Assembly: GCA_012519255.1 (NCBI GenBank)
Contig: JAAYQQ010000068.1
Coordinates: 1 to 42,853, forward strand
DNA length: 42,853 nucleotides
Direction: 5' to 3'
Source of the DNA: Methanobacteriota archaeon
GTDB lineage: Archaea > Thermoplasmatota > Thermoplasmata > Methanomassiliicoccales > Methanomassiliicoccaceae
Shown: piece by piece, positions 1-42,853 of the stretch
How positions within the stretch are numbered: position 1 is the stretch's first letter
Layout: every line of letters begins with the position of its first letter
Translations under genes and position numbers: made by a program
Notes under the pieces: model-generated
Database searches by the model: none
What the model was told of the DNA's origin: nothing
Seen by the model: only the letters and a program-made list of their open reading frames with translations

Positions 1-1
1 C

Positions 2-163
2 GAGGGGCCGTGCCATTTCGACATGCCTCGCGCCCTGGTATGCGAAGGTTGTGGGGCCCAAATCGATAATCTCGGGTACGAGCTCCGGCTGCACCGCGGA
101 CGTGTGTACATATGCCGGGAGTGCTTCAAGGAGACGACAGAGACCTATCATTCAACGGTCTGA
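2..163 (+). CDS. C-terminal end of a small zinc-ribbon protein (partial)
   Basis: An open frame enters from the left edge and stops at TGA 161-163, leaving the last 53 residues. It holds two CxxC knuckles, CEGC near residue 14 and CREC near residue 38 of the visible part, about 20 residues apart, which is the pattern of a zinc ribbon. The N-terminus lies outside the window, so family and length cannot be judged. It runs toward the leftward gene at 152-574 and overlaps its end by 12 bases. It may be element cargo or a host gene; the window does not decide this. Confidence 0.6.
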   Translation, partial: EGPCHFDMPRALVCEGCGAQIDNLGYELRLHRGRVYICRECFKETTETYHSTV

Positions 164-574
164 TAGGATGCTGTTAATTCTTGCTGTAGTCTCTTTGACA
201 TATCTTTCTATGCCGGCCAGATATGCATCTAGTTCGTCGCCGCATCCTAGACTTGCCCCTTTCATAAAGGTGTAGAACTCCACCAGGTAATCACGGAAGT
301 CCCCTACTGTGGTAGCAAAGTCGCCCATGATTTCCGGGGCATGGAGCGATATGAAATCATCCAGATTCTCGATGTCCTTCTCCAGGAACGGTATATAGGT
401 CCTCATTATGAAGCAACCATGTTTTTTAGACATGTTCATGTGTAGCAGAGGCTTGTTTAGGAGTCGGCTGAGTTCACGGAGAAGTTTATCTGCTTCCTCT
501 CGACGGCCCTTATTATTTGTATACCATGAAGCGATAGCATCAACAGCTTTGGCGATCAGGAGGTCGACTACCAT
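152..574 (-). CDS. Unknown protein paired with a winged-helix regulator
   Basis: About 140 residues, mostly helical in character, with no motif I recognise. It is rich in charged residues, has Cys at a few positions and no membrane segment or signal peptide. It follows the winged-helix gene at 580-867. A GTG at 583 overlaps that gene's stop as GTGA, but the GGGGA ribosome site sits about eight bases before ATG 574, so I prefer 574. The tight spacing indicates translation from one message with the regulator. A sensor, ligand-binding or toxin-like partner of the regulator is possible, but nothing in the sequence shows it. It lies on the element side of the tRNA-Pro junction. Confidence 0.6.
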   Translation of the reverse strand: MVVDLLIAKAVDAIASWYTNNKGRREEADKLLRELSRLLNKPLLHMNMSKKHGCFIMRTYIPFLEKDIENLDDFISLHAPEIMGDFATTVGDFRDYLVEFYTFMKGASLGCGDELDAYLAGIERYVKETTARINSILSDR

Positions 575-579
575 GCGCT

Positions 580-867
580 TCACTCCCCTTGTAGGAGCTC
601 CTCAATCGCGGCGAGATGCTCCGCGACCTGCCGACCCTTCGGGGTGAGCTCCACGAACTTGCGGAATGGTCGAGTGTCTTCTCGTTCCTCTGTTATGAGG
701 CCGAGTTTTACGAGCTCATCAACTCGGGATTGTACGGACACCGTGCCTTTAGCAACATATGATGCCAAGACTCCCTTGATCATCTTCCCTTCAAAATACA
801 GAATGATCAGGATTTTGATGGCGTGAGTGGCCTCTAAGCTTCCAGCCTTGAGGTTCCTGTAATCCAT
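580..867 (-). CDS. Winged-helix transcriptional regulator (MarR/ArsR-like fold)
   Basis: Ninety-five residues forming one winged-helix domain. A first helix (about residues 14-28) is followed by a helix-turn-helix around VSVQSRVDELVKLGLI (about 43-58) and a basic wing ending in FVELTPKGRQ (about 70-79), typical of MarR/PadR-like archaeal repressors. No ligand domain or Cys switch is visible. A TATA-like ATTAAAT (complement of about 886-892) lies roughly 22 bases before the ATG, so the message is probably leaderless. An ATGAAGC motif overlaps this promoter and more copies follow upstream, which suggests autoregulation. It forms an operon with the unknown gene 152-574. Confidence 0.75.
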   Translation of the reverse strand: MDYRNLKAGSLEATHAIKILIILYFEGKMIKGVLASYVAKGTVSVQSRVDELVKLGLITEEREDTRPFRKFVELTPKGRQVAEHLAAIEELLQGE

Positions 868-891
868 AAACCAAGATGCTTTTCAGATTTA

Positions 892-914
892 ATGAAGCTA
901 AGTTTATGCTTCAT
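892..914. promoter_or_regulatory. Inverted repeat ATGAAGC-N9-GCTTCAT, putative operator
   Basis: ATGAAGC at 892-898 and its reverse complement at 908-914 are separated by nine bases, overlapping and just upstream of the TATA-like element of the winged-helix gene. The position is where a repressor would block transcription initiation. Binding is inferred from position and symmetry. Confidence 0.5.
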
Positions 915-963
915 GTTATGAATGATGCATAAGGTATAAATCCTAACTATTGTATTCCCACAT

Positions 964-984
964 GCTTCATGGGAAACATGAAGC
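964..984. promoter_or_regulatory. Inverted repeat GCTTCATG-N5-CATGAAGC, putative operator
   Basis: A perfect 8-base inverted repeat (964-971 and 977-984) with a five-base spacer, made from the same ATGAAGC word as the site at 892-914. It lies about 100 bases upstream of the winged-helix gene, in the space between it and the integrase, so it could serve either direction. Role inferred. Confidence 0.5.
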
Positions 985-1057
985 GAAGGGCAGTATGCTA
1001 CCACGAGAATGCTGCCGGAGACTGAGAGCATCCAACAGCGAGCGTTAACGCTTCACG

Positions 1058-1123
1058 GCCAGGGAGGTGTTCCGCGGTCCCCGGGGGTGTGTGGTAGCGC
1101 CCCCGGCCTACGCGCTCCCTGGC
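1058..1123. other. GC-rich nested stem-loop upstream of the integrase
   Basis: GCCAGGGAG at 1058-1066 pairs with CTCCCTGGC at 1115-1123. CGCG at 1073-1076 can pair with 1111-1114, and CCGGGGG at 1081-1087 pairs with CCCCCGG at 1100-1106 around a 12-base loop. The three helices nest within 66 bases of otherwise noncoding DNA between the winged-helix gene and the integrase. It could be a structured RNA, a terminator, or a DNA site used by the element; the sequence does not tell which. Confidence 0.45.
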
Positions 1124-1296
1124 AAACATCACGAGGTCATGAAAATGGGACGGACTCTGACACACGGAACGAACGGAGCAGCCCCAGCCATCATTGACCG
1201 CATCACTCTGACCAATGGCCAGGCGGGGCTTCGATTCTACGGTTTCTTCCCCACCACCCGCCCCGCCGGCCTTACCTCTTCGGGAGGCGGCCTGAC

Positions 1297-2373
1297 ATGA
1301 GCCGCCCAACTCGTCGTTCCGGCAAGTATGCCGGGACATCGGCGACGGCCGATGATCGCGGTATTAAGTCCATGAGGCTCGGCCGCTACCCTTTCGCCGC
1401 GGGCATCCCCATGTATGCGAGGAGCAAGGTCGGGTGCTGGAACCCCAATTCCACCATGGTCGAGGAATCCCGCAAGCTCCGGCAGATCGGACGGCAGTTC
1501 GAAACCCTCAAGAAGGATGGAAAGGTCCCATCCGCCGATCCGCGACTCATCAGATGGGTTGACGTGCAGGAATGGATGTTGACCATCCGGCATCTCGACC
1601 CCGATGTGCAAGGGGCGCAGATCATGCGCCTGAACGGCTACTTACGTTTCTTCCGTAATTATTCTATACAACACCAGCTGGATGCTGGCTTCAGGTTGCC
1701 CCGTCGGGCGAGGCGTACGATACGAGTTATCGATGAGGATGATCTGCCCGTCATCTTCGAGGCGGCAATGCGAATCAAAGGCTGGACCGGCTCGGTCGCC
1801 AGAGGCATGATGGCGCTGTATTTCGCTACCGGCGTGCGACCGAGCGAGCTGCGGCTTGCTGAGTACAACGACCTGGACATGACGAGGCTGCGATTCTTTG
1901 TTCGACATCCCAAGGGCGAGGGCAACTGGGCCTCGCCGGAGTGGGTGAATATCATTCGCGGTGACGTCATCCCTCTTATCGATAATTACCTCAGGGAGCG
2001 TTCCGCGTTCCTCGCTTCGGTCGATCGCTCTGATGAGGTGCCACTTTTCCCCAAGCAAAAAGGGACGGGCTTCTACTCGGCCAACCGCTTCCGTCAGATA
2101 AAGCAAATGGTCGTTAAGGAGTCTGGAATCAACTTCCGGCTCAAGGACTTCCGGTCGACTCTATGCAGCATGACCGTGCAGGAGGATCGGAGCCGCCTTC
2201 CCGACATGGCCGCACAGCTGCGGCATTCGATCGCCACCGCCGAGCGCTACTATGCCGCCATTGATCGGTCCCGCGCCGGCAGGCGGCTTAAGGATGCTTG
2301 GAAGGATAATCAAATAGTTATTCGCCAAACAACTGCTATTGACGATGATAACGAGGTGACTGGATATGAGTGA
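1297..2373 (+). CDS. int: Tyrosine recombinase (integrase) of an integrated element
   Basis: A 358-residue site-specific recombinase. The middle (about residues 50-120) is a helical core-binding domain. The catalytic domain carries the first arginine in TGVRPSELR, a candidate lysine in RHPKGEG, the second box as KDFRST (Lys in place of the usual His), a His in LRHSIATAERYY and the nucleophilic Tyr in that same segment. GGGAGG at 1282-1287 precedes ATG 1297; later starts such as codon 26 are possible. Its TGA at 2371-2373 directly abuts the encoded CCA complement of tRNA-Pro, the arrangement expected when an element has inserted at a tRNA 3' end. The element would extend leftward beyond the window. 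Confidence 0.88.
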   Translation: MSRPTRRSGKYAGTSATADDRGIKSMRLGRYPFAAGIPMYARSKVGCWNPNSTMVEESRKLRQIGRQFETLKKDGKVPSADPRLIRWVDVQEWMLTIRHLDPDVQGAQIMRLNGYLRFFRNYSIQHQLDAGFRLPRRARRTIRVIDEDDLPVIFEAAMRIKGWTGSVARGMMALYFATGVRPSELRLAEYNDLDMTRLRFFVRHPKGEGNWASPEWVNIIRGDVIPLIDNYLRERSAFLASVDRSDEVPLFPKQKGTGFYSANRFRQIKQMVVKESGINFRLKDFRSTLCSMTVQEDRSRLPDMAAQLRHSIATAERYYAAIDRSRAGRRLKDAWKDNQIVIRQTTAIDDDNEVTGYE

Positions 2374-2449
2374 TGGTGGGTCTGCCCGAATTTGAATCGG
2401 AGTCACCAGCACCCCAAGCTGGAAGGATACCAAGCTACCCCACAGACCC
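2374..2449 (-). tRNA. tRNA-Pro (anticodon GGG), CCA encoded
   Basis: Read on the minus strand the acceptor stem is GGGTCTG/CAGACCC. The D arm is the typical archaeal Pro form, the anticodon stem CCAGC/GCTGG holds the loop TTGGGGT (anticodon GGG), and the T loop is TTCAAAT with a five-pair stem. Discriminator A and CCA (complement of 2374-2377) are encoded. It sits 34 bases after rpoN on the same strand and is probably co-transcribed with the ribosomal operon. The integrase stop codon touches its 3' end, so this tRNA is the likely attachment site. Confidence 0.95.
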
Positions 2450-2483
2450 GTGATAAAGGGGTATAGTGAAAGGGTTTAAGAGC

Positions 2484-2675
2484 TTATCCCAAGGGTATGA
2501 CCTCATCGACGAGGTCAGCATGGGCTACAATCATGCGGCGGCAACAATAGCGCTTCAGACCAAGATCGTCGAGAACCTGCTTGGAATCTTCTCCAAGCTG
2601 CACTCGCTTGATATATGTCTGGTAGACGCCACCGACAACCTTTCCACATGTGAAGCACCTGACTGGGATTTGCAT
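2484..2675 (-). CDS. rpoN: DNA-directed RNA polymerase subunit N (Rpb10)
   Basis: A 63-residue protein matching the whole archaeal RpoN/Rpb10 family: [11 protein letters not shown] at the N-terminus, the KRYCCRRM zinc-binding segment in the middle and [10 protein letters not shown] at the end. The CxxC (Cys7, Cys10) and CC pair bind one zinc. The subunit helps assemble the large polymerase subunits with the alpha-like subunits. It starts five bases after uS9 and lies in the conserved archaeal order eL18-uL13-uS9-rpoN. RpoK, which commonly follows in archaea, is not present here; tRNA-Pro and the integrase junction come next instead. Confidence 0.96.
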
Positions 2676-2680
2676 CTAGC

Positions 2681-3082
2681 TCACCTGTAGGACTTCTGCC
2701 TCTTCTTCCTGGCACCACGACCAAGGGGCTTCTTTGGAAGCTTCCTGCGTGGATCGCTGATTAGCAGAGAGCGGTCATATTGCTTGAATATTTTCTCAAG
2801 CTCCTCATCCTTGAGGAAGTCCACCAGGCCCTTGGCAATAGCAGTGCGCGTGGCCTCAGCCTGGCCCATGAACCCGCCGCCCTGGACCTTGACGGCCACA
2901 TCGACTTTGGCCACCTTATCGCCAGCCAGAGTCATAGGCTCCATGATCTTGAGTCGAGCGATCTCAGGAGTGAATACCTCTATAGGTACGTTATTGACGC
3001 GGAGCTTACCGGTGCCCTCACTGACCACAGCCCTGGCCACGGCTTCCTTCCGCTTTCCGCTGATATTGATTACTTCTGCCAT
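2681..3082 (-). CDS. rps9: 30S ribosomal protein uS9
   Basis: A full-length 133-residue archaeal uS9. The N-terminus ISGKRKEAVARAVV and the GGGFMGQAEATRTAIAKGL core are family hallmarks. The basic tail ends in KKRQKSYR, whose C-terminal SxR reaches toward the peptidyl tRNA in the P site. It follows uL13 by four bases and precedes rpoN by five, all leftward, and ends with TAG. Expression should follow the eL18 promoter. Confidence 0.97.
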   Translation of the reverse strand: MAEVINISGKRKEAVARAVVSEGTGKLRVNNVPIEVFTPEIARLKIMEPMTLAGDKVAKVDVAVKVQGGGFMGQAEATRTAIAKGLVDFLKDEELEKIFKQYDRSLLISDPRRKLPKKPLGRGARKKRQKSYR

Positions 3083-3086
3083 ATGC

Positions 3087-3506
3087 TCACCTCACCCTAG
3101 ATCCAAGATGCTCAGAGATCTCTCCCAGAGTAACGTACTTGTCTGTCCATAATTTGGTAGCGGTATCGACCTTCATCATCTCAGTGGATGCCAGCTCTTT
3201 TGGTACGCCCACATAGACGAGTAGATTCCTGTAGATTTCCCTTCCTCGGGAAGTTCTAAACGGTATCATACCCCGAACGGTCCTTTTCAGGATAAGATCG
3301 GCCCGCTTGGGGAAGAAAGGTCCGCGATTCTGCACACCTCTCTTGTGCTTGGCATGGTATCTGGTGAAGACCTCGCTGCGACTACCGGTAATGACTGCCT
3401 TCTCGGCGTTTACAACGATGACCTTATCCCCATCTAGGAGACGCTTAGCTATGTAGGTGCTGAGCCGGCCCAGAACATGTCCTTCTGCATCAATAATGAC
3501 CGACAT
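3087..3506 (-). CDS. rpl13: 50S ribosomal protein uL13
   Basis: A 139-residue archaeal uL13. It opens with IDAEGHVLGRLSTYIAKRLL and contains AEKAVITGSR and the basic HKRGVQNRGPFF segment, then RTVRGMIPF and a GREIYRNLLVY segment, as in the family. It is a large-subunit protein, and family members are early assembly proteins. Five bases separate it from the eL18 stop, so it is translated from the same message. Confidence 0.97.
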   Translation of the reverse strand: MSVIIDAEGHVLGRLSTYIAKRLLDGDKVIVVNAEKAVITGSRSEVFTRYHAKHKRGVQNRGPFFPKRADLILKRTVRGMIPFRTSRGREIYRNLLVYVGVPKELASTEMMKVDTATKLWTDKYVTLGEISEHLGSRVR

Positions 3507-3511
3507 CTAAT

Positions 3512-3874
3512 TCACCCCATGATCTTGACCTTGTTACCGGAAGGATTCTCCTTGACCAGCTCAGGTATAGTCATTCGCTTTCCTCCCGCTTCTTCAATGG
3601 CCTTGGCGGCCGAGGCGGAGAATCGGAACGCGGCAACAGTTATCTTCTTATTGATGGCTCCGGCGCCCAGAACTTTGCCTGGAACGACGATGATATCTCC
3701 ATCTTGTGCGTATCTTTCCAACCTGCTCAGGTTAACCTCGGCCCAGTTACGGCTAGGCCTCTCCAAACGCTGAGCAATGTCTCGCCAGATGGCGGCTTGC
3801 CCTTCCCTGGTCTCTTTCTTCAGGTCACTGATTAGAGAAACCAGATTGGGGTCCGTCTTGCGAATAAGCTTCAT
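3512..3874 (-). CDS. rpl18e: 50S ribosomal protein eL18 (L18e)
   Basis: Archaeal eL18, about 120 residues, with the N-terminal KTDPNLVSLISDLKK, central RPSRNWAEVNLSRLERY and DGDIIVVPGKVLGAG segments that identify the family. The frame is open upstream to a GTG at 3940, but ATG 3874 has the ribosome site GGGAG six bases before it, fits family length, and lies the right distance below the TATA box at 3918-3928. This is the first gene of the eL18-uL13-uS9-rpoN-tRNA-Pro operon. Confidence 0.95.
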   Translation of the reverse strand: MKLIRKTDPNLVSLISDLKKETREGQAAIWRDIAQRLERPSRNWAEVNLSRLERYAQDGDIIVVPGKVLGAGAINKKITVAAFRFSASAAKAIEEAGGKRMTIPELVKENPSGNKVKIMG

Positions 3875-3917
3875 TCTGACTCCCTCGACATTGTCGTAGA
3901 AGGCGCTAATGGGCATG

Positions 3918-3928
3918 TATTTAATAAA
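3918..3928 (-). promoter_or_regulatory. TATA box of the eL18 ribosomal operon
   Basis: TTTATTAAATA on the minus strand, preceded by the purine-rich GAAAGC (BRE-like). It lies about 45-55 bases before ATG 3874, giving a short leader that contains the GGGAG ribosome site. It sits 35 bases beyond the stop of the upstream helicase gene. Confidence 0.65.
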
Positions 3929-3963
3929 GCTTTCTCCCACTCCCAGTACCTATCCAGCATCTC

Positions 3964-6900
3964 TCAATCCACTCTGCTGAGCGCCCCCTGCGAGCGGACC
4001 AATTGCCCCCGCTCTATCAGTTCTTCCACCGCTTTGGCAATCCTCCGCCGGGCTTTTGTAGAGGGGCGCTTATAGCCATATAGGGCAGTGGTCCTGGCGA
4101 CAAGAGTTTTCTCGTCCAGCATATTTTCCTCATCCAATATGTTTAGAATGGCTAGTCGCAGTTCTTCCATGCAAACAAACCATAGCTCTCTTCTCTCTCC
4201 CTCGGCGGAGCTGCGTACTGGAGGCGCATCCATCTCCGGCGACCATAGGAATGAACCATCCGATACGATCCTCTCCTGTTCTGCCAGCTCTCCGATGACA
4301 TCCGCTTCCTCGGCCCTTGTAGGCCCTCTTTGGAGACCACACTTCTTGTAGAGTTCTCGGAGGCGATCATGTACCACATCTGGATGTATTGGACTCTCTT
4401 CTAGTATGACTACTTCCACAACTTCTGACATCGCTGCGTTTTGGTCGGCGCGGAATCGTTCGATCAGATCCTCATATTGTTCCCAATCGACCTTTTGATA
4501 TGGCACGGGTCTGACCCTTGGCAGAGCAGGTACAATCTCTACAGAACTCTGCGCCTGGGTGAGAACATCTCCCGATGCATCCTCCAAGGCTTCTGTGCAA
4601 TCGATAATCTCTATTGATGGCGTCATATCTTCTTCAATGGTGGTTGGGATAGGCGCCTTCTCCACGGCCCGGACGATCCTATCTGCTTCGCCGTCTGGAT
4701 CCCGGACCCAGTCAGCTGACCAGGTACGATGGACTTTCCAGCCAAGCTTGGTGAGGACCTCTTGCCTAAGGCGTTCACGGTCCCGAGCAGTGGGGCCGGA
4801 GTAGTAGGATGGCCCGTCAGTCTCCACCGCCAGGAAAAGATCTCCATGGTGGCTTTCCACCGCCAGGTCGATACGATAGCCCGAACAGCCCCATCGTGGA
4901 TGAACGTGAAGGCCCCTCGCCTCCAGAGCTTTGACCATAGCATTCTCCAGCGGCAAGCCCTCCCTCTTCTCCTCATCAAATGAGAGTGCCTCCCTGGCTC
5001 CTCCACTAATCGCATATTCCATGAACTGTTTCAGCAACTCCACTCCGGCCGACGTCGATTTGAGGTCCTGAGGGAGAATGGATGACACTACCTTGAGTGA
5101 TTTCCTGGCCCTCGTAATGGCGACGTTGAGTCTGCACTCCCCGCCTGCCCGGTTGAGCGGTCCAAAGGAGTGGTGCATCTTTCCCTGAGAATCTTTGCCG
5201 TATCCAAGACTGAAGATGATGACATCCCGCTCATCTCCCTGGATGTTCTCCAGGTTCTTGACAAAGAACTCTTCAGGTATGCCTTCTTTGAATATTATGG
5301 ACAGTTCCGGTTCCGCCCTGACTCTACCCTCCAGCTCTTCCAAGATGGCCATCTGCTGGGCCTCGCTGAAAGCCACAACGCCGAGGGACAGTTCGGGATG
5401 TTGCAGAAAGTGCGCCACCACTAGATCTGCGACCTTGACGGCCTCGGGCATATTGCGTCGACTGGCACCCCGATCATAGCAACCCTCCGGCACATGCACG
5501 AAACTAACTCCGCGCCCGAACGGCCTGCCCGCGGATGGGAAGGTAAACAATCTCCCCCCGTAGAAGTGCTGATTGAAGAAGGCGATAAGGGATTCATTCT
5601 CACTGCGATAGTGCCAACGCAGCATCTTCTGTGGGAGACACGATGAGCATTCATCCAATATGCTCTCTAAATCTGGGATCTCCACGTCCTCATCCTCATT
5701 GATCTCCCTGAAGAAATCGGTAGGGGGCAGTTGCTTTGTATCTCCAACGATGATGATCTGCCGGCCTCGCATGATCGAACCAATGGCATCCTCTGGTCTG
5801 ATCTGAGAAGCCTCGTCGAATATGACCAGGTCGAAGTGGACTTGGGCAGGGTCAAGATACATGCTGACCGACAGAGGACTCATGAGCAAGCATGGCTTGA
5901 GTAGAAGTATGGCCTCTCCGGCACGGGTGAAGAGCTCGCGCAGCGGCCTTAATCCTTTCTTGCGGTTGATCTCGTGCCGAAGCACCCACATGGGGCTACC
6001 AAGGGAGGGGCTGGCGTCATTCACCAACGAATATCTCCGTTTCTGCAATAGGGCACGGAGGCGTACGGCGGCAATATCCAGTTGTTTCCGGTCGAGCCTG
6101 CGGAATTGCTCCACCACCTCGGCATGTTTGTCCCTCTGGAAGTCCCGCAGCCTGCTATCGGTAGTGGAAAGATGATCATGCCATAATGAGAAGTATCGCT
6201 TCCTCACAGCATCCCATAGGCCTTCAGGAGCGAGCTGCCCCTCCTCGGCCAATGAAAGAAGCTCATGGAGCCCATGTTGACGACACTCACGCCGCAGGCG
6301 ATTGGTATGTACCCATTCTTGGAACCGGTCAATGGTATCGAGGTGCTCCTTTGCCCAGGACGATATCTCATCCAGCCCAACCTCTTGAACATCCCTGCCG
6401 CTTAGTAGGACGGTAAGATCGAAGGATGAGGATATCTCATCAATATCCGCCGCCACTTTCAGGGCACTCTGTTCAATAACTTCGAGTTCAGCCAGTATAC
6501 TATCAGCCACGGAGGATGGACTAACAATGAGCTGTCCAAGCGCCTTTCCAGGAGCGCCGTAGCGATCACGATATTCCTTACACCATTCAATAGCGCATTT
6601 CAGGGAATCCCAATCGGTATCCCTATCGTGGAAGTGAGAACCGAACAGTTCTGCACATTTCTCCTCGAGGCGACGGACCGCATTGCTTTGTTGACTGATC
6701 TCCAATGCCTCAGAGACATCCCTTGCTGCCTCTTTGCGGTCCAATTTATGGGAGGTTGTCCGGTGATTTCTCAGGAGACGCATGTCGCGCCAGTAGCTGC
6801 GACGCAACCATCGGAATGGGGAAAGATGCTCTGCATGAAAGCGTTTCTCCATTTCTGTGAGTTCGAGCGATAAGATCTCCTCACCATATCTGCTCTTGAG

Positions 6901-8583
6901 AACGTCCATTCTCGCATCGAGGTTGTCATAGGCATCTTGCATTTCTTTTAGGCGAAGGAGGAGTTCATCAGGGTTCTCCAACCATTCAGTCATTGGTCGA
7001 GGTGACGAAATGGCGAAGCGTAACTGTTCCACCATTGAATTTATCTCTAACAACGTGGAAGGGCAGTCTAGCTCATAACGGGCGCCCAGCTCGGCGGAAA
7101 GATGCAAAGTCTCTGCCGGGACATCCCGACAAGATATCAACGATCGCTCCATCTCAGGGCGGGCGCTTATCTTCCAAGAATCCAATAAACAATCCCGCCA
7201 GGGATGCATGTCCCGACCCATTAGCAGGGCCATATTTCGTTCCATCTCCCGGACGAGCGGCCCAAGAGCCTCTAGATCCTTAATCCCCATTTGGTGTAGA
7301 TTGGGAAATTGAATAGTTAGATCATAGGCATCATGAAGGGCGGCGAGCTCGGAATTGATGTGGAAGAAAGAGGTGCCTGCCCCCTCGCGGAGTTCATGCA
7401 GCGCCTGGACATGGTTATTGAGGCGGTCCCTGACTATTTCCAACTCTTCCGAATCTCCCAGATCTTCATTGGGGGGAGATTGCGGCTGGAAACACCTCCC
7501 TAGTTCAGCCACAACTCTTTGCCTATTGGCTCTATGACTATGCAGCTCTAGACAGTAATCTCCAAGACCGCGATCATCCAGTCTTCTCTTGACCACCTCT
7601 AGGGCGGCCATTTTCTCTGATACGAAGAGCACCGTACGGCCCTTGGCCAGACTCTCGGCGATAATATTGGTAATGGTCTGGCTTTTCCCCGTGCCCGGGG
7701 GGCCCTGCAGGACAAAACTGGCCCCTTGTTTGGCAAGGGCAATGGCCTCCTGCTGACTGGAGTCTGCGTCAAGGACCTGGTATGTCTCTGAAAGTTTCTC
7801 CTTTTCATCCAGTTGTTCGGGCGATATGCCGGAAACAACGGGAAGATCGGCAGGGCAGCCCGATAGCGCCCGGATTACCGGGTGCTCTGAGGCCAAATCC
7901 TTGGCCACTGTTAGCTCCTCGTACATTGGCATCTTGGCGAATGAGAATAGGCCAAGGTAGATGCCCTCGCTAATGGTCCAATCAGTCTGCCCCACACTTT
8001 CCTGGACCATATCCAACATTGTACTGATGGAGGCCGCTCCTTGGTCAGTTGGCAAGGAAGGTATCTCCAATTGATACTCGGTGCGCAATCTGTGTTCCAA
8101 TATGGGATTGAGCACTGCCCCACTATCATCTAGTGCGGCCACGCGATATGGCTGAAGGGGCCCGCCTCTGCGTAGGTCCACAGGTATAAGAATGAGCGGA
8201 GAGCGTAGGGACTGACCGTTACTATCTTGCCACTTTAGCATACCTATGCTTAGGAATAAGATATGGATGCCTTGCTCTCTTTGGGCAGCCCGGGCCTTGA
8301 GGCGGAGGTTCAATAGCGTCCGCTCTACCACGGTATGTCCACGGTCGGAGAGCAGCTTACCAGAATTTTCTGCCCCTTCTGCATCCAAGGCGACCTCCAT
8401 TTCTTCCTTTTGGAGCACCAGTCGATCAAATATCGTCTGTGCCGCAGGGCTGGTCAAGCGAAGGACACTTGATGACTCTCTAAAATTGATAAGCCGATTC
8501 CTCTGGCTGGTGTCTATCAGGTTCCTTCGCCAACGTTCTATACGTTCAACTATCACATCATCTTCTAGAGTGCTCATTCCCAT
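3964..8583 (-). CDS. DUF4011 / SF1 helicase / Vsr-like nuclease / DUF3320 protein
   Basis: A 1539-residue multidomain protein. Residues about 10-190 match the DUF4011 type (IERWRRNLIDTSQRNRLINF). A UPF1/DNA2-like superfamily 1 helicase follows: Walker A GPPGTGKSQT near 294, a roughly 600-residue helical insertion, Walker B FDEASQ near 921, GDTKQLPP just after, and NVAITRARK near 1154. Residues about 1230-1320 resemble DUF559/Vsr-type PD-(D/E)xK nucleases (RIDLAV...LAVETDGPSY...RDRERLR...WS.DW). About 1350-1430 resembles DUF3320. Proteins of this architecture are common in prokaryotic defence regions. It stands alone on the minus strand, between a ribosomal operon and an endonuclease IV-like gene. 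ATG 8577 is an alternative start. All core motifs appear intact. Confidence 0.9.
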   Translation of the reverse strand: MGMSTLEDDVIVERIERWRRNLIDTSQRNRLINFRESSSVLRLTSPAAQTIFDRLVLQKEEMEVALDAEGAENSGKLLSDRGHTVVERTLLNLRLKARAAQREQGIHILFLSIGMLKWQDSNGQSLRSPLILIPVDLRRGGPLQPYRVAALDDSGAVLNPILEHRLRTEYQLEIPSLPTDQGAASISTMLDMVQESVGQTDWTISEGIYLGLFSFAKMPMYEELTVAKDLASEHPVIRALSGCPADLPVVSGISPEQLDEKEKLSETYQVLDADSSQQEAIALAKQGASFVLQGPPGTGKSQTITNIIAESLAKGRTVLFVSEKMAALEVVKRRLDDRGLGDYCLELHSHRANRQRVVAELGRCFQPQSPPNEDLGDSEELEIVRDRLNNHVQALHELREGAGTSFFHINSELAALHDAYDLTIQFPNLHQMGIKDLEALGPLVREMERNMALLMGRDMHPWRDCLLDSWKISARPEMERSLISCRDVPAETLHLSAELGARYELDCPSTLLEINSMVEQLRFAISSPRPMTEWLENPDELLLRLKEMQDAYDNLDARMDVLKSRYGEEILSLELTEMEKRFHAEHLSPFRWLRRSYWRDMRLLRNHRTTSHKLDRKEAARDVSEALEISQQSNAVRRLEEKCAELFGSHFHDRDTDWDSLKCAIEWCKEYRDRYGAPGKALGQLIVSPSSVADSILAELEVIEQSALKVAADIDEISSSFDLTVLLSGRDVQEVGLDEISSWAKEHLDTIDRFQEWVHTNRLRRECRQHGLHELLSLAEEGQLAPEGLWDAVRKRYFSLWHDHLSTTDSRLRDFQRDKHAEVVEQFRRLDRKQLDIAAVRLRALLQKRRYSLVNDASPSLGSPMWVLRHEINRKKGLRPLRELFTRAGEAILLLKPCLLMSPLSVSMYLDPAQVHFDLVIFDEASQIRPEDAIGSIMRGRQIIIVGDTKQLPPTDFFREINEDEDVEIPDLESILDECSSCLPQKMLRWHYRSENESLIAFFNQHFYGGRLFTFPSAGRPFGRGVSFVHVPEGCYDRGASRRNMPEAVKVADLVVAHFLQHPELSLGVVAFSEAQQMAILEELEGRVRAEPELSIIFKEGIPEEFFVKNLENIQGDERDVIIFSLGYGKDSQGKMHHSFGPLNRAGGECRLNVAITRARKSLKVVSSILPQDLKSTSAGVELLKQFMEYAISGGAREALSFDEEKREGLPLENAMVKALEARGLHVHPRWGCSGYRIDLAVESHHGDLFLAVETDGPSYYSGPTARDRERLRQEVLTKLGWKVHRTWSADWVRDPDGEADRIVRAVEKAPIPTTIEEDMTPSIEIIDCTEALEDASGDVLTQAQSSVEIVPALPRVRPVPYQKVDWEQYEDLIERFRADQNAAMSEVVEVVILEESPIHPDVVHDRLRELYKKCGLQRGPTRAEEADVIGELAEQERIVSDGSFLWSPEMDAPPVRSSAEGERRELWFVCMEELRLAILNILDEENMLDEKTLVARTTALYGYKRPSTKARRRIAKAVEELIERGQLVRSQGALSRVD

Positions 8584-8691
8584 CCGCTCTAGTGATGGCG
8601 GAAGCAGTCAATAAACTTGTGCTGCACTTTCTAATAGCAATAATAAATTACCCTAGTGGAAAGATGTCCAGATGGCGCCCTGTGGACGGTA

Positions 8692-8701
8692 TTTATATAT
8701 A
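8692..8701 (+). promoter_or_regulatory. TATA box of the endonuclease IV-like gene
   Basis: TTTATATATA, about 60 bases before ATG 8759. It supports that start over in-frame codons at 8672 and 8714, which would lie before or at the expected transcription start. Confidence 0.6.
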
Positions 8702-8758
8702 CCCCTCTTCATAATGAGTACCCCGCAGGGAGACCTTGGCAGTTGTGGCGGTGTTATC

Positions 8759-9976
8759 ATGATACGATTCGGGCCAGCAGGTATTCCACTTTCTTGTAAG
8801 GGCAGGACCTTGAAAGACGGTATCGAGGACATTCATAATCTGGGTCTCAATGCCATGGAGGTCCAGATGGTCCGAGTGAATGTATTCGAGCGATTCCCAG
8901 ATGAGGAAGAAGTTGGTCTGACTCCTCTGGATATTGAGAGTGACCTCATCATGGAGATCGCACGGATGAAGGGAAAGAAGGAAGTACGCATCACTCAACC
9001 CACAGAAAAGATAAGAGACGACGATTCTCTCATCACCCTCGCCTCCGGTCTTGTTCAGAATTATATCGAGCTCAATGAGCTTGGAGAGATGGGCCGGCAG
9101 ATGGATGTTGAGCTGTCTATGCACACGCCATATTACATGGATCTCGCGTCCAACTCAGACCTTACAGAGAGGTGCATGGATAATATCCGATGGGCCGGAA
9201 TAATGACCGATCAAATGGGTGGCGGAATCGTAGTCACGCACATGGGCCTCTATGGTGATGGCGATCGCAAACGGGCCAAGAAGGCCATCACAAATAATAT
9301 CACTGATATTATGGGCTGGTGGGAGGAAAAAAAGCTCTGCCCTCTTCTTGGTTTAGAGACTTCCGGACGTCAAGAGGTCTTCGGCTCTCTTGAAGAGATT
9401 CTAGAGATATGTGATGATGTCAAGGGAGTAGTTCCAGTAATCAACTTTGCCCATGTCCACGCCAGAGAAGGAGGCGGGCTACGGGAGCCACAGGACTTTG
9501 GTGCACTACTTGATCGCGTCAAGGACTATGTTGATGGTCATTTCTACACCCATTTCTCAGGCGTGGAGCATGAGGGTGGCAACGAGAAGCGTATCACTCC
9601 CATAAAGAAAGGTGATCTCAGGTTTGAGCCCCTTGCCGACTTCCTAGTAGATGAGGATCCTAATATCACAGTAATATCCTCCTCGCCTCTGTTGGAGCAT
9701 GACGCCATGTATATGAAAGTCATATATGAGCGCGTACTGACCAAGCGGGTGGCCAAGGAACTCAAGAATAGAAAGGCGAATAAGGCCGAAAAGAAAAGCG
9801 CCATTCATGATGAGGAGGAAGAGGATCTAGCCGAGGATCTGGAGCTGGATGAGATCGATAAGCCACCCAAGATCAAGGAGCGGTCTCGCAAGGAGAGTAC
9901 GTCTGATGCCAAGGATGCGGCATCGGGTCAGCCTAAAACGTCCTCTTCCAAACCTGCGGCGAAGAAAAAGAAGTAG
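8759..9976 (+). CDS. Endonuclease IV-like TIM-barrel protein with a lysine-rich tail
   Basis: About 405 residues. The first 290 or so form an AP-endonuclease-2/sugar-isomerase barrel: MIRFGPAGIPLS at the start, HTPYYMD (metal His), THMGLYG (metal His), LLGLETSG (metal Glu), INFAHVHA, and HFYTHFSGVEHE. Most endonuclease IV zinc ligands have counterparts, though the Asp of the usual DxxH is Asn in NFAHVH. The last 80 or so residues are a low-complexity charged tail: an acidic run then KAAKKKK-type repeats, likely disordered and nucleic-acid binding. This archaeal subfamily is annotated as deoxyribonuclease IV and may repair abasic sites. Seven bases separate it from the hexuloisomerase. Confidence 0.82.
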   Translation: MIRFGPAGIPLSCKGRTLKDGIEDIHNLGLNAMEVQMVRVNVFERFPDEEEVGLTPLDIESDLIMEIARMKGKKEVRITQPTEKIRDDDSLITLASGLVQNYIELNELGEMGRQMDVELSMHTPYYMDLASNSDLTERCMDNIRWAGIMTDQMGGGIVVTHMGLYGDGDRKRAKKAITNNITDIMGWWEEKKLCPLLGLETSGRQEVFGSLEEILEICDDVKGVVPVINFAHVHAREGGGLREPQDFGALLDRVKDYVDGHFYTHFSGVEHEGGNEKRITPIKKGDLRFEPLADFLVDEDPNITVISSSPLLEHDAMYMKVIYERVLTKRVAKELKNRKANKAEKKSAIHDEEEEDLAEDLELDEIDKPPKIKERSRKESTSDAKDAASGQPKTSSSKPAAKKKK

Positions 9977-9983
9977 TGATCTC

Positions 9984-10523
9984 ATGCAAAATGCTCTCCA
10001 CTATATCCTTACTGGGATGGAGCAGGCACTCGAGCAGGTCGACCCTGCTGCAGTGGATGAAGCCGTCGATCTGATAGTCTCTGCCAATACGATTTTTATC
10101 TATGGAGTGGGACGTTCTGGCCTGGTTGGCCAGGCATTTGCTGTCAGACTGGTTCAACTTGGTCTGGACGTACACTTCGTGGGTGATATGACCACTCCCA
10201 TCGTAGACAGCACCGACGTCGTCATAATAGTCTCCAATACTGGCGAGACCATGTCAGCAGTGCAGACTGCCAATATTGTGCGTAGGGTCGGGGCCAGAGT
10301 GATCTCCCTAACCTCCAACATAAATTCCAAGCTAGGTCATGCTTCCAATATAGTATTGGAAATTGGTCAGGCCAGGGATGAGCAGAAAAAGAAATATGCG
10401 CCCCTGGGAACAATATTTGAGGATGCTGCATTAGTCTTATTCGATTCACTGGTCTCGGTCATAATGGAGCGGACTGGTCAGAATGAAGCTTCCCTGCGCC
10501 GACGGCACGCTATCTGGGTTTGA
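9984..10523 (+). CDS. hxlB: 6-phospho-3-hexuloisomerase
   Basis: A 179-residue SIS-domain protein of the expected length. GVGRSGLVGQAFAVRL (about residues 40-55) and IVSNTGETMSAV (about 85-96) are the sugar-phosphate binding loops. GTIFEDAALVLFDSL is typical of the hexuloisomerase subgroup, and the conserved C-terminus AxLRxRHA is present as ASLRRRHAIWV. It interconverts 3-hexulose-6-phosphate and fructose-6-phosphate. With hexulose-6-phosphate synthase, which is not in the window, archaea run this backward to make ribulose-5-phosphate and formaldehyde. Start ATG 9984 follows the upstream stop by seven bases, implying co-transcription with the endonuclease-like gene. Confidence 0.92.
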   Translation: MQNALHYILTGMEQALEQVDPAAVDEAVDLIVSANTIFIYGVGRSGLVGQAFAVRLVQLGLDVHFVGDMTTPIVDSTDVVIIVSNTGETMSAVQTANIVRRVGARVISLTSNINSKLGHASNIVLEIGQARDEQKKKYAPLGTIFEDAALVLFDSLVSVIMERTGQNEASLRRRHAIWV

Positions 10524-10716
10524 GGTCAGAGATCGACCGGCTTGTTTAACCCTTCATTGGAATTGCCAAGATCAACTCTCTAGATTATGACTGGTATTGT
10601 CTGTCTTGGTCAGGACTCTGATGCCGTTCCAACATACGATGGGATCTCATGATTCCATCTATTGTTCACCTTAGCCACCTGCGTTGCCTGACTGGGTTAA
10701 CGGAAAGTTCAAAAGA

Positions 10717-10723
10717 TTTAAAA
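10717..10723 (+). promoter_or_regulatory. TATA-like element of trpS
   Basis: AAAGATTTAAAAC centred near 10720, about 30 bases before ATG 10750. This spacing implies a leaderless message and argues against the in-frame ATGs at 10684 and 10738. Confidence 0.5.
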
Positions 10724-10749
10724 CAGACCATGTGCTCATGCTCCCCAGC

Positions 10750-11871
10750 ATGGAGAAGAGCTCTGAGTTTACGGTGACCCCCTGGGAGGTCAGTGGCGAG
10801 ATAGACTATGATCTGCTCATAGAGAAGTTCGGCACCAAGCGCATCGACCAGGCTCTTCTGGATAGGATGGCAAGGTATGGACCAATACATCCATTGATGC
10901 GACGTGGAGTTGTATATTCGCACCGCGACATGGAATGGTTATTGGATCGCTATGATGCCGGTGAGCATTTCTACCTGTATACAGGAAGAGGGCCCTCTGG
11001 TCACACACACCTAGGCCACCTTATGCCATGGATATTCACCAAGCATCTTCAGGATGTCTTCGGAGCACAGCTCTACTTCCAGCTCACAGATGATGAGAAG
11101 TTCCTATTCAATGAGAACCTGAGCCTTCAAGACACCCGGGAGATGGCCTATCAGAATCTCCTTGATGTCATCGCCCTGGGCTTCGATCCAAAAAAGACCA
11201 AGGTGTTTCTTGACACGGAATATATCCACAATCTCTATCCCTTTGCCCTGCAGGTGGCCAAGAAGGTTACATTCTCCACTGCCAAGGCCGTCTTTGGTTT
11301 CGACAACAGCACCAATATTGGGAGCATATTCTATACAAGCATGCAGACTGCCCCAGCTTTCTTAGGTTCAGCCCTTGCTGGGAAAAACATTCCATGTCTC
11401 ATCCCTTGCGGCATCGATCAAGATCCTCATTTCCGCATCACAAGAGATATAGCTCCCTCGCTTGGCTACTATAAGCCAGCACTTTTACACAACAAGATGT
11501 TCCCCGGGCTTACTGGCTCAGACAAGATGTCATCCTCTCAGCCAAACGGCACCATATATACCACAGACTCGCCCAAACGGGTCCGCAAGAAGATCAATAC
11601 GGCTTTCACCGGGGGGGCGGTCTCGGTAGATGAACAGCGGAAGAGCGGTGGCAGACCAGAGGTCTGCTCAGTGTTCAAGTACAAGTTCTATCTATTTGAA
11701 TCAGATGACCGCAAGCTGGATGAGCTGTATGAGAAGTGCCGCAAGGGAGAGATCCTGTGCGGAGAGTGCAAACGCTCTCTCGGCGATGCAGTAGTTTCCT
11801 TCCTGGAAAAGCACCAGGAAGCCAGAGAGAAAGCCAAGGATAGGGTGGATGAGTTCATCTTAAGGGATTGA
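10750..11871 (+). CDS. trpS: Tryptophanyl-tRNA synthetase (archaeal/eukaryotic type)
   Basis: A class I synthetase of 373 residues that charges tRNA-Trp. The HIGH signature reads HLGH at residues 87-90 within GRGPSGHTHLGH, and the second signature is KMSSS near residue 259. IPCGIDQDPHFRITRD and LLHNKMFPGLTG are conserved blocks of the archaeal/eukaryotic branch. The frame opens earlier, but the family start (EFTVTPWEVSG) and the TATA position favour 10750. Its stop TGA lies three bases before the ATG of the TrmO-like gene, so the two are probably co-transcribed. Confidence 0.95.
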   Translation: MEKSSEFTVTPWEVSGEIDYDLLIEKFGTKRIDQALLDRMARYGPIHPLMRRGVVYSHRDMEWLLDRYDAGEHFYLYTGRGPSGHTHLGHLMPWIFTKHLQDVFGAQLYFQLTDDEKFLFNENLSLQDTREMAYQNLLDVIALGFDPKKTKVFLDTEYIHNLYPFALQVAKKVTFSTAKAVFGFDNSTNIGSIFYTSMQTAPAFLGSALAGKNIPCLIPCGIDQDPHFRITRDIAPSLGYYKPALLHNKMFPGLTGSDKMSSSQPNGTIYTTDSPKRVRKKINTAFTGGAVSVDEQRKSGGRPEVCSVFKYKFYLFESDDRKLDELYEKCRKGEILCGECKRSLGDAVVSFLEKHQEAREKAKDRVDEFILRD

Positions 11872-11873
11872 AT

Positions 11874-12284
11874 ATGGAGATCACACCAATTGGTCGAGTG
11901 AGATCTGTAAAGAACAATGTAAGCGAGATAGAGCTCCGCCCCGACCTGGTTGATGGCCTTTATCACATTGAGGATAACGAGAAATTGCTTATCCTTTTCA
12001 TCTTTGATAGGAGCGAAGGATTCGAGTTAAGGGTCCATCCCAAGGGAGATCCCAATAACCCACTATTGGGGGTATTCGCCACCCGAAGCCCTCGACGCCC
12101 CAACCCTATAGGTGCCACGGTAGTGCGACTCCTTGGTGTAGAGGGCAATATCATTACCGTGGAAGGTCTGGATGCCTGGGAAGGGACGCCCATAGTGGAT
12201 ATCAAACCAGACAAACGCTGGATGCCGAGGAGCTCGGCCGAGCGAAGATCTGGAACGCGACACAATCAGAGCAGATCTCAATAG
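11874..12284 (+). CDS. TrmO-family tRNA methyltransferase (TsaA-like)
   Basis: About 136 residues with the TrmO/TsaA beta-barrel signature GVFATRSPRRPNPIG (about residues 65-79), the SAM-binding hallmark of the family. Family members N6-methylate threonylcarbamoyladenosine at position 37 of some tRNAs. ITPIGRVRS at the N-terminus and LDAWEGTPIVDIKP near the end also fit. ATG 11874 is chosen; GGGAT lies upstream. After DIKP the sequence becomes Arg/Ser-rich and unlike the family. An overlapping frame there also reads plausibly (LDAEELGRAKIWN), so a frameshift near 12205-12215 may have changed the tail. It ends with TAG. Confidence 0.85.
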   Translation: MEITPIGRVRSVKNNVSEIELRPDLVDGLYHIEDNEKLLILFIFDRSEGFELRVHPKGDPNNPLLGVFATRSPRRPNPIGATVVRLLGVEGNIITVEGLDAWEGTPIVDIKPDKRWMPRSSAERRSGTRHNQSRSQ

Positions 12285-12446
12285 CGTCCACTCATCATTT
12301 GGTTGAATCGACGGACGCCTTTCTTGATATGGGGGTGTGAATTCCCACTCCTTCCCGATGAGGTTCCACACTTCATAGGGCGGTCATTTCCATGAGGATG
12401 CAAGGTTTACGCACATCTTGCGTTAGTGTATTTTATCCCTTCGCAT

Positions 12447-12800
12447 TCAAATTACACTCCCGAGTATAATTATATCAGGGCGGTAGTTTGTCACAATATT
12501 TCTAGCCTGGACATCAGACTTAAACTCGTAGTATGGTAATTGGAGCATCGATGGCCGATCCGCCGGCGCTTCTATAGCCTGGATAAGCCAACTCTCTTGC
12601 GCATTGCTCTATCAATGGGCCCAGGCACCAGTTCCGTTAGAGAATCTATTTGCATTTTCTTCAGGAAGCCATCTCCCCATGATGAATACAATTTTACAAG
12701 GGGATCCAACCTTGGATGTGTTTTCCACCAGGACTGGTCATACTACGGATGCTTTCCCTCTCAAATTGCTGTAATGAGACGTGTCGAATGTATCTAATGA
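12447..12800 (-). pseudogene. Possible decayed protein gene, several frames
   Basis: The 640 bases between the TrmO-like gene and pheS hold no intact long gene. On the minus strand, three successive stretches in different frames read like real protein. One is near 12750-12795. The next is about 55 codons long (about 12570-12740), containing DPLVKLYSSWGDGFLKK and VPGPIDRAMRKR. The third ends at TGA 12447-12449 and contains LPYYEFKSDVQARN and RPDIIILGSVI. Together they suggest one gene broken by frameshifts. I do not recognise the family, and other frames of the region also stay open in part, so chance is not excluded. Confidence 0.35.
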
Positions 12801-12818
12801 AGGCGCGCTGAGAAGTAC

Positions 12819-12839
12819 TCTCTCTAGAATTTAGAGAGA
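12819..12839. repeat. Perfect inverted repeat upstream of pheS
   Basis: TCTCTCTA and TAGAGAGA flank a five-base spacer, about 87 bases before the pheS start. It may be an operator, or the terminator of something reading leftward; no function is shown. Confidence 0.4.
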
Positions 12840-12925
12840 AACATGTGCCCGTTCTAGTTTCTAAGGCAAATCCAGGCATATTACTTCGCAAAAGAATAAT
12901 TACTCTACAGGCTTTCACACCCCCC

Positions 12926-14446
12926 ATGAACATTTCGGAGATACTCGCCGGGCTCAGTGCCAACGAGTCGAAGCTATTGCTAGCTCTGGACCGCCTCAAT
13001 GGAAAGGCGTCGCCGGAGCAAGTCTTCGAGGCGGGAGACTTCGATCAGATGGTTGAGGTCATGAACGCTGGTTCCTGGCTACAGTCCAAGGGCGCGGTGG
13101 CGATCTCTGAGGTGGCGCGTAAGGTCTATTCTATCAAGGATGCCGGCGTGCTCGGGCGCGGCCTGCCGGAACGGCGTGCCCTTGCGCTCCTGGCCAAACA
13201 TGGCGGAGAGGGAGAGATAAAGGATCTTTCCTCCGTGCTATCCAAGGAGGAGGCATCCATCGCCCTGGGCTGGCTGAGGAGAAAGAATCTGGCCAAGATC
13301 TCCAAGGAAGGTGACAGGAAGATACTTCGCCTCACTGACGTTGGCAGGGCCGCATTAGACAGGCCAACCGCCGATGAGGTCTTGTTGGAACAGCTCGCCC
13401 AGACAGAAATGTCCGAGGACATGCTGGATAAGAAAATCATTGCCTCTCTAAAATCCCGCCAGGATATCGTTAATGAGAAACTGTTGGTGTCACGTACGAT
13501 GGAACTGACCGATCTGGGCAGAGAATTGATCTCGCTTGGATTGGTGGTTAAGGATGAGGTCGCCCAGCTTACTCCCGAGCTTATTCAGACGGGAAAATGG
13601 CGCCAGGCATCTTTCCGCAAGTATGATGTCCGGACGTTCGCCCCGGCCATTTATCCGGGCAAGAAACATCCTCTCACTCGCATAGCCGATGAGGTTCGAG
13701 AGATCTTTGTGGACATGGGCTTTACCGAGATCGACGAAGAATATGTGCAACCGGCGTTCTGGAACATGGATGCACTTTTCACCCCTCAGGATCATCCGGC
13801 CCGAGAGATCCAGGACACCTTCTATCTCAAGAGTCCCAATAAGCTGCAGCTAGAAGATGAGGAGATCATCAAGCGAGTATGCGCCATGCACGAGACAGGG
13901 GGCGATACTGGATCTCTGGGCTGGCAGTACAAATGGTGCCGCGAAGAATCGGAGCGAGCACTGTTGCGCACTCACACCACGGTTAACACCATCCGGTATC
14001 TGTGGCGCAATCCCGAGCCACCGGTGAAGGTATTCTCCATAAGCAAGGTGTTCCGCAAGGAGGCTATTGACGCCACGCACCTTCCGGAGTTCACCCAGAT
14101 AGAAGGCATCATCATGGAGAAGGATGCCTCATTCGATATGTTATGCGGCGTGATCAAGGAATTCTATCGTCGCATGGGCTTTGAGAACGTTCGCTTCCGC
14201 CCGGGTTATTTCCCCTATGTCGAGCCATCGCTGGAGGTTGAAGTGGAGTTCAAAGGGAGCTGGTTGGAACTTGGCGGTGCTGGTGTATTCCGCCCTGAGG
14301 TCACTGCTCCGTTCGGAGTCAAGTATCCCGTCCTGGCATGGGGCATGGGCTTTGAACGCCTGGCTATGCTGAGGTGGGACCTAAAGGACCTGCGGGATCT
14401 TTACATAAGCGACGTGGATATGCTCAGAAAGTCCCCGATTCTTTGA
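12926..14446 (+). CDS. pheS: Phenylalanyl-tRNA synthetase alpha subunit
   Basis: About 506 residues, the archaeal PheS length. Residues 1-190 carry winged-helix-like tRNA-contact domains. The class II core follows: KHPLTRIADEVREIF, the motif 2 region KVFSISKVFRKEAIDATHLPEFTQIEG, and motif 3 ELGGAGVFRPEV...LAWGMGFERLAML. It pairs with PheT, which is not in the window. ATG 12926 matches the family start NISEILAGLS, and an AT-rich TATA-like stretch lies about 30 bases upstream (near 12893-12901), so the gene is probably leaderless. Its 3' end overlaps the convergent HTH-TPR gene by 23 bases. Confidence 0.95.
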   Translation: MNISEILAGLSANESKLLLALDRLNGKASPEQVFEAGDFDQMVEVMNAGSWLQSKGAVAISEVARKVYSIKDAGVLGRGLPERRALALLAKHGGEGEIKDLSSVLSKEEASIALGWLRRKNLAKISKEGDRKILRLTDVGRAALDRPTADEVLLEQLAQTEMSEDMLDKKIIASLKSRQDIVNEKLLVSRTMELTDLGRELISLGLVVKDEVAQLTPELIQTGKWRQASFRKYDVRTFAPAIYPGKKHPLTRIADEVREIFVDMGFTEIDEEYVQPAFWNMDALFTPQDHPAREIQDTFYLKSPNKLQLEDEEIIKRVCAMHETGGDTGSLGWQYKWCREESERALLRTHTTVNTIRYLWRNPEPPVKVFSISKVFRKEAIDATHLPEFTQIEGIIMEKDASFDMLCGVIKEFYRRMGFENVRFRPGYFPYVEPSLEVEVEFKGSWLELGGAGVFRPEVTAPFGVKYPVLAWGMGFERLAMLRWDLKDLRDLYISDVDMLRKSPIL

Positions 14447-15701
14447 GCGAACTAGCCTCTAGGGCACACTCCAGAGATTTGTCCCGCATACCCACGGAAT
14501 AGTATATCTCGGACATTTCCTCCAACAACTTGATCTGTTTGGATTTCATGGCTGCGCGGGAAAGCTGGAACATGTCTATGGCCTCATCATCTTCGCCAGT
14601 ATTGATGGCAATGATGCCTAGCAAGAAGTATGCACGGGCCTCAATTTCTGGATCATCGATGCCCCGGTAAACCATCTTCCGCAAGACTCCCCGAGGTTCG
14701 TAAAAGTCATTGTTGCGAACGAGGACCTCGGCTATATTGCATTCCAGGGCGTCGTCGACGCGTTCATCGTAGACGCCACGGGCGCGAATGAACGCCTTAT
14801 ATGCATTATGCCAGTCCTTACGATCCATATACATCAGGCCTTCGATCATGTAACCGTCGAAACGCTCTGAAGGAATGCTTGACGTTTCCATCAGCTTACA
14901 GACGATTAGGCAGTATTCATGCCTCCCTACTCGCCTTGCCGTCTCTGCCTGCATATAGTGCACTACGCCAGTGTAGCCCTCTGTCACGTTCCGTACGTTG
15001 GACACGGCCTCAAAGAGATCCTCGTCCGCATCCAGCAAGAGCTCCCTGGCATGCTCGGATAACAGTATCTCGGCGTCAACATGGCGACGGGCACATACTA
15101 GGTGATATAGTACCTCCTTGAGATCATCCCAGTGTAACCAGTAATCGGCGGCGAAGCTGTGATAGTCTCGCAGCTTCTCGGGGTCCGTTACCGATAGAAC
15201 ATATTCTTTAAGCTCCGAGGGCAGTTCTACCATGCCCTGCTCGTCTGTAGGCAATAAGGTTGTGGCAATATCTGGAAGCACAACCCTTCGGAAGGGCTTT
15301 CGGAACACGCAGGACATGGCTACCACTGGTTTGAACTTCTCGTCCAAGACCCCCCATAGCTCCGGTCCCTTACATTTTCGAATGTCCTGATATGGGATCA
15401 GGTCGATACCTTCTGCTTCTATGAAGTCCTGCACTTCATTGGCTCGCTCCTCCCCTGCAACAGTGAGGAAATACACCTTGCGTTTGGTACGTCCTCTCCT
15501 TATGCGAGAGAGGCGCTCCTTTACATCCCCACTTTCTTTTAGCTTCTTCAGCTCCAGGGCGGCATGGGCACGGGAGATGCGAAGGGCGGCAGCGACACCA
15601 TCCTGTGTAATGTCGATAGGAGCCACATCCTCGTCCAGATATTTTACATATTGAAGTAGGTGGAGTAGTATGCGCTCCCCTACGGTCAGCGACACCGCCA
15701 A
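14424..15701 (-). CDS. Winged-helix plus TPR-repeat protein
   Basis: A 425-residue protein. The N-terminal 85 residues are a winged helix (GERILLHLLQYV, then DGVAAALRISRAHAALELKKLKESG). A linker with a charged patch follows, then a C-terminal helical-repeat region (about 170-420) with TPR-like pairs such as WHNAYKAFIRARGVYDE and EIEARAYFLLGIIAINTGEDDEAIDMF. Several archaeal groups, including Thermoplasmatota and halophiles, encode similar large HTH-TPR proteins of unknown target. The start is TTG 15701, supported by the strong ribosome site AGGAGGAG at 15708-15715. It converges on pheS and overlaps it by 23 bases. Confidence 0.8.
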   Translation of the reverse strand: MAVSLTVGERILLHLLQYVKYLDEDVAPIDITQDGVAAALRISRAHAALELKKLKESGDVKERLSRIRRGRTKRKVYFLTVAGEERANEVQDFIEAEGIDLIPYQDIRKCKGPELWGVLDEKFKPVVAMSCVFRKPFRRVVLPDIATTLLPTDEQGMVELPSELKEYVLSVTDPEKLRDYHSFAADYWLHWDDLKEVLYHLVCARRHVDAEILLSEHARELLLDADEDLFEAVSNVRNVTEGYTGVVHYMQAETARRVGRHEYCLIVCKLMETSSIPSERFDGYMIEGLMYMDRKDWHNAYKAFIRARGVYDERVDDALECNIAEVLVRNNDFYEPRGVLRKMVYRGIDDPEIEARAYFLLGIIAINTGEDDEAIDMFQLSRAAMKSKQIKLLEEMSEIYYSVGMRDKSLECALEASSLKESGTF

Positions 15702-15838
15702 CTATATCTCCTCCTGATAGAGGGTAACGCGTGATTATTATATATTCCATAGCTCCCGATAATTCATCGTGTCCGACATCACAGGAAGTTTCCAGTGACC
15801 TTGGGAGTGCCGCTAGGCTCATTTGATCTATACAAATA

Positions 15839-16039
15839 ATGGCCTTTGAGCAATTGTCTCACTCCGGAGAGGCGGAACGACTTAGGTGTCTGAAACTTCT
15901 TAACGTTCTAGGGCCCCCCAAGCATCCATCGTTTCGGAAAGGATGGGCAATCCCTAGAAAGACATCACTTAACGACTGGACAGGACAACCAGTGAATATA
16001 TTCTATAGAAATGTCCTCGCCAAGAACTTAATAGAATGA
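15839..16039 (+). CDS. Possible small protein (66 residues), weakly supported
   Basis: An open frame of 66 codons from ATG 15839 to TGA in the 383-base space between the HTH-TPR gene and dtdA. It contains HPSFRKGWAIPRKTS and two Trp residues and is basic. There is no ribosome site and no recognised family. The remaining intergenic sequence contains an AT-rich stretch near 15733-15745, probably the promoter of the HTH-TPR gene. I see nothing else there. Confidence 0.22.
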   Translation: MAFEQLSHSGEAERLRCLKLLNVLGPPKHPSFRKGWAIPRKTSLNDWTGQPVNIFYRNVLAKNLIE

Positions 16040-16084
16040 TGTCATGGTTCGCAGGACGTCTGGATGGATTTAGAGGGGCGAAGA

Positions 16085-16918
16085 ATGAGATTGATGGTGT
16101 GCAGTCAGGGGGATGTGGCCAGCGTAAATATCAGAGATGCTCTTCTAACATTGGCGGACTGGGTCACTGAGGGGACCTTCCACGGGCATCCAGTATTGCG
16201 TTGCGGAGACCTCCTTATGGTGACCATTGAAGAGGTTCACATATACGCTGACGCCATCGATGAATTGGTTGAGGCAGGCACTGGACACGCAGTAGATGAG
16301 GTAATCTTCCTATCTCGCCATCGTGCTGCCTCTGGAAAACCTTCGTTGACAGTGCACCCCATTGGTAACTGGGGACAGGCTGACTACGGTGGCAGGGAGG
16401 GCACACTAGTGCCTCCGGCACCGCATCTCATGACCTCACTTCTGAGGAGCGTGAGGGATGCCGCGGAAGAACTATCTTATGATGTCACCTTCGAGGTCAC
16501 CCATCATGGCCCCCTCCTTACCAGGCCGACGCTGTTCGTAGAGATTGGGAGCGGCGAGTCCACCTGGGGAAACATGGATGCTGCCGTGGCCATTGCCAAT
16601 AGCCTGCTGAAGGTGAATGTTCAGGAGTATCCTGTAGCCATAGGGGTCGGCGGCGGACACTATGCTCCCCGTTATACTGATGTCGCCCTAAGCAAGAGAA
16701 TTTCATTTGGCCACATGCTTCCCGGTTACGCCATAGATCTATCTGACCCCAATGACCTTCGTAATAAGATCGAGATGGCCCTATCGGTAAGTGGAGCCAA
16801 GCTAGCTTACATTCATAAAAAATCGATGAAGCGGTCAGAGGCCACCATGGTCGCGGCGACAATTCGCGATCTAGGGGCAGAGATAGTGGACAGCTCTGAC
16901 CTGGAAGATATTGCCTAA
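16085..16918 (+). CDS. dtdA: D-aminoacyl-tRNA deacylase (archaeal DTD2 type)
   Basis: A 277-residue enzyme that hydrolyses D-amino acids from mischarged tRNA. The family signatures are FLSRHRAASGKPSLTVHPIGN (about residues 74-94), FEVTHHGPLLTRPTLFVEIGS (about 135-155) and AIGVGGGHYAPRYT (about 182-195), all intact. The ribosome site GAGGGG lies about seven bases before ATG 16085; codons upstream are open but not needed. It stands alone and is followed by the convergent AhpD-like gene. Confidence 0.93.
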   Translation: MRLMVCSQGDVASVNIRDALLTLADWVTEGTFHGHPVLRCGDLLMVTIEEVHIYADAIDELVEAGTGHAVDEVIFLSRHRAASGKPSLTVHPIGNWGQADYGGREGTLVPPAPHLMTSLLRSVRDAAEELSYDVTFEVTHHGPLLTRPTLFVEIGSGESTWGNMDAAVAIANSLLKVNVQEYPVAIGVGGGHYAPRYTDVALSKRISFGHMLPGYAIDLSDPNDLRNKIEMALSVSGAKLAYIHKKSMKRSEATMVAATIRDLGAEIVDSSDLEDIA

Positions 16919-16979
16919 GAGTTTTTATTACGTCTCAATAGGCGTTATAACACACCTATCATTACTGCGTCTGCCGCTT

Positions 16980-17426
16980 TTATGGCGTATTTTCCACTAC
17001 TTTCTCATTTGTCCCATCGAGCTCGTTGAAGACCTGAGTAAGCCCCCTCTTGGCGACGGACCAGGAAGGAACACCGCCAACGACTACGGCAACATGCATG
17101 GCCTCTATGATCTCCTCTTTAGTGGCTCCGTAGTTGATAGCAACCTTGGCCTGGGGGTAGACACAGTCCTCGCACATACGAACGGCCACGCAGGCCAGGG
17201 CAATGAGGCGTTTGGTCTTCCGGTCAAGGGCGCCATCTTCTACCAGCACGCGATCCAGCTCTTTAATCACTACAGCCAGCTCTGGATTGTGCTTACGGAT
17301 GTGGGCAAGGTTGCTGGGGACATAATTGCCCATGCGGCATCCCATTTCCTCTATTGCTTCTTCGGCGCTCACGGTATCCTTCAGATTGCCCAACCTCTTG
17401 CACTGTTTTTCCTCTTCGTTGGTCAT
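16980..17426 (-). CDS. Carboxymuconolactone decarboxylase / AhpD-like protein
   Basis: A 148-residue all-helical protein of the AhpD-like family. The CxxC redox pair is Cys85/Cys88 in VRMCEDCVY, followed by AINYGATKEEIIEAMHVAVVVGG, the usual second helix. In typical AhpD proteins a His sits four residues after the second Cys; here it is Gln (CVYPQ), so peroxidase partner chemistry may differ. A gamma-carboxymuconolactone decarboxylase role is unlikely without aromatic-degradation neighbours; a thiol redox or carrier role is more plausible. GAGGT precedes ATG 17426 by about eight bases. Confidence 0.82.
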   Translation of the reverse strand: MTNEEEKQCKRLGNLKDTVSAEEAIEEMGCRMGNYVPSNLAHIRKHNPELAVVIKELDRVLVEDGALDRKTKRLIALACVAVRMCEDCVYPQAKVAINYGATKEEIIEAMHVAVVVGGVPSWSVAKRGLTQVFNELDGTNEKVVENTP

Positions 17427-17487
17427 GGTCACTACCTCTAATCAATACGTATTAAATCCGTGACGGCCTGATAATCTTATGCCTTAA

Positions 17488-18168
17488 TCATCCATCGATG
17501 ATCGTTCCTTTGATGGGGCCTCCCCGTATGGCCTGGGACATTTCTTCCAGATCTCGCCCAGCAATAACCAAGACAGGTATGCGGCAGCGCAGGGCAATGT
17601 CCGCCCCCATGGGATCAAAGACCCCTGATCTGCCAGCCCCATGGCCATCACCAAGCATGTCCAGCAATTGTTGAAATGTCATGTGGTGGATCTTTTTTGC
17701 ATCTTTAACTTTCCAAGGATCATCAGAATAGACTCCGTCCACCGCTGTAGCATTTACGATGCGGGCGGCGCCCACTCTCTCGGCCAAGGCGGCGGACACG
17801 CCATCTGTAGTATGACCTGGCGTAGTGCCACCCATGACTACAATAATTCCCTTACGCCCTTGTTCAGCGGCCTCCTCGATAGTATGAGGAATAGTCCCCT
17901 CTGCCACATTACCCAGGGCAAGCTGGAGTAGGCGGGCATTCAGTCTGGTTGCCCCGATGCCCAACTCATCAAGCTGATCTTCCGATGCGTTAAGCTCCCT
18001 GCCCGTATTGATATAATATCGGGCGATCTTCCCCCCTCCGCACACCACATAGATCTCATGATCCTGGGCAAACTTCCGCAAAAGGGATGACAACTGATTC
18101 AAGAATTCGCCATCCCTCTCCTCCGGGTTGATAATTGAGCCCCCGAGGGAGATGACCACCCGTTCCAT
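17488..18168 (-). CDS. pyrH: Uridylate kinase (archaeal type)
   Basis: A 226-residue amino-acid-kinase-fold protein. MERVVISLGGSI opens the phosphate loop; VVCGGGKIARYYI, VVMGGTTPGHTTDGVSA, VNATAVDGVYSDDP and FDPMGADIALRCRIPVLV follow in the order of archaeal UMP kinases. It phosphorylates UMP to UDP with ATP. The frame is open to ATG 18234, but the family begins at MERVV, so 18168 is chosen; no clear ribosome site is visible. It is followed by 62 bases, then the AhpD-like gene on the same strand. Confidence 0.93.
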   Translation of the reverse strand: MERVVISLGGSIINPEERDGEFLNQLSSLLRKFAQDHEIYVVCGGGKIARYYINTGRELNASEDQLDELGIGATRLNARLLQLALGNVAEGTIPHTIEEAAEQGRKGIIVVMGGTTPGHTTDGVSAALAERVGAARIVNATAVDGVYSDDPWKVKDAKKIHHMTFQQLLDMLGDGHGAGRSGVFDPMGADIALRCRIPVLVIAGRDLEEMSQAIRGGPIKGTIIDG

Positions 18169-18352
18169 GCGGCCAGCAAAGGGATGGCCCTTGATAATCC
18201 TTGCCCTGCCTGCAGGCGCCGCATGGTAAAACATCTCAGATCCACGATCGCTGCAGAGGTGTCCTTTGATGATGCCACGCCCCTCCTGTAATCATTATTT
18301 TCTTAAAATTCCCATGAGGTGAACACTCCCGCCTCCCAGCCGTCCGCGACCT

Positions 18353-18678
18353 TCAGCTACAACGTATTTGTTTAGACATGAGCCCATATCGGTAGGTAAC
18401 AATTCGGTCTTGAGCCAATAGTGTTCCATCCTCAAAACCACTGCTCATCCAATACAGCATATGGGGCTCAGGGAATGACTTGTAATTGATGTCAATCTCT
18501 TTACCTGCCGGCCATTTGTCTATTCTCTACCCAAGCTTGTCCCCTGCAACACCATGGCGCCATGTGCCGTGACAGTGCCAGGTGTAATTCGCGCCGTTCG
18601 ACAGCTGAGGCCGCCCACGTTCAGTTCAACGAATGAAGTGAACACGGTCTCACTCAATCGTGCCGACAAAACCGACAT
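18353..18678 (-). pseudogene. Probable frameshifted gene remnant
   Basis: The 907 bases between pyrH and aRF1 lack an intact gene. On the minus strand an ATG at 18678 opens a frame reading LSETVFTSFVELNVGGLS. Another frame then reads NGANYTWHCHGTWRHG, and after a TAG the same frame continues with DKWPAGKEIDINYKSFPEP, HMLYWMSSGFEDGTLLAQD and RIVTYRYGLMSKQ before TGA 18353-18355. The three pieces line up as one protein of about 105 residues damaged by at least a frameshift and a stop. I do not recognise the family. The rest of the space (18679-19014) shows nothing I can support. Confidence 0.42.
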
Positions 18679-19014
18679 AAATTATTGAATCCACAATGCT
18701 ACATATCTTGATGATCTGCTGAGGTGCCAGCTCATCTGCATGAGCATGGATGCTTCAGCCCCCCATCGAAACCTCCTTATATCGCTTCCGCAGCTGAGGT
18801 CAATGAACATTATTAAGATGATACTGGTGGAGGATCATATCATTCCACTGTGGCCTGGTTCTTCTCATTTGAGTCACCTTTCCATTGTATAGTGAACTTT
18901 GAGGCACGAATGGGAAATGCTCTACTTTCCAATACATTCTATCGATCCATCGAAAAATAAAATACAGGGGCCCCAGGCATCGATAGGTGAGACATGGAAT
19001 CAAGATGACATTGG

Positions 19015-19026
19015 GAAAGGTTTATT
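19015..19026 (+). promoter_or_regulatory. BRE/TATA box of the aRF1-ArgRS operon
   Basis: GAAAGG followed by TTTATTA, about 50 bases before ATG 19076. The resulting leader of roughly 25-30 bases contains AAGGTC about ten bases before the start. Confidence 0.6.
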
Positions 19027-19075
19027 AGAGCAATTCATTTAGAGTGCACAGCGTAATAAGAAGGTCGTTATTATT

Positions 19076-20326
19076 ATGGCTCCCGAAGAAGCCGTTAATG
19101 AAAGTATGATTGAAAAGCGTCGGTATGATTTCAAGCGTGCATTGGAAGATATCCGGGACCTCCAGGGGCGTGGCACCGAACTCGTCTCTGTTTATGTCCC
19201 TCCAGATAAGCAAATATCTGATGTCGCAAGCTACATCCGTAATGAATATTCGCAGTCTCAAAACATCAAGAGTAAGAGGACCAACAAGGCCGTCACTGGC
19301 GCCCTTGAGTCTATTCTTGCCCGTCTGAAATACTTCAAGACGCCCCCCGCCAATGGACTCATCTTCTTTGTAGGGGAGGTAGCTACCACAGGGGATCAGA
19401 CCCGGCAGGTACAGTATGTGCTGGAGCCGCCCGAGCCGATCACCTCATTCATGTATCGCTGTGACTCCGAGTTCTACACCGAGAAGCTATGGGACATGCT
19501 CGATGATAAGAAGACCTTTGGTCTCGTGGTCATCGACAGAAGCGAGGCGACCGTGGGGCTGCTCAAGGGAAAGCAAATAATCCCGGTCAAAAATATTCCC
19601 TCCCTTGTCCCGTCAAAGCACACCAGGGGAGGACAGTCGTCGGTACGGTTTGAGAGGCTTATTGAGATCGCCGCTCACGAGTTCTTCAAGAAGGTTGCTG
19701 ATATCGCCTCGGAAACATTCCTTAACGTCGAGAACCTACAGGGCGTTCTGATCGGTGGCCCCGGAGCCACGAAGGAATTCTTTGTCAAGGAAGAGTATCT
19801 TCACCACGAAATTCGGAAGAAGATCCTCAATACATATGATACTGGCTACACCGACGAATATGGATTAAAGGAGCTGGTGGAAAATGCCAAGGACTCACTG
19901 GCCGAGCTTGATCTGATGCGGGAGAAGGAACTCGTACAGCGCCTTCTGGAAGAGATCAGGAAGTCCGATAAAGGTCTGGCCACTTACGGCGAAGATCAGG
20001 TCCGGCATGCCCTTCAGATTGGGGCAGTAGATGTACTCCTGGTATCCGAAGACCTGCGGAAGATGCGTGTCAGCTTCAAGTGCTCATGTGGCAATGAGGG
20101 CGCAGTCACGGTGGATCGAGAGGAGGATGTAAAGTGTCCCCAGTGCCCCGACTCTACACCGGAGATTGTGGAGAGCAAAGACCTGGTCGATGATCTCTAT
20201 GATGAGGCAGGCAAGGTTGGTACCTCCGTCGAACTACTCTCCTCCGATTCAGAAGAGGGTGAGATGCTAATGAAGGCGTTCGGCGGCATCGCTGCCGTGC
20301 TGAGGTTCCCTATAGGGGTGATGTGA
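19076..20326 (+). CDS. prf1: Peptide chain release factor aRF1
   Basis: A 416-residue archaeal release factor 1. The stop-codon recognition motifs are intact: NIKS at residues 63-66 and YRCDSEF at 127-133. The GGQ catalytic loop is at 185-187 within KHTRGGQSSVRFERL, and GVLIGGPGATKEFF lies in the middle domain. A CSCGNEG...CPQC mini-domain is near the C-terminus. It terminates translation at all three stop codons. Its stop overlaps the ArgRS start (TGATG), so the two are translationally coupled. Confidence 0.97.
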   Translation: MAPEEAVNESMIEKRRYDFKRALEDIRDLQGRGTELVSVYVPPDKQISDVASYIRNEYSQSQNIKSKRTNKAVTGALESILARLKYFKTPPANGLIFFVGEVATTGDQTRQVQYVLEPPEPITSFMYRCDSEFYTEKLWDMLDDKKTFGLVVIDRSEATVGLLKGKQIIPVKNIPSLVPSKHTRGGQSSVRFERLIEIAAHEFFKKVADIASETFLNVENLQGVLIGGPGATKEFFVKEEYLHHEIRKKILNTYDTGYTDEYGLKELVENAKDSLAELDLMREKELVQRLLEEIRKSDKGLATYGEDQVRHALQIGAVDVLLVSEDLRKMRVSFKCSCGNEGAVTVDREEDVKCPQCPDSTPEIVESKDLVDDLYDEAGKVGTSVELLSSDSEEGEMLMKAFGGIAAVLRFPIGVM

Positions 20327-22041
20327 TGGATCCCCTACAGCCATTCCGTGATGAGGTGGAGAATGCGGCCAGTTTGGCTTTCCGTGCCCTAGGATGTGAG
20401 GTCAACCTTGATGTTGAGATTCCTTCCTCGGGCATCGCCGATCTCGCAATCCCGTGTTTTCCACTCGCCAAGGTGCTTCGAAAGTCTCCGATCCTCATCG
20501 CCGAGGAGGCGGCTGCCAAGCTTCCTCCATTGACCCAGGTCTCCAGGGCCTGGGCCGAGAAAGGTTATCTGAATTTCAAAATAGACGAGGCCATACTGGC
20601 TCGTTCCACCGTGGAAATGATCCTCCGCGAGGGCGCCCGGTATGGGAGAGGCGAGGAAAAGAAAGAGAGCATACTGCTCGAACATACATCTGTCAATCCG
20701 ACCGGGCCGATCCACGTGGGTCGGGCGCGCAACCCCATAATTGGAGATACGCTCGCTCGATGCATGCGCGCCTGCGGGTACGCTGTTACTACCGAATATC
20801 TCGTTAATGATGTGGGCAAGCAGGTCGTGTTGCTGGCATGGGGCTTAGAGCACATTCCGCCATCTGAGGTCGATGCCGTTGAGAGAGACAAGGCCGATCA
20901 TCGCCTGGTACCTTTCTATAGAAAGGCGAATGAGATGATGGAGGGCGACCCATTAGTGGCAGAACAGGTCGCCGATATGCTGGTGCGCTTTGAGGCTGGG
21001 GATGCCGAGGTCATAGATACAGTCCGCAAGACTGCCAAGCTCATGCTCGATGGCATCGTGGAGAGTCTTGATGACATCAACGTTCACATCGAAAATTTTG
21101 TCTGGGAGTCAGACTTTATCAAGGATGGCTCGGCCCATCGAGTGGTGGAAGCACTCAAAAAATGTGAGGTATGCAAGGAAGATGAGGGTGCCCACTATCT
21201 TGACCTGGAGGGCTGTGGCATCCATGGGCGGGGGACCAAGTTCTTCTTCACACGTGCCGATGGCACCACACTCTACACGACCAGGGATATCGCATATCAT
21301 CTCAACAAATTTAGTCGGGCGGACCGAGTGATCAATATATTGGGGGAGGATCAGAAACTTGGCCAGGCACAGCTAGCCAATGCCCTTCGATTCCTGGGTA
21401 AAAAAAGGATCCCAGAGTGCATATTCTATTCCTTTGTGTCGTTGCCAGAGGGCCGCATGTCCACGCGAAAAGGCGTTGTCGTTTACCTCGATGATCTCAT
21501 CGAGGAGGCAGAGGAGCGCGCCCTGGAGGAAGTAAAGAAGCGCCGCACCGACCTTTCACAAGAAAAGATGGAATCCATCGCCAGGGCCATAGGCCGCGGT
21601 GCCGTGCGTTATAATATTGTCCGCATACAGCCGGAGAAACAATTAGTCTTCAGATGGGAGGATGCGTTGAACTTCGAAGGCAACTCTGCGCCCTTTGTAC
21701 AGTATGCCCATGCCCGCGCCTGCAGCATCCTTCGAAAGGCTGGAGACTTTGACCGCTCGGTTGATCTAACTCTTCTCTCCAATGAATATGAGATTCGTCT
21801 GATCAAGACATTGGCTCGCCTACCCTCGGTCATTGAGGAGGCGGGAGAAAAGGCACGCATTCATTTACTCCCTGCATACTGCCAGGAAGTTGCTACCACC
21901 TTCAATCAATTTTATACATACGTGCCAGTGCTGAAGGGCGAGGAACTGAAAGATGCTCGTCTGGCCCTGGTAGAGGCAACCCGCATAGTTCTCGTCAACG
22001 CGCTTGGGATACTTGGCCTCCGTGCTCCGGAGGAGATGTAG
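20326..22041 (+). CDS. argS: Arginyl-tRNA synthetase
   Basis: A 571-residue class I synthetase. The N-terminal ArgRS additional domain covers roughly residues 1-90. The HIGH signature is HVGR at 130-133 in SVNPTGPIHVGRARN. YTTRDIAYHL and NILGEDQKLGQ are conserved blocks, the KMSKS counterpart is MSTRKG, and the C-terminal anticodon domain contains FVQYAHARACSI and CQEVATTFNQFY. It charges tRNA-Arg. It begins on the aRF1 stop and ends with TAG directly before the acetyltransferase start. Confidence 0.96.
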   Translation: MDPLQPFRDEVENAASLAFRALGCEVNLDVEIPSSGIADLAIPCFPLAKVLRKSPILIAEEAAAKLPPLTQVSRAWAEKGYLNFKIDEAILARSTVEMILREGARYGRGEEKKESILLEHTSVNPTGPIHVGRARNPIIGDTLARCMRACGYAVTTEYLVNDVGKQVVLLAWGLEHIPPSEVDAVERDKADHRLVPFYRKANEMMEGDPLVAEQVADMLVRFEAGDAEVIDTVRKTAKLMLDGIVESLDDINVHIENFVWESDFIKDGSAHRVVEALKKCEVCKEDEGAHYLDLEGCGIHGRGTKFFFTRADGTTLYTTRDIAYHLNKFSRADRVINILGEDQKLGQAQLANALRFLGKKRIPECIFYSFVSLPEGRMSTRKGVVVYLDDLIEEAEERALEEVKKRRTDLSQEKMESIARAIGRGAVRYNIVRIQPEKQLVFRWEDALNFEGNSAPFVQYAHARACSILRKAGDFDRSVDLTLLSNEYEIRLIKTLARLPSVIEEAGEKARIHLLPAYCQEVATTFNQFYTYVPVLKGEELKDARLALVEATRIVLVNALGILGLRAPEEM

Positions 22042-22530
22042 ATGAAGATAGCGCCTTTAACTGATGAGGACCGCGTCTCCGTGCGCGTACTTGAGCTGGC
22101 ATGTATCAAGGAGTATGTCGAAGAGTGTATGAAGAGGAGCTGGGATGAGTTTGACCTGGATGTGAGGCAGAAGCTGGGCGCCTCCGCCAGTGGTTCCTTT
22201 GGCCACTACAGAGACTCCGGCCTAAGCTTTGTTGCCAAGGAGGGCGACCAGGTGATAGGCTTCATCTTTGCCCAGATAATTAATTGGATAGATGGCATTG
22301 AGAAAGTGGTGTGGGTGGAGAATATCGGCGTTGATCCGGAGTTCCGGCGCATGGGAATTGGCTACATGCTGCTCCGCCATCTGGCAGAGGAGGGCGTGAA
22401 GCAGGGTGCTCAATTGGTGCATAGTTCGATCTCCCCAGACAATATTTCATCGCTTCTGCTACACAAGAAAATGAACTTTCTGGCAGAGGATCGCAAGATC
22501 GCATATCTCGATCTCAGCACCTTTGTCTGA
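22042..22530 (+). CDS. GNAT-family N-acetyltransferase
   Basis: A 162-residue GNAT protein. The acetyl-CoA pyrophosphate loop is RRMGIGYMLLRHL (about residues 100-112), preceded by VENIGVDPEFR. VHSSISPDNISSLLLHKKMNF is the usual final strand-helix. Substrate unknown; protein N-terminal, amino-acid or small-molecule acetylation are all possible. It starts immediately after the argS stop with GGAG in the end of argS as its ribosome site, so it is the third gene of the aRF1-ArgRS operon. Confidence 0.85.
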   Translation: MKIAPLTDEDRVSVRVLELACIKEYVEECMKRSWDEFDLDVRQKLGASASGSFGHYRDSGLSFVAKEGDQVIGFIFAQIINWIDGIEKVVWVENIGVDPEFRRMGIGYMLLRHLAEEGVKQGAQLVHSSISPDNISSLLLHKKMNFLAEDRKIAYLDLSTFV

Positions 22531-22721
22531 GCGCCGGTCTGGATATCTAGGGGCCATCTTGCCCAGGCATCATGGTAACATTCATCTGCCCCTGCCGAGC
22601 TGGTCGCATTACTGATACCCTCGGCTTGACATGCACGATGGCGATTTGACGCTTCATCCAGCAGCATCACACGTAAGTCTGGATTAGGATAAGGGACATG
22701 GATGCTCTCCCGCAACATCCG

Positions 22722-22841
22722 TCATGCTGAAGAGCTTAACTTTTCATCCATTCCCGTCGGCGGTGTGATGATATGATTGACCATTTGCAATCCCAGATTA
22801 CACATGTCATGGCCTGCCAGGGTCTTGATGCTGTTGGGCAC
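22722..22841 (-). CDS. Possible small ORF or gene remnant downstream of lplA
   Basis: In the 405 bases between the acetyltransferase and lplA, a minus-strand GTG at 22841 follows GGAGGGG at a short spacing. It encodes 39 residues containing KTLAGHDMCNLGLQMVN and ITPPTGMDEKL. A second open stretch directly downstream (RESIHVPYPNPDLRVMLLDE) lies in another frame. They may be parts of one decayed gene or a genuine small protein; the family is not recognised. Nothing else supportable lies in this space. Confidence 0.25.
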   Translation of the reverse strand: MPNSIKTLAGHDMCNLGLQMVNHIITPPTGMDEKLSSSA

Positions 22842-22935
22842 GTCCCCTCCTCATATTGGAATGTGGCGCATCTCCCAGCATTTTGCCAATATGTCAGAAT
22901 ATATCCACGTGCCTAGATGGGGGAGGCGCATTCCC

Positions 22936-23658
22936 TCAGCGCAGGAAGGTATGTCTGGAGGTGCCGTACTTATTCCTTATAAGATCTGCTACCAGTGTTT
23001 CTTCCCTTTCGGTCATCGAACCGGGCGTGATACTCTCATCGAGCGCGCGGGAGAATCCCTTTACGAGCGCCCCCTTGACCACATCCATTGATGGCACATA
23101 TTCCATCTCCTTTGCCAGGGCAGTCATGCCATCGGCCGTTCTCTTACGGGAGCGAAGCACGTCCGACATCAGGGTGAGATCGGTGTCTACAAGAATGGTT
23201 CCGTGCTGCGCTATAACATTTCCCCGGCGTAGCTGGGCACTGCCAGAGATCTTCCTTCCGCCAATAAGGACGTCGTTCACCGGCTCGAACTCGCCATCAA
23301 GACCTAGCAGGGAGAGGGCCTCGAGAATGCCACGGCAGACTATTCTGAATGCCTCAGCAGGCGAGGAGGGGAGGTCGGAGCGGTGGACGGTGAGGGAGTA
23401 GATGATCTGCCCCGGATCAGTGTAAATGGTACTCCCTCCAGACATGCGACGGATGAGGCGGACCTCTTTCTCCTTGGCCTTTGCTAGATCAACGCACTCT
23501 TCCACTTTCTGGAAGTGGCCCAGGGAGATTGTAGGAACATCGCGCCTGTAAAAGTGGAGCGTGTTGGGGACAATCCCCTCATTCCTGGCAATGAGTATGG
23601 CCTCGTCAGCGGCCGCGGTGTAGGCGGGGCTCTGCAGATCGGAGTCGATCAGGCGCAT
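22936..23658 (-). CDS. lplA: Lipoate-protein ligase A-like protein
   Basis: A 240-residue biotin/lipoate ligase-fold protein. The substrate loop reads RRMSGGSTIY (Ser where many ligases have the third Gly), followed by NDVLIGGRKISGSAQLRRGNVIAQHGTILVD, which carries the conserved lysine. It attaches lipoate to lipoyl domains of 2-oxoacid dehydrogenase or glycine-cleavage proteins; none is in the window. The length suits an archaeal catalytic subunit that may need a separate LplB-like partner. It lies 33 bases after purP on the same strand. Confidence 0.88.
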   Translation of the reverse strand: MRLIDSDLQSPAYTAAADEAILIARNEGIVPNTLHFYRRDVPTISLGHFQKVEECVDLAKAKEKEVRLIRRMSGGSTIYTDPGQIIYSLTVHRSDLPSSPAEAFRIVCRGILEALSLLGLDGEFEPVNDVLIGGRKISGSAQLRRGNVIAQHGTILVDTDLTLMSDVLRSRKRTADGMTALAKEMEYVPSMDVVKGALVKGFSRALDESITPGSMTEREETLVADLIRNKYGTSRHTFLR

Positions 23659-23691
23659 GTTCGTGATCGTTCGAGATCGTTTTTCACTTGC

Positions 23692-24849
23692 TTATGTGAT
23701 GATCTCGTGGAGACGGTCTTCCTCAATGGCGTGCCGTATCTCCATGGCCAATCGCCGACCAGTAGACATATCGGTCCTCCACAGGGAGTTGCCATAGGCA
23801 TGGCCAACACTCATGTGTACATTTGTTCCGCCACCTATTCGTGGTGCCACATCATAGATGTAGAAATTAAGATCCTTATCTACACAGGTCTGCAGACAGA
23901 ACGGCCCGATGATGCCCGGGGAGAAGTGCTCTTTTGCCGCAGCAACGTATTTCTCAGCAAGCTCAAAAGCGCTCTCCAGTAACGACTCACGAATGGTGGC
24001 GGAGTTGTGCCCACAAACGGTGTACTCGGGGATCTGCTGTTCTTCTTTAAGAGTGAGTTGCTGACCTGCTGGTAGGCGCACGTGGCCATCCAGAGAGCTC
24101 TCGAACCTCCAATCCACTCCAAGGAGCTCGATCTTCTCTCCCTCGTTTTCTAATGGAGAGTAGAAGAAGTCTAGATTGAACACGGGGCCTATGATGTATT
24201 CTTCCATACGGGCCTGATCTAGGCAGTCCTGGTCAATGACCCCATCTTTCATCAACTGCTCTGATTTTTCCTTATATTCCTTGTAGGATGCGCAGGTGAA
24301 GAATCCGCGCTCCAGCTTTTTCTGAGCATGATGCAGCTTGACAATAGTTAGAGAGTTGATATCCTTGGGGTCGGTGATCTTGCGGGGGAATGGCATTCCA
24401 GCCTTTTCCAGCAACCAATAATAGTCCTTTGGCCCGCCCCGGTCCTCCGAGCGCAACAGATTCCGTGAACCAACCAATGGTACCATGAAATCATCTTCCA
24501 CCGCATCCATGGACACATAGGAGGTAAAGGAGCGATTGGGGATGAAGAGTATATTATCGGAGCGCAGTCGCTTCATATTCTCCTCTTTCATAATGTCTCT
24601 GAACTTGGGGAGGAGCATGACCTCATCGACCATACCCCGACGGAGCTTGCCGGACCGATCGCGATGGGCCCGGAAGTATCGAGAATATGGAGATTCTCTG
24701 CCTTCCTGACATACTGCCAGAGTATGGAATCCCTCCTGCACCGCTCCATCACAAGTGTCTAGAGCGGAATGGGAACCGATAACGCCGATCTTCACCTTAT
24801 CAAGGTCATAGTCCTCAAGCAACTCGATGATGGACTTCCTATCAATCAT
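23692..24849 (-). CDS. purP: Formate-dependent AICAR formyltransferase PurP
   Basis: A 385-residue ATP-grasp enzyme. The N-terminal IGVIGSHSALDTCDGAVQEGF (about residues 21-41) and central VGSRNLLRSEDR blocks are characteristic of PurP. LDFFYSPLENEGEKIELLGVDWRFES and FYIYDVAPRIGGGTN are later conserved segments. It makes FAICAR from AICAR, formate and ATP, the archaeal replacement for the folate-dependent step of purine synthesis. A sister subfamily of unknown function shares the fold, so the exact paralogue is not certain. The ATG is 24849; lplA follows. Confidence 0.87.
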   Translation of the reverse strand: MIDRKSIIELLEDYDLDKVKIGVIGSHSALDTCDGAVQEGFHTLAVCQEGRESPYSRYFRAHRDRSGKLRRGMVDEVMLLPKFRDIMKEENMKRLRSDNILFIPNRSFTSYVSMDAVEDDFMVPLVGSRNLLRSEDRGGPKDYYWLLEKAGMPFPRKITDPKDINSLTIVKLHHAQKKLERGFFTCASYKEYKEKSEQLMKDGVIDQDCLDQARMEEYIIGPVFNLDFFYSPLENEGEKIELLGVDWRFESSLDGHVRLPAGQQLTLKEEQQIPEYTVCGHNSATIRESLLESAFELAEKYVAAAKEHFSPGIIGPFCLQTCVDKDLNFYIYDVAPRIGGGTNVHMSVGHAYGNSLWRTDMSTGRRLAMEIRHAIEEDRLHEIIT

Positions 24850-24908
24850 TAATCCTCACTCGTATCCGGAATGAGGTAATAGGTATAAGTTTGTCGGATG
24901 CCCGCCCA

Positions 24909-26132
24909 TTATAATCCGAGTGCCACCACGACGCCCATGAGGGCCAGCGCTCCGATCGAGTCGATGGCCGAGGATGTGAGAGGGATGGAATGATCGTCAG
25001 GGTCCAGGTTCAACCGATAGGTGACTACGGAGACGTAGTAGGCAATGATATTGAGGAAAGTGATGGTCACCAGTCCAGCGAGTAGAGAGAGTGCCAGCAT
25101 ATCCATGAGGGGAGGCGAGCTCAACCCCATAAGCCAGGCTACTATGTATGAGGAGACTCCTACCAGGGAGAAGACCCATATCGCGAAGATGTAGATAATT
25201 GCAAAGTTTTCTATGGCCACATGGTCGGGGGTTCGTTTTGGCTCCAGTATACCCATATGTAGCAGGGTGGAGAATCTTGAGGTCAGAATGCCTCCAAGAG
25301 CATTGGCGTCCTCGAGGAAGGGAGGTATGAGCACCAGAAGTGCAGGAAATGCCACTAGACTCTCCAGCTGGTGCTCGATGGTAAGGCCGGCGATAATATC
25401 CAGTAAAATGCACAATGTGAGTACGGGCAAGCTATGTCGGACGATCCGCTGAACCTCCTGTTGCCCCTTCCTCATTGCCTGTATGGTCAGTACTATCGTG
25501 AGTATGACAAAAAAGAGGGAGACCAGATCTATTACGTAGAGGAACCCCTCCTCCAGCCTTAGCACGATGATGGCGGCGAGGAATAGCATGGGGAGGGTGA
25601 CGATGTCTCCAGCCGCAGTAATTATGGGTGCGGAGATGTTGTCCAGGTCCCAGTTCCTTTTGAACCCTGCCCATGCTACTATGACATTTATGAATATTAG
25701 CACCAGGCCGGCCAGAACTCCCCCCAAGACGGAAATGAACACAAACTCCTGCACGGAGATGCTGGATATCCCGAATGCCTCTGCCATGATCTTGGCCAAG
25801 ACGCCCATGAGGAAGGACACGATTAGGGTGAGTAAGAGTGACGTCTCCATATTCTGTCGCAGAATGCTCCCCCGGCGGAACGAGAATTCAAAGGTGCCGA
25901 TATGCATCGCAGTTCCCAGCCGACTGCCCAAGGCACCGAATATATTCCCTCTCATCCCGATAGCTGGAGGGATGAGAACCATGAGTCCAGGAAGCAGGGT
26001 GAGCGTATTGGTCATAAACCCTAAGGTAGCCCCGGCAAGTAGATCGCCAAGGGAAGAGATCATCAAAGCGATCATGCCGAGGGAGAACACAGATCTGTTC
26101 CGAGAAAAGAAGGAACGCATTCTCAGACGCAT
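24909..26132 (-). CDS. MgtE/SLC41-type divalent cation transporter, tandem domains
   Basis: A 407-residue membrane protein made of two MgtE-type permease halves in tandem. Each half opens with a PALLVLIPP-like motif: LLPGLMVLIPPAIGMRGNIFGALGSRL (about residues 47-73) and FPALLVLIPPFLEDANALGGILTSRF. About ten membrane segments are apparent. There is no cytosolic CBS or N domain, unlike bacterial MgtE and like the eukaryotic SLC41 arrangement. Probable substrate Mg2+ or another divalent cation. GGTGATC precedes the ATG. Divergent from the two PhoU/TrkA-C genes, which probably gate or regulate it. Confidence 0.88.
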   Translation of the reverse strand: MRLRMRSFFSRNRSVFSLGMIALMISSLGDLLAGATLGFMTNTLTLLPGLMVLIPPAIGMRGNIFGALGSRLGTAMHIGTFEFSFRRGSILRQNMETSLLLTLIVSFLMGVLAKIMAEAFGISSISVQEFVFISVLGGVLAGLVLIFINVIVAWAGFKRNWDLDNISAPIITAAGDIVTLPMLFLAAIIVLRLEEGFLYVIDLVSLFFVILTIVLTIQAMRKGQQEVQRIVRHSLPVLTLCILLDIIAGLTIEHQLESLVAFPALLVLIPPFLEDANALGGILTSRFSTLLHMGILEPKRTPDHVAIENFAIIYIFAIWVFSLVGVSSYIVAWLMGLSSPPLMDMLALSLLAGLVTITFLNIIAYYVSVVTYRLNLDPDDHSIPLTSSAIDSIGALALMGVVVALGL

Positions 26133-26563
26133 GACCGATCACCCTGACTTAGTAGCTGTCCCAGCTATTTGAATTTGGTTGGGACGATATCTCCGACATG
26201 GCATTCCTCATATTAATACCGCCATAATATTTACCTAGGTGATCATTCGCCTGCACGTCGCAACTCCCCCCCATTCTCGCATAATTTCATCCCATATAAT
26301 TCATCCCTGCAGAACTCCCGCTCCAACCCCCAATATCTTCATTTGGCTTTCTGAGACATGGGGCCCCATGCGCCGTAATGTCCTAGTGCCCACCCCATGA
26401 TGAGGTATAGGTCTCTCAACTCGGGATATGTAAATATATGTAATGCGGCAATTATTGTGCCGGAGGGGCGCTCGGCCCAGATCATAAATGAATATAGGTC
26501 TTATATTTCCAGTCAACGTTCGTGGTGCCTCCATCTCTCTTTGCTGGAGCAGGAGGGGCGCGC
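26133..26563. promoter_or_regulatory. Divergent promoter region between mgtE-like and PhoU/TrkA-C genes
   Basis: A 431-base noncoding space. GTAAATATTATGG on the minus strand near 26226-26240 could be the mgtE TATA box, leaving a leader of about 80 bases. GTAAATATATG near 26429-26439 or the AT-rich stretch near 26485-26505 may serve the rightward genes. GTCCCA at 26158-26163 faces TGGGAC about 20 bases away, a weak inverted repeat in the mgtE leader. No known magnesium riboswitch was recognised. Confidence 0.35.
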
Positions 26564-27187
26564 ATGCGCTACGAGAATGAGGGCGGCGATGAAGGGCAGT
26601 ATACTGTCCGTGAACTCTTGACCGAGATGAAGGACATATCTGAGGTGGTGGTCGATTTGGCCTATGCCTCGTTACTCTTCGACAGTCAAGAGATTGGGCA
26701 GGAGGTCAAGCACCTCGAGTCCAGGATGGATGTACTCAATCATGAGATCAAGATCCGAGCCATGCTCGCTGCCCGCAAGAAGGAGGATGCAGTAATGCTC
26801 TCTGGTTTGCTTGAGCTTGCCGAGGCTTCTGCCATCATTTCCAGGGCTGCAGGGAATATGGTCGACCTCCTGGAGATGGGGCCATCACGCTCACCTTTCA
26901 TCTCCTTCATTCTTAAGGATGCGGAGGAGAAGATACGTCTCCTTACCCTATGCGACTCATCAGATATGGGGGGTCACACCATAGAGGATCTCAGTGTCGA
27001 AGCGGAAACGGGCATGCGCATCATCGCCATTAAGCGAGGTATCCGCTGGATGTATGATCCGGAGGAGACAACAAAGCTGAAAGGGGGCGATGTTCTTATT
27101 GTTCGTGGGACCGAGGACGGCTTCGAACGCCTCAGGCGATTCGCCTCGGGCGAAGAGGAATGGCCGATGTATCCGGAGGAGGATTGA
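26564..27187 (+). CDS. PhoU-domain / TrkA-C (RCK C-terminal) protein, first copy
   Basis: A 207-residue cytosolic protein. Residues about 10-115 are a PhoU-like helical domain (SEVVVDLAYASLLFDSQEIGQEV). About 130-200 form a TrkA-C domain (GHTIEDLSVEAETGMRIIAIKRG, then KGGDVLIVRGTEDGFERL) that in related proteins binds small ligands such as nucleotides. AGGAGGGG lies just before ATG 26564. It overlaps the next, homologous gene by one base (TGATG). Opposite the MgtE-like transporter, these are likely its regulatory subunits. Confidence 0.85.
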   Translation: MRYENEGGDEGQYTVRELLTEMKDISEVVVDLAYASLLFDSQEIGQEVKHLESRMDVLNHEIKIRAMLAARKKEDAVMLSGLLELAEASAIISRAAGNMVDLLEMGPSRSPFISFILKDAEEKIRLLTLCDSSDMGGHTIEDLSVEAETGMRIIAIKRGIRWMYDPEETTKLKGGDVLIVRGTEDGFERLRRFASGEEEWPMYPEED

Positions 27188-27777
27188 TGGGCCAATTGGA
27201 AGAGATGTTATTGGAGATTAAGGACACCTCTGAACTAATGGTTGATCTGGCCTATTCTTCATTGTTATACAGTAATCAGGAGATCGCCAAGGAAGTAATC
27301 CAGCTCCACGAACGTATGGATGAGCTGGGGGACGAGATAGAGGTGTTGGCTATCAAGAGGGCCATCGAAGACAGGGATCACCTTAAGGCTCTGGCCACAA
27401 TCAGGATGTCCAAGTCGGTCAAGGACATATCGTACGCCGCACTTAAGATCGCTGAAGTGGTCCGACGAGATGATATCACTCATCCGGTTATCCAGCTCTC
27501 TATTCGAGACTCGGATGTCATCATAACCACGGCCGTCGTGGAGGAAAGCTCCGATCTTGCTGGCAGCACCCTGGGAAGGGTAAAGCTAGCCACCAACAGC
27601 GGTATGTACGTTATTGCCATCCGACGGGGCCGGCGCTACATCTATGGTCCGGACCGCGACACTGCAATAATGGAAGGTGACCTCCTTTTCGCTCGAGGTC
27701 CATTTGATGGTGAACAATACTTCAGAGATCTATCCAGTGGTATGGAGCATCTAGATGCCAAGGATCTCATAGGGTAA
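27187..27777 (+). CDS. PhoU-domain / TrkA-C protein, second copy
   Basis: A 196-residue paralogue of the preceding gene with the same order: PhoU-like helices (ELMVDLAYSSLLYSNQEIAKEV) then a TrkA-C domain (GSTLGRVKLATNSGMYVIAIRRG, MEGDLLFARGPFDGEQYF). The start ATG overlaps the previous stop and is served by GGAGGAGG. Two similar chains suggest a heterodimeric regulator. It ends 12 bases before the 3' end of the convergent tRNA-Gln. Confidence 0.85.
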   Translation: MGQLEEMLLEIKDTSELMVDLAYSSLLYSNQEIAKEVIQLHERMDELGDEIEVLAIKRAIEDRDHLKALATIRMSKSVKDISYAALKIAEVVRRDDITHPVIQLSIRDSDVIITTAVVEESSDLAGSTLGRVKLATNSGMYVIAIRRGRRYIYGPDRDTAIMEGDLLFARGPFDGEQYFRDLSSGMEHLDAKDLIG

Positions 27778-27788
27778 AAGAGAAAAGG

Positions 27789-27861
27789 TAGCCCCGGGCA
27801 GATTCGAACTGCCGTCGAAGGATCCAGAGTCCCACATGATTGACCACTACACTACGGGGCT
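27789..27861 (-). tRNA. tRNA-Gln (anticodon CTG)
   Basis: Minus-strand cloverleaf with acceptor AGCCCCG/CGGGGCT, anticodon loop CTCTGGA (anticodon CTG) and T arm GGCAG-TTCGAAT-CTGCC. The A1-U72 pair and overall sequence match archaeal tRNA-Gln. The first anticodon-stem pair is a T-T mismatch. CCA is not encoded (ACC then T follows). It lies 42 bases downstream of adk on the same strand. Confidence 0.93.
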
Positions 27862-27903
27862 GTGTGTTAGCCTGGAAAATGCTTCAGACTTTTAAATGTT
27901 TGC

Positions 27904-28569
27904 TCAAGGGGCCGGTGGCCGGCCCCCCTTTTCCCTCTCAAACTTATCGATTGCGTCGAGGATGCGACGATATACCTCATCAATACTGCCCTGCCCGTCC
28001 ACCCGGATCAGTATGCCTCGGTCATCGTAGAATTTGATCAGGGGGAAGGTTCTCTCCCGGTAGACCTTGAGGCGCTCGCGTACCGTGGCCTCAGAATCAT
28101 CCGTCCGCTGGTAAAGCTCTCCCCCGCACTTATCACAGACATCGGCGTTCTTAGGGGGTCTGGCCTTGAGATGATACACCTCATTACATTGTTGGCAAAT
28201 GCGTCTCTTAACTATTCGATCCAAGATTAAATTCTCTTCAACCTCTAGATCGATCGCCATATTCAATGGCGTGATGGTGTCTAGCTTCCTGGCTTGCTCC
28301 AAATTGCGGGGAAAACCATCCAACAAGAAACCGCCCTTCAGTCCCCTCACCTTTTCCTCGATGAGTCCGATGACCAGTTCATCGGGAACAAGCTTGCCGG
28401 CATCCATGTATTCCTTGGCACTGGCTCCCAATGGGGTGTTGTTGCGGACTGCTTCGCGCAACAGGTCACCGGTTGATATCAGCGTAATCTTCAATTTGTC
28501 GCAAAGTCTCTTGGCCTGAGTCCCCTTACCGGAGCCGGGGGCGCCAAGAAGAACGATCCTCGCATCCAT
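27904..28569 (-). CDS. adk: Adenylate kinase with zinc-binding lid
   Basis: A 221-residue long-form adenylate kinase, bacterial type rather than the short archaeal type. The P-loop GAPGSGKGT is at residues 9-17, ISTGDLLREAV binds AMP, and LLDGFPRNLEQA is conserved. The lid carries four cysteines in ICQQCNEVYHL...CDKCG (about 128-153) that bind zinc. It interconverts ATP and AMP with ADP. The Pro-rich C-terminus (GGRPPAP) is an addition of unknown role. Confidence 0.95.
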   Translation of the reverse strand: MDARIVLLGAPGSGKGTQAKRLCDKLKITLISTGDLLREAVRNNTPLGASAKEYMDAGKLVPDELVIGLIEEKVRGLKGGFLLDGFPRNLEQARKLDTITPLNMAIDLEVEENLILDRIVKRRICQQCNEVYHLKARPPKNADVCDKCGGELYQRTDDSEATVRERLKVYRERTFPLIKFYDDRGILIRVDGQGSIDEVYRRILDAIDKFEREKGGRPPAP

Positions 28570-28661
28570 AGTTGCGTGGAAGCATCTCCTTATTTATGAT
28601 TTTTTTGACCAGGCGAGATATTTTAACCCTTGACCCGCTCTCTGTTTTGAGTGGCGATAAC

Positions 28662-29192
28662 ATGCTGAAGGGACCACGGGTCGAGTTGCGGACCATCCAG
28701 GCGGGGGACGCTCCTCTCATGTATAGGTGGCACAACGATCCAAGGGTAGCCTCTGAGATGGGCATGCGGCATACTCTGTTCGCGACATCCATGGAAGAGG
28801 AGCGCACAGCTCTACAGCGGATTGTGGCAACCTCATCGGAACAGTATCTTATCATACAATTGAAGGGCGGCCGACCCATTGGTTATGCCTCCCTGGCCCG
28901 CATCGATCTACGCAATGCCTCGGCCAGGCTGACAGTGGTCATCGGTGAGCCTGCAGAGTGGGGCAATGGCTATGGTAAAGAGGTGACCTCGTTATTGACC
29001 AATTATGCCTTTAATGTACTGAATATCCATCGTCTGTATCTCAGGGTGCCGGATTATAATCAGCGGGCGATAAGATGCTTCACTGCCTGCGGCTTTCAGA
29101 AAGAGGGAACATTGCGTGACGATCACTTTCATTTGGGCTCTTACAGATCTTCACACCTTATGAGCATCCTGCGAGAGGAGTGTCAGAGATGA
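28662..29192 (+). CDS. GNAT acetyltransferase, RimJ/RimL-like (first of pair)
   Basis: A 176-residue acetyltransferase with the RimJ/RimL layout: VELRTIQAGDAPLMYRWHNDPRV at the start, VVIGEPAEWGNGYGKEVTSLL (acetyl-CoA loop, about residues 90-110) and NIHRLYLRVPDYNQRAIRCFTACGFQKEG. GATATTTTAACC near 28617-28628 is a plausible TATA box before ATG 28662. Target unknown. A similar gene lies 82 bases downstream. Confidence 0.85.
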   Translation: MLKGPRVELRTIQAGDAPLMYRWHNDPRVASEMGMRHTLFATSMEEERTALQRIVATSSEQYLIIQLKGGRPIGYASLARIDLRNASARLTVVIGEPAEWGNGYGKEVTSLLTNYAFNVLNIHRLYLRVPDYNQRAIRCFTACGFQKEGTLRDDHFHLGSYRSSHLMSILREECQR

Positions 29193-29274
29193 CCATGATT
29201 GCCGGGGGGCCGTCCGGGCGTCAGCCGTGGTGTGACATCATACCGAGCTGGGAAAAAGGCGAGGCAGTGATATC

Positions 29275-29793
29275 ATGCTTATAGGCGATAAGGTGAGACT
29301 ACGCGCCCTGGAGCGTTCGGACCTGCCTGCAGTAGTGCGGTGGATGAATGACCCTGGTGTTACAGAGCACCTATTAAATGCCCCACTCACTGGATTGCAG
29401 GAGATGGAGGCGTGGTATGAAGGCAATATCGGGAGCAATGACCGTCTCCTGGCAATATTGGACCCGAGGGGCGATCTGGTCGGTTATTGCGGCATCTCCC
29501 GTTTGGAGTGGGAGGATCGCCGGTGCAATCTGTGGATCACCATAGGAGAATGTGATGCGTGGGATAAGGGCTATGGTACCGATACGGTCAGGACAATGCT
29601 CCGCTATCTCTTTGATGAGCTCAATCTTAACCGCGTCTCTCTTACCGTGGCTGAAGATAATGCCAGGGCAATCCGCGTCTACGAGCGATGTGGCTTCATT
29701 CGCGAGGGCATTGCCCGGAAGGCAAGATTCAAGTATGGTACATATCGGAACGATGTGACCATGGCCATCGTGAAGGAGGCATGGGGGCGTTGA
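29275..29793 (+). CDS. GNAT acetyltransferase, RimJ/RimL-like (second of pair)
   Basis: A 172-residue paralogue of the preceding gene: VRLRALERSDLPAVVRWMNDPGV, then ITIGECDAWDKGYGTDTVRTML (acetyl-CoA loop) and NRVSLTVAEDNARAIRVYERCGFIREG. Related enzymes acetylate protein N-termini, amino sugars or polyamines. Its end overlaps the start of a glycosyltransferase gene, so an amino-sugar substrate is a possible but unproven link. ATG 29275 is the only sensible start. Confidence 0.85.
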   Translation: MLIGDKVRLRALERSDLPAVVRWMNDPGVTEHLLNAPLTGLQEMEAWYEGNIGSNDRLLAILDPRGDLVGYCGISRLEWEDRRCNLWITIGECDAWDKGYGTDTVRTMLRYLFDELNLNRVSLTVAEDNARAIRVYERCGFIREGIARKARFKYGTYRNDVTMAIVKEAWGR

Positions 29794-30821
29794 GTGGCCC
29801 AAAGGTCATGCTTTGCCCCGCCTCCTCGGGCCCCTATCTAGAGAATCTGGCTCGTGAGCTGCGGGCACAGGGGGTAAGGGTTACCCTCATTCCATGGTTT
29901 GGGAAGCAGATGCCCTACTCGATGATCCGCATAATATGGTCGCGTCTCCTTGGATACAGGATCTTGCACCTTAACTGGATGCCCTTCAACAACTTCTGGC
30001 AGCTGCGTTTGGTCACCCGGGTTGGCAAGATTCTGGGTATCAGAGTGGTGTGGACGATTCATAATCTGGCGCCCCATAGCGTCCAATTCGGTTCGCCGGA
30101 GAGGGATGAGGCGGCCATGCAAATTCTGTTCGAATGGGCTGAGCGTGGTGTTGTACATAGTGAAAGGACTAGGGAAGCGGTGAGGATGCGCTACGGAAAT
30201 ACCCTTCCGCTGGAAGTGATTCCTCACGGCAGCTATGCTGGGCAAGTGGAGCTAGTCGATTCCGTCGAGGCCCGGAGGAGACTAGGGATTCCCGAGGACA
30301 AGTTCGCGGTGCTGATGCTGGGCCCAAATCGCTGGAACAAGGGGGTGCGAGCATATCTCGAGGTGATCTCCCGACTTCCCGATGGATACGTCGGTGTCGT
30401 GGCTGGCACCTGCCCCGACTCCCAGATCCTCAACCTCATCCAGGAGTACAAAGAGCGGTTCCCCGATAAGTTCATCCTGGATGTCCGTCGGCTATCTGTC
30501 GGCGAGGTGGCAGAGCATTATGCGGCATCCGATATTCTCCTCATGCCCTTTGAAGCGATCACCACCTCAGGCACGGTCATTGAGGCCCTCAGCTACTCCC
30601 GGCCCGTCATCACCACGGATAAAGGGGATATGTATGAATGGATACATGATGGAGAGACGGGCTTCATGGCTTCCTCCATCGATGATATGGTATCCATATT
30701 GAAGAGCCTGGATCGGGAAAAGGCAAGGCGCATGGGGCAGAATGGTCTTGCCTTGGCCAAAAAAAGACCCTGGCCTGAGTCGGCACGGCAATACGCCGAT
30801 ATCTACCGTGAACTGCAATGA
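29790..30821 (+). CDS. Glycosyltransferase, GT4-like (GT-B fold)
   Basis: About 343 residues. The N-terminal half has VMLCPASSGPYLENLARELRAQG and VVWTIHNLAPHS. The C-terminal half has LMLGPNRWNKGVRAYLEVI, ASDILLMPFEAITTSGTVIEALSYSRPVITTD and HDGETGFM, the nucleotide-sugar region of GT4 enzymes, though the acidic pair spacing is wider than EX7E. TTG 29790 overlaps the preceding stop (TTGA) and has AAGGAGGC at the right distance. ATG 29781 lies directly on that site and is the alternative. Donor and acceptor unknown; glycolipid or protein glycosylation is likely. Confidence 0.85.
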   Translation: MSGPKVMLCPASSGPYLENLARELRAQGVRVTLIPWFGKQMPYSMIRIIWSRLLGYRILHLNWMPFNNFWQLRLVTRVGKILGIRVVWTIHNLAPHSVQFGSPERDEAAMQILFEWAERGVVHSERTREAVRMRYGNTLPLEVIPHGSYAGQVELVDSVEARRRLGIPEDKFAVLMLGPNRWNKGVRAYLEVISRLPDGYVGVVAGTCPDSQILNLIQEYKERFPDKFILDVRRLSVGEVAEHYAASDILLMPFEAITTSGTVIEALSYSRPVITTDKGDMYEWIHDGETGFMASSIDDMVSILKSLDREKARRMGQNGLALAKKRPWPESARQYADIYRELQ

Positions 30822-30864
30822 GACTAGGCGGTCCGCGACAAATATGGAGAAAAGGGAAGACGGC

Positions 30865-31275
30865 TCACACCATCTTCTTTCCGGCATCGTATGTGGCGCC
30901 CTGGTTCCACACCTCTTCGGGATGGAGCATATACACGCCCCGGGCCTGTAGGCCCATGGCCTTGAGGGCGGCGTTCATCTGCTCGAAGGCCGGCCCCGAT
31001 GTGACATAGTCCATCACCTTGGCCTTGATCTCATAGGAGTCCATTCCACTTGTCACCAGTACCGATACGCAGCTACCGTCTGCCTTGGCGGCATCTAGGT
31101 TCTTGCTGGTATGCTTCATGAGGATCGCTCCCAGGACGATAAGCTCAGGATCTGCCGCTTTAAGGCTTCCCACCTGGATCAGGTGTATCGCCCCATCCTC
31201 ATCTTTGGTACCTAGCACCCGGGCCGACTTCGGATCATTTATGGCCCTGAACACTTCATCCGGTAATGCTACCAT
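30865..31275 (-). CDS. Flavin split-barrel (pyridoxamine oxidase-like) protein
   Basis: A 136-residue protein of the FMN-binding split-barrel type: LPDEVFRAINDPKSARVLGTKDEDG at the start, HLIQVGSLKAADPELIVLGAILMKHTSKNL (flavin phosphate side) and KADGSCVSVLVTSGMDSYEIKAKV in the second half. Such single-domain proteins bind FMN, heme or F420 and often act as small redox or stress proteins. It is convergent with the glycosyltransferase and monocistronic. Confidence 0.75.
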   Translation of the reverse strand: MVALPDEVFRAINDPKSARVLGTKDEDGAIHLIQVGSLKAADPELIVLGAILMKHTSKNLDAAKADGSCVSVLVTSGMDSYEIKAKVMDYVTSGPAFEQMNAALKAMGLQARGVYMLHPEEVWNQGATYDAGKKMV

Positions 31276-31569
31276 GCTCTCACCTGCTTTTTTTATTGCC
31301 CCCTAGATAGTATAATGCTTTGCCTCACAACAATCAGCCTACGCGATGATAAACCGCCTGGAAACCCGCGCTTATCTCGGTCACCATGGGGCATGGCCGG
31401 GTATCACCAGACCTCGCCCATAGTCGCTGGCTGCGACATTTAAGGTGCATCCTTTGGGCGGCATTGGTGTCTTGGAGAGGCAGATAGCATCCCACAAATG
31501 ATTCTCTTGCCCGAATTATGGTCAAAGAATGCCTTTTAAACTCGAGGCGTGGCCCAACCTGGCAGCTAG

Positions 31570-31608
31570 TGATGGAACAGCTTCCGAAACAAGTTACTCG
31601 TTCCATCA
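31570..31608. repeat. Inverted repeat TGATGGAAC-N21-GTTCCATCA
   Basis: Perfect 9-base arms (31570-31578, 31600-31608) in the 477-base space between the split-barrel gene and the GlcD-like gene, about 145 bases before the latter's ATG. It could be a hairpin in RNA or a protein site. The rest of the space holds a T-rich TATA-like GGTTTTTTATC near 31709-31719, probably the promoter of the GlcD-like gene, and no clear gene. Confidence 0.4.
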
Positions 31609-31752
31609 TCGTCTCACGGCCGAGGTTCGTTCGGCGCCACTCCGCCCGTATGGGACGATTAATGGCCATATTGCTTCTAATTTCGTAACTCGCTTCGTTT
31701 CAGGCAGATAGGTTTTTTATCAGGAACGCCTAATGGCGCATCAGGTGATGTT

Positions 31753-33192
31753 ATGGAGCCGGATGTGCTGGCCGAGATAGGTGCGATCGTAGGAGAGAAG
31801 AATTATTCTAATCGCGTGGCGGAACTATACGCCTATGGGTTCGACGCGTCCATACATCACGTCACTCCCGACGTTGTCGTTCAGCCACGCACGCCCGAAC
31901 AAGTGGCTGAATTGGTCAAGCTGGCCAACAAGCTTAAGATTCCAATAGTGCCCCGTGGCGCTGGTACTGGCCTGTGTGGCTCCGCCGTGCCATTGGAGAA
32001 GGGCATGATAATCGATCTCACTCGCATGAACCGTATCAAGGAGATACGAGTGGAAGATCTATATTGCGTGTGTGAAGCCGGGGTAGTCTACGACGATCTA
32101 CAGAAGGCCCTGGCCAAACACAGATTCTCTTTCCCCCCTGCTCCCGGGAGCGCCGAGGCGTGCACCGTTGGCGGCATGGTTGCCACCAACGCTTCGGGGA
32201 TGAGGGCGGTCAAGTACGGCGGCACTCGCGATTATGTCCTGGGGCTGAAGGTTGTATTGCCCACCGGTGAGATCATTGAGGTGGGAACCCGCACGCTCAA
32301 GAATGCTTCAGGATATCAACTGGAACGGTTGTTCGTAGGGAGTGAGGGCACGCTGGGCATAATCACGGAGGTCACACTCCGCATCGCGCCCAAGCCCAAG
32401 AAATCGGCCATGATCCTTGCTGGCTTCAACACTCTGGAAAAAGCGGGGAGGTGTGTGTCAGCATTGATCGCGAAGCCGTTGTTGCCATCAGCCGTCGAAC
32501 TCATGGACTCTACCTGCATCAAGGCCGTCAACACTGTTGTCGACGCTGGCCTGCCTGATGTGGAGGCAATATGCATGATCGAGGTGGATGGCGATCCAAA
32601 GATGGTGGCTGACGAGCTCGCGGAAGTTGTCAAGGTCTGCGAGAGTATCGGTGCCATTGGTCTGCAACAGACCGAAGACTCCGCCCAGATGGCCAAATGG
32701 ACCGCTGCTCGTAAGAGCGTCATGTCCTCCCTGTCTCGCCTGTACGAAGATAGGTGCTCGGTATCTCTCGCCGATGACATGGCCGTGCCTATCTCCAGAA
32801 TCCCAGAAGCAGTTGTGGAATTTAGGAAGATCGCCAAGAAATATGATGTGATCGTGGGAACCTATGGACACGCCGCTGATGGCAACCTGCATACCAAGAT
32901 GCTGTTAGATCCCGAGTCTGATACTGCATGGCGCAATGGGGAGAAGGCGGTAGGGGAGATCTTTGACACATGCATCAGGCTGGGCGGTACAGTTACTGGT
33001 GAGCATGGGGTGGGCATCTCCAAGGCACCATATTTCCAAAAGGAAAGGGCCACCATGCTTTCCACGATGGGAGCCATCAAGCGGGCTCTAGATCCCAATA
33101 ACATCATGAACCCAGGTAAGCTGCAGGCATGGGAGGGAAGCATATTAACACATCTTCGCTACCCATGTGATGAATACTGTGAGAAAAGCTGA
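31753..33192 (+). CDS. glcD: FAD-linked oxidase, GlcD / D-lactate dehydrogenase-like
   Basis: A 479-residue flavoprotein. The FAD-binding PCMH domain has VVVQPRTPEQVAELVKLANK, PIVPRGAGTGLCGSAVP, and APGSAEACTVGGMVATNASGM, then VGSEGTLGIITEVTLRI. The C-terminal FAD-oxidase domain ends in GYTYGHAADGN-like YGHAADGNLHTKML, then GTVTGEHGVGISK and RALDPNNIMNPGK. It oxidises a 2-hydroxyacid such as D-lactate or glycolate. No Fe-S (GlcF-like) subunit is adjacent or fused. The last 20 residues, with two Cys, extend past the family end. Its stop abuts the stop of the M50 gene. Confidence 0.92.
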   Translation: MEPDVLAEIGAIVGEKNYSNRVAELYAYGFDASIHHVTPDVVVQPRTPEQVAELVKLANKLKIPIVPRGAGTGLCGSAVPLEKGMIIDLTRMNRIKEIRVEDLYCVCEAGVVYDDLQKALAKHRFSFPPAPGSAEACTVGGMVATNASGMRAVKYGGTRDYVLGLKVVLPTGEIIEVGTRTLKNASGYQLERLFVGSEGTLGIITEVTLRIAPKPKKSAMILAGFNTLEKAGRCVSALIAKPLLPSAVELMDSTCIKAVNTVVDAGLPDVEAICMIEVDGDPKMVADELAEVVKVCESIGAIGLQQTEDSAQMAKWTAARKSVMSSLSRLYEDRCSVSLADDMAVPISRIPEAVVEFRKIAKKYDVIVGTYGHAADGNLHTKMLLDPESDTAWRNGEKAVGEIFDTCIRLGGTVTGEHGVGISKAPYFQKERATMLSTMGAIKRALDPNNIMNPGKLQAWEGSILTHLRYPCDEYCEKS

Positions 33193-33855
33193 TCACAGGC
33201 GGATCAGCGCCCCAGTAAACATCAGCGCTACCATTATTATTGATACTCCAAACACCAGGACGTACGCCGGAACATTCCATCGGAGGACCTTGGAGCCGTC
33301 GAGCGGAGGGATGGGTAGCATGTTGAAGGCCGCTAACAGGAAGTTGATCATACCTATCCAGTAGAAGCCAAGGCCGAGGAGGCTCTGACCTGCCGCCATG
33401 AAGAGGGCTATGAATACTCCCCCCAGTGCAAGATTGGTGGCTGGTCCAGCCAGACTGATCAGGCCATTCTGCTTGCGTGAGATCATCCCTTGAATATACA
33501 CTGCGCCTGGGATGACAAATATCACTCCCAGAAGGGATATCACCACCCCTATAAGCAGGCCCATGGGATGGGCCCTGAACTCTGCCCACGCGCCCGATCG
33601 TTGGGCCACAAACTTATGTGCAAGCTCGTGGAACATGAATCCCGATAGGACGGCAATGAGCGAGACTGCCGCAGCATACAGGATGTCAAATAGGGACACA
33701 TTCCCTGACACCATGGAGCGAAGACCGCCCAGTAAAAATATGGTGAAAGCAAGGGTGAGTGCCCCAACGGCAACGAAAATATTCTTAAGCTCCACCCTGC
33801 CGAAGGATATGCGCCCATAGCCGGGAGGAATGTAGATCGTACTCGGATCTTGCAT
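33193..33855 (-). CDS. M50 family membrane zinc metalloprotease
   Basis: A 220-residue integral membrane protein with about six segments. The zinc motif HELAH is at residues 76-80 (SGFMFHELAHKFVA), and the third ligand is Asp186 in NMLPIPPLDGSKV, as in site-2-protease-like enzymes. It likely cleaves membrane substrates within the bilayer. No PDZ or CBS domain is present. It is tail-to-tail with the GlcD-like gene with no space between. Confidence 0.9.
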   Translation of the reverse strand: MQDPSTIYIPPGYGRISFGRVELKNIFVAVGALTLAFTIFLLGGLRSMVSGNVSLFDILYAAAVSLIAVLSGFMFHELAHKFVAQRSGAWAEFRAHPMGLLIGVVISLLGVIFVIPGAVYIQGMISRKQNGLISLAGPATNLALGGVFIALFMAAGQSLLGLGFYWIGMINFLLAAFNMLPIPPLDGSKVLRWNVPAYVLVFGVSIIMVALMFTGALIRL

Positions 33856-34005
33856 CTTTTCTGTCCATGCCTCCCCTGCTCAAATACTTTATCTATATCG
33901 CATAGGAAGTTTGGGGAAACGTTGCTAATGTTCCAGTCACCTGGAAGGCAGGGAGAATGCTCTAGGCAATGCTAAAGTACTCCCTTCCATTTACGACGGG
34001 AGACA

Positions 34006-35067
34006 ATGGATCTATTCCTATTCCTTCTCAGTCTATTCCTTATTCTGGTAAGTTGCGAACTTTTCACTAATGGGGTAGAGTGGGCGGGAGTAAGGTTCAA
34101 TCTCTCCGAAGGGGCAGTAGGCAGTGTCTTGGCCGCCGTGGGCACGGCCTTGCCCGAGACAATGGTGCCGCTGATCGCCATTCTCTTCCACCCCAGCGCC
34201 AACAACGACGGTGTGGAGATCGGCGTTGGGGCCATCATGGGCTCTCCATTTATGATCGGCACCCTCGCCCTTTTTGTGTGTGGACTGGCGCTAATAATAT
34301 TCCGTCGGCACAGGGGCTCTGCGGCAATGCATGTCGATGGCTCACTAATCCGGCGAGATCTTGCATTCTTCCTTCTCGCCTATTCATTGGCTGCCATCGT
34401 TGCACTACTGCCTGTGGAGATAAGATGGGCCCGCATTCTCCTGGGATTCTCCCTGATTCCCCTATATTGCATATACATATGGTATACCCTCAAGACCGGT
34501 GCAGTCTCAGAGGAGGCGCCTGAGCAGCTATATTGCTACCATTTCATCAAGAGGATGGCAGGAGCGAAGACAGAAAAGACCCGCCAGGATGATCCGCCCA
34601 CCTGGCTTATCCTTGCTCAGGTCCTCTTTGCCATTGTGGGCATCATTATCGGGGCCAGCATATTCGTCGAACAGATAAGGGAGATCGCTGCATCCTTACA
34701 GGTATCCCCTCTCATTCTGGCCCTTCTCATAGCTCCCCTGGCCACCGAGCTTCCGGAGATGTATAATTCCTTCACATGGGTTCGAAACGGCAGGGACATC
34801 TATGCCATTGGCAACCTAACCGGGGCGATGGTATTCCAATCTTGCATCCCGGTCACCATTGGCCTCTTATTGACGCCTTGGCACATCAACATAGGCGAGC
34901 CTCACCAGGCCCTCCAGGCTGTCTCTATGGGCATTGCGCTTCTCTCCGCCGCAGTCCTTTTCACATGTTCCTCTCGGAAGCCGCTAAGGTGTTCTAACAT
35001 GCTATTCGGCGGCCTGCTCTACGCCCTCTTTATCGTCATGGTCGTTCTGACTCTTGGCGGAGCATAG
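34006..35067 (+). CDS. Sodium/calcium exchanger family protein (CaCA)
   Basis: A 353-residue membrane protein with about ten segments and the two inverted alpha repeats of the CaCA family. The first contains AAVGTALPETMVPLIA (about residues 43-58); the second, APLATELPEMYNSFTWVRNG and AIGNLTGAMVFQS. The acidic residues at the centre of each repeat, Glu in ALPET and in ELPEM, are the ion ligands. A hydrophilic loop between the halves carries EKTRQDDPP. It exports Ca2+ or another cation in exchange for Na+ or H+. GGGAG precedes the ATG. Confidence 0.87.
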   Translation: MDLFLFLLSLFLILVSCELFTNGVEWAGVRFNLSEGAVGSVLAAVGTALPETMVPLIAILFHPSANNDGVEIGVGAIMGSPFMIGTLALFVCGLALIIFRRHRGSAAMHVDGSLIRRDLAFFLLAYSLAAIVALLPVEIRWARILLGFSLIPLYCIYIWYTLKTGAVSEEAPEQLYCYHFIKRMAGAKTEKTRQDDPPTWLILAQVLFAIVGIIIGASIFVEQIREIAASLQVSPLILALLIAPLATELPEMYNSFTWVRNGRDIYAIGNLTGAMVFQSCIPVTIGLLLTPWHINIGEPHQALQAVSMGIALLSAAVLFTCSSRKPLRCSNMLFGGLLYALFIVMVVLTLGGA

Positions 35068-35101
35068 GCATTATTTGAAATACAGGACCTATTTTGATAC
35101 C

Positions 35102-36985
35102 ATGGCTCATTTCGAGCACGGTAAGGTCGGTTTCCGATGGTGTGACACATGTGGAACAGTCATCCTGGGCACCAAGTGCGATGTATGTTCCTCCCCTGGC
35201 AGAAAGTTTGAAGTCTCCAAGCCGGCGGACCTCCGACCCGCCATGGGCAAGAGCGCAGAATTACTCTCCTCTCTCTTTGAACGATATTTTGGCACATCTC
35301 ATTTTCTGAAGAATCGTCTGACCTTCCTAAACAAGGTCGCTGGCGAGGATCGGACCGATGAGGTCATCTTCCAGGGGATGGTCATAGCCACTCTCCGTTT
35401 TGACCTTAGGAAGAGGGACTTTGTCCTTGATATCAAGCTAGATGGGGCGCGCCTGCTTGCATCGCTGGCCTTCAAGGGTGTTGTGACAATGGACCATGAC
35501 ACTGGTCATCTGAAGGGCAAGAATCTTCCAGGCAGTGCGTTCGACAAGGTCAAGGGCCCGTTTAGAGCCGGGGACCCGCTCATCGTGCTCGCCGGTAACC
35601 TCATATGTAGCGGAGTGGCCCGAGTGGATAGTGACAAATTAAAGAGTGCTCCCAAGGCCGTGCGCATTCGAGACGTCGGGAAGGGAGAGATCAAATTGTC
35701 CAGACGTAAGGCCTCTTGGACAGGTTTTGTCAACTCTAACAGGTCGCATATCTGTGCGTTGGAATCAAAAGGAGTCTCTGACATCAAGTCCTTCGCTGGA
35801 AATAACAAATTGCCCCTGACGATCTCATTCAGTGGGGGAAAGGACTCATTGGCATGCTATGGTCTGTTATCTAGGGCGGCGAATAGGTATACGCTGCTCT
35901 TCATCAATACTGGCCTAGAATTCCCGGAGACGTTGCGCTATGTACGGGAGTTCGCCCAGCACAATTCTGAGCGGCTTCTCATCGCCGATGCCGGGACGGC
36001 CTTCTGGGATAACGTTGAGGATTTCGGCCCGCCCGCCAAGGACTTTCGTTGGTGTTGCAAGGTGTGCAAGTTGGCGCCTCTCACCGATCTTATTGAGAAA
36101 CACTTCCCCCAGGGTACCGTGACAATAGAGGGCAACAGGACGTTCGAGTCCTTCTCCCGTTCCACCCTCAAGTTCGTGGAAAAGAATCCATTTGTTCCCA
36201 ACCAAATAATCTTGAACCCCATTAAGGATTGGCGCGCCATTGATGTGTGGGCGTACATATGGTATCGTGCCCTTGATTACAACCCATTGTATGAGGAGGA
36301 CTTCGAACGCATCGGATGCTATCTATGTCCTTCTTGCCTGGAGTCAGAATGGAGAACGACATCGCGCATTCATCCGGACCTTCACAGCGATTGGGACAAG
36401 CGACTCCGAGATTGGGCCAAGAGCTCGGGGACAAGTGAGCAGTTCATAGATCATGGCTTCTGGCGCTGGAAGGTATTCCCACCAAAGGTCCGGCGCATGG
36501 CCGAAGAGATGAATATAGCGATGCCGCAGATGCGCTCCGACACTCTAGATCTGAGATGGGTAAAGGGAGTATCTCCCTGCGTCACCGGCGGCTACTCTGC
36601 TGAAGGCGTCCTATCGTTGCCGCGGAAGAGGGACTTCTCTAAGGTGGTGGAGGCACTCAGGACGGTTGGTGAGGTGCGATACTCCAAGGACTTCGATATC
36701 GCACTGGTCAAGTCCAATAAGGCCACACTAAAGGTGTTCGGGGGAGGGCAGCTCATAGCTACTGCGTCCACTCCAGAGAGGGCCCAGTCTCTTTTCGAGG
36801 CAGGAGCCAAAGCACTCTTGCGTTCCCAGCTGTGTACCCAGTGTGGTATTTGCCTGCGCAGCTGTCATGCCCGGGCGATAAGGCTGGATAACGGCATCGT
36901 CATTGATGAGAGAAAATGTACTTCTTGCGGGAAATGCACGGAGGCATGCGTGGTTGCACATTACTATGACAAGCTCGTGGCCTAG
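35102..36985 (+). CDS. Zinc ribbon / PUA-like / PAPS-reductase PP-loop / ferredoxin fusion
   Basis: About 627 residues in four parts. A zinc ribbon has Cys14, Cys17, Cys26 and Cys29. A middle region about residues 110-205 (DPLIVLAGNLICSGVARVDSD) resembles a PUA RNA-binding fold. The PP-loop ATPase has SFSGGKDS near 243, then RWCCKVCK and IGCYLCPSC. The C-terminus has two 4Fe-4S motifs, CTQCGICLRSC and CTSCGKCTEAC. Archaeal proteins of this type are annotated as PAPS reductases, but the RNA-binding-like and ferredoxin parts hint at sulfur transfer instead. A TATA-like TTATTTGAAATAC sits about 26 bases before ATG 35102; an in-frame TTG at 35054 overlaps the exchanger gene. Confidence 0.85.
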   Translation: MAHFEHGKVGFRWCDTCGTVILGTKCDVCSSPGRKFEVSKPADLRPAMGKSAELLSSLFERYFGTSHFLKNRLTFLNKVAGEDRTDEVIFQGMVIATLRFDLRKRDFVLDIKLDGARLLASLAFKGVVTMDHDTGHLKGKNLPGSAFDKVKGPFRAGDPLIVLAGNLICSGVARVDSDKLKSAPKAVRIRDVGKGEIKLSRRKASWTGFVNSNRSHICALESKGVSDIKSFAGNNKLPLTISFSGGKDSLACYGLLSRAANRYTLLFINTGLEFPETLRYVREFAQHNSERLLIADAGTAFWDNVEDFGPPAKDFRWCCKVCKLAPLTDLIEKHFPQGTVTIEGNRTFESFSRSTLKFVEKNPFVPNQIILNPIKDWRAIDVWAYIWYRALDYNPLYEEDFERIGCYLCPSCLESEWRTTSRIHPDLHSDWDKRLRDWAKSSGTSEQFIDHGFWRWKVFPPKVRRMAEEMNIAMPQMRSDTLDLRWVKGVSPCVTGGYSAEGVLSLPRKRDFSKVVEALRTVGEVRYSKDFDIALVKSNKATLKVFGGGQLIATASTPERAQSLFEAGAKALLRSQLCTQCGICLRSCHARAIRLDNGIVIDERKCTSCGKCTEACVVAHYYDKLVA

Positions 36986-36995
36986 CTTTAAATAG
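36986..36995 (+). promoter_or_regulatory. TATA box of the PrsW-like gene
   Basis: CTTTAAATAG, about 28 bases before ATG 37018, starting right after the TAG of the upstream gene. The spacing implies a leaderless message. Confidence 0.6.
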
Positions 36996-37017
36996 AACGA
37001 GCGGGTCCTAATCCTGG

Positions 37018-37767
37018 ATGGAATATGGCTCCTTCATTGCCGCGGCCATTGGGTTTGCCCCAGCCATTGCCCTGATGTTGTGGACGCTGCAGGATTATAC
37101 ATACCCCAGGATAGAGCGCCCATATTTCAGCGACCCAACTTTATTTGGCCTCTTCGCCGCGGGCATTATCATAGGAGTGATCCTCCATGCGGTATCGGTT
37201 TTCTTCTCTTTTGAATATCTTGTCATCGGCTTCCTACTGGAAGAGGCGGTTAAGCTACTGATCCTTAACCTGCCAAGGTTCCAAAGGAGGGCGGACGTTC
37301 CATTCTACGGGTTTGGTCTGGGCGCGGGTATGGCCAGCGCCCTCGCATTTGGCGCCGTGAATATTGTTCTGACCAGGAGCTCTCCGGATGCGCTCAGTCT
37401 CATCATCCTCATCATATTCTCCATCATGCTATCCTTGCTGCACATTTCCACCGGAACGACCATTGGCATCGGGGTAGCTCGTGGACGCCCTTTCGCTTTC
37501 TTTAGTCAGGCGGCGATGGTCCACCTGGCCTTTGTTCTGCTACTGCTCCCCTTTCAACAGATTCCAATATCGGGAGAGAGTGCGCTTGCCTATCTCTTGT
37601 TCATCGTCGCAGCATTGTTCATCGCCACATACTATTATTTCATTCACAAACGTGTACTGCCTGAGTACGTCAAAGACGCATTGGCCGATCTTCGGCGGAA
37701 GAAGGATCGAGAGGGAGATAAGGAGTCCAGGACGAGGGCCAAGAAGGTTCCTCGGTCGAAACATTGA
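37018..37767 (+). CDS. PrsW-like intramembrane protease family protein
   Basis: A 249-residue membrane protein with about seven segments and a basic cytosolic tail (RRKKDREGDKESRTRAKK). LLEEAVKLL at residues 73-81 gives the Glu-Glu-x-x-Lys motif (Glu75, Glu76, Lys79) of PrsW/CPBP-like proteases. A conserved His appears in LLHISTGTTIG. The usual second Glu site (FAxxEN) reads FGAVNI, with Val where Glu is expected, so proteolytic activity is uncertain. It lies just upstream of a membrane-anchored transglutaminase-like gene. Confidence 0.7.
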   Translation: MEYGSFIAAAIGFAPAIALMLWTLQDYTYPRIERPYFSDPTLFGLFAAGIIIGVILHAVSVFFSFEYLVIGFLLEEAVKLLILNLPRFQRRADVPFYGFGLGAGMASALAFGAVNIVLTRSSPDALSLIILIIFSIMLSLLHISTGTTIGIGVARGRPFAFFSQAAMVHLAFVLLLLPFQQIPISGESALAYLLFIVAALFIATYYYFIHKRVLPEYVKDALADLRRKKDREGDKESRTRAKKVPRSKH

Positions 37768-37795
37768 TAAGATATGATGAATCTTATAAAAAGGT

Positions 37796-38914
37796 GTGAA
37801 ATCTCCCGCGCATAACTCTGTTGCCAGTGTCATCTTATCGATCGCTATCCTTGTTGTGGTCGTTTTCCTTCTCCTCACTCCTGCCTCGCAGGGCCTTCTG
37901 AGAGATTTTTTCATTTCATCATTCAAAGATTATTATCCCGAGGAGGTAACATTCTCACTCGAGCGCACCATGACCGTGGATGCCAATGGATGTCGTGGGG
38001 TGAACTTCGCCATCGATATTCCGGAGCCAATGAACATCACCCAGAATGGCAACCAGATGCAGATAGTCACATCGGTGAATTATTCCAATGACCTATCTCC
38101 CACCATTAAGTATAATCATAATTGGATGGTGTGGGAGGAAGGTCCATTCTCCGAAGATCAGCGGCGCACCATGACTGTCACCTATGAAGTGACTGCCAGG
38201 GCATACATATGGGACATCGATGCCTCCACCTCTGGGAACCTATTCGATGTGCCGGACGAGCTTGAGAAGCAATATCTCAAGGACGAATGGATGATGAGCA
38301 TGAGTGATCCGGCTATCGTCGCCCAGGCCAGGGAGATAGTGGGAGATGAGGAGAATGTGTATGTGATTCTCCGAAATATCTATGACTGGATGAGGGCCAA
38401 CATCTATTACTCCGCTGCTGATGATGCCGCTGACCCCAGTTCTGCATACGATACCCTTAAGGCTAGGGCCGGGGACTGCGATGATCAATCAATCTTATTC
38501 TGTTCTCTTGCCAGGGCTGTTGGAGTGCCGGCATGGCTGCAGTTGGGAGCCATGTATCTCGGGGATGGGGGTAATTGGGGGGGACATGGTTGGCTCCAGG
38601 CCTATGTGCCACTTAAGGAAGGCGGTGGGGAGAAGGTGGTTATTGACATTGTCAATGGGGATTTCCTGGTCTGGAGGCCCAATCGCTTTGCCGACTTCAC
38701 CGATGATGGAAATGCCGACCATCTGATCGATTATTACTCCATCTATAACTGCAGCTATGTGCCACCGTTTGGTTTTAAAGAAAGTCATCCTCTCTTTCAA
38801 GATGCTTACCGATCCATCTCTTACGAAGCATCTGATCAGATGATCGACAATGGATGGTTATTTAAGATGGGAGTCAGACCACCCGGTATGTGCCTGGCCC
38901 CGTCTCGTATATGA
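37796..38914 (+). CDS. Membrane-anchored transglutaminase-like protein
   Basis: A 372-residue protein starting at GTG 37796. One N-terminal membrane segment (about residues 10-30) anchors an extracellular part. A beta-rich domain follows to about 130. The transglutaminase-like core has the catalytic Cys in LKARAGDCDDQSILFCSLARAVGVPA (about 218-243), the His in GGHGWLQAYV and the Asp in VVIDIVNGDF. Such archaeal proteins may be peptidases or cross-linking enzymes at the cell surface. CTTATAAAAAGG sits directly before the start. Its end overlaps the convergent zinc-ribbon gene by 41 bases. Confidence 0.82.
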   Translation: MKSPAHNSVASVILSIAILVVVVFLLLTPASQGLLRDFFISSFKDYYPEEVTFSLERTMTVDANGCRGVNFAIDIPEPMNITQNGNQMQIVTSVNYSNDLSPTIKYNHNWMVWEEGPFSEDQRRTMTVTYEVTARAYIWDIDASTSGNLFDVPDELEKQYLKDEWMMSMSDPAIVAQAREIVGDEENVYVILRNIYDWMRANIYYSAADDAADPSSAYDTLKARAGDCDDQSILFCSLARAVGVPAWLQLGAMYLGDGGNWGGHGWLQAYVPLKEGGGEKVVIDIVNGDFLVWRPNRFADFTDDGNADHLIDYYSIYNCSYVPPFGFKESHPLFQDAYRSISYEASDQMIDNGWLFKMGVRPPGMCLAPSRI

Positions 38915-39296
38915 TGCCAGCGGCGAGCAGGCGACATATCATCTTATCGAGCGTTGCGCCCGTCAGGCCCAGGGCGCTGGAGAGATCCATATAGGTCAGT
39001 TGACCCTTCTCCCCTTCCAGCTCGGCTATGGTTGCCTCGATAGCCTCGAGGTTGCCAACATCTCCACCTCTGACGGCTGTTCCTTTGGAGATAATGAAGG
39101 GAGTCTCCTGCCCCCTTTCCCTTTCTGCGAGGCGCCGAACGGCAATGGCGAGCTCCTGGGGAGAATCAGTGGAAAAATAAATCTTGGCCCGGGAGACCTT
39201 GATCTTGGTCCAGCAACGGACACAATCTACCCGAGCATGGGAAAGATCCACTCCCTGCACGGTGCCGCATCGGGAGCAGATCAGTACGCCATACAT
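38874..39296 (-). CDS. Zinc-ribbon plus winged-helix-like protein (DUF1922-like)
   Basis: A 140-residue protein. The N-terminus is a zinc ribbon with Cys7, Cys10, Cys25 and Cys28 (LICSRCG...VDCVRCW), like the archaeal DUF1922 type. Residues about 75-138 (TYMDLSSALGLTGATLDKMICRLLAAGIIYETGPGTYRV) read as a winged helix. A DNA- or RNA-binding role is likely. Its ATG begins directly after the TAG of the arginine decarboxylase gene, so the two form an operon and may share regulation. Confidence 0.75.
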   Translation of the reverse strand: MYGVLICSRCGTVQGVDLSHARVDCVRCWTKIKVSRAKIYFSTDSPQELAIAVRRLAERERGQETPFIISKGTAVRGGDVGNLEAIEATIAELEGEKGQLTYMDLSSALGLTGATLDKMICRLLAAGIIYETGPGTYRVV

Positions 39297-39767
39297 CTAA
39301 TATTCAACGAATACTAGCGCGGCAACGCAGGCCCCATAGTGGTCCATGGGAACGGAGAGTTCCTCGATGCGATATTGGATAGGCTCCATCTCGATGCCGC
39401 GCAGTTTGGCCATCTCATCCATCTTCCATTCCATGATCTCGCGAAGCGCCTTCTTGGAACCATGAATATGCCCCTCGGCGACATATCCTCCCTTGCCATC
39501 CTTCCGGAAGCCATAGGCTATTCCCGCCGAGATCATCTCACCCTCTCCCCCCCTCATCTGAGCAAGGACACAGTGAGTGACAGTGCCCATGGGAAGTTCA
39601 CGAATCCCGACTTGTTCAGCTCCTACGGGCAGGACAGAGGATACAGACACGATGTTAAGCTCACCAATGCCCGCTTCGAGAAGGGCCTTGTCGAATGCGT
39701 TGAGGTCAGAGACCTTGCTCACGGCGCAACCAGTAGAGATGAAGAACTTCTTTGGGACGAGATGCAT
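39297..39767 (-). CDS. pdaD: Pyruvoyl-dependent arginine decarboxylase
   Basis: A 156-residue proenzyme of archaeal type. Self-cleavage between Ser43 and Ser44 in VSVSSVLP gives a beta chain and an alpha chain with N-terminal pyruvoyl. MHLVPKKFFISTG at the start, IVSVSSVLP and MGTVTHCVLAQMRG and GIAYGFRKDGKGG are family blocks. It makes agmatine, for polyamine synthesis and for agmatidine in archaeal tRNA-Ile. The start is close to a TATA-like element, so the gene is probably nearly leaderless. Confidence 0.94.
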   Translation of the reverse strand: MHLVPKKFFISTGCAVSKVSDLNAFDKALLEAGIGELNIVSVSSVLPVGAEQVGIRELPMGTVTHCVLAQMRGGEGEMISAGIAYGFRKDGKGGYVAEGHIHGSKKALREIMEWKMDEMAKLRGIEMEPIQYRIEELSVPMDHYGACVAALVFVEY

Positions 39768-39795
39768 AATCCGGAGTAATTAAAACAACTGATTT

Positions 39796-39807
39796 AAGCA
39801 TTTGCTT
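39796..39807. promoter_or_regulatory. Palindrome AAGCATTTGCTT at the pdaD promoter
   Basis: Perfect 5-base arms around TT, about 30-40 bases before the pdaD ATG. On the minus strand the adjacent GCTTAAATC (about 39793-39801) is the likely TATA box, so the palindrome overlaps it. An operator is inferred from position. Confidence 0.4.
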
Positions 39808-40033
39808 ATGGATGCCACTGGCGTAACACTCTGGACGTGCTGTAGGATCTCATAAGAGGGCCATCATCTGCCCCACATCCGGTCAGAAAGATATGCCCCC
39901 AGCTATTATTTTACCGAGGGAAGGGCCCCGGAATCCCGCCCCCAACGTTCTATTCTTACACGCCGGGAGATCTTCGGACCTAAGGCAGAAGGATGTGATG
40001 TCATGGGGCATGACCGATTCTGATAGCCGCCAT

Positions 40034-40196
40034 TTAATCCGAGGAGCATGTCGAAATCAGAGTAATTGGAGCCCACACTCTTTCGGCCAGGAAAGACGGG
40101 GCGACCTTGAGCCCGGTCTGGGCGGCGCAGGTCTGATCATAAGCGCATTGGCCGCAGTTCGGAAGCTACATTCTGGCACAGTTTGAGCGCTCTCAT
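40034..40196 (-). pseudogene. Cys-rich small gene with one apparent +1 frameshift, after the PAC2 gene
   Basis: ATG 40196 overlaps the PAC2 stop (ATGA), the usual start of a coupled downstream gene, and reads MRALKLCQNVAS. The sensible sequence then continues one base over as NCGQCAYDQTCAAQTGLK, then VAPSFLAERVWAPITLISTC, to TAA 40034-40036. Total 163 bases, that is 54 codons plus one base. CxxC and further Cys suggest a metal site. It may be a recent pseudogene, a sequence error or a real frameshifting gene. The rest of the 425-base space (39808-40033) shows nothing I can support. Confidence 0.45.
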
Positions 40197-40957
40197 CCAT
40201 AGATCATGGTGGCGTCCTCGGCCGCAAGTTTCTTTGGCTGGTTAACGCTCTCCATGGCTGTACGGATCTGGTTCTCTATCTCCTCCGCCTCCTTGTAGAG
40301 CGGCCCCGTATCGATCTTGATCTCCGGAAGCATTTGCGCAATGATCTCCAGGAGTTTAGCAGACCCCCTAGCGTCGGGGAAGTTTGGCCGGGCGGGTCCC
40401 AGCAGGCAAATGACATTTATGCCCCGGACCTCGCCTTCAAAAAGTAGGACTCCGGATATGCCGGACACCATCCCTTCCTTTAACTCTTCTACGCCGTACT
40501 TCTTCAGCATCTCACGGGATTCATTAGTAGAGCCCGCCCCGAAGATCTCCATCTCCTCATTTCCTGGCCAGTTTATGCCCTCCAGGGCCACGATGGTCTC
40601 GATACCCTTCTCTGAGCAATAGTCCAATAATCGTTCAGCCAGGGGCCTTACCTGCTCCGGTTTGGGCATAAATTCAGCGGCCACGGTCACTACTTGTTGA
40701 CATTGCTCCCCATCCTTGCACTGGCGCTCTCCAGCATAGATCCGTACGGGTGGAGAGGGGACACCTTTGTGAATGAAGGCGTAAGGTGGGAAACTGTTTG
40801 ACATCAATCCAGCGACCCTCTCCAGCTTGGATGTCCTGATAATGAAGTTGGCAGCGATACTGCTCACTAGACCTATCGAGGGGAACCCAACGATCATCAT
40901 AGCACCGCTATAGGTCTCTGAGCGGTATTCATGAAGATATATCTCATTCTCACTCAT
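40193..40957 (-). CDS. PAC2-family protein (proteasome assembly chaperone-like)
   Basis: A 254-residue PAC2-family protein: MMIVGFPSIGLVSSIAANFII near the start, LMSNSFPPYAFIHKG, and GVLLFEGEVRGINVICLLGPARPNFPDARGSAKLLEII later, in family order. Archaeal PAC2 proteins (PbaA/PbaB type) are ATP-independent chaperones linked to the proteasome or work in related assemblies. A C-terminal helix (EEIENQIRTAMESV) follows. ATG 40957. It has its own small Cys-rich downstream partner. Confidence 0.88.
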   Translation of the reverse strand: MSENEIYLHEYRSETYSGAMMIVGFPSIGLVSSIAANFIIRTSKLERVAGLMSNSFPPYAFIHKGVPSPPVRIYAGERQCKDGEQCQQVVTVAAEFMPKPEQVRPLAERLLDYCSEKGIETIVALEGINWPGNEEMEIFGAGSTNESREMLKKYGVEELKEGMVSGISGVLLFEGEVRGINVICLLGPARPNFPDARGSAKLLEIIAQMLPEIKIDTGPLYKEAEEIENQIRTAMESVNQPKKLAAEDATMIYG

Positions 40958-41096
40958 GGTCGGCGCACCTCGTCATTTCTCTTGGCATGCTACATTATAA
41001 AGGATTTTCCTGACCTAGTGATTTGGTCAATCTACCCACGCAAAGTAATATTTCTTCCCTCTCCTGTTTGCTTTGTTCGTGAACAGTAAAATATCG

Positions 41097-42353
41097 ATGA
41101 TCAAGACCCCTGCCGGCATCCCTGTAGTGGTGGAACGACTTCCTTACTCTCATTCGGCTTCCCTATCAGTTTACCTGGGCACTGGTTCTCGAGATGAGAT
41201 GGATGAGCAAGCAGGCATATCTCACATGCTTGAGCACATGCTATTCAAGGGCACCTTCAATCGCACCGCCAAGGAGATGTCCGAGCAGATCGAGGCTGCG
41301 GGAGGGGAACAGAATGGATATACGACAAGAGAAGTCACCAGTTACCAGGCCTTCTCTCTCGACGAGACTGTAGAGGTTGCCCAGGAGATCCTTGCCGACA
41401 TGGTCTTGAACCCTCGACTGGAGGCGAACTGTCTGGAGACAGAGAAGAATGTGGTCCTCCAGGAGATCAATATGCTCCAGAACAACCCCGACAGATACAT
41501 CCACGTACTCTTCCTGGAGGCACTGTGGGGCAACCACCCCATGGGGCGCTCGGAAGCGGGGACTGCCGAGACTGTTACCGCACTTGCCCCCAGAGATGTA
41601 CGGGATTTTTTCGAGAGGCGCTACCGTCCCCCCCACATGGCTGTGGTAGCTGTGGGGAATATAGTGCCTGAGCAGGTGGTCAGATGGGCGGAGAGCAGTT
41701 TCGATAAACTTGCTCCCATTCCAGCACAGGCAAGGCGTACCCCTCCCGTGGCCAATGCCGTGTTCAAGGTTTATCCCCGAGAGGATAGACAGGCATATGT
41801 GGGCATGGGCTTCCCGGGGCTATGCTCCACCCACCCCAATCGCTTCGCCCAGCGCCTCACTGCCTCCATCCTGGGAATGGGAACTTCCTCAAGACTGTTC
41901 CAGGAGGTCAGGGAGAAAGAAGGTTTGGTCTATGAGATCTACGCGTCCTCCGGCAGCTACACTGACTGTGGGGCGATGAGAGTCTTCTTCAACACCACGG
42001 TCAATGATCAAGAGAAGGTAATTCGTCTGGTGGCTCGAGAGATCAGACGCCTGAAGGAAGAGGGCCTCAAAGAAGGAGAGCTGGATCGGGCCAAGCGCTT
42101 GCTCAAGGGGATATATGTACGCGGGCTGGAGAGCAGTGAGGCAAGAATGATCCGACTGGGTGAGATATTCATGTCCACAGGGGAGGTTATGACTGCAGAG
42201 GAAACACTCCGATGCATGGACATGGTCACAGAGGAAGACGTTAGTCGCATGGCTGGCGAGCTCATGGTCCGGGACAAGCTCTGCATTGCCATGCACGCTC
42301 CAGGAAAGGAATCGAAAAAAGTGGCCAAGGATCTGAACGACCTTGATTTCTAG
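41097..42353 (+). CDS. M16 family zinc peptidase (processing peptidase-like)
   Basis: About 418 residues of M16 type. The inverted zinc motif HMLEH is at residues 43-47 in GISHMLEHMLFKGT. GGEQNGYTTREVTSYQ and the ETEKNVVLQEINM segment with the third ligand follow. GMGTSSRLFQEVREKEGLVYEI marks the second half. The family is common in bacteria and organelles and less so in archaea, so acquisition from bacteria is possible. GTG 41079 lies about 29 bases after the TATA-like GTAATATTTC and is an alternative, leaderless start. It ends with TAG, convergent with the hydrogenase protease gene. Confidence 0.9.
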   Translation: MIKTPAGIPVVVERLPYSHSASLSVYLGTGSRDEMDEQAGISHMLEHMLFKGTFNRTAKEMSEQIEAAGGEQNGYTTREVTSYQAFSLDETVEVAQEILADMVLNPRLEANCLETEKNVVLQEINMLQNNPDRYIHVLFLEALWGNHPMGRSEAGTAETVTALAPRDVRDFFERRYRPPHMAVVAVGNIVPEQVVRWAESSFDKLAPIPAQARRTPPVANAVFKVYPREDRQAYVGMGFPGLCSTHPNRFAQRLTASILGMGTSSRLFQEVREKEGLVYEIYASSGSYTDCGAMRVFFNTTVNDQEKVIRLVAREIRRLKEEGLKEGELDRAKRLLKGIYVRGLESSEARMIRLGEIFMSTGEVMTAEETLRCMDMVTEEDVSRMAGELMVRDKLCIAMHAPGKESKKVAKDLNDLDF

Positions 42354-42364
42354 GTCGTGTCGAG

Positions 42365-42826
42365 TTAAGCCTCGATCAGGTCCAGCACTTTCTGGACGGC
42401 CTGGGGAAGGGCCGCCTCCAGCTCTGGAGTCATCCGATCAGAGACCGTGTATACATCGTTGGCCGCCACGGCTACAAAGAGAATGTCATTGGGGAATTTA
42501 TCGGGATAAAGAGACCTGCCCAGCTCAATGGTGGTGGCTATGTTTGCCTCATGAGGGTTGCTACCATGTACGGTATGGGCGAAGGCATCTGGACCAAGTT
42601 CCATGACAGTGCCAGCGGGCTGGCCCGAATTAATGTAAGCATCTATAATGATGACTCGGCCATATCCCATCATTACCTCGATGAGGTCTAGGCCAGAGGT
42701 GCATGCCTCTACCAGGTCTACCTCAGAGAGATCCATTGTGGACAATTCTTCCAGTACCCTCAGCCCTATGGCGTCATCGCACATGATGGGGGAACCAATG
42801 CCAAGAATCAGCGTCTTGATGCTCAT
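42365..42826 (-). CDS. Hydrogenase maturation protease
   Basis: A 153-residue HycI/HyaD/HoxW-type endopeptidase that removes the C-terminal peptide of a NiFe-hydrogenase large subunit after nickel insertion. LILGIGSPIMCDDAIGLRV at the N-terminus carries the first metal acidic residues. LVEACTSGLDLIEVM, VIIIDAY (Asp) and SNPHEAN (His) supply the rest of the nickel-sensing site. No hydrogenase structural genes are in the window; they may lie beyond the right edge. Start ATG 42826 is preferred over 42850 as the family begins just before the GxG motif. Confidence 0.9.
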   Translation of the reverse strand: MSIKTLILGIGSPIMCDDAIGLRVLEELSTMDLSEVDLVEACTSGLDLIEVMMGYGRVIIIDAYINSGQPAGTVMELGPDAFAHTVHGSNPHEANIATTIELGRSLYPDKFPNDILFVAVAANDVYTVSDRMTPELEAALPQAVQKVLDLIEA

Positions 42827-42853
42827 CCGCCGCAAGCATGAGGAATGCATACA

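Follow-up and report, generated by a model that had tools for sequence, protein, structure and literature searches.

We find that the window, which is the whole of contig C8 (42,853 bases, counted from its first base) in a 149-contig archaeal draft genome (G000), most probably holds the attL end of an integrative element in the 3′ end of a tRNA-Pro(GGG) gene. The element would have been placed there by tyrosine-recombinase site-specific recombination, with the neighboring operon left undisrupted. We put the probability of this reading, which is drawn from sequence comparison, at roughly 0.85. The rest of the element would lie off the contig, left of base 1. The genes eL18, uL13, uS9, rpoN, and tRNA-Pro(GGG) succeed one another on the minus strand, as assigned with ARAGORN and Pfam matches, and the features at the junction are as follows.

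1..163, plus strand: short zinc-ribbon ORF, truncated where the contig ends, with weak sub-threshold zinc-ribbon matches
152..583, minus strand: 143-aa ORF of unknown family, overlapping the next gene by 4 bp, with only a weak TPR_7 match
580..867, minus strand: winged-helix regulator, 95 aa (PHROG transcriptional regulator, 3.5e-06; ArnR1-like/PadR below cut-off)
906..984, no strand: paired 23-bp repeat with ATGCTTCATG/CATGAAGC palindromes, found by repeat search between the winged-helix gene and the integrase
1297..2373, plus strand: tyrosine recombinase/integrase, 358 aa, type II (gene-intact), with PF00589 and PHROG matches
2360..2366, minus strand: TATCCAG, the right arm-like motif, spanning +8 to +14 past the CCA, within codons ACT GGA TAT (T-G-Y) of the integrase
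2374..2388, minus strand: att core CGGGCAGACCCACCA (attL copy), set by the exact tRNA/attR repeats in genomes G009 and G010
2374..2449, minus strand: tRNA-Pro(GGG), the target gene, intact and with CCA encoded (ARAGORN)
2484..2675, minus strand: rpoN (Rpo10), PF01194, 1e-28
2681..3082, minus strand: uS9, PF00380
3087..3506, minus strand: uL13, PF00572
3512..3871, minus strand: eL18, PF00828/PF17135, with its start picked as the ATG at 3871 within a longer ORF, 3512-3940, that has a GTG start

The 1297-2373 product matches Phage_integrase (PF00589) at 5.6e-07, above the cut-off of that family, and the PHROG integrases at 3e-14. Its catalytic set (R181, K206, K283xxR286, H310, and Y319) is present and is invariant in a 4-sequence alignment. 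The complete 358-codon ORF ends ahead of the core, which leaves the gene whole after integration, and the full catalytic set, intact integrase gene, and intact target tRNA together are those of a type II, tRNA-targeting system. An integrase of the SSV type (type I, or suicidal), whose gene is split on integration, was considered and rejected because the core lies entirely outside the ORF and the gene is intact. The integrase stops with TGA at 2371-2373, directly followed by 2374-2376, the complement of which is the CCA encoded in the tRNA gene. The stop codon also comes immediately before the CCA in five other integrases of the family that are sited at Pro tRNA genes, and the zero-distance abutment is evidently not due to chance. 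A search of viral contigs for relatives of the integrase returned none. The element genes visible in G000 are the integrase, the winged-helix regulator, the 143-aa ORF, and the partial zinc-ribbon ORF only; the last of these is probably cargo, if, as we infer, it lies within the element. The paired repeat at 906..984 is a likely candidate for an operator.

The tRNA-Pro(GGG) gene lies 5-146 bp past rpoN on the same strand in 71 of the 76 genomes of the class that were checked. These include 17 of the 22 genomes outside the order; one more genome has a CGG tRNA-Pro there, and a tRNA-Pro is found after rpoN across the class with the element present or absent. The common 15-bp core of the family, CGGRCAGACCCACCA, runs from the 3′ strand of the T stem to the CCA, that is, the 3′ end of the tRNA. 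Because the shared core is this end, an element entering here would regenerate the end that it displaces, and the G000 element appears to have restored its target in this way. Exact copies of the core number two in the G000 assembly, each within a tRNA gene. When the far-end repeat (attR) was sought in the assembly with up to two mismatches, only tRNA genes and chance-level matches were returned (the reversed control pattern gave 6), and no contig overlap was found at window base 1.

G009 (49% identity) and G048 have the same integrase at this tRNA; G010, G013, and G040 have it at tRNA-Pro(UGG). Two of these relatives are complete. In G009, the last 15 bp of the tRNA, CGGACAGACCCACCA, is repeated 16.7 kb away, and in G010, CGGGCAGACCCACCA is repeated 16.4 kb away; both elements carry the integrase, a primase-type replication protein, and restriction/SIR2-type cargo. 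The large replication-type protein adjoins the integrase in both, with 64% mutual identity over the shared part, and that of G010 has Prim-Pol and DnaG zinc-ribbon domains. The cargo of G009 comprises a SIR2 protein (candidate defense family PDC-S25) and a type ISP restriction-modification enzyme, and that of G010 a DNA methylase and a Schlafen-type AlbA_2 protein. The original prediction had read eL18-uL13-uS9-rpoN-tRNA-Pro in one direction up to an integrase stop codon touching the encoded CCA, with coordinates that are exact, and had proposed an integrated element at tRNA-Pro whose body extends to the left. The relatives bear this out, with the same integrase in the same place and a far-end tRNA repeat at 16.4-16.7 kb. 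It had also looked to relatives lacking the element, and the DNA past the G009 attR is indeed colinear with the DNA directly downstream of tRNA-Pro at the element-free junctions of G007, G012, G013, G003, and G001, which evidently supplies the empty-site comparison for G009. By these likenesses, the G000 element appears to belong to a family of integrative elements in Methanomassiliicoccales. In relatives, an MtaA-like gene is found past the tRNA; when it was sought in G000 as a marker of the chromosomal neighbor, no close orthologue turned up.

Two other explanations of the window bear on what lies beyond base 1. In one, the window would hold a decayed remnant of a past integration, reduced to the integrase and a few further genes and no longer mobile. 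Such a remnant could account for our finding neither an attR nor a replication gene (nothing related to the G009 replication protein) in the G000 assembly, and these tRNAs often have degenerate integrase ends beside them, as in G007, in G036, and at the tRNA-Pro(UGG) of G000 itself. We nevertheless consider it unlikely. The integrase ORF has kept its full length, every catalytic residue, and the conserved right motif, whereas remnants elsewhere have lost the ORF, and the contig end can account for the missing attR. The other explanation, put forward in the original prediction, is that the element splits the operon, with rpoK, enolase, and uS2 just past its far end and dependent on element DNA or on a new promoter. 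The premise that rpoK comes next after rpoN in many archaea has a precedent, since rps9-rpoN-rpoK is one operon in Methanococcus maripaludis (PMC10450193). In G000, however, rpoK-uS2 is found on another contig (C61:199-369), where ∼500 bp separates it from leuC-leuD ahead of it and the vicinity contains neither a tRNA gene nor an att copy. We located rpoK in 56 of the 61 genomes of the order, and in the 16 with both genes on one contig, it is at least 19 kb and up to several hundred kb from rpoN, in varying relative orientation. A profile made from 30 rpoK sequences, and not tried on the rpoK of other classes, had no match in the stretches fetched around rpoN at 96 loci of the class. The supposed need of the distal half for its own promoter, or for read-through from the element, is not a consequence of integration either, as a TATA-like promoter, AAAAGGTTTATAAG or similar, stands a few tens of bp before the rpoK start in 30 aligned loci of the order and is kept with or without elements. 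In this order, rpoK is placed beyond the element neither in this genome nor in related ones, an outcome that the original prediction itself named as refuting it, and we regard a split operon as highly improbable. In relatives, whether or not they have the element, rpoK is nowhere near rpoN; the separation of the two genes is old and predates the element, and the ribosomal/RNA-polymerase cluster is, by this gene order, abutted by the element but not cut or disrupted. In place of the operon-splitting idea, the analysis gives an att site that is defined, the motifs at its flanks, and two elements that serve as complete examples. We note that tRNA-Pro(GGG), following rpoN class-wide, occupies the spot held by rpoK in some other archaea.

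The core is flanked by a left motif, CTGGNT, beginning 23-24 bp to its left and a right motif, TATCCAG, beginning 8 bp to its right; the two are mutually inverted, with a midpoint at about the fourth core base. Among 48 core copies located in tRNA genes, 17 have TATCCAG at exactly +8 after the CCA, and the motif is absent from every other position in the 60 bp past the CCA; CTGG is found 23-24 bp ahead of the core in 9 of 9 core copies outside tRNA genes, with the copies in these counts being related by descent and so not independent events. The Gly-Tyr codons of the right motif are GGA TAT in all six integrases that abut Pro tRNAs, and elsewhere the same six genes use all four Gly codons and both Tyr codons. 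These patterns suggest that TATCCAG and CTGGNT may be the integrase-binding arms. With the right motif inside the last codons of the integrase, the gene would end at the tRNA because the right arm must sit there. By symmetry, strand exchange may be centered near the variable base R, at the dyad center of the motifs.

A single base, core position 4 (A or G; tRNA position 65), separates the cores of the GGG and UGG tRNA-Pro genes. The integrases of G009 (GGG) and G010 (UGG) are 74% identical, and they form one group with that of G013 (UGG) with support of 98/99; because GGG- and UGG-sited integrases nest together, the target appears to have switched within this clade. In G000, core position 4 (base 2385) is G, where all other family members have A in their GGG tRNAs, and the tRNA-Pro(GGG) of G000 is one base off the GGG tRNAs of most of its family. 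It is possible that this UGG-type base is a scar of target switching. Elements could move between tRNA-Pro(GGG) and tRNA-Pro(UGG) since the cores differ at R alone, and the G000 copy may have derived from a UGG-type attP, which would have left a U49-G65 wobble in the host GGG tRNA. Taken as a whole, this proposal holds that the family alternates between two Pro isoacceptor genes with each switch rewriting the host T stem, that the G000 GGG tRNA is chimeric with a UGG-type 3′ end, and that the recombination site lies in the last codons of the integrase. We advance it tentatively, at a little short of even odds. That G65 is an ordinary point mutation, or a gene conversion from tRNA-Pro(UGG), unconnected to integration, is also a substantial possibility, though one that we rather doubt: U49-G65 is common in the tRNA-Pro(GGG) of another family of the order, and the last 27 nt are identical between the tRNA-Pro(GGG) and tRNA-Pro(UGG) genes of G000, as gene conversion would give. 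However, G000 is the only one of 14 family genomes in which U49-G65 replaces U49-A65 in the GGG tRNA. The altered base belongs to the core that is exchanged, and it occurs together with a full-length integrase, of which the family has only two at this site. With the two target genes a single base apart, target switching by an archaeal integrase can be tested directly.

At the tRNA-Pro(UGG) of G000 (C144; L118 7831-7908), a decayed-looking integrase end is adjacent, with CATCCAG and a product terminating in EKEMSG before the stop codon, with a methyltransferase and an ABC-transporter ATPase alongside. This locus is probably an older integration at the sister target.

Earlier work (PMC8371274) describes type II archaeal integrases, a preference for the 3′ ends of tRNA genes, and switches from one tRNA gene to a related one. 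The pNOB8-type type II tyrosine recombinases, in the classification of She et al. as given there, resemble the G000 element in that the integrase stays intact and the tRNA 3′ end is targeted and restored; the Methanomassiliicoccales elements differ in being an order-specific family in which the terminal codons of the integrase double as the right motif, leaving no gap between gene and tRNA. The pT26-2-related plasmids of Methanococcales (PMC8371274) have classical, closely related integrases with several tRNA targets, for which target switching was inferred, as here. In contrast to these plasmids, switching here would involve a pair of isoacceptor genes distinguished by one base of the core, and the replication protein, of the primase type, may be a further difference. 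In pXZ1/SSVA (Peng 2008, as cited in PMC8371274), related integrases use two tRNA-Glu genes that are one nucleotide apart, and isoacceptors are likewise involved here, but those are SSV-type elements of Sulfolobales and the integrase gene here is unsplit. The ends of Islander-type genomic islands at tRNA 3′ ends (PMC4383910) are marked by a restored tRNA and a displaced 3′ fragment, as are those of the two complete relatives; the far end of the G000 copy is outside the assembly. A limited literature search found no published account of such elements in Methanomassiliicoccales, an order of methanogens.

The two sides of the gene cluster differ in stability. The DNA downstream of tRNA-Pro mostly varies from genome to genome, which makes that side a hotspot; the side upstream of eL18 is stable. 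Directly upstream of eL18 lies a 1539-aa helicase/nuclease-like protein (3964-8583, minus strand) that matches the candidate defense family PDC-S37 (1352 bits) and Hhe. We considered this gene as part of an insertion or island cargo and rejected the idea, as 9 of 11 relatives have a homologue in roughly this position, which makes it a stable resident. The rpoN/tRNA-Pro junction is a stable class-wide landmark with a hotspot downstream and is useful for mapping defense cargo. In G009 and G048, the integrase end read antisense has T5 runs ∼45 bp past the tRNA, which could terminate the operon transcript. The first 60 bp after the G000 tRNA (window 2314-2373, antisense) contain no run of four T, so read-through of the operon antisense to the integrase is possible in G000.

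Two further loci share features with this site. A second integrase in G000 (C16; L006 1342-2604; 27% identity) is directed at tRNA-Leu(UAA), with its stop codon beside the tRNA 3′ end and a tail also of the P-G-Y-A type, and marks another element of the same architecture in this genome. On contig C3 of G036, two core copies (∼5019 and ∼8703), both on one strand and neither within a tRNA gene, lie 3.7 kb apart. The variable base is A in one and G in the other, both flanking motifs are present at each, and the pair possibly reflects tandem elements or accretion.
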